Source: an uncultured Clostridia bacterium (lineage in GTDB: Bacteria > Bacillota > Clostridia > Peptostreptococcales > Anaerovoracaceae). From it: 26,414 nucleotides of DNA. Under the pieces are notes generated by a model that was given only the letters and a program-made list of their open reading frames with translations, had not been told where the DNA came from and did not search any database. The position numbers were made by a program, and so were the translations under genes. Positions 1-26,414 of this stretch are shown in pieces. The stretch is taken from the NCBI GenBank assembly GCA_934234035.1, contig CAKQHH010000023.1, positions 1 through 26,414 of the forward strand, read 5' to 3'. The first letter of the stretch is position 1, and every line of letters begins with the position of its first letter.

Positions 1-227
1 GCCCCCCTACCAGAATTTACTTTTGCAAATGCGGAAAGTTTTTGGCTGAACTGGAACTTACTTTTTCAATTCACCAAAATTGTCAAATTAGCGTGAAGTC
101 GACCGAAAATTCTAGGCATATTTAATTTACTTTGTGAAAATAATTCTAATTGCCAGAACCGCCTAACGGAACAATCTGATGGATCCTCCCACCATTCCAT
201 TCAACCTATAAGCGTGCCTTTGATGCC
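1..227. other. Non-coding left edge, AT-rich
   Basis: No convincing gene is seen. A plus-strand frame is open from the window edge to a TGA at 94-96 (about 31 codons), but it has no visible start and I do not recognise it. Three similar stretches occur, AATTTACTTTT (near 14), AACTTACTTTT (near 55) and AATTTACTTTG (near 123), so this may be part of a degenerate dispersed repeat. No strong terminator is visible downstream of the aminotransferase stop (228-230); only weak stems are present near 180-200. Confidence 0.4.
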
Positions 228-1463
228 TTACGCTTCCAACGCTTCCAGAATCATCTTCGGCAGCTTGCGGCACTTCGCTTCGGAAATGGAGGCGATGGAC
301 ACCCGAACGCCCTTGGTGAACGGTACCACGAACACATCCGCTTCTTCCAGCTTCTTGCTTACCGCATCCGGATCCTCGCAAGGAACGGAGCAGAAGAATC
401 CGCCACGGAACGGAACCATCTTCAGTCCCACCTTTGCCGCTTCTTCCTCGAAAGCGTGGCCTCTGCTGAGGAGCATGTTCCGGAATCCGGCTCTCTCCTC
501 GTCCACCTTGGCCAGGAGTTCCGGATCGTTGTAAATCTTTGCGATGACTTCCTGCGGTCCTCTCGGGCAGTTGGACCAGCTTGCCCGTGCGGAGAAGGAC
601 AGTACCCGAACGAATTCGTCCCGAACTTCCTCGGTCTTTGCCAGGCAGATGGTTGCCGCGCAGCGGCATCCGTAGAAGGTAAAGGTTTTGGATGCGCTGT
701 ATGCCAGCATCGGCAGGATGTTGCTGTTCAGCTCCTCCAGCTTTGGCAGGAAGGAACGAACTTCTTTCTCGTCACCGGCGAAATCGATGTATGCCACGTC
801 CGCAACCAGTGCCACCTTCTTGGCTGGGTCGGTGCTGTTCAGCACGCGAATCACGCCGTCCCAGTCTTCGTCGGACAGGGAATATCCCGTCGGGTTGTTG
901 GCCGGGGTGTTGATGATGATTACCAGGCGATCCTGAATCCGCAGCAGTTTATTTACCTTGTATTCGAAATCTTCCAGATTGAAGTTGCCTTCTGCATCGA
1001 ACATGTCGAAGGTCTCTTCGTCCCGGCCCATCTCCATGGCGATGTTCTTGTACGTGGTCCAGTGCCAGTCGTGGGTCAGGAACTTATCGCCCGGGCAGGA
1101 ATAGTTGGCAATGGCATTTCTCAGGGAACCGGTACCGCCCGGCGATGCCACAACGCCCACATAACCCTTCGGCTGATAGTCGCCCAGAGCTGCTTTTACG
1201 ATGGCCTCCTTAAATGCCGGCGTTCCGGCAATCGGTGCATACTCCGCGTACTCCGCCGGGGTGAGGGCTTTCACCGCTTCGTCCACCGAGGAGAGCACGA
1301 TCAGCTTGCCTTCGTCGTCCAGCAGGGCACCGATGGTGGCGTTGATTACGTTCTCCTTGCCCTTTGCGGCGATGGCCGCCTTCGCTCTTCCGCTGATTCC
1401 GAAGATTTTATCCTCCTTCGGAACCGTTCTTCCGTTGTACGCTGCAAAACTCGTGTCTGCCAT
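228..1463 (-). CDS. Class I PLP-dependent aminotransferase (aspartate/aromatic type), internal start
   Basis: A 411-residue fold-type I aminotransferase, expected to be a cytosolic enzyme moving an amino group between an amino acid and a 2-oxo acid. The internal ATG at 1461-1463 is preceded by GGGAG at a 7-nt spacing, a good site for independent translation. Numbered from this ATG, the substrate/PLP motif NNPTG is at 189-193, Asp222 and Tyr225 fit the residues that contact the PLP pyridine ring, and SASK places the Schiff-base lysine at 259. A late VRVSIAS segment supplies the arginine expected to bind the substrate carboxylate. The SNCPRGPQEV stretch recalls aspartate/tyrosine aminotransferases, but the substrate cannot be fixed from sequence. 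It is in the same frame as trmB with no stop between them. Confidence 0.82.
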   Translation of the reverse strand: MADTSFAAYNGRTVPKEDKIFGISGRAKAAIAAKGKENVINATIGALLDDEGKLIVLSSVDEAVKALTPAEYAEYAPIAGTPAFKEAIVKAALGDYQPKGYVGVVASPGGTGSLRNAIANYSCPGDKFLTHDWHWTTYKNIAMEMGRDEETFDMFDAEGNFNLEDFEYKVNKLLRIQDRLVIIINTPANNPTGYSLSDEDWDGVIRVLNSTDPAKKVALVADVAYIDFAGDEKEVRSFLPKLEELNSNILPMLAYSASKTFTFYGCRCAATICLAKTEEVRDEFVRVLSFSARASWSNCPRGPQEVIAKIYNDPELLAKVDEERAGFRNMLLSRGHAFEEEAAKVGLKMVPFRGGFFCSVPCEDPDAVSKKLEEADVFVVPFTKGVRVSIASISEAKCRKLPKMILEALEA

Positions 1464-2123
1464 TTTCTTTCTCCCTTCTCTTCTTCCGAATTTTACCCTT
1501 TTAATATTTTCACCCAGAGTGCTGAATTTGGCTTCGTACTCTGTCATGATGTTATCTTCGTTGTATTCGCAGTGGTGCAGGTCCCGGGTCAGCTCGTGAA
1601 TCTTCATGTCGTTGGCCAGAATCTCCTGAATGGTGAACTCAAAGAGCCCGGTATTGTCGGTTTTGAACGTCACGATGCCGTCGTCCTTCAGGATCCGCTC
1701 GTACTGCACCAGTTTGGACCGATGGGTCAGCCGCTTCTTCGCACTGTAATTCTTCGGCAGCGGATCGCTGAAATTCAGATAGATGCCGTCCACTTCCTCG
1801 TCCCGGAACCAGTCCGTGAGATCCACGATGAAATCCGGCACAAACACCACGTTGGTCAGCCCCTTCTCCCGAATTTTCTCCATAGCCCGAAGGAGCACGC
1901 TGCGGTTGCCTTCCACCGCGATGTAGAAATTCTCCGGATGCCGCTCCGCCATCTCCGAAATGAACTTGCCCTTTCCGCAGCCCACTTCCAGATACAGCCC
2001 GGTGCATCCCGCTTTCCGCACCCGTTCCTGCCAGTTTCCCTTGCACGCCTCCGGATGGTACACCAGAAACGCCTCATACTTTGCATACTTCTCTTCCAGA
2101 TTTTTAACTTTTCTCTGTCTCAC
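228..2123 (-). CDS. trmB: TrmB tRNA (guanine46-N7)-methyltransferase joined in frame to a PLP aminotransferase
   Basis: One uninterrupted 631-codon frame starts at a GTG (2121-2123) preceded by GAGAGAGA. Residues 1-220 are TrmB, which methylates N7 of G46 in the tRNA variable loop using SAM. Visible are the SAM motif LEVGCGKGKF (45-54), the family motif FSDPLPK (118-124, usually DPWPK, so Trp is replaced by Leu), KTDNTGLF (154-161) and the C-terminal pattern TEYEAKFSTLGENI (194-207). The normal TrmB length is about 210-240 residues, so the domain is complete, but no stop codon follows. The frame runs into an aminotransferase whose own ATG is codon 221 (1461-1463) and has a strong ribosome-binding site. 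Either a bifunctional fusion is made, or the second protein is mostly translated separately, or both. It follows ecfT with a 54-bp gap. Confidence 0.85.
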   Translation of the reverse strand: MRQRKVKNLEEKYAKYEAFLVYHPEACKGNWQERVRKAGCTGLYLEVGCGKGKFISEMAERHPENFYIAVEGNRSVLLRAMEKIREKGLTNVVFVPDFIVDLTDWFRDEEVDGIYLNFSDPLPKNYSAKKRLTHRSKLVQYERILKDDGIVTFKTDNTGLFEFTIQEILANDMKIHELTRDLHHCEYNEDNIMTEYEAKFSTLGENIKRVKFGRREGRKKMADTSFAAYNGRTVPKEDKIFGISGRAKAAIAAKGKENVINATIGALLDDEGKLIVLSSVDEAVKALTPAEYAEYAPIAGTPAFKEAIVKAALGDYQPKGYVGVVASPGGTGSLRNAIANYSCPGDKFLTHDWHWTTYKNIAMEMGRDEETFDMFDAEGNFNLEDFEYKVNKLLRIQDRLVIIINTPANNPTGYSLSDEDWDGVIRVLNSTDPAKKVALVADVAYIDFAGDEKEVRSFLPKLEELNSNILPMLAYSASKTFTFYGCRCAATICLAKTEEVRDEFVRVLSFSARASWSNCPRGPQEVIAKIYNDPELLAKVDEERAGFRNMLLSRGHAFEEEAAKVGLKMVPFRGGFFCSVPCEDPDAVSKKLEEADVFVVPFTKGVRVSIASISEAKCRKLPKMILEALEA

Positions 2124-2139
2124 GCCGTTCTCTCTCTAT

Positions 2140-2167
2140 TCTATAATTTAAATTTTAATAAAAACAA
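2140..2167 (-). promoter_or_regulatory. Possible weak promoter upstream of trmB
   Basis: In the AT-rich 54-bp gap after ecfT, the minus strand reads TTGTTT (2162-2167), a 16-bp spacer, then TATAGA (2140-2145). The match is imperfect and AT-rich DNA gives such matches by chance. The gene may simply be co-transcribed with the ecf genes. Confidence 0.3.
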
Positions 2168-2177
2168 TAACATTTCT

Positions 2178-2984
2178 CTAAGGCAGCGGCATCCACCGGG
2201 ACGCAATCACGATTCCCAGAAAGACCGCCAGCAAAACTCCGGCCACCCCGTCTCTTCGACTAAAAACAATTTCCTTCATGCGGGTGCGTCCGACACCCCC
2301 ATGGTAGCAGCGCGCCTCCATGGCCAGCGCCAAATCCTGCGCAATCCGAAAGGATCCCACGAACAGGGGAATCAGAATCGGAATCATGTTCTTCACCCGC
2401 TGCATCAGATTGCCGGATTCGAAATCGGCACCCCGGGCCTGCTGGGCCTTCATGATTTTGTCCGTCTCCTCCAGAAGTGTGGGGATAAAACGCAGTGCGA
2501 TGCTCATCATCAGCGCAATCTCGTGGCTGGGAAGCCCCAATCGGTTGAAGGGTTTCAGCAGCTTCTCCAGTCCGTCGGTGAGCTCCATGGGTTTGGTGGT
2601 CAAGGTCAGCATGGAGGTGCCGATAATCAGAAGAATCAGCCGCAGCGCCATAAAGCAGGACCGGTACAGCCCCTCATAGGTAATGGTGAGGAATTTCCAG
2701 TGCCACAGCACCGTTCCGTCGAACATGAACAGGTTCAGCACAAAGGTCAGCAGGATGATAAAGACCACCGCCTTCAATCCCTTGAAAATAAACCGCACCG
2801 GCACCTTCGAGATGCCGATGAGAATCCCCAGCGCCAGAATCACCAGGCCGAATCCCGCAAAGGAATTCACCAGAAAAACCTCTATTATATACAGCAGGGT
2901 TCCCAGAATTTTCGTTCGGGCATCCAGCCGGTGAATCACCGACTGTTCCGGATAATATTGTCCCAATGTGATATCCCGAATCAT
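2178..2984 (-). CDS. ecfT: ECF transporter transmembrane (T) component
   Basis: A 268-residue integral membrane protein, the scaffold coupling the EcfA1/EcfA2 ATPases to interchangeable vitamin- or metal-binding S components. Hydrophobic segments lie at about 28-58, 68-90, 105-130 and 198-213, with another at the C-terminus. The coupling region has the two characteristic arginine motifs: QQARGADF (181-188) and EARCYHGG (223-230), which dock in the ATPase grooves. The start ATG (2982-2984) overlaps the ecfA2 stop in an ATGA arrangement, so translation is coupled. No S-component gene lies in the window, which fits a shared (group II) ECF module serving several distant S components. Family assignment is secure; the transported substrates are unknown. 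Confidence 0.95.
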   Translation of the reverse strand: MIRDITLGQYYPEQSVIHRLDARTKILGTLLYIIEVFLVNSFAGFGLVILALGILIGISKVPVRFIFKGLKAVVFIILLTFVLNLFMFDGTVLWHWKFLTITYEGLYRSCFMALRLILLIIGTSMLTLTTKPMELTDGLEKLLKPFNRLGLPSHEIALMMSIALRFIPTLLEETDKIMKAQQARGADFESGNLMQRVKNMIPILIPLFVGSFRIAQDLALAMEARCYHGGVGRTRMKEIVFSRRDGVAGVLLAVFLGIVIASRWMPLP

Positions 2985-3841
2985 CGCTTCCTGCTTTCCA
3001 GATACCGGCAGATTTCCTTCGCCGCATCTTCAATACTCAGCGGCGCCGCATCGATTCCCGGCAGCCGCTCCTTTAATCGTTCCATAAATTCCATGGCCGG
3101 GGGCTGCCCCAGTCCCATTTCCCGAAGCTGCTTCCCCCGGGCGAACACCTCTGCCGGCGTTCCGTTCATCACCAGCCGGCCCCGGTTCATCACCAGCACC
3201 CGGTCCGCCAGCTCCGCAATATCTCCCATGTTGTGGGAAACCAGCAGGATGGTCATGTCCTCCTGCCCATGGATTCTTCGAATCAGATCCAGGACATCCC
3301 GATGGGCGGAGGGATCCAGCCCGGCGGTGGGTTCGTCCAAAATCAGGATTTCCGGCTTCATGGCCAGCACGCCGGCAATGGCCACCCGCCGCTTCTGCCC
3401 TCCGGACAGTTCAAACGGCGACCGTTCTTTGACTTCTTCATAGTCCAGTCCCGTCAGTCGGATGGAGTCCGCCACCACCCGTTCCAGTTCTTCGCCGGTT
3501 ATGCCCACCTGCTTCGGGCCGAAGGCCACGTCCTTGGCCACCGTTTCCTCGAACAGCTGGTATTCCGGATACTGAAACACCAACCCCACCTTCCGGCGCA
3601 CTTCCGTCATCTTGGTGGACGGATCGGTGATGCACACCTCCCCCACCGTGATTTTACCGGAGTCGGGACGGAGCAGCCCGTTCAGCTGCTGCACCAAAGT
3701 GGATTTCCCGGAGCCGGTGTGACCGATGATCGCCGCGAATTCCCCCGGTTCCAGCCGGAAGGACACGTCCTCCAGCGCCCGCGTCTCGTTGGGCATTCCC
3801 TTCGAATATGTATATGTAAGATTCTCTACTGTAATTGACAT
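2981..3841 (-). CDS. ecfA2: ECF transporter ATP-binding protein EcfA2
   Basis: A 286-residue ABC ATPase that pairs with EcfA1 to drive uptake through EcfT. Visible are Walker A GHTGSGKST (40-48), a Q-loop near VFQYPEYQLF (88-97), the signature LSGGQ (145-149), Walker B ILILDE (165-170) followed by PTAGLDP, and a switch histidine in VSHNMGD. The EPTAGLDP form and the gene order A1-A2-T support EcfA2 rather than EcfA1. The start ATG (3839-3841) overlaps the end of ecfA1 by 16 bp and the stop overlaps the ecfT start by 4 bp, so the three genes form a tight translationally coupled unit. Confidence 0.95.
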   Translation of the reverse strand: MSITVENLTYTYSKGMPNETRALEDVSFRLEPGEFAAIIGHTGSGKSTLVQQLNGLLRPDSGKITVGEVCITDPSTKMTEVRRKVGLVFQYPEYQLFEETVAKDVAFGPKQVGITGEELERVVADSIRLTGLDYEEVKERSPFELSGGQKRRVAIAGVLAMKPEILILDEPTAGLDPSAHRDVLDLIRRIHGQEDMTILLVSHNMGDIAELADRVLVMNRGRLVMNGTPAEVFARGKQLREMGLGQPPAMEFMERLKERLPGIDAAPLSIEDAAKEICRYLESRKR

Positions 3842-4674
3842 ATGGCCTCAATCAATTCCTCTTCGGTCTGCACCGAAGCGTCCACCGGCAATCCCAGCCG
3901 GACCAATTCTTCCCGCAGCGCAATGATGGCCGGCATTTCCAGTCCGGCACGCTGAATTCTCTCCCAATCTGCAAAAAAATCTCTCGGCGGCATATCGTCG
4001 GTAATCCGGCCGTTCTTCATGACAATCAGCCGGTCCGCCTGCATCGCCTCTTCCATAAAATGAGTGATGAGGATCACCGTGATTCCCGCTTCGTGCAGGC
4101 GATGAATGATGTCCATCACCTGATGGCGCCCTTTGGGATCCAGCATGGCAGTGGGTTCATCGAACACGATGCACTTGGGCCGCATGGCGATGGCTCCCGC
4201 AATGGCGATGCGCTGCTTCTGTCCGCCGGACAGCATGTGAGGCGCTTTCAGCCGCTGCTCGTACATGCCTACCGCTTGAAGGGCTTCATCCACTCGCCGG
4301 CGAATCTCCGCCGGGTCCACGCCCAAATTCTCCGGGCCGAAGGCTACGTCGTCCTCCACCACGGAGGACACGATCTGATTGTCCGGATTCTGGAAAACCA
4401 TTCCAACCGTGCTTCGGATATCCCAGATATGCTCGTCTTCCCGGGTATTCATTCCTTCAATCCACACCTCTCCTTCGGTGGGAAGGAGCAGGCCGTTTAA
4501 ATGCTTCGCCAAGGTGGACTTTCCGGAGCCGTTCATTCCCAGAACCGCTGCGAATTCACCGGGCTGCACCTCAAAATTCACCCCGTCCACAGCGCGAAAG
4601 GACGTCGCCGTTCCTTCCGGGGATACTTTTCGATATTCAAATGTCAGGTTCTCCACCCGGATGATCGGTTCCAT
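3826..4674 (-). CDS. ecfA1: ECF transporter ATP-binding protein EcfA1
   Basis: A 282-residue ABC ATPase, first gene of the ECF module. The start was set at the ATG at 4672-4674 because GAGGAGGAAAT lies directly upstream; an in-frame ATG 9 codons earlier (4699-4701) has no such site and overlaps the -10 of the proximal promoter. Visible are Walker A GMNGSGKST (46-54), a Q-loop at VFQNPDNQ (93-100), the signature LSGGQ (148-152), Walker B CIVFDE (168-173) followed by PTAMLDP (typical of EcfA1), and a switch histidine in LITHFMEEA. It hydrolyses ATP at the cytoplasmic face with EcfA2. Two promoters and a structured leader precede it. Confidence 0.95.
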   Translation of the reverse strand: MEPIIRVENLTFEYRKVSPEGTATSFRAVDGVNFEVQPGEFAAVLGMNGSGKSTLAKHLNGLLLPTEGEVWIEGMNTREDEHIWDIRSTVGMVFQNPDNQIVSSVVEDDVAFGPENLGVDPAEIRRRVDEALQAVGMYEQRLKAPHMLSGGQKQRIAIAGAIAMRPKCIVFDEPTAMLDPKGRHQVMDIIHRLHEAGITVILITHFMEEAMQADRLIVMKNGRITDDMPPRDFFADWERIQRAGLEMPAIIALREELVRLGLPVDASVQTEEELIEAICQLQ

Positions 4675-4699
4675 ATTTCCTCCTCGCATTAACCGGCTC

Positions 4700-4729
4700 A
4701 TTATATCACAGATAATCCGGTATGTTCAA
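4700..4729 (-). promoter_or_regulatory. Proximal ecfA1 promoter
   Basis: The minus strand reads TTGAAC (4724-4729), an 18-bp spacer, then TATAAT (4700-4705). The predicted transcript would begin about 20 nt before the ecfA1 start and include its ribosome-binding site, giving a short leaderless-structure mRNA. Confidence 0.65.
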
Positions 4730-4767
4730 GAAAGCCACGGATTCCCGACTTCCTCCGCACAACAAAG

Positions 4768-4787
4768 AGCCGGAGCAAGCTCCGACT
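4768..4787 (-). terminator. Terminator-like hairpin in the ecf leader
   Basis: An 8-bp stem with a CTTG loop (one G-T pair, otherwise complementary) lies between the distal promoter and ecfA1. On the minus strand it is followed by CTTTGTTGTG, a mediocre U-tract. It could end a transcript of about 110 nt from the distal promoter, acting as an attenuator or defining a small RNA. A second hairpin, CGGGAA paired with TTCCCG at 4821-4838, precedes it in the same leader. Confidence 0.4.
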
Positions 4788-4881
4788 CTCCGACTCTAGA
4801 TCAATTGACCTTTTTGTTTGCGGGAATCCCCTTTCCCGACTATCGATTCTATATTATCCCCTTTTACGACTCGATGGTAAT

Positions 4882-4910
4882 ATTATAATCATCCCATGAT
4901 GGGATGTCAA
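4882..4910 (-). promoter_or_regulatory. Distal ecf promoter with a palindromic operator in its spacer
   Basis: The minus strand has a perfect consensus promoter: TTGACA (4905-4910), exactly 17 bp, TATAAT (4882-4887). The spacer and the edge of the -35 box hold a perfect palindrome, 8-bp arms around one base (4890-4906, CATCCCAT then ATGGGATG). A dimeric repressor bound there would block RNA polymerase. It lies only 15 bp past the ppk stop and would give a leader of about 200 nt before ecfA1. Confidence 0.75.
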
Positions 4911-4924
4911 CAAATCTTTTGTAT

Positions 4925-6579
4925 TTAATTACAAACTTTTACCATATTTTTGATTCTTTTTATGAATGTACAATCCTTGCGGCGGGTTTCCTCCGCCAGC
5001 TTCATCTGCTCCTCCTGGCTGTTCACGCTTCCTTCACCGGTCACCGGCTCGTACTTCCGCTCCGGCAGCAGCTTCATGGCCTTCGTATTGTCGGACCACT
5101 GAAGATGGATGACTTTCCATATTTTTTCCCGAACGTCCGGGTCCAAAATCGGACATCCCACTTCCACTCTTCGGCGCGTGTTTCGCGTCATAAAATCCGC
5201 TGAGGCGATGTACATCTTTTCCGTCGAGCCCTTGCCAAAAACATAAATCCGTGAATGCTCCAGATTTCCGATGCCCATGTTCCGGAAAAACAAAGCCGCG
5301 TTCTCCCCGATTCCCGGGTCTGCCGTCATCAGAGAGAAATCCGTGTACAGCTTGGAGGTGGTTTCGTTGTAGGTTCCGGTGCCGATCTGAGTGTATCGGC
5401 GAAGGGTTCCCCGCTCATTTCGGGTGATTAGGCACAGCTTGGAGTGCACCTTGAAGTTGGCCATTCCGTACATGATGGTGCAGCCGGATTTTTCAAACTC
5501 CTTGGACCAGTCGATGTTGTTCTGCTCATCGAACCGGGCGCGCAGCTCAATCAACACCGTGACCTTCTTTCCGTTCTCCGCCGCCCGGCACAGGTATTTG
5601 ACCAGCTTGCTTTTGCCCGCCAGCCGGTAAATGGTAATCTGGATGGAGCGGACATCCGGGTCCGATGCCGCCTCTTCCAGCAGGCGCAGGAACGGCTTCA
5701 TGCTTTCGTATGGATAGGACAGCAAGCGGTCCTGCTTGCGAATCCGGTCAAACATGGATTCCTTTCCGGCCAGTTCTCCCGGAGTTTTCGGGGTGTACGG
5801 CTCAAAGAGCAGCTCTTTCTTCTGCTCCGGATTCAGCTTGTTCTCCAGACCATAGGCATATTTCATCTGTAGCGGACCGCTTGTGTAGAAGATCTGACTG
5901 TCGCTGAGGAGCAGGCGGCTTTGCAGGAACTTCAGCATTTTCGAACTCGGATGACCGGTCATCTCCAGGCGAAGGGGTGCCAGACGGCGCCGATCCTTCA
6001 GCAGCTTCTGCATGACCTTTCGGAAATCTTCGTTTTTCTCACAATCCTCATCTTCCGCGTGGATGTCCGCATTTCGGGTAATGCAAATCTGAATCTTTTC
6101 TTCCACCGTGTAGGTGTCAAAAACCACGTCCGCCAGTTCCAAAAGCAGATCTTCCATGCCGATGTACCGAACCCCCGGACCCGGAAGATACAGAATCTGC
6201 GGCAGGTCTACCGGTACCGGCAGAAAGGCAAAGTATTCCTCGCCTTTCTTTTTCCGCAGGCGCACGCAGATTTCAACGCCCTTGTTGCTGAGGTGCGGGA
6301 AGGGATGCTGTGGATCTACCAGCATCGGGGACAGCATCGGCAGGATGGATCGGTGTATTTCTTTCCCAGCGGCAGCATATCGATCAGGCTGCCCACCCGG
6401 ACCATAAAGAATTCGTCCAGATTGGAAGTGAAAATCGAAAGGAATCGGAGCCGTTCCAGCAGCGGATTGCCGGGTTCCTTTGCCTGGCGCATGCATCGCT
6501 CATTGAATTGAAGCCAGGACAGTTCCCGGTTCTGCATGTATCTTCCGCTCTCGTGATTTTCCTGTGTGCAACTTAACAT
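4925..6579 (-). pseudogene. ppk: Polyphosphate kinase, broken by two large deletions and a frame change
   Basis: PPK1 makes polyphosphate from ATP. The N-terminal part (6579 to about 6350) reads [12 protein letters not shown] and [13 protein letters not shown], then reaches a stop at 6316-6318. The rest is in another frame, resuming at RSILPMLSP and DPQHPFPHLSNK near 6345. About 95-100 residues normally found between these parts are missing. A second, in-frame loss near 5258-5268 joins FFRNMGIGNL directly to EHSRIYVF and removes about 90-100 residues, including the conserved LIVRGxC arginine segment. The phospho-histidine motif FKVHSKLCL, RRYTQIGTGTYN and LYTDFSL are retained. Total coding capacity is about 550 residues against about 700 expected. 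It follows ppx by 14 bp. It is almost certainly inactive; an assembly error would have to explain two separate deletions. Confidence 0.85.
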
Positions 6580-6593
6580 TTTACCCTATCCCC

Positions 6594-7532
6594 CTATTTC
6601 GTTGTGTCCTCGTTGTCTTCTGGTTCGTTTTTAGTCTTGTTCAGGATTTCCTCCATCAGAAAGCCTTCCCGGACGCCGTATTCCACCGTTACGATTTCTT
6701 TTACCCCGAAGACATCGGCTGCCGCATTCAGCGCCGCCATGCCCGGGAGCAAGGTGTGAATCCGTTCCGGGGCGGACCGAAGAATCAAGTCCGAGAACTG
6801 TGCCGGATTTTCTTTGTAGAATTCCAGCATTTTCTGCAAATATTTTCGGCCGTACTTCCCTTCGTTCACCGCTTCCGGATGTTTCCGCTGAAGTACCTTC
6901 ACAAAAGCTCGGCCGGCACCGCCCTCCACGCAAAGGGGAACGTGGTAGCTGCGCTTCGGCAGCCGAATTTTCTCGAAATGCTTCCGCATAGTCCGGTCGA
7001 TTTCCTTTAGCTCTTTCGGCTCCGGAATGATTTCTTTTACGTATTTCCGATACAGATTCAGAGACCCCCATGGGATGGAGGTGGACAGGAGCGCTTCGTC
7101 GTTTCGGAAGGCCACTACCTCGCTGCTTCCGCCGCCCACATCGATCATGATGCCCTCGTCCATGGAAATCTGTTGGCGCAGCCCGGCAAAACCGTAGCTC
7201 GCTTCCTGCTGTCCGCTCAGCACCTTCACCTTGTAGCCGGTTTCCTTCTCGATTTCCACCAGTACCTCTTCCGTGTTGATGATGTTCCGAAGGGGCGCCG
7301 TGGCGAACACGCCGATTTCGTCCAAACTGAACTGGTCGGTCACCGTCTTCAGTTCCAACAGGGATTCCACCGCCACCTGGATGCCTCTCTTGCGCATTTC
7401 ATGGTCTTTATTGATGTACCCGGCCAGCCCGGCGGTAATCTTTTTGTTCAGTACCCGGCGAATGGATGTTCCGTCGTATTCGAACACCACCAGCCGAATC
7501 GTATTCGATCCAATATCTATCACTCCGTACAT
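6594..7532 (-). CDS. ppx: Exopolyphosphatase / pppGpp phosphohydrolase (Ppx/GppA family)
   Basis: A 312-residue actin-like-fold phosphatase that removes terminal phosphate from polyphosphate or pppGpp. The start is the ATG at 7530-7532 with AAAGGAGAG upstream; the open frame extends 60 codons further, but that extension runs across the promoter into the repeat array and is not family-like. Visible are phosphate-binding loops DIGSNT (6-11) and DVGGGSSE (131-138), the ATAPLRN motif (78-83) and a candidate catalytic Glu110 in SGQQEA. The length fits the short, two-domain form of the family. It heads a two-gene unit with ppk, which is broken, so the remaining function would be polyphosphate or pppGpp breakdown only. 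Confidence 0.92.
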   Translation of the reverse strand: MYGVIDIGSNTIRLVVFEYDGTSIRRVLNKKITAGLAGYINKDHEMRKRGIQVAVESLLELKTVTDQFSLDEIGVFATAPLRNIINTEEVLVEIEKETGYKVKVLSGQQEASYGFAGLRQQISMDEGIMIDVGGGSSEVVAFRNDEALLSTSIPWGSLNLYRKYVKEIIPEPKELKEIDRTMRKHFEKIRLPKRSYHVPLCVEGGAGRAFVKVLQRKHPEAVNEGKYGRKYLQKMLEFYKENPAQFSDLILRSAPERIHTLLPGMAALNAAADVFGVKEIVTVEYGVREGFLMEEILNKTKNEPEDNEDTTK

Positions 7533-7572
7533 ACTTCTCTCTCCTTTTATATTAAAAGGATACGCCCGCAAT

Positions 7573-7600
7573 GTAATATTCACTATCAAATAAATGTAAA
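7573..7600 (-). promoter_or_regulatory. Probable ppx promoter
   Basis: The minus strand has TTTACA (7595-7600), a 16-bp spacer, then TATTAC (7573-7578), about 40 bp before the ppx start. It lies just outside the left end of the tandem repeat array, so the array is not in the ppx transcript. Confidence 0.5.
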
Positions 7601-7635
7601 GAAATCGTAAAAGGTGAATGGAATCGGCAGGGTAT

Positions 7636-8238
7636 CGGGGCGGCCATGGGGATGGATTCGAGGCGGCCTGTTGGCATGGCCCGACGGTTGAATCAGGCTT
7701 TGCCGGGCGCATGGCGCCAACTCGGCCGGCCGCCGGGTTCGATTCGAGGCGGCCTGTTGGCGTGGCTCGACGGTGGAATCAGGCTCAGCCGGCGGGGTAG
7801 CGCCAACATGGACGGCCGTCTCGTGGGCTCCTCGGTAAATTGTTGGCGCCTCCTAACGGTGCCGTAAGGCTTTGCCAGCTGCAAGGCGCCAACATGGACG
7901 GCCGCAGGGCAAGATTTTGGGCGGCCTGTTGGCGTGGCCCGACGGTGGAATCAGGCTTTGCCGGCGGGGCAGCGCCAACATGGACGGCCAACTCGTGGGC
8001 TCCTCGGTAAATTGTTGGCGCCCCTGGACGATGTCATAAGGCTTTGCCGGCTGCAAGGCGCCAACATGGACAGCCGCCTCCCGGGCTCCGCCGCAAATTG
8101 TTGGCGCCCCTGGACGATGTCATAAGGCTTTGCCGGCTGCAAGGCGCCAACTCGGCCGGCCGTCGGGTTCGATTCGAGGCGGCCTGTTGGCGTGTCCCGA
8201 CGGTGGAATCAGGCTTTGCCGAGCGCAAGGCGCCAACT
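7636..8238. repeat. Seven-unit, exact 86-bp tandem array of inverted-arm repeats
   Basis: The motif TGTTGGCG (or TGTTGGCA) starts at 7669, 7755, 7841, 7927, 8013, 8099 and 8185, an exact 86-bp period. Its inverse CGCCAACA (or CGCCAACT) starts exactly 46 bp after each: 7715, 7801, 7887, 7973, 8059, 8145, 8231. Each unit is therefore arm, 38 bp, inverse arm, 32 bp. The 38-bp part has two versions (units 1, 2, 4, 7 versus 3, 5, 6) sharing a GGCTTTGCC-like core. The 32-bp part also has two versions, one ending GATTCGAGGCGGCC and one with GGGCTCCTCGGTAAAT, plus a hybrid between units 3 and 4. It is GC-rich compared with its flanks. Since 86 is not a multiple of 3, the frames it leaves open are not proteins. 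It sits between ppx and the IS relic. Confidence 0.95.
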
Positions 8239-8290
8239 CTAATCATCGCATCGTGTATCTAGCTCTATTCTGAATTTAGCGCCATCAAAA

Positions 8291-8331
8291 ATTGACGACA
8301 GGCCCTCACTTTCTCATGGTCTGTCGTCAAT
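8291..8331. repeat. Hairpin repeat, 11-bp perfect arms
   Basis: ATTGACGACAG (8291-8301) pairs with CTGTCGTCAAT (8321-8331) around a 19-nt loop; a few further pairs can form inside. The outer arm sequence is shared with the hairpin at 8478-8522, so the two appear related. There is no clear U-tract and no gene ending nearby, so it is not read as a terminator. Confidence 0.8.
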
Positions 8332-8477
8332 CTAGTGTTTCCTTTATATATTTCACTCTAATTCATTTATATAATAGCATCAAAATTCCTTCTTTTCACA
8401 CGAATTTCCTGCTTTCAAGACCTCATTCCACCCGCTCCCCTCAGCATTCCACTCTAATCTACCCGACGGTCGCGGAG

Positions 8478-8522
8478 AAATTGACGTCGGAACTTCGGGG
8501 GAGAGCGTTCCGTCGTCAATTT
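8478..8522. repeat. Hairpin repeat, 16-bp arms with one mismatch
   Basis: AAATTGACGTCGGAAC (8478-8493) pairs with the segment at 8507-8522 with one mismatch, around a 13-nt loop. It is enclosed by a further perfect inverted pair: CCACTCTAAT (8449-8458) and ATTAGAGTGG (8549-8558). CACTCTAAT also occurs at 8354-8362. The enclosed 110 bp looks like a small mobile or formerly mobile palindromic unit. Confidence 0.75.
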
Positions 8523-8558
8523 CTTCCGATTTCCCGAAAACATCCCTTATTAGAGTGG

Positions 8559-8580
8559 CCTTCACGAATATTCGTGAAGG
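8559..8580. repeat. 22-bp perfect palindrome
   Basis: Positions 8559-8580 read the same on both strands (CCTTCACGAAT and its complement). It is placed between the outer inverted repeat ending at 8558 and the left hairpin of the IS relic. It could be a cruciform or a dimeric-protein site; no gene starts next to it. Confidence 0.75.
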
Positions 8581-8598
8581 TCCAAGAGAAAAAACCAT

Positions 8599-9263
8599 CC
8601 CCGCGTCAAACGCAGGGTTTTTAACGACAGGGCAAAGCCCATGCTCCTCGCGTTACGCGTACAACGCGTAATATAATCTGCCAACTGCGTATTTCATAAA
8701 CTACTTTCTCTTTTTTCTATACTTTTCAGTTTCTGGAATACTTAGCTGTTCTCCTAATTTGTCTTCATCCAATTGATGTCGTATATATTCCGCAATTCGG
8801 CGTTCATTTTTTCCGACTGTATCAACATAATATCCTTTACACCAAAATGATCGATTTCGATATTTGTATTTTAAATCGCCGAATTGCTCGTAAATCATCG
8901 TGCTACTTTTCCCTTTCAAATATCCCATAAATGACGATACTGAAATCTTTGGTGGGATTTCCACAAAAAGGTGAATGCGATCTGGGCAAGCTTCTGCTTC
9001 AAGAATTTTTATTCCTTTCCATTCACAAAGCTGTCTTAATATTTTCCCAATGGCCACTTTCTTTTCTTCGATATTTCGGTGCAAATACTATGTGATATTT
9101 GCAATTCCACTTCGAGTGCGCTAAACTGTTTATGTCATTAAGACCCATGTTTTCCTCCTTTTTAGAATACGCAGTTGGCAGACCGCATCTTTGTTCTAAC
9201 TTTCGGAGGATTTCTGGTCAAACGCATAGCGTTCACGGAACCCCGCGTCTAACGCGGGGTTTT
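8599..9263 (-). mobile_element. IS200-type insertion sequence relic
   Basis: A single Y1 transposase gene is flanked by similar hairpins in the same orientation, as in IS200/IS605 ends: 8599-8617 (CCCCGCGT and ACGCAGGG, one mismatch) and 9239-9261 (perfect 10-bp arms). A 17-bp perfect inverted pair, TCTGCCAACTGCGTATT at 8677-8693 and its inverse at 9166-9182, closely encloses the gene, and a further perfect 8-bp hairpin lies at 8653-8671. The true cleavage points are not determined. The transposase is broken, so the copy cannot move by itself. Confidence 0.7.
8701..9148 (-). pseudogene. tnpA: IS200-type Y1 transposase, frameshifted
   Basis: From an ATG at 9146-9148 with AAGGAGGAAAAC upstream, the frame reads NSLAHSKWNCKYHIVFAPKYRRK, the usual IS200 TnpA N-terminus, then runs out. 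The rest is in another frame from near 9075: IGKILRQLCEWKG, VSSFMGYLKGKSS and GYYVDTVGKNERRIAEYI. About six residues normally between the two parts are missing, consistent with a deletion of about 17 bp. The metal-binding HUH motif, normally PDHVH, reads PDRIH, so its first histidine is lost. The tyrosine in AEYIRHQ is kept. The enzyme would normally transpose single-stranded DNA; this copy is dead by two independent lesions. Confidence 0.85.
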
Positions 9264-9265
9264 CT
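9239..9265 (+). terminator. Strong hairpin with T-tract at the IS edge
   Basis: Perfect 10-bp stem (9239-9248 with 9252-9261), loop CTA, followed by T-rich sequence on the plus strand. It resembles the hairpin at 8599-8617 and is probably an IS end structure that would also terminate plus-strand transcription. Confidence 0.6.
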
Positions 9266-9271
9266 TTATAC

Positions 9272-9310
9272 AAAAAGGCGCCGGATGAAGTCCTCATCCG
9301 GCGCCTTTTT
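9272..9310. terminator. Bidirectional terminator after trxA
   Basis: A 17-bp perfect stem (9272-9288 with 9294-9310), core GGCGCCGGATGA, loop AGTCC, with A5 on one side and T6 on the other. It ends trxA transcription on the minus strand and would also stop plus-strand readthrough from the IS. Confidence 0.9.
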
Positions 9311-9375
9311 TATTTCTTTTCATTCTTTACCGGCCTCTACCCCGGCAAAATACTTACTTCATCTTTGGATTCTCT

Positions 9376-9684
9376 CTATCCCAGAATCTTATCCAGTTCT
9401 CTTCTCTGGGTCAAACCCACTTCTTTGTAAGTTACTTCTCCGCCCTTTACAATCATCAGGGTCGGGATGCTCATTACTCCGTACTCGATTGCCAGGTCTC
9501 GCTGTTCATCGATGTTGAGCTTGCATACCTTTACATCGTCACGATCATTGGCCAGTTCCTCCAGAATCGGTCCCTGCATCTTGCACGGTCCGCACCAGTC
9601 AGCATAGAAATCAACCAAAACTGTTTTATCTGACTGAAGCACCTCCTGTGCGAAATTTTCCTTTGTTAGATTCAAAATAGCCAT
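9376..9684 (-). CDS. trxA: Thioredoxin
   Basis: A 102-residue thioredoxin, a cytosolic disulfide reductant. The start is the ATG at 9682-9684 with AAGGAGG upstream; the longer open frame crosses its own promoter. Visible are the active site WCGPC (30-34) and the cis-proline motif SIPTLMI. The length matches the family (about 105). It is monocistronic, with a consensus-like promoter upstream and a strong terminator downstream. Confidence 0.95.
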   Translation of the reverse strand: MAILNLTKENFAQEVLQSDKTVLVDFYADWCGPCKMQGPILEELANDRDDVKVCKLNIDEQRDLAIEYGVMSIPTLMIVKGGEVTYKEVGLTQRRELDKILG

Positions 9685-9717
9685 ATAACTAACCTCCTTG
9701 TGGTCACTATTATCGAA

Positions 9718-9746
9718 ATTATACCTTAAATCCCGGCAAAGTTCAA
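9718..9746 (-). promoter_or_regulatory. trxA promoter
   Basis: The minus strand reads TTGAAC (9741-9746), exactly 17 bp, TATAAT (9718-9723), about 34 bp before the trxA start. This is a near-consensus housekeeping promoter. Confidence 0.85.
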
Positions 9747-9800
9747 GGTGTCTACCCGCATATTTAAAGAGGCAGCGAGATCCGGTAGGGACGCATATGC

Positions 9801-9838
9801 AAAAACCCATTAGACGCGACATACACATCTAATGGGTT
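9801..9838 (-). terminator. Terminator of the rnf operon
   Basis: An 11-bp perfect stem (9804-9814 with 9828-9838; AACCCATTAGA) with a 13-nt loop, followed on the minus strand by TTTTTGC. It lies 44 bp after the rnfB stop. Confidence 0.85.
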
Positions 9839-9881
9839 CTGTTTCATATTCCCGAAAAATCGGAGCGCTTGTCCTCAGACC

Positions 9882-10790
9882 TTATGCCTGTGGAGCTTCA
9901 GCTGCTTCCTTCGCTGCTTTTGCTGCTGCGACCTTTGCTGCCTTCTCGGCTGCCTCTTTTTCGTTCATTTTGATTGCTACCTTTGCATGCTTCAGGCTGA
10001 AGCTGTTGATTGCGCCGGTTGGGCACACTCTCATGCACATACCGCAGTTCTTGCACTTCTCCGGATCGATGCTTGCCAGATTGTCCTCTACGGTGATGGC
10101 ATCAAACTTGCAGACCTTCGCACACTTGCCGCATCCGATACATCCGTTGGAGCAGTTCTTTCTGGTGAGAGCACCCTTGTCCTTGGAGGAGCAGAGTACG
10201 TTCACCTGCTGCTTTTCCGGTACCAGATGGATGATGTGCTGCGGGCATTCCTTTGCGCACTTGCCGCAAGCAACGCAGTTGTCTCTGTTCACGATGGCAA
10301 CTCCGTCGATTACGCCGATGGCGTTGAAATCACATACTGCCGCACAGTCTCCCAGTCCGATACAACCGAACTGGCACTGTCCGTTTCCGCTGAAATAGGT
10401 CTTTGCAGCCTTACAGGTCATCAGGCCCTGATATTCTGCAATCTTTCCGGTTGCGCCGCAAGTACCGTTACAGGTTACTCTTGCGACCTGCTTCTCGCCG
10501 GCAGCTGCATTTCTGCCCAACAGTTCTGCAATCTGCTCTGCACATGCAGCTCCGCCAACGGAACATGCGGAACAGCTCTGATTTTCGTCTGTTACTACTG
10601 CATTCGCGTAGTCATCACAACCTGCAAATCCGCATCCGCCGCAGTTTGCACCCGGCAGAATCGCTCTTACCTGTGTGACACGCTCATCTACTTTTACGTA
10701 GAATGCTTTGGATGCAATGGTCAGAAGAAGTGCTGCGATGAAACCGGCAACTACAACAATAACGACTGGTGTTAAAATTGCACTACTCAT
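9882..10790 (-). CDS. rnfB: Rnf complex iron-sulfur subunit RnfB
   Basis: A 302-residue subunit expected to accept electrons from reduced ferredoxin. An N-terminal membrane anchor (about 6-27) is followed by the RnfB-type cluster motif CGGCGFAGC region (Cys50, 53, 58 and probably 73). Ferredoxin-like clusters follow: Cys139/143/149/153, Cys172/175/178/182, Cys217/220/223/227 and Cys246/249/252/256. The last 22 residues are an Ala/Lys/Glu-rich tail. It is last in rnfCDGEAB, 12 bp after rnfA. The multi-cluster form is usual in Clostridia and Acetobacterium relatives. Confidence 0.95.
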
Positions 10791-10802
10791 TCTGCCGCCC
10801 CC

Positions 10803-11384
10803 TTACTGGAATAATCCCGAGAAGCCCATGAAGGACAGGGACAGGATGGTTGCACTTACGAGAACCATCGGCACGCCCTTGAAAGCAGCCGGTACGCCGC
10901 TCTCATCCCAGAGCTTTTCTTCACGTACACCTGCGAACAGAACCATGGCTAATCCGTAACCAACGCCTGCACCCAGTGCGTATACGATAGACTGAATAAA
11001 CGTATAATCATAGTTGATTGCATTGATGGTCGCACCCAGGATCGCACAGTTGGTGGTGATCAGAGGAAGGAAGATACCCAGCGCCTTCTGAAGTGCCGGC
11101 ATGAACTTCTTCATGAACATCTCTACGAACTGTACCAAAGCTGCGATGACCAGAATGAATACAACAGTCTGCAGATATCCGATATCGAACTTGTTCAGTA
11201 CCTGCTGAATCGGCCATGTAACCAGCTCAGCAAGAACCATTACGAAGATAACGGCGCCACTCATACCTACGGCAGAATCCATCTTGTTGGATACACCCAG
11301 GAACGAGCAGATACCCAGGAACTGAGACAACAGGAAGTTGTTGACCAGTACGATCGACATAAAGATAATAATCAGATTAACCAT
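10803..11384 (-). CDS. rnfA: Rnf complex membrane subunit RnfA
   Basis: A 193-residue, roughly six-helix membrane subunit of the ferredoxin:NAD+ oxidoreductase. The conserved cysteine motifs LGICSFLG (near residue 25) and TTNCAILG (near 108) fit the site where RnfA and RnfE together hold an intramembrane iron-sulfur centre. The start ATG shares one base with the rnfE stop (TAATG), so the two are translationally coupled. Confidence 0.95.
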   Translation of the reverse strand: MVNLIIIFMSIVLVNNFLLSQFLGICSFLGVSNKMDSAVGMSGAVIFVMVLAELVTWPIQQVLNKFDIGYLQTVVFILVIAALVQFVEMFMKKFMPALQKALGIFLPLITTNCAILGATINAINYDYTFIQSIVYALGAGVGYGLAMVLFAGVREEKLWDESGVPAAFKGVPMVLVSATILSLSFMGFSGLFQ

Positions 11385-12100
11385 TATGCTTCAGCTCCTT
11401 TCTGGACAGGTGCCGCTGCTGCGACTTCGTCCTTTACCTCTGCCAAGTTGCAGGAATTGTACATCGGGCATCCGCCGCAGCTGAAGGACTGTTTCTTCAG
11501 TGCTTTGCCCTTTGTAACCAGGTTCAGCATTGCAATCAGGAATCCGTATACGAAGAATCCGCCCGGAGCCAGATTGAAGAATCCGATTGGTGTGAACCAG
11601 GAACCGAATACAGTGTATCCCAGGAGAGTTCCGGCACCCAGAAGTTCTCTGATGGCACCCATCAGGCCCAGTGTCAGAGTGAATCCAAGACCCATTCCAA
11701 CGCCGTCCAGTGCGGAATCGATTACGGTGTTCTTGTTCGCGAATGCTTCCGCTCTTCCCAGGATGATACAGTTAACTACGATCAGCGGCAGGAACAGTCC
11801 CAGAGACTGATACAGGGACGGTACATATGCCTGCAGTACGAACTGTACCAATGTTACGAATCCGGCGATAACTACGATGTAGCAAGGGATTCTTACCTTA
11901 TCCGGAATAATCTTCCGAAGAAGGGAAATTACGATGTTCGAGCAGATCAGTACTGCTGTTGCGGAGAGACCCATTCCCAGACCATTGGACAGGGAAGAAG
12001 ATGTTGCCAGCGTCGGGCAGGTACCGATCAGAAGTACCAGTACCGGGTTCTCCTTAATAATTCCATTTGTCAATATGGAAAGTTTGCTCTTTTTTGCCAT
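11384..12100 (-). CDS. rnfE: Rnf complex membrane subunit RnfE
   Basis: A 238-residue membrane subunit, inverted-topology partner of RnfA. Conserved LIGTCPTLATSS near residue 26 and VVNCIILGRAEAFA mid-protein are the matching cysteine motifs. The C-terminal cytosolic or external tail carries an extra CGGCPMYNSC motif and an Ala/Val-rich end. The start overlaps the rnfG stop by one base. Confidence 0.94.
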   Translation of the reverse strand: MAKKSKLSILTNGIIKENPVLVLLIGTCPTLATSSSLSNGLGMGLSATAVLICSNIVISLLRKIIPDKVRIPCYIVVIAGFVTLVQFVLQAYVPSLYQSLGLFLPLIVVNCIILGRAEAFANKNTVIDSALDGVGMGLGFTLTLGLMGAIRELLGAGTLLGYTVFGSWFTPIGFFNLAPGGFFVYGFLIAMLNLVTKGKALKKQSFSCGGCPMYNSCNLAEVKDEVAAAAPVQKGAEA

Positions 12101-12678
12101 TACTGAACACCTCCCATACTCTTATACTGTTCCAGAGCTGCATATACAGCCTTGTGGATTGCACCGGAAGATACGGACGCACCGGTTACGTATTTTACCG
12201 TGTTGTCGCTCTTGATGTTCTCACTGCCCAGTGCTTTCAGGCTCTTATACTGACCCAGGTGCTCCGGCGTCTGTGCCTTTGTACCTACACCGGCAGTATC
12301 GGCGTGGCTGGTGATCTTCACGTTGGTGATAGCACCGTCTTTGTCGATACCGATCATTGCGGTCAGCATGCCGCCGTAGGAGTTGGACATAGCGGTTACC
12401 ACCATGCCGGATCCGTTGGTTGCATCAAATACTTCTGTTACATATACCTTCTTTGCTTCCAGAACGTACATGTCGCCGTTATACTGCTTGAATTCGCCCT
12501 TTGCTGCAGGCAGAAGTTCATTTCTGGCTTCGTTTGCCGCCTTCAGGGAGTTTTCATCGATAACCGGCTTGGTTACACCATATGTAAATGCAAGTGCCAA
12601 TGTAACCACGAAGCAGATGCATACCAGTACAAGGATCGGTTTAACGAATTCCTGGAATGTGTTTGTCTTATTTTCCAC
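12100..12678 (-). CDS. rnfG: Rnf complex FMN-binding subunit RnfG
   Basis: A 192-residue subunit with one N-terminal transmembrane helix (about 12-34) and an FMN-binding domain. The start was set at GTG (12676-12678) with AGGAGG 8 nt upstream; an upstream in-frame GTG (12694-12696) contains this ribosome-binding site within its codons. The flavin attachment motif, usually SGAT or TGAT, reads TGAS (165-168), placing serine where threonine normally carries FMN. It overlaps the end of rnfD by 11 bp. No ApbE flavin transferase gene is in the window. Confidence 0.92.
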   Translation of the reverse strand: MENKTNTFQEFVKPILVLVCICFVVTLALAFTYGVTKPVIDENSLKAANEARNELLPAAKGEFKQYNGDMYVLEAKKVYVTEVFDATNGSGMVVTAMSNSYGGMLTAMIGIDKDGAITNVKITSHADTAGVGTKAQTPEHLGQYKSLKALGSENIKSDNTVKYVTGASVSSGAIHKAVYAALEQYKSMGGVQ

Positions 12679-13642
12679 TGTTCGCACCTCCTGCACAATA
12701 ACGCTTGAAGCTCCATCTGTTGATCAGTGGTGTGCAGATGTTCATCAGCAGGATGGAGAAGGATACGCCTTCCGGATAGCTTCCGAAGAGACGGATTACC
12801 ATTGTGATGATTCCGCAGCCGATACCGAACATGATCTGTCCGGAAGGGAGCTTTGGAGTTGTAACATAGTCCGTTGCCATGAAGATTGCACCCAGCATAA
12901 CACCACCGGCCAGAATATGGAATACAGCCATGTGGAAGGACTTGGTGTAGATCAAAGCAATGACGAATACGGTTCCGATGAATGCACACGGAATGATTGG
13001 AGAAATAACTTTCTTCCAGATCAGATATACACCGCCGATGAGCAGTGCCAGTGCGCTCACTTCACCAACAGAACCGCCGATGAAGCCCAGGAACATATCC
13101 ATGTTGGACGGTAGCTTCGCACCTGCGCCGCCTTCTGCCAGGATTCCCAGCGGAGTTGCACCGGTGGTCGCATCTGTTGTCTCCGCCATTCTTGGCAGCG
13201 GCCATGTGGACATGTTTGCCGCGAAGGAGATGAACAGGAAAATTCTTGCTGTAATTGCCGGGTTCACGAAGTTCTTTCCGATTCCGCCGTAGAGCTGCTT
13301 AACAACTACAACGGCAACGAAACAACCGATTACAGCCATCCACAGCGGGAAGTTTGCCGGTACGTTGTACGCGATCAGAAGACCGGTAACCGCCGCACTC
13401 AGGTCGCCTACTGTCTGTGGCTTCTTTGCAAGATAATTGTAGAGCCATTCAAAACCAACGCTGGCGATGATGCATACAGCGCAGAGCAGGATAACTCTTG
13501 CTCCGAACACATATACTCCCGCAACAAAGGCCGGTGCCAGTGCAAGCAGAACGGATCCCATCAGTTTCGTCGTATCCGCATCCGTAACGATATGCGGCGC
13601 ATTGGACACGATCAGGTTAGAGTGAAATTTCTGTTTTTCCAT
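12668..13642 (-). CDS. rnfD: Rnf complex membrane subunit RnfD
   Basis: A 324-residue polytopic membrane protein that carries covalent FMN and forms part of the ion-translocation path. The flavin attachment motif TGAT is at 160-163, so Thr163 is the expected FMN residue. Conserved KQLYGGIGKNFVNPAI (115-130) is typical. Start ATG (13640-13642) overlaps the rnfC stop by one base. Confidence 0.95.
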   Translation of the reverse strand: MEKQKFHSNLIVSNAPHIVTDADTTKLMGSVLLALAPAFVAGVYVFGARVILLCAVCIIASVGFEWLYNYLAKKPQTVGDLSAAVTGLLIAYNVPANFPLWMAVIGCFVAVVVVKQLYGGIGKNFVNPAITARIFLFISFAANMSTWPLPRMAETTDATTGATPLGILAEGGAGAKLPSNMDMFLGFIGGSVGEVSALALLIGGVYLIWKKVISPIIPCAFIGTVFVIALIYTKSFHMAVFHILAGGVMLGAIFMATDYVTTPKLPSGQIMFGIGCGIITMVIRLFGSYPEGVSFSILLMNICTPLINRWSFKRYCAGGANSGK

Positions 13643-14955
13643 TACTTACTTGTCGCCTCCTTTACCATACCCTTTGCCAGTGTATTCATGAAGCTGAGAG
13701 GTCTTCTTGCCGGGCAGATGTAGGAGCAGCTTCCGCAGCCCATGCACTGCATCACGTTGAACTTCTGAAGTCTCTCCACGTCTTTTCTATTATATGCCTC
13801 CGCAAAAATAACCGGCATCAGCTTGAACGGACATGCGCTGATACAACGTCCGCAGTTGATGCAGCCGGTCTCAACCTTTACTTCTGCAACTTCCTTGCCG
13901 AATGCCAGCAGGGATCCGGTATTCTTCATGGTAACGTTCTCGTCCGAGTTAGTCGCACGACCCATCATCGGTCCGCCCATTACGATCTTCTTCGGCTCTT
14001 TCTTGTATCCGCCGCAGAATTCCATTACATCCGCAATCTGAGTACCGATTGGAACGAATACGTTCTTCGGTTCTGCTACCGCATCCCCGTCTACGGTAAT
14101 TCTTCTGCGAACGATTGGCATTCCGGTCTTGAAGAACTCTGCAATGATTGCGATGGTGGATACGTTGTCCAGAATTACACCCAGCTGTGCCGGGAGAACT
14201 CCTGCATCCATAACCTTACCGGTGGCTTCATATACCAGAACACGCTCAGCACCCTTCGGATATCTGGACTGAAGTGCAAGCACCTCAATGTCATCAAATC
14301 CGTTCTGCTGAATCAGATTGTTCATGTTCTCAATCGCTTCCGGCTTGTTCTCTTCGATTCCGATAATACCCTTCTTCAGGTCCAGGTATTTCATAATCAG
14401 TTTCATTCCGTCCAGAACATCCTGACCCTGCTCAACCATCATACGATTATCCCCGGTGATGTACGGTTCACATTCTGCTGCGTTTACAACCAGAACGTCA
14501 CACTCATCCAGGTTCTTCGGATTCAGTTTGATATGTGTTGGGAACGAAGCCCCTCCGAGACCAACGACGCCGCTGTCTCTTACTGCTTTAACGAATTCTG
14601 CATGATTCGTAACGTGCGGAATCTGAACTTCCTCGCTCACTTCCTGTTTCTTGTCTGTCTCGATTACAATCAGAGTTTCCATTCCGCCCATGCCTCCACG
14701 GGACTGAACGATATCCGTAACCGTTCCGGAAACACTGGAGTGTACCGGTGCGCTGACAAAAGCATCGGTGTCACCGATTCTCTGTCCGACTTTTACGTGG
14801 TCACCCTTTGCAACGAGAGGTTTACAAGGAGCACCGATGCTCTGCGACATGCAGATTTTTACAACATCCGGAACCGGCATAACCACGGTCTCGAGATTCG
14901 AGGTGTTCTTGTGGTGCGGTACCAGAATGCTAGGTAAGTGTTTACCTTGGCTCAT
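13642..14955 (-). CDS. rnfC: Rnf complex NADH-binding subunit RnfC
   Basis: A 437-residue peripheral subunit where NAD+ is reduced. The start was set at ATG 14953-14955, preceded by AAGGAAGG; the longer open frame begins at a TTG. Visible are the biotinyl-like N-terminal GAPCKPLVAKGD region, the flavin/NADH-binding GLGGASFPTHIKL (132-144) and two 4Fe-4S motifs, Cys365/368/371/375 and Cys404/407/410/414. It is first in the six-gene rnf operon, which couples ferredoxin oxidation to Na+ or H+ export. Confidence 0.95.
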   Translation of the reverse strand: MSQGKHLPSILVPHHKNTSNLETVVMPVPDVVKICMSQSIGAPCKPLVAKGDHVKVGQRIGDTDAFVSAPVHSSVSGTVTDIVQSRGGMGGMETLIVIETDKKQEVSEEVQIPHVTNHAEFVKAVRDSGVVGLGGASFPTHIKLNPKNLDECDVLVVNAAECEPYITGDNRMMVEQGQDVLDGMKLIMKYLDLKKGIIGIEENKPEAIENMNNLIQQNGFDDIEVLALQSRYPKGAERVLVYEATGKVMDAGVLPAQLGVILDNVSTIAIIAEFFKTGMPIVRRRITVDGDAVAEPKNVFVPIGTQIADVMEFCGGYKKEPKKIVMGGPMMGRATNSDENVTMKNTGSLLAFGKEVAEVKVETGCINCGRCISACPFKLMPVIFAEAYNRKDVERLQKFNVMQCMGCGSCSYICPARRPLSFMNTLAKGMVKEATSK

Positions 14956-15007
14956 CCTTAAGCAACCTTCCTTTCCTACAAAATGTAATAACAATATTCA
15001 CTGAACC

Positions 15008-15013
15008 ATTATA
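15008..15013 (-). promoter_or_regulatory. Likely -10 box of the rnf operon
   Basis: A perfect TATAAT on the minus strand 52 bp before the rnfC start. The -35 region is poor (GTGATT at 17 bp), so the promoter may need an activator. A TGAAATTTCA palindrome lies just upstream at 15038-15047. Confidence 0.5.
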
Positions 15014-15136
15014 CACTACTCTTTCACAAAAATCACTTGAAATTTCACGGAAAACACACTTTTGTATGTTTAGTTTCTGTCACACTTTTCAAGATTTTTC
15101 TTCATTTTTCGCCCCTAAAAGCAGCTTTTCGCTCGC

Positions 15137-16552
15137 TTACACTTCCGGCGCAACGCACACATAACCGGTTTCATCCACGCCGATCACCGTTTCGTTCCGG
15201 CGCACCCGCTCCTGCAGGTATTGAACCGCTTCTTTTGTCAGAATTTCACCGGGGCAGGCCAGCGGAATCCCCGGCGGATACGGAATCAGGGAATCGTACA
15301 GAGGGCGGCCGGCCGCCTCCGCCAGCGGAATTCGTTCTTTTATTGACGGAATCGGTCCTTGCTCCAGATTAAATGCAAGATAATCTTCGCTGCGCCCCGC
15401 CTCGTTTTCCGTAATCCCGTACTTTCCGCTGATGTGCTGAAGGGCTTCCAGCAGTTTTTCGTAATCTTGCCGCTCGTTTCCCAGGCCGGTCATCAGCATA
15501 GTGTAATCTCCGTGGACCATTTCCACCCAGATATTCTGCTCTTGCAGCTCCGCCGCCAGCCGCTCCCCGCCGAAACCGTAAGGCTTCATGTTCAGGTTGA
15601 TTTTGCTCCAATCCATTTCCCGGTTCTCGATTACCGAAAGGCCGGTGACGGACCGGTAATTCTCGTAGAAATACTGCAGGTCGGACTGCCAGGCCCGGAA
15701 AAGCTCCCGGCCGTGACGCAGGATTTTCTCGTTCACGTCCAGGCTTCCCATCAGAATGTAGGAAGGGCTGGTGGTCTGGAGCATCCGCACCGTCTCCGAA
15801 ATCCGGGAAACGTCCACCCGGTCGCTGCACACGTTGAGGATGGCGGTCCCCGTAAAGGACATCAGGGTTTTGTGCGTGCTGTTCACCACCAGATCCGCCC
15901 GCAGGTTTTCCGCCGCCCGTTTTTTCCGAGCACCCTCGTCAAAGAATTTCAAATGAGCACCGTGGGCCTGATCCACAATCAGTACCATTCCCGCCGCATG
16001 AGCCTCCAGGGCGATGTCCTCAATTTCCGAAAGCACCCCGTAATAGTTGGGGCTGGTCACCAGCACCGCCGACGCATCCGGATGCTCCCGCATCGCCGCC
16101 GCCACATCTCGCGGGGAAATCGCCCCCTGCAGCCCGGTCTTCTCATCCGTCATGGGCTGCACGTACACCGGCTCAATGCCTCCCAACCGAAGGGCCGAAA
16201 ACACCGATTTGTGGGAGTTCCGCCCCATAATCAGCTTGCCGCCCCGCGGCATCGTCGCCAAAACAGACGCGATCAGCCCGGTGCTGCTTCCGTTCACCAA
16301 CAGCTCCGTATGCCGCACACCGTAAAGCTCTGCGTAATTCTCCATCACTCGGCGAATCACCGACTCCGGCTGGGTCAGCGCATCCGCCCCCGGAATCTCC
16401 GTGATGTCGCTGCCCATGATGTTCTTCAGAAAATCGCCGTACCCCATCTCCTTGTACAGCCGGCTCCGCCCCTTGTGCCCCGGCATATGGAAGGATATGG
16501 GATTTTGGCGTTTGTGCTCCACCAGAAAATCCGTCACCGTTCTTCTATCCAT
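15137..16552 (-). CDS. Orn/Lys/Arg decarboxylase family protein
   Basis: A 471-residue fold-type I PLP enzyme that removes the carboxyl group of a basic amino acid, giving a polyamine precursor. The start ATG (16550-16552) has GAGGG 7 nt upstream; a longer frame begins at a TTG inside the preceding terminator tail. Visible are HMPGHKGR (22-29), the phosphate-binding NGSSTG (87-92), DQAHGAH (194-200) and the Schiff-base lysine in STHKTL (Lys228). It lacks the N-terminal response-regulator-like wing domain of the large enterobacterial enzymes and matches the short Gram-positive type. Substrate (arginine, lysine or ornithine) is not decided by sequence. No clear terminator is seen before rnf. 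Confidence 0.9.
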   Translation of the reverse strand: MDRRTVTDFLVEHKRQNPISFHMPGHKGRSRLYKEMGYGDFLKNIMGSDITEIPGADALTQPESVIRRVMENYAELYGVRHTELLVNGSSTGLIASVLATMPRGGKLIMGRNSHKSVFSALRLGGIEPVYVQPMTDEKTGLQGAISPRDVAAAMREHPDASAVLVTSPNYYGVLSEIEDIALEAHAAGMVLIVDQAHGAHLKFFDEGARKKRAAENLRADLVVNSTHKTLMSFTGTAILNVCSDRVDVSRISETVRMLQTTSPSYILMGSLDVNEKILRHGRELFRAWQSDLQYFYENYRSVTGLSVIENREMDWSKINLNMKPYGFGGERLAAELQEQNIWVEMVHGDYTMLMTGLGNERQDYEKLLEALQHISGKYGITENEAGRSEDYLAFNLEQGPIPSIKERIPLAEAAGRPLYDSLIPYPPGIPLACPGEILTKEAVQYLQERVRRNETVIGVDETGYVCVAPEV

Positions 16553-16574
16553 CTTCCGTCCCTCGTTCTTTCGT

Positions 16575-16631
16575 TCTCCCAAAAATAAAATCAAAAGGCC
16601 CCGGACCTCCGACCAGTCGGAATATCCGGGG
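16575..16631 (-). terminator. Terminator of the serS transcript
   Basis: On the minus strand, CCCCGGA pairs with TCCGGGG (outer arms 16625-16631 and 16599-16605), with an inner CCGAC/GTCGG stem, followed by CCTTTTGATTTTATTTTT. It lies 16 bp past the serS stop. Confidence 0.85.
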
Positions 16632-16646
16632 TGACTTCAGTTGTTT

Positions 16647-17948
<1,302 letters not shown>

Positions 17949-17962
17949 TTAATTATTTGTGA

Positions 17963-19882
17963 TTAGAATAGATTCTTCTGGTAATCATTATACAGGTCGC
18001 GGAGCTCTTCCGTCAAATGCTGAATTTCCAATTCCAGGTCGGAAGCCAGCCGGAAGTTCTCTTCGTCCAGTGCCAGCTTTGCCTGAGACAGGATGGATTT
18101 CTTTCCGATATAGTCCTTTCCAAGACGGTGTCTCAGGTCGTTCACCTGTCTCCAGTTCATGATATCGTAATCCGTTGCGCTGTTCTCGGTGTGCGCCTTT
18201 ACGCACTGACGAACGAAATTCATGGTGTTCGGAATCAGCCGGTCGTGGAATTCCGTGCTCCACTTCAATGTCATCTGATCCCGGTAAGAACGGATAATCA
18301 AAGCGATGGTGTCGTCCCCTCCGGTAATCTTTACCAGATCGTCTCGCTGTTCATCAAAGGCTCTGAAGTTCTCCCATACCGTTGCCGGCGCCTTGCCGAA
18401 GAGCCGCTCTCTCTCTTCTTCCGTATAATACGTAAACACGTTCTCTTCGGAACGATACTGACGATCCTTTTCCAGGTAGATATCCTCTTCTCCCGGTTTC
18501 TTGGAAATGGCCTTCTCCAATTCCTGCGGGGTCCGCTTGTTCTCCAGTGCCGAACGAATTCCGTCCAGCATCAGCATGTAAGCGGAACCGATAATCAGAT
18601 AGGTGTTGGAATGCGGGTTCGGTGAACGCAGCTCGAACCGGGTGGCCATCGGATTCTTCATATCCCGAACCACGCCGATCAATACGGTTCTGTTTCGAGA
18701 TGGAGTGACGCAGTCTCTTCCCAAGGAGGTAACCACGCATACCGGTGCTTCGTATCCCGGCTTCAGTCTCTGGAAGGCATCGTGAGTCTGTGCCACGAAC
18801 GGATTGAGAATTTCATAGTTCCGCAGAATTCCCATCAGCGATCCGTATCCGATCGGGCTCATGAAATCCTTTTCCCGGTCGATTGGCTCGAACAGGTTGA
18901 TCGTCTTGCCGTTCTTCAGCTTTGCCATCACGCCCAGGTGGGTGTGTTCTCCGTTTCCGGCAACGCCCTGCATCGGTTTTGCCAGGAAGGTAACTTCCAG
19001 ATTGTTGGCCCGGAATACGTCCCGGATGATGTGCTTAATCTGGCTTTCGTTGTCTGCCGCCTGCAGCGGGTTGGAGTACTTCCAGTCGATTTCCAGCTGC
19101 TCCATGATGTGGTCGAAGTCGCCGCTGTTGCCCATCTTGGCACGAACGCCGCCCACTTCTTTATGACCCATTTCCACTTCGAATCCGTAGCGGTCCAAAA
19201 TTTCCAGGGTCTGTTCCATCGCCGTTCCCACCGGTCCGATGGTGCGCTTCCAGTACTGCTCTTTCAGTTCCTGGGAGGTGTACAGCTGGTCGCGGTCCGC
19301 CCGGTCGTCCGGTGTTTTTACCCAGAATTCCAGCTCGGTGGCACTGGTGAGCACCACATCTTCAATATCTTCCGGAGAATCCAAGCCTCCGATGTAGTCC
19401 GTTACGTATGGATTGTTCTGAATCAGTTCCATTAGTCCCCGACGGAACTTCTTCGTCAATCTTCTCGCATAGATTCGGGAGCCCACCATCCGCTCGTTGT
19501 TGTGTCTCAGGAAGGATGGAATTCTCAGGGTTCCCACCGGAAGTCCGGTCTTGTAATCGATGTTCATGAAGTTGTACTCCACGTACCAGTTCACTTCCTT
19601 ATCCGGAAGGATGTCCACTCTGGCATTGGACAGTTCGGCAATCAGCGGAAGCGCTACGCTGGACCCGTCGGTCTGAACGCCGTCCCACAGGATTTTCTCC
19701 ATGTCCTCTACAAATGCCTTCATCGGAATCTTCTCATCGGTGTTGTGGTTTCCCAGGTCCACGCCCGTCAAAGACACGAACTTTACTTCCGGATGGGCTT
19801 CCAGTATAGCCGCAATCTCCTTCTCATCGTGCTTATCTGCCGGGATGGTAAAAAGCATTTTGTCCAAATCAAAATCTAACAT
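17963..19882 (-). CDS. glnA: Glutamine synthetase, large form with a C-terminal extension
   Basis: A 639-residue enzyme expected to make glutamine from glutamate, ammonia and ATP. The N-terminal beta-grasp and catalytic domain show DGVQTDGSS (67-75), the metal-binding ATELEFWV (181-188), GNGEHTHLGVM (309-319, in place of the usual GNGMHxH), the RNRTVLIG segment (396-403) and FELRSPNPHSNTYL (416-429). Ordinary GSI enzymes are about 440-470 residues; here about 165 more residues follow the catalytic domain, mostly predicted helical and charged, ending in a coiled-coil-like stretch. GSIII enzymes are larger (about 700) and have different motifs. The ATG is preceded by AGGAGAG. It lies 45 bp after the UPF0182 gene. 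Confidence 0.88.
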   Translation of the reverse strand: MLDFDLDKMLFTIPADKHDEKEIAAILEAHPEVKFVSLTGVDLGNHNTDEKIPMKAFVEDMEKILWDGVQTDGSSVALPLIAELSNARVDILPDKEVNWYVEYNFMNIDYKTGLPVGTLRIPSFLRHNNERMVGSRIYARRLTKKFRRGLMELIQNNPYVTDYIGGLDSPEDIEDVVLTSATELEFWVKTPDDRADRDQLYTSQELKEQYWKRTIGPVGTAMEQTLEILDRYGFEVEMGHKEVGGVRAKMGNSGDFDHIMEQLEIDWKYSNPLQAADNESQIKHIIRDVFRANNLEVTFLAKPMQGVAGNGEHTHLGVMAKLKNGKTINLFEPIDREKDFMSPIGYGSLMGILRNYEILNPFVAQTHDAFQRLKPGYEAPVCVVTSLGRDCVTPSRNRTVLIGVVRDMKNPMATRFELRSPNPHSNTYLIIGSAYMLMLDGIRSALENKRTPQELEKAISKKPGEEDIYLEKDRQYRSEENVFTYYTEEERERLFGKAPATVWENFRAFDEQRDDLVKITGGDDTIALIIRSYRDQMTLKWSTEFHDRLIPNTMNFVRQCVKAHTENSATDYDIMNWRQVNDLRHRLGKDYIGKKSILSQAKLALDEENFRLASDLELEIQHLTEELRDLYNDYQKNLF

Positions 19883-19927
19883 TTTTTCTCTCCTCTCAAC
19901 CCTTCTTTAACGTATAGCGTGATATTT

Positions 19928-22777
19928 TTAATTCTGGTCTTCCAGCTGGTTCAGATACTTCTCCAGCTCATCCAGATAATCACCGTACTTCTTCCAGTTT
20001 CCGCTCTTCTGGGCATTCACTGCGTTCTCATAGGCTTCGTTGGCTTTTTGGATTAATTCCTTGGTGTTGGACTTCCCGGAATTATTTTTACCGGAAGACG
20101 CGGATGCACTCTGGGATTGTCCGCCGTTCTCGTCCTCGCCGAAGAGATCCGCCAGCGCATCCTCTAAGGTGGACTCGTAAGCGATTTGGTCGCCGTAAGC
20201 CACAATCACCCGTTTCATTTCCGGAATCGCCTGGTTGGACGCTTCCAGATACACCGGCTCCACGTACATGATGGAGTTGTTAATCGGAATGACGAACAGG
20301 TCGCCTCTCCGGTATTTGGAACCGGAGGAATTCCACAGAGAGAACTCCTTGGAAATCTCCGTATTCTGGTCAATCTGGGCCTCGATCTGCATCGGGCCGT
20401 ACACCGTTTTGTTCTTCGGGAACTTATATACCAGCAGCTGGCCGTACCGGTTCCCGTCGTTCCGCGCCATCATGATGGCCGTCATGTTCTGTTTGGACTT
20501 CGGCGTGAACGGAATCATGTTGATAAATTCCGCCTTCTTTTCGTCCGGAAGTTCAAAGATGAAGTAGCTCGGATTCATCTCCTTTTCTTCCGTGCCGTAG
20601 ATCTGGTGCGCGATATCCCACAGGTCCTCGTCCTGATAGAACACCTTTACCTGATCCATGTGGTACTTCGTGTACACGCCGGCCTGAATCTTCAGCAGGG
20701 AATTCGGATAGCGGATGTGCTTCCGGATGCCCTCCGGCATATCCTTGCCGTCCTTGAACAGGGTCGGATAGATTTTCTGGTAGGTGCGAGCCACCGGATC
20801 GTCTTGATCCACCACGTAGAAAGTGGTATCTCCGTTATAGGCATCTACCACAACCTTTACGGAGTTCCGAATGTAGTTGGTGGAACCCACCTCGCCGGAA
20901 TACGGCTCGGAATACGGATAGTAGGAACTGGTGGTATACGCATCCACAATCCAGTACAGCTTGCCGTTCACCACCGTCATGTACGGATCCTTCTCGTAGG
21001 AAAGATACGGCATCAGCTTCTCCACCCGATCCTTGATGTTCCGGTTGATGATAATCCGGGAGTCGGAGTTCACGTTGGAGGACACCAGCAGTTTCATGCT
21101 GCCTTCCCGTACGGAGAACAGTATCCGGTTCAGCAGGTTCAGCTTGATTCCCGCTTTGCCCTTGTACATGCTGTAGCTGTTCTCGTTGCCGTTCGGATAA
21201 TCGAACTCCTGCTCATCGGTATTCACGATCACGTAATCGTTGGTCAATTCGCCGAAATAGATTTCCGGCCGAGTAATCTCGATGTCCTTCGCCTCCGATT
21301 CCGGCGGAATGTTCTTTACGATAATATCCGGCTGACCGCTGGCCGTAACCGCATCCACGCGGGATACCGCCGCACCGTAACCGTGGGTGTACTTCAGATG
21401 ACGGTTAATCCAGGTGGAACTGATTTTGCTCTCGTTGATTTCACGGGCGGCCAGATACGTCTGGGTCTGCTCTCCGTTGATGTTGTACCGGTCGATATCC
21501 ACATCGTTGAAATCGTAGTACTGCCGGATGCTCTGGGTCTGATTGTAGAAATCCTGCACCGGCTCGTAGTCGTTAATTCGAATATTGGTGATAGTCTGAG
21601 AGTTGTCCCGGATCGCCTGACGATTCAGGTTCTGCTCTGCCGGAAATTCCTCCACCTTGATGTTGTCCAGCCCGTAGGCGTGACGGGTAAAAGAAATATT
21701 CCGCTCCAGATATTTGCTTTCCTTATTGATTTCGTCCGGGCTGACCAGCAGGTTCTGCACCGCAAAACTCACCACGCCGCCCAGCAGGCCCACCGCAATG
21801 ATTGCAATCGGAATCCGCACCAACTTCTTCGGCTCCTTCCGGTGCATGTGGTGGCAAAGTGTTACCGCGCCGACGATCGAAAGCACCATAATCAGCCGGT
21901 ACACCCACAGCTTCACATTCACATCCGTAAAACCCGCGCCGTACACCGCGCCCGTGTGAACGTGCAGCAGATCGAACTGCCGCATCAGGAAATCCATCGC
22001 CACCATCATGTAGAAAACAATTCCCAGCAGGGTCAGTTTTCCCGATGCAATGTGGAGCAGCTGGCTCATATTGCTGTTGTTCAAATCCAGCGTGCGCTTT
22101 TCGCTCGGCTTTTTCCGGTTTTTACGGGTAAAAGGAATTGCGTTCTCTCCCGAGGTTTCCGGGTCTTCCGGTTCCTCCGGCTCCCATTCGAACATATCCG
22201 GGGTGCGCACCATCATCAGGATTCCGTAGTACAGCAAGGTGATGATCACCACACCCACCACGATTCCCAGCACGATGTTGTTGGCCTTGGTCAAGAATGA
22301 CAGTTTAAATACATAGAAGGAAATGTCCAGATGGAAGATTGGGTCCTTCAGGCCGAAGGATGTGGCGTTGGCAAACTGCCGAAAATCCATCCACGTGCTG
22401 GCGCCGGCGGTGAGTCCCACCAGGAGGCCGAACACCACCGACATCCCCCAGGAAATCTTGTTGAGCCGTTTTTCATCCGGAATCTCGTGCGACTCGATTT
22501 CAATGAAATAGTGTTTTTTCAAGCTCTTCAGGTAAATACGCACCAGAAGCATGGCTGCCAGGAACACCGGCACCCCAATTTCCAGCTGGCTCAGGAACTT
22601 CGTCCAGAACACCTTTTCGTACCCCAGGCTGTCAAACCACATCCAGTTGGTGAAAAAACCGGCGCAGCCGATGAGCAGCACCAGAATCACCACGATTACC
22701 ATCACGGCGAAACTGAGCCCCTTCTTCGGCCGATGAATTCGGTTCATTCCTTTTGGCTTCTTATCTCTTTTCTTCAT
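19928..22777 (-). CDS. UPF0182 family membrane protein
   Basis: A 949-residue protein of unknown function matching the UPF0182 (COG1615) family. The start ATG (22775-22777) has GGAG 7 nt upstream; 28 further upstream codons run into the preceding terminator and are rejected. A basic N-terminus is followed by about seven transmembrane segments in the first third (roughly 22-42, 68-85, 108-128, 165-187, and three more before about residue 355). A large, probably extracytoplasmic domain follows, with conserved-looking stretches such as YVIVNTDEQEFDYPNG. The end is a Ser/Gly/Asn-rich linker and a short helical tail (NEAYENAVNAQKSGNWKKYG) typical of this family. It leads glnA and serS. Confidence 0.92.
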   Translation of the reverse strand: MKKRDKKPKGMNRIHRPKKGLSFAVMVIVVILVLLIGCAGFFTNWMWFDSLGYEKVFWTKFLSQLEIGVPVFLAAMLLVRIYLKSLKKHYFIEIESHEIPDEKRLNKISWGMSVVFGLLVGLTAGASTWMDFRQFANATSFGLKDPIFHLDISFYVFKLSFLTKANNIVLGIVVGVVIITLLYYGILMMVRTPDMFEWEPEEPEDPETSGENAIPFTRKNRKKPSEKRTLDLNNSNMSQLLHIASGKLTLLGIVFYMMVAMDFLMRQFDLLHVHTGAVYGAGFTDVNVKLWVYRLIMVLSIVGAVTLCHHMHRKEPKKLVRIPIAIIAVGLLGGVVSFAVQNLLVSPDEINKESKYLERNISFTRHAYGLDNIKVEEFPAEQNLNRQAIRDNSQTITNIRINDYEPVQDFYNQTQSIRQYYDFNDVDIDRYNINGEQTQTYLAAREINESKISSTWINRHLKYTHGYGAAVSRVDAVTASGQPDIIVKNIPPESEAKDIEITRPEIYFGELTNDYVIVNTDEQEFDYPNGNENSYSMYKGKAGIKLNLLNRILFSVREGSMKLLVSSNVNSDSRIIINRNIKDRVEKLMPYLSYEKDPYMTVVNGKLYWIVDAYTTSSYYPYSEPYSGEVGSTNYIRNSVKVVVDAYNGDTTFYVVDQDDPVARTYQKIYPTLFKDGKDMPEGIRKHIRYPNSLLKIQAGVYTKYHMDQVKVFYQDEDLWDIAHQIYGTEEKEMNPSYFIFELPDEKKAEFINMIPFTPKSKQNMTAIMMARNDGNRYGQLLVYKFPKNKTVYGPMQIEAQIDQNTEISKEFSLWNSSGSKYRRGDLFVIPINNSIMYVEPVYLEASNQAIPEMKRVIVAYGDQIAYESTLEDALADLFGEDENGGQSQSASASSGKNNSGKSNTKELIQKANEAYENAVNAQKSGNWKKYGDYLDELEKYLNQLEDQN

Positions 22778-22808
22778 ATCGCCACTCCATTGCTGCGTTG
22801 GACGCTTT

Positions 22809-22859
22809 AAAAAAACGAACAAGCAGCGACAGCGTCCGTCATAGGCGCGCCACCGCTGC
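22809..22859 (-). terminator. Terminator of the zinc-ribbon protein gene
   Basis: A 12-bp stem on the minus-strand RNA (22848-22859 with 22823-22834; GCAGCGGUGGCG and its partner, three G-U pairs) followed by UUGUUCG and U7. It lies about 65 bp beyond the stop of the zinc-ribbon gene and separates it from the UPF0182 gene. Confidence 0.8.
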
Positions 22860-22924
22860 ATGTAATTCTATTAAATTTTTGTGCATTTCGGCAAGCTTCT
22901 GTAATCCGCCGCAAAATGCTTTTA

Positions 22925-25675
22925 TTACATCAATCCGTCGAAACCGCCGCCGTCTGCGAAGAAGTTGGTGTAGTTTCCGATCACCTCGTTCAGGGTCTGG
23001 GCAATGCCGCTCTCCGGCGCGAAGTTGAGAATCAGAATAATTCCCAGGAGAACCACCAGCAGAACCGCAACAACAATTGCGATAACGGTGAGCACGCTTC
23101 CGCCCTTCTCATCGTAATCCGCTTCTTCCTTCACCTTCTTGGCTTTTTTCTTCTTGGCCTTCTTTCCGGTCTCCTGTGCAGCTTCTGCCGCCGGTGCCGG
23201 TGCCGCTGCGTTTACCGCCGCGCTGAGGCTCATGGAAGACAGGTCTTCCTGCGGTGCCGCTTCCTGCACCTGTGGCTGCATCTGCGGAGCCTGCGGTGCT
23301 TCCTGTACCGGTGCTGCCGGAGCTTCCGGCTGAGTTCCCAGAATGCTGTTCATGGCATCGGTCACATCGTCATCCAAATCTTCGCCCTGCAGCTTGCTGT
23401 ATTCCGCATCCAGAAGCTTCTGGAATTCTTCGTTCTTGCGATACAAGGTGTAGAACTTGTCGATCTTGCGGGTGGCTTCCAGATCGTCTGCATCCGGTGC
23501 GCCGCCGAAGATGTCGTTCTCCAAATCCTCCAGGGACATGGAGTTCTGATCTTTCGTCGCTGCTGCCTGATTCAGGATATCCTCGGAAGGCAGTACCACG
23601 GTATCGCTTCCCTTGTTGTCGCCGGTGTCGATGGTTTCCGGGTTAAAGAAGATGTCCTCTTCCTTCGGTTCTTCCGGCGCGGCATCCACACCCAGGTCGA
23701 AACCCAGCTGTGCCAGTTCTTTATCCAGATCCAGCTGTTCGTTTTCCGCAAAAGCAGAATCCGCCGCCGCATCGTTGTTCACTGCATCCTGAATATTCAG
23801 TACCGGCGTTACGTCGTCGTTCTGCAGTCCGGTGTTCTGATCTGCAATTCCGTCCATGTAAGAATCGCTGTAGCTTTCTTCTGCCTGCGGTGCTTCCGGT
23901 TCCTTTGGCGCACTCAGGCTATCCAGTTCGGCTTCCAGGTCGAAGTCCATGGCACCGTCGCTGAATTCATCCAAACCTGCGTCTTCTGCCGGTGTTTCCG
24001 ATTCAACTTCCGCAGTTTCCTCGGCCAGAACCTCTGCTGCCGGCACTTCCTCCAGTGCAGCTTCTGCCGGTGTGGTCTCTACCGGTGCTGCTTCTACTTC
24101 TACAGCCGGTTCCTTCGGTGCTTCTTCCGCTGCTTCACCGCTCTTCTGCTTCAGCAGCATCTCCAGCTTCTTCTGAAGAGCCGCAATTTCATCATCCACC
24201 GCTTCCTTCTCTTCGCTGCTCGGTGCTGCCGTCTGCGCTACCGGAGCCTCTGCTGCCGGTTCTGCCGGAGCCTCGGTCGCCTCAGCGGCCGCCGGGGTTG
24301 TTTTTACCGGGGTCTCTTCTGCAGCGTCGTCCAGGGAGAAATCGTCATCATCGTCGTCATCCAGATCATCCGGTTCTTCGGCTCTTGCCGCGCGAGAAGC
24401 TCTTCTCTTTGGAACGTAATCCAAATATTCGTCAAATCCGGCATAGGCATCTTCCACGTCGGACTCTTCTTTTGCCGGTTCTGCCGGGGTCAGGTCGTCG
24501 CCGAACAGGTCGATTCCCGCTGCGACATCCGCTTCCTCGGACTCATCGTCCAGCTCGGCCGTGTTCAGCTCCACATTATCCCCGCCGAAGAAGAAATCAT
24601 CGAAGGAACCTTTTTCTGCCGGCTTCGCTGCCGCTTCCTGTTCCGGCTTCTGCTCATCTTCATCTGCCAGATGGTTCAGCTGAATATTGTCGTATTCCTC
24701 TTCCACCGACGGTGTATCCACGCTGGTGAAAGAATCTTCGTAATCATGGAACACTGCGTTCCGGTCGGTTTTTTCCGGGGCCTTCGGCGCTTCGTCCTCG
24801 AAGAGATTGGATCCGCCGCTGAAAATGGATTCCAGGTTGTCCTGCTTCGGTGCCCGCTTCTTCTCGGACTTCATTCCGCTGAGAATTCGGTCGAATTCCT
24901 GCTCGGAGTCTTCAACGAAGTTCTGCGGCTTCTCCGGAGCCACTTCCTGCTTCCGGGCTTCTTCTCTCTCGGCACGAATCTTTGCCAGCTGCTCCTCAAA
25001 AGTCGCTGCCCCATCCCGCTTGTCCATCTCGGCGATGATGTCGTCCTTCAGATCCGTGTATCCCTGCGTGTGCTCTCTCTGAGATTCCGGAAGAACGGAC
25101 TCTCTCCGTTCCGGATATGCGGTGTCCTCAAAGGAATCTGCCGGAACGTTCTTTCTCAGGTTCTCGTATTCCGCACGCTCCTGCTCATCTTTTTCCTGCT
25201 TCAGGACATCGATGAAATTCATGGTGCGGCTGCGGTCTCTGGACGGTTCTTCCTTTCCGAAAAGTTCTTCTTCTAAGGAAGTCTTCTTTTCCGGCGCACG
25301 ATAAGCAGAGGTGCCGGTCGAAGCCGACCGATTCGGCACGCTTTCGAACTCGTCGGAGTAATCTTCCCACGGAGAACGGACTTCCTTACGCGGGCGTCTT
25401 CTGGAATTCCGGTCATCTACCACCGAGCTCCAGTCAAAAGCCACTTCTGATTTTCTTTTTGGCGCGTGTGTGTCGCTGTCATCCCAATCCAGATTCATGC
25501 TAAAACCATGATCCGCTGACTTTGCCGCCTTCGTTTCGCCGGCAGCCTGTTGATTTCTATTTTTTACGGGATGCTCTGTTGCTGATTCCAGTCCGGTGGA
25601 TGCCACCTTGGCTCCACAGACGCTGCAGAATTTTGCACCATCAGCAATTTTGTTGCCACAATTACTACAGAACAC
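22925..25675 (-). CDS. Zinc-ribbon protein with a very long acidic disordered region and C-terminal TM helix
   Basis: A 916-residue protein I cannot assign to a function. The start was set at GTG (25673-25675) with GGAGG 7 nt upstream, giving MFCSNCGNKI, the usual start of such proteins; the longest frame begins at a TTG. Residues 3-20 form a zinc ribbon (Cys3, Cys6, Cys17, Cys20). About 820 residues of low-complexity, Glu/Asp/Ala/Pro-rich sequence follow, predicted disordered. Within it short hydrophobic motifs recur: EELFGKEE, ESIFSGGSNLFEDE, DDFFFGGDN, DLFGDDL, NDIFGGAPD. Near the C-terminus a lysine-rich stretch (KKAKKKKAKK) precedes one membrane helix (about 861-884) and a 32-residue tail, presumably external. 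It is probably membrane-anchored with the long acidic part in the cytoplasm. Own promoter and terminator. Confidence 0.85.
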   Translation of the reverse strand: MFCSNCGNKIADGAKFCSVCGAKVASTGLESATEHPVKNRNQQAAGETKAAKSADHGFSMNLDWDDSDTHAPKRKSEVAFDWSSVVDDRNSRRRPRKEVRSPWEDYSDEFESVPNRSASTGTSAYRAPEKKTSLEEELFGKEEPSRDRSRTMNFIDVLKQEKDEQERAEYENLRKNVPADSFEDTAYPERRESVLPESQREHTQGYTDLKDDIIAEMDKRDGAATFEEQLAKIRAEREEARKQEVAPEKPQNFVEDSEQEFDRILSGMKSEKKRAPKQDNLESIFSGGSNLFEDEAPKAPEKTDRNAVFHDYEDSFTSVDTPSVEEEYDNIQLNHLADEDEQKPEQEAAAKPAEKGSFDDFFFGGDNVELNTAELDDESEEADVAAGIDLFGDDLTPAEPAKEESDVEDAYAGFDEYLDYVPKRRASRAARAEEPDDLDDDDDDDFSLDDAAEETPVKTTPAAAEATEAPAEPAAEAPVAQTAAPSSEEKEAVDDEIAALQKKLEMLLKQKSGEAAEEAPKEPAVEVEAAPVETTPAEAALEEVPAAEVLAEETAEVESETPAEDAGLDEFSDGAMDFDLEAELDSLSAPKEPEAPQAEESYSDSYMDGIADQNTGLQNDDVTPVLNIQDAVNNDAAADSAFAENEQLDLDKELAQLGFDLGVDAAPEEPKEEDIFFNPETIDTGDNKGSDTVVLPSEDILNQAAATKDQNSMSLEDLENDIFGGAPDADDLEATRKIDKFYTLYRKNEEFQKLLDAEYSKLQGEDLDDDVTDAMNSILGTQPEAPAAPVQEAPQAPQMQPQVQEAAPQEDLSSMSLSAAVNAAAPAPAAEAAQETGKKAKKKKAKKVKEEADYDEKGGSVLTVIAIVVAVLLVVLLGIILILNFAPESGIAQTLNEVIGNYTNFFADGGGFDGLM

Positions 25676-25738
25676 TATTGTACCTCCCAAATGTATTATC
25701 CGCTCTAATTAATAAGCTCTTACAAATATTCATTGAAA

Positions 25739-25767
25739 ATTATACAACAGCATTTTGGAAAATTCAA
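25739..25767 (-). promoter_or_regulatory. Promoter of the zinc-ribbon protein gene
   Basis: The minus strand reads TTGAAT (25762-25767), exactly 17 bp, TATAAT (25739-25744), giving a leader of about 60 nt. Confidence 0.8.
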
Positions 25768-25810
25768 TGCTTTCTACAGGATTTGTGGTTGAAAGGCTTG
25801 ATTTTATTGT

Positions 25811-25842
25811 GTTTGCAATATATATGTAAAGCATTTGCAAAC
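25811..25842. repeat. Short inverted repeat in the divergent intergenic region
   Basis: GTTTGCAA (25811-25818) and TTGCAAAC (25835-25842) are perfect inverse copies 16 bp apart, between the divergent zinc-ribbon and tRNA-Lys promoters. It could be an operator; nothing else supports this. Confidence 0.4.
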
Positions 25843-25890
25843 TTTCCGTGCAAGATTTGAAAACTTTTTTGAAAAAAATAAAAAAAGTGC

Positions 25891-25919
25891 TTGACTCTCC
25901 CCCCGTTTCCGGCTATACT
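25891..25919 (+). promoter_or_regulatory. tRNA-Lys upstream promoter P1
   Basis: TTGACT (25891-25896), exactly 17 bp, TATACT (25914-25919), preceded by AAAAAAGTGC and followed by AAATGAGTCGCATGAAGCG. A small hairpin (AGTCGC / GCGACT) lies at the expected RNA 5' end. Confidence 0.8.
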
Positions 25920-25976
25920 AAATGAGTCGCATGAAGCGACTGCGAAACGACTGAAAAAACTTTTTAAAAAAAGTGC

Positions 25977-26005
25977 TTGACTTCTTGAGACTTCTGAGTT
26001 ATACT
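25977..26005 (+). promoter_or_regulatory. tRNA-Lys downstream promoter P2
   Basis: TTGACT (25977-25982), exactly 17 bp, TATACT (26000-26005), with the same flanks as P1 (AAAAAAAGTGC before, AAATGAGTCGCATGAAGCG after) but a different spacer. It lies exactly 86 bp after P1, which suggests a tandem duplication. The tRNA begins 36 bp downstream. Confidence 0.85.
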
Positions 26006-26041
26006 AAATGAGTCGCATGAAGCGGTTAAAAAAATGAATAT

Positions 26042-26117
26042 GCGCGATTAGCTCAGCTGGCAGAGCACCTGACTCTTAATCAGGGTGTCCAGGGTTCGAA
26101 CCCCTGATCGCGCACCA
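26042..26117 (+). tRNA. tRNA-Lys (CTT anticodon)
   Basis: A 76-nt cloverleaf: acceptor GCGCGAT (26042-26048) pairs with ATCGCGC (26107-26113); D-stem GCTC; anticodon stem CCTGA/TCAGG with loop CTCTTAA (anticodon CTT at 26075-26077); T-arm with GGTTCGAACC; discriminator A; CCA end encoded at 26115-26117. Confidence 0.97.
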
Positions 26118-26121
26118 CGAA

Positions 26122-26148
26122 CGAGCAACTGAAGTTGCTCGTTTTTTT
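26122..26148 (+). terminator. tRNA-Lys terminator
   Basis: A 9-bp perfect stem CGAGCAACT / AGTTGCTCG (26122-26130 with 26133-26141), loop GA, then T7 (26142-26148). Confidence 0.92.
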
Positions 26149-26215
26149 ATTGTTTTTTGAGGTGGCGCCGGCGACTGGGGGGGATGGGCGGCAGGTGCCG
26201 GCGGGCGCCCGGCGC

Positions 26216-26414
26216 GGACTTGGTGCACAGACCCCCGCAAGGCCTTGTTCTTTCGTTCCCTTTGCACCAAGTCTCCGGACCTTTTCCACGCCCGGCCGGC
26301 GCGGACTTGGTGCACGAACCCCCGCAAAGCCTTGTTCTTCCGTTCCTTTGCACCAAGTCTCCGGACCTTTTCGGCGCCCGGCCGGCGCGGACTTGGTGCA
26401 CGAATTCCCGCAAA
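26216..26414. repeat. Second 86/87-bp tandem array of inverted-arm repeats, runs off the window
   Basis: GGACTTGGTGCAC starts at 26216, 26303 and 26389 (periods 87 and 86). The inverse arm TGCACCAAGT starts at 26263 and 26349, about 45 bp after each first arm. Between the arms the units share CCCCGCAA, CTTGTTCTT and CGTTCC; between units they share CTCCGGACCTTTT and CGCCCGGC. The sequence is unrelated to the array at 7636-8238, but the unit length and arm spacing are nearly the same. Frames left open here are not proteins, because the period shifts frame. The number of units beyond the window is unknown. Confidence 0.9.

Follow-up and report, generated by a model that had tools for sequence, protein, structure and literature searches.

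Introduction

Palindromic repeats of the REP/BIME type are common, and both their role and the constraint that duplex geometry may place upon them remain open questions. The neisserial intergenic mosaic elements (dRS3) are intergenic mosaic arrays founded on short inverted repeats, as are the arrays reported here. To our knowledge no helical ladder is known for the neisserial elements, and it is by description, not by sequence, that we set the two apart.

REP/BIME elements occur mostly in Gammaproteobacteria (PMC2817692), and they resemble our arrays in high copy number, in being extragenic palindromes, and in the preservation of pairing; mosaic arrays, restriction to a lineage, and use as targets by insertion sequences are further traits in common. 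Our arrays differ from REP/BIME in their long central core and in spacers that fall on a helical ladder. The centromere of plasmid F, parS, consists of twelve tandem repeats of 43 bp that contain 16-bp inverted repeats, and it forms a single ParB-bound site beside the partition operon (PMC6238139). Our arrays likewise consist of tandem repeats of fixed length, each with an inverted repeat; unlike parS, they occupy at least 62 chromosomal places in G001 and their binding protein is only putative.

In the arrays described below, changes of spacing seem to have been restricted almost entirely to complete turns of the helix, and by our own count at least five of them took place on one strand. This natural experiment leads one to expect proteins assembled on duplex DNA, a prediction that can be tested.

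A tandem array of inverted repeats in Mogibacterium

The window, by which we mean the whole 26,414-nucleotide stretch of DNA analyzed here, has Mogibacterium kristiansenii (G001) as its nearest genome and is Mogibacterium DNA. It contains two arrays of one repeat family, whose features are as follows.

7654..8239, plus strand: array 1, seven 86-bp units with arms TGTTGGCG/CGCCAACA (Tandem Repeats Finder, unit alignment, arm-pair match)
7668..7723, plus strand: array 1, hairpin unit 1
7754..7809, plus strand: array 1, hairpin unit 2
7840..7895, plus strand: array 1, hairpin unit 3
7926..7981, plus strand: array 1, hairpin unit 4
8012..8067, plus strand: array 1, hairpin unit 5
8098..8153, plus strand: array 1, hairpin unit 6
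8184..8239, plus strand: array 1, hairpin unit 7
26210..26414, minus strand: array 2, arms ACTTGGTGC/GCACCAAGT, period 86-87, continuing past the window end (Tandem Repeats Finder and alignment)
26217..26273, minus strand: array 2, hairpin unit
26304..26359, minus strand: array 2, hairpin unit
26390..26414, minus strand: array 2, partial third unit, cut by the window end (sequence)

Tandem Repeats Finder reports array 1 at 7654-8237, with a period of 86, 6.8 copies and 0% indels. An earlier note on this DNA had described seven units with an exact 86-bp period and a fixed distance between arms, and the data bear this out: the arm pair, separated by 38 bases (N38), is found in 7/7 units at exact 86-bp steps, without mismatch in four units, with one mismatch in two and with two in the remaining one, where 0.13 matches are expected by chance across the window. 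An eighth match, at 16210 with three mismatches, is unrelated to array 1. The note had also seen two variants of each half of the inter-arm sequence. Unit alignment agrees for the left halves, which fall into two types (units 1, 2, 4 and 7 versus units 3, 5 and 6), but not for the right halves, which come in three (units 2 and 4; units 3, 5 and 6; units 1 and 7). These half-types are combined differently among units, in support of the proposed likeness to BIME mosaics.

Three exclusions made in the note also stand. No open reading frame of at least 80 amino acids lies inside array 1, by which a coding array is ruled out; the array is not CRISPR, since its spacers are non-unique (mean identity within arrays of 78-97%, by class); and no Rfam family matches it, a search of the whole window against Rfam at the gathering threshold returning tRNA only and a search of 7600-8300 at E up to 1 returning nothing.

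Array 2, which starts shortly past tRNA-Lys, belongs to the same family as array 1 and has other arms. The second array, the conserved core and the several periods within the family did not figure in the earlier note.

Searched across named genomes, the exact arm-pair pattern returned 33 stretches, seven of them from M. kristiansenii; the remaining 26 come from unrelated taxa, contain a single match apiece and were provisionally attributed to chance. A covariance model built from 49 non-redundant units gave at least 150 matches in G001. In a scan independent of arm class, which covered the fetched stretches and the window (245 kb), 351 units score above 18, nine in the window and 342 in the G001 stretches, the latter number being a minimum because stretches were picked at reported matches and most of G001 lies outside the scan. 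As a control, shuffled sequence (99 kb, from 20 sources) produced one score above 5, at 10.8. The units make up 64 separate arrays or solo copies, with between 1 and 21 units in each, the figure of 64 being too high by one because an array on contig C9 is split by the border between fetched stretches, and they occupy at least 62 chromosomal places in G001. The check that the note had proposed, for other copies in related genomes, finds hundreds of them in G001.

Core, arms and pairing

Each unit consists of an arm, a conserved core of ~20 bp, and a pairing arm. The common core is about AYAAGGCTTTGCGG, that is, about ACGGnnGnAYAAGGCTTTGCgGG. The arms fall into six classes: GTTGGCG (82 units), CTTGGTG (75), CGTGGTG (103), GTTCGCG (28), GTTTGCG (24) and TTTTGCT/GTTTGCT (28). 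For 340 of the 351 units the closest class is the same for the two arms; in the other 11 the arms are one base apart, or two bases in one case. The arms differ between arrays yet remain complementary. The note had regarded the arms as the conserved part; they are real, but those of array 1 are one class of six, and what is conserved in sequence is the core between them.

In the 49-unit alignment, 9/11 outer pairs show changes on both sides. The covariation score of the 16-pair structure is 0.284 versus 0.159 in shuffled alignments, none of 500 shuffles reaching the observed value, and it falls to 0.065-0.095 when the structure is slid along the alignment. Two of five covariation measures are less clear, namely the number of double-change pairs (10 versus 8.0 shuffled; 15/500 shuffles) and the number of further pair types (26 versus 24.3; 114/500 shuffles), and it should be noted that the shuffles ignore the relatedness of units. 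Pairing is weak in the inner five (72.7% paired, with one double change), and RNAalifold predicts nine outer pairs and no more. Mismatches within stems, counted once per cluster in the 274-unit set, comprise 28 G-T and 20 A-C, with no clear strand preference.

A ladder of spacer lengths

Spacers were measured between invariant bases, starting at the final invariant A of a unit and ending at the first invariant T of the unit that follows. Neighbours nearly always lie head to tail: in 284 of the 289 pairs less than 200 bp apart, both units are on the same strand. The spacers of these 284 pairs measure 28 (1 pair), 37 (4), 38 (229), 39 (2), 40 (1), 47 (1), 48 (22), 59 (22), 68 (1) and 124 (1), and those of the five opposite-strand pairs measure 27, 46, 48, 69 and 116. 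That is, a ladder of 27-28, 37-40, 46-48, 59 and 68-69, with steps of ~10 bp, accounts for 287/289 pairs, leaving only 116 and 124 off it; the corresponding unit periods are about 76, 86/87, 96, 107 and 117. In the 87-bp class the additional base lies within the hairpin, and the spacer is still 38. The note's 86 bp is thus exact as the period of array 1, but what is constant in the family as a whole is the ladder, in steps of about one helical turn.

The ladder was seen first in the 274-unit set, where 59 occurred once, that is, before it was tested. Loci fetched later added 21 more spacers of 59 (arrays L193 and L198, period 107) and no new distance below 100. With the helical repeat set to 10.5, a V-test on nine spacing events (five same-strand and four opposite-strand), whose independence was a matter of our own judgement, returns p = 6e-5, and on the five same-strand events alone p = 6e-4; for the nine events p is 8e-6 at a repeat of 10.2 and 4e-4 at 10.7. 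At junctions between arm classes, in both strand relations, 12 of 13 spacers measure 27-28, 37-39, 46-48 or 59, and the thirteenth is 69.

These lengths are kept in spacers whose sequences are poorly conserved. Identity between arrays is 35% for the 86-bp class (30% when shuffled), 48% for the 87-bp class and 47% for the 96-bp class, as against 78%, 86% and 97%, respectively, within arrays. The earlier observation that length and arms are held more strictly than the remainder is supported. Spacers are not wholly unrelated between arrays, being recurrently GC-rich and then often carrying an A-tract; the GTTTGCG clusters have common spacers (78% identity between clusters), two of these four clusters being one array split by a stretch border. 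The exactness at 38, in 229 pairs, is tighter than helical phase needs and may partly reflect common descent.

Comparison with REP and other repeats

By the tests of head, transposase and orientation, the family is not REP, although it is REP-like in behaviour. The REP head GT(A/G)G, as GTAG or GTGG in the first nine nucleotides, occurs in only 4/351 units; neither G001 nor G002 has a match to PF01797, the Y1 transposase profile; and the neighbours do not alternate in orientation as in REP/BIME, 284/289 pairs being on the same strand. The family does share the high extragenic copy number of REP/BIME, with 351 units and 57 of 60 clusters free of predicted genes inside. Mobilisation by a RAYT was considered and rejected, there being no Y1 transposase in G001 or G002, and the IS200-like gene of the window being missing from the orthologous G001 locus. 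The Y1 protein of that gene passes the IS200 profile (100.1 bits, cut-off 55) and lies below the cut-off of the RAYT profile (27.9 bits versus 80); its Pfam match begins at profile position 25 of 121, so its start may be incomplete.

Integron attC sites have the core sites RYYYAAC and GTTRRRY, which on inspection are absent from the six arm classes. Among titles and the starts of abstracts, we found no literature on such repeats in Mogibacterium and, more broadly, no description of such arrays, most subscription journals lying outside the scope of this search. Some units at L054 1638-2115 contain ATAAGGCGTAGC, which is also present in a Salmonella REP (PMC2817692) and may be there by coincidence.

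Genomic setting

Most clusters are intergenic, 57/60 having no gene inside as predicted by a crude gene caller of our own making. A predicted open reading frame lies inside the other three, and at least one of these is opened by a 96-bp period: the array at L137 3353-4501, whose period is a multiple of three, opens a long frame over the repeat, and such frames may receive protein annotation. Predicted genes flank 28 of the 60 clusters at a distance of no more than 600 bp on each side; the gene pairs are convergent in 12 cases, codirectional in 14 and divergent in 2. These counts derive from the same crude gene caller, and in them the window and L047 are one locus in two genomes. Thirteen of the codirectional clusters have a single orientation; their core is antisense in eight and sense in five, which is no clear bias.

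In the window, array 1 is flanked by ppx, which lies on the minus strand and starts near 7532, and by a thioredoxin gene, both named by inspection. An open reading frame extends ppx upstream as far as 7712; the start of the G001 orthologue corresponds to about 7532 here. The flanks of this locus are 90 and 93% identical between the window and G001, where the array has five units of one type instead of seven mosaic units; period and copy number, which the note had suggested comparing between strains, are here the same and different, respectively. At the tRNA-Lys locus of G001, ten plus-strand units precede the minus-strand array.

On the thioredoxin side of array 1 lies the IS200-like transposase gene (8701-9084, minus strand), and the segment at about 8590-9273 that carries it is missing from the orthologous G001 locus. 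A second dispersed inverted-repeat family, with CTCTAAT...ATTAGAG ends and an inner GAAATTGACGAC hairpin, adjoins several arrays (window 8240-8590; L047 1713-1851; L050; L052).

An IS110-type element in the core

The core is broken at a single position by a repeated element seen at contig ends of G001. The frame of this element begins MNRILKIGMDVHSTSYTLC. A relative in G137, with a left end 78% identical and a similar right end, encodes an intact 388-aa protein that NCBIfam classes as an RNA-guided transposase of the IS110 family (NF033542, 178.5 bits, cut-off 140; PF01548 and PF02371). With repeats assigned by eye, 13 of 20 element joints lie in repeat cores, at the same point: 6/8 left-end joints, in one of which a different sequence follows the first 15 bases of the end, and 7/12 right-end joints. 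The other seven lie outside repeats, at a related motif of about ACA-AG-GYTT. Since most joints are in cores and the rest at a related motif, the arrays are a dense natural target of this element, as REP is for IS621 (PMC1525189, PMC11208160).

For one target variant out of four, the right end of the element carries a putative guide match to the core, GAAGAAAC (p = 0.03); this is suggestive only, and the match is weaker or absent for the other three variants, too weak to claim. The copy in G070 gives AAAAAGTTT (p = 0.02), and G137 gives no guide match. Relatives in other genera (L168 in G070, L169 in G137, and L170 in G351) lie in differing target sequences; they share a right end that is conserved and includes a variable segment, which is what a guide RNA would lead one to expect.

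The element thus provides a clostridial parallel to IS110-family elements residing in REP sequences. IS621, ISPa11 and ISPpu9/10 likewise belong to this family and occupy a fixed point of a palindromic repeat (PMC1525189, PMC11187229, PMC11208160). By comparison with those elements, the host repeat here is unrelated to REP by our tests, some joints lie outside repeats, and the guide RNA is putative.

Interpretation of the arrays

We tentatively read the arrays, with confidence just short of even, as a REP/BIME-like, lineage-specific satellite that acts as duplex DNA, that is, as a helically phased array of putative protein-binding sites. A protein assembly on duplex DNA fits best because the helical steps occur in spacers of varying sequence, there is no clear strand preference, and the arms are paired; we also count for it that divergent gene pairs flank only 2 of the 28 arrays whose neighbours are both known. 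If the arrays do function as duplex DNA, a putative multimeric DNA-binding protein would occupy neighbouring units side by side, all on one helical face, and changes in length would for that reason survive only as about whole turns. Tandem duplication would make arrays grow and shrink, and arrays would spread between intergenic sites. The least certain step is the cellular role, which might be chromosome architecture, supercoiling or insulation.

A stronger claim is possible but doubtful: that these repeats are a new class of bacterial chromosomal satellite, combining a core, freely changing pairing arms and helical-turn spacing, which would serve as the scaffold of a dedicated nucleoprotein assembly, and which is sparse in other genera while making up more than 1% of the Mogibacterium genome (calculated from at least 342 units of about 86 bp in a genome of 2.1 Mb).

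We consider it rather unlikely that the arrays are instead a palindromic satellite, selfish or neutral, with no role in the cell. The arms would then stay complementary because imperfect palindromes are corrected by template switching at replication, slippage would expand the arrays, and the ladder would reflect the geometry of an enzyme that copies or spreads units. Such a satellite would accord with arrays that are homogeneous within and different between, with the ppx locus, where the orthologous arrays differ in the number and the types of their units, and with strong expansion in one genus only and no partner gene seen. It is weakened by the failure to identify a mobilising enzyme, G001 and G002 having no Y1 transposase, and slippage alone is not expected to give a ladder in spacers that have diverged in sequence.

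A structured RNA could also account for arms that pair, with compensatory changes, around a conserved loop; the arrays would then be transcribed and their hairpins would act as small RNAs or as elements that stabilise mRNA. This is improbable, given that array 1 of the window is without an Rfam match, that neither the mismatches nor the orientation of genes shows a clear strand preference, and that helical steps in an unpaired spacer are unexpected for RNA.

The 13 joints at one point in cores raise the question of whether the arrays exist to host the IS110-type element, as recombination or landing sites. We regard this as very improbable: the short motif also receives seven of the 20 joints outside the repeats, so that target density may suffice, a target of this kind needs neither arms nor spacing, and the guide match is weak. 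A one-off local duplication at the array 1 locus, finally, has practically no chance of being correct, in view of the 342 further units in the G001 stretches and the second array in the window.

Related arrays in other genera

Among 349 genomes of the family, in 92 genera, the covariance model finds matches in six: G001, its sister genome G002, with one clear unit, and four with weak matches. Three of the four weak genomes, from two other genera of the family, carry hairpins whose core is the same and whose arms are unrelated, and their periods fit the ladder only roughly; the fourth, G301, was dropped for having no arms.

G243: 3 units, period 75
G244: 6 units, period 74
G126: 2 units, period 74

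As far as our searches show, therefore, hairpin arrays with the same core in other genera suggest that core and architecture predate the genus Mogibacterium, the expansion being specific to it. Relatives are under-counted, the model having been trained on Mogibacterium arms and the filters being strict.

We sampled other genera in 40 stretches (798 kb). In the first 20, a looser test found 11 hairpins versus 5 in shuffled sequence, of which one in G244 and two in G126 were accepted; a stricter test recovered the six G244 units, with two matches in shuffled sequence. About 0.62 Mb of G244 held no array besides the six-unit one. Viral contigs returned two stretches for a first pattern, with no convincing hairpin, and none for a second. 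The last 260 bases of a G002 contig (C3, L156) form a coreless 53-54 bp tandem array whose arms are GTTGGCGCC, which ends with the contig and was left out of the counts.
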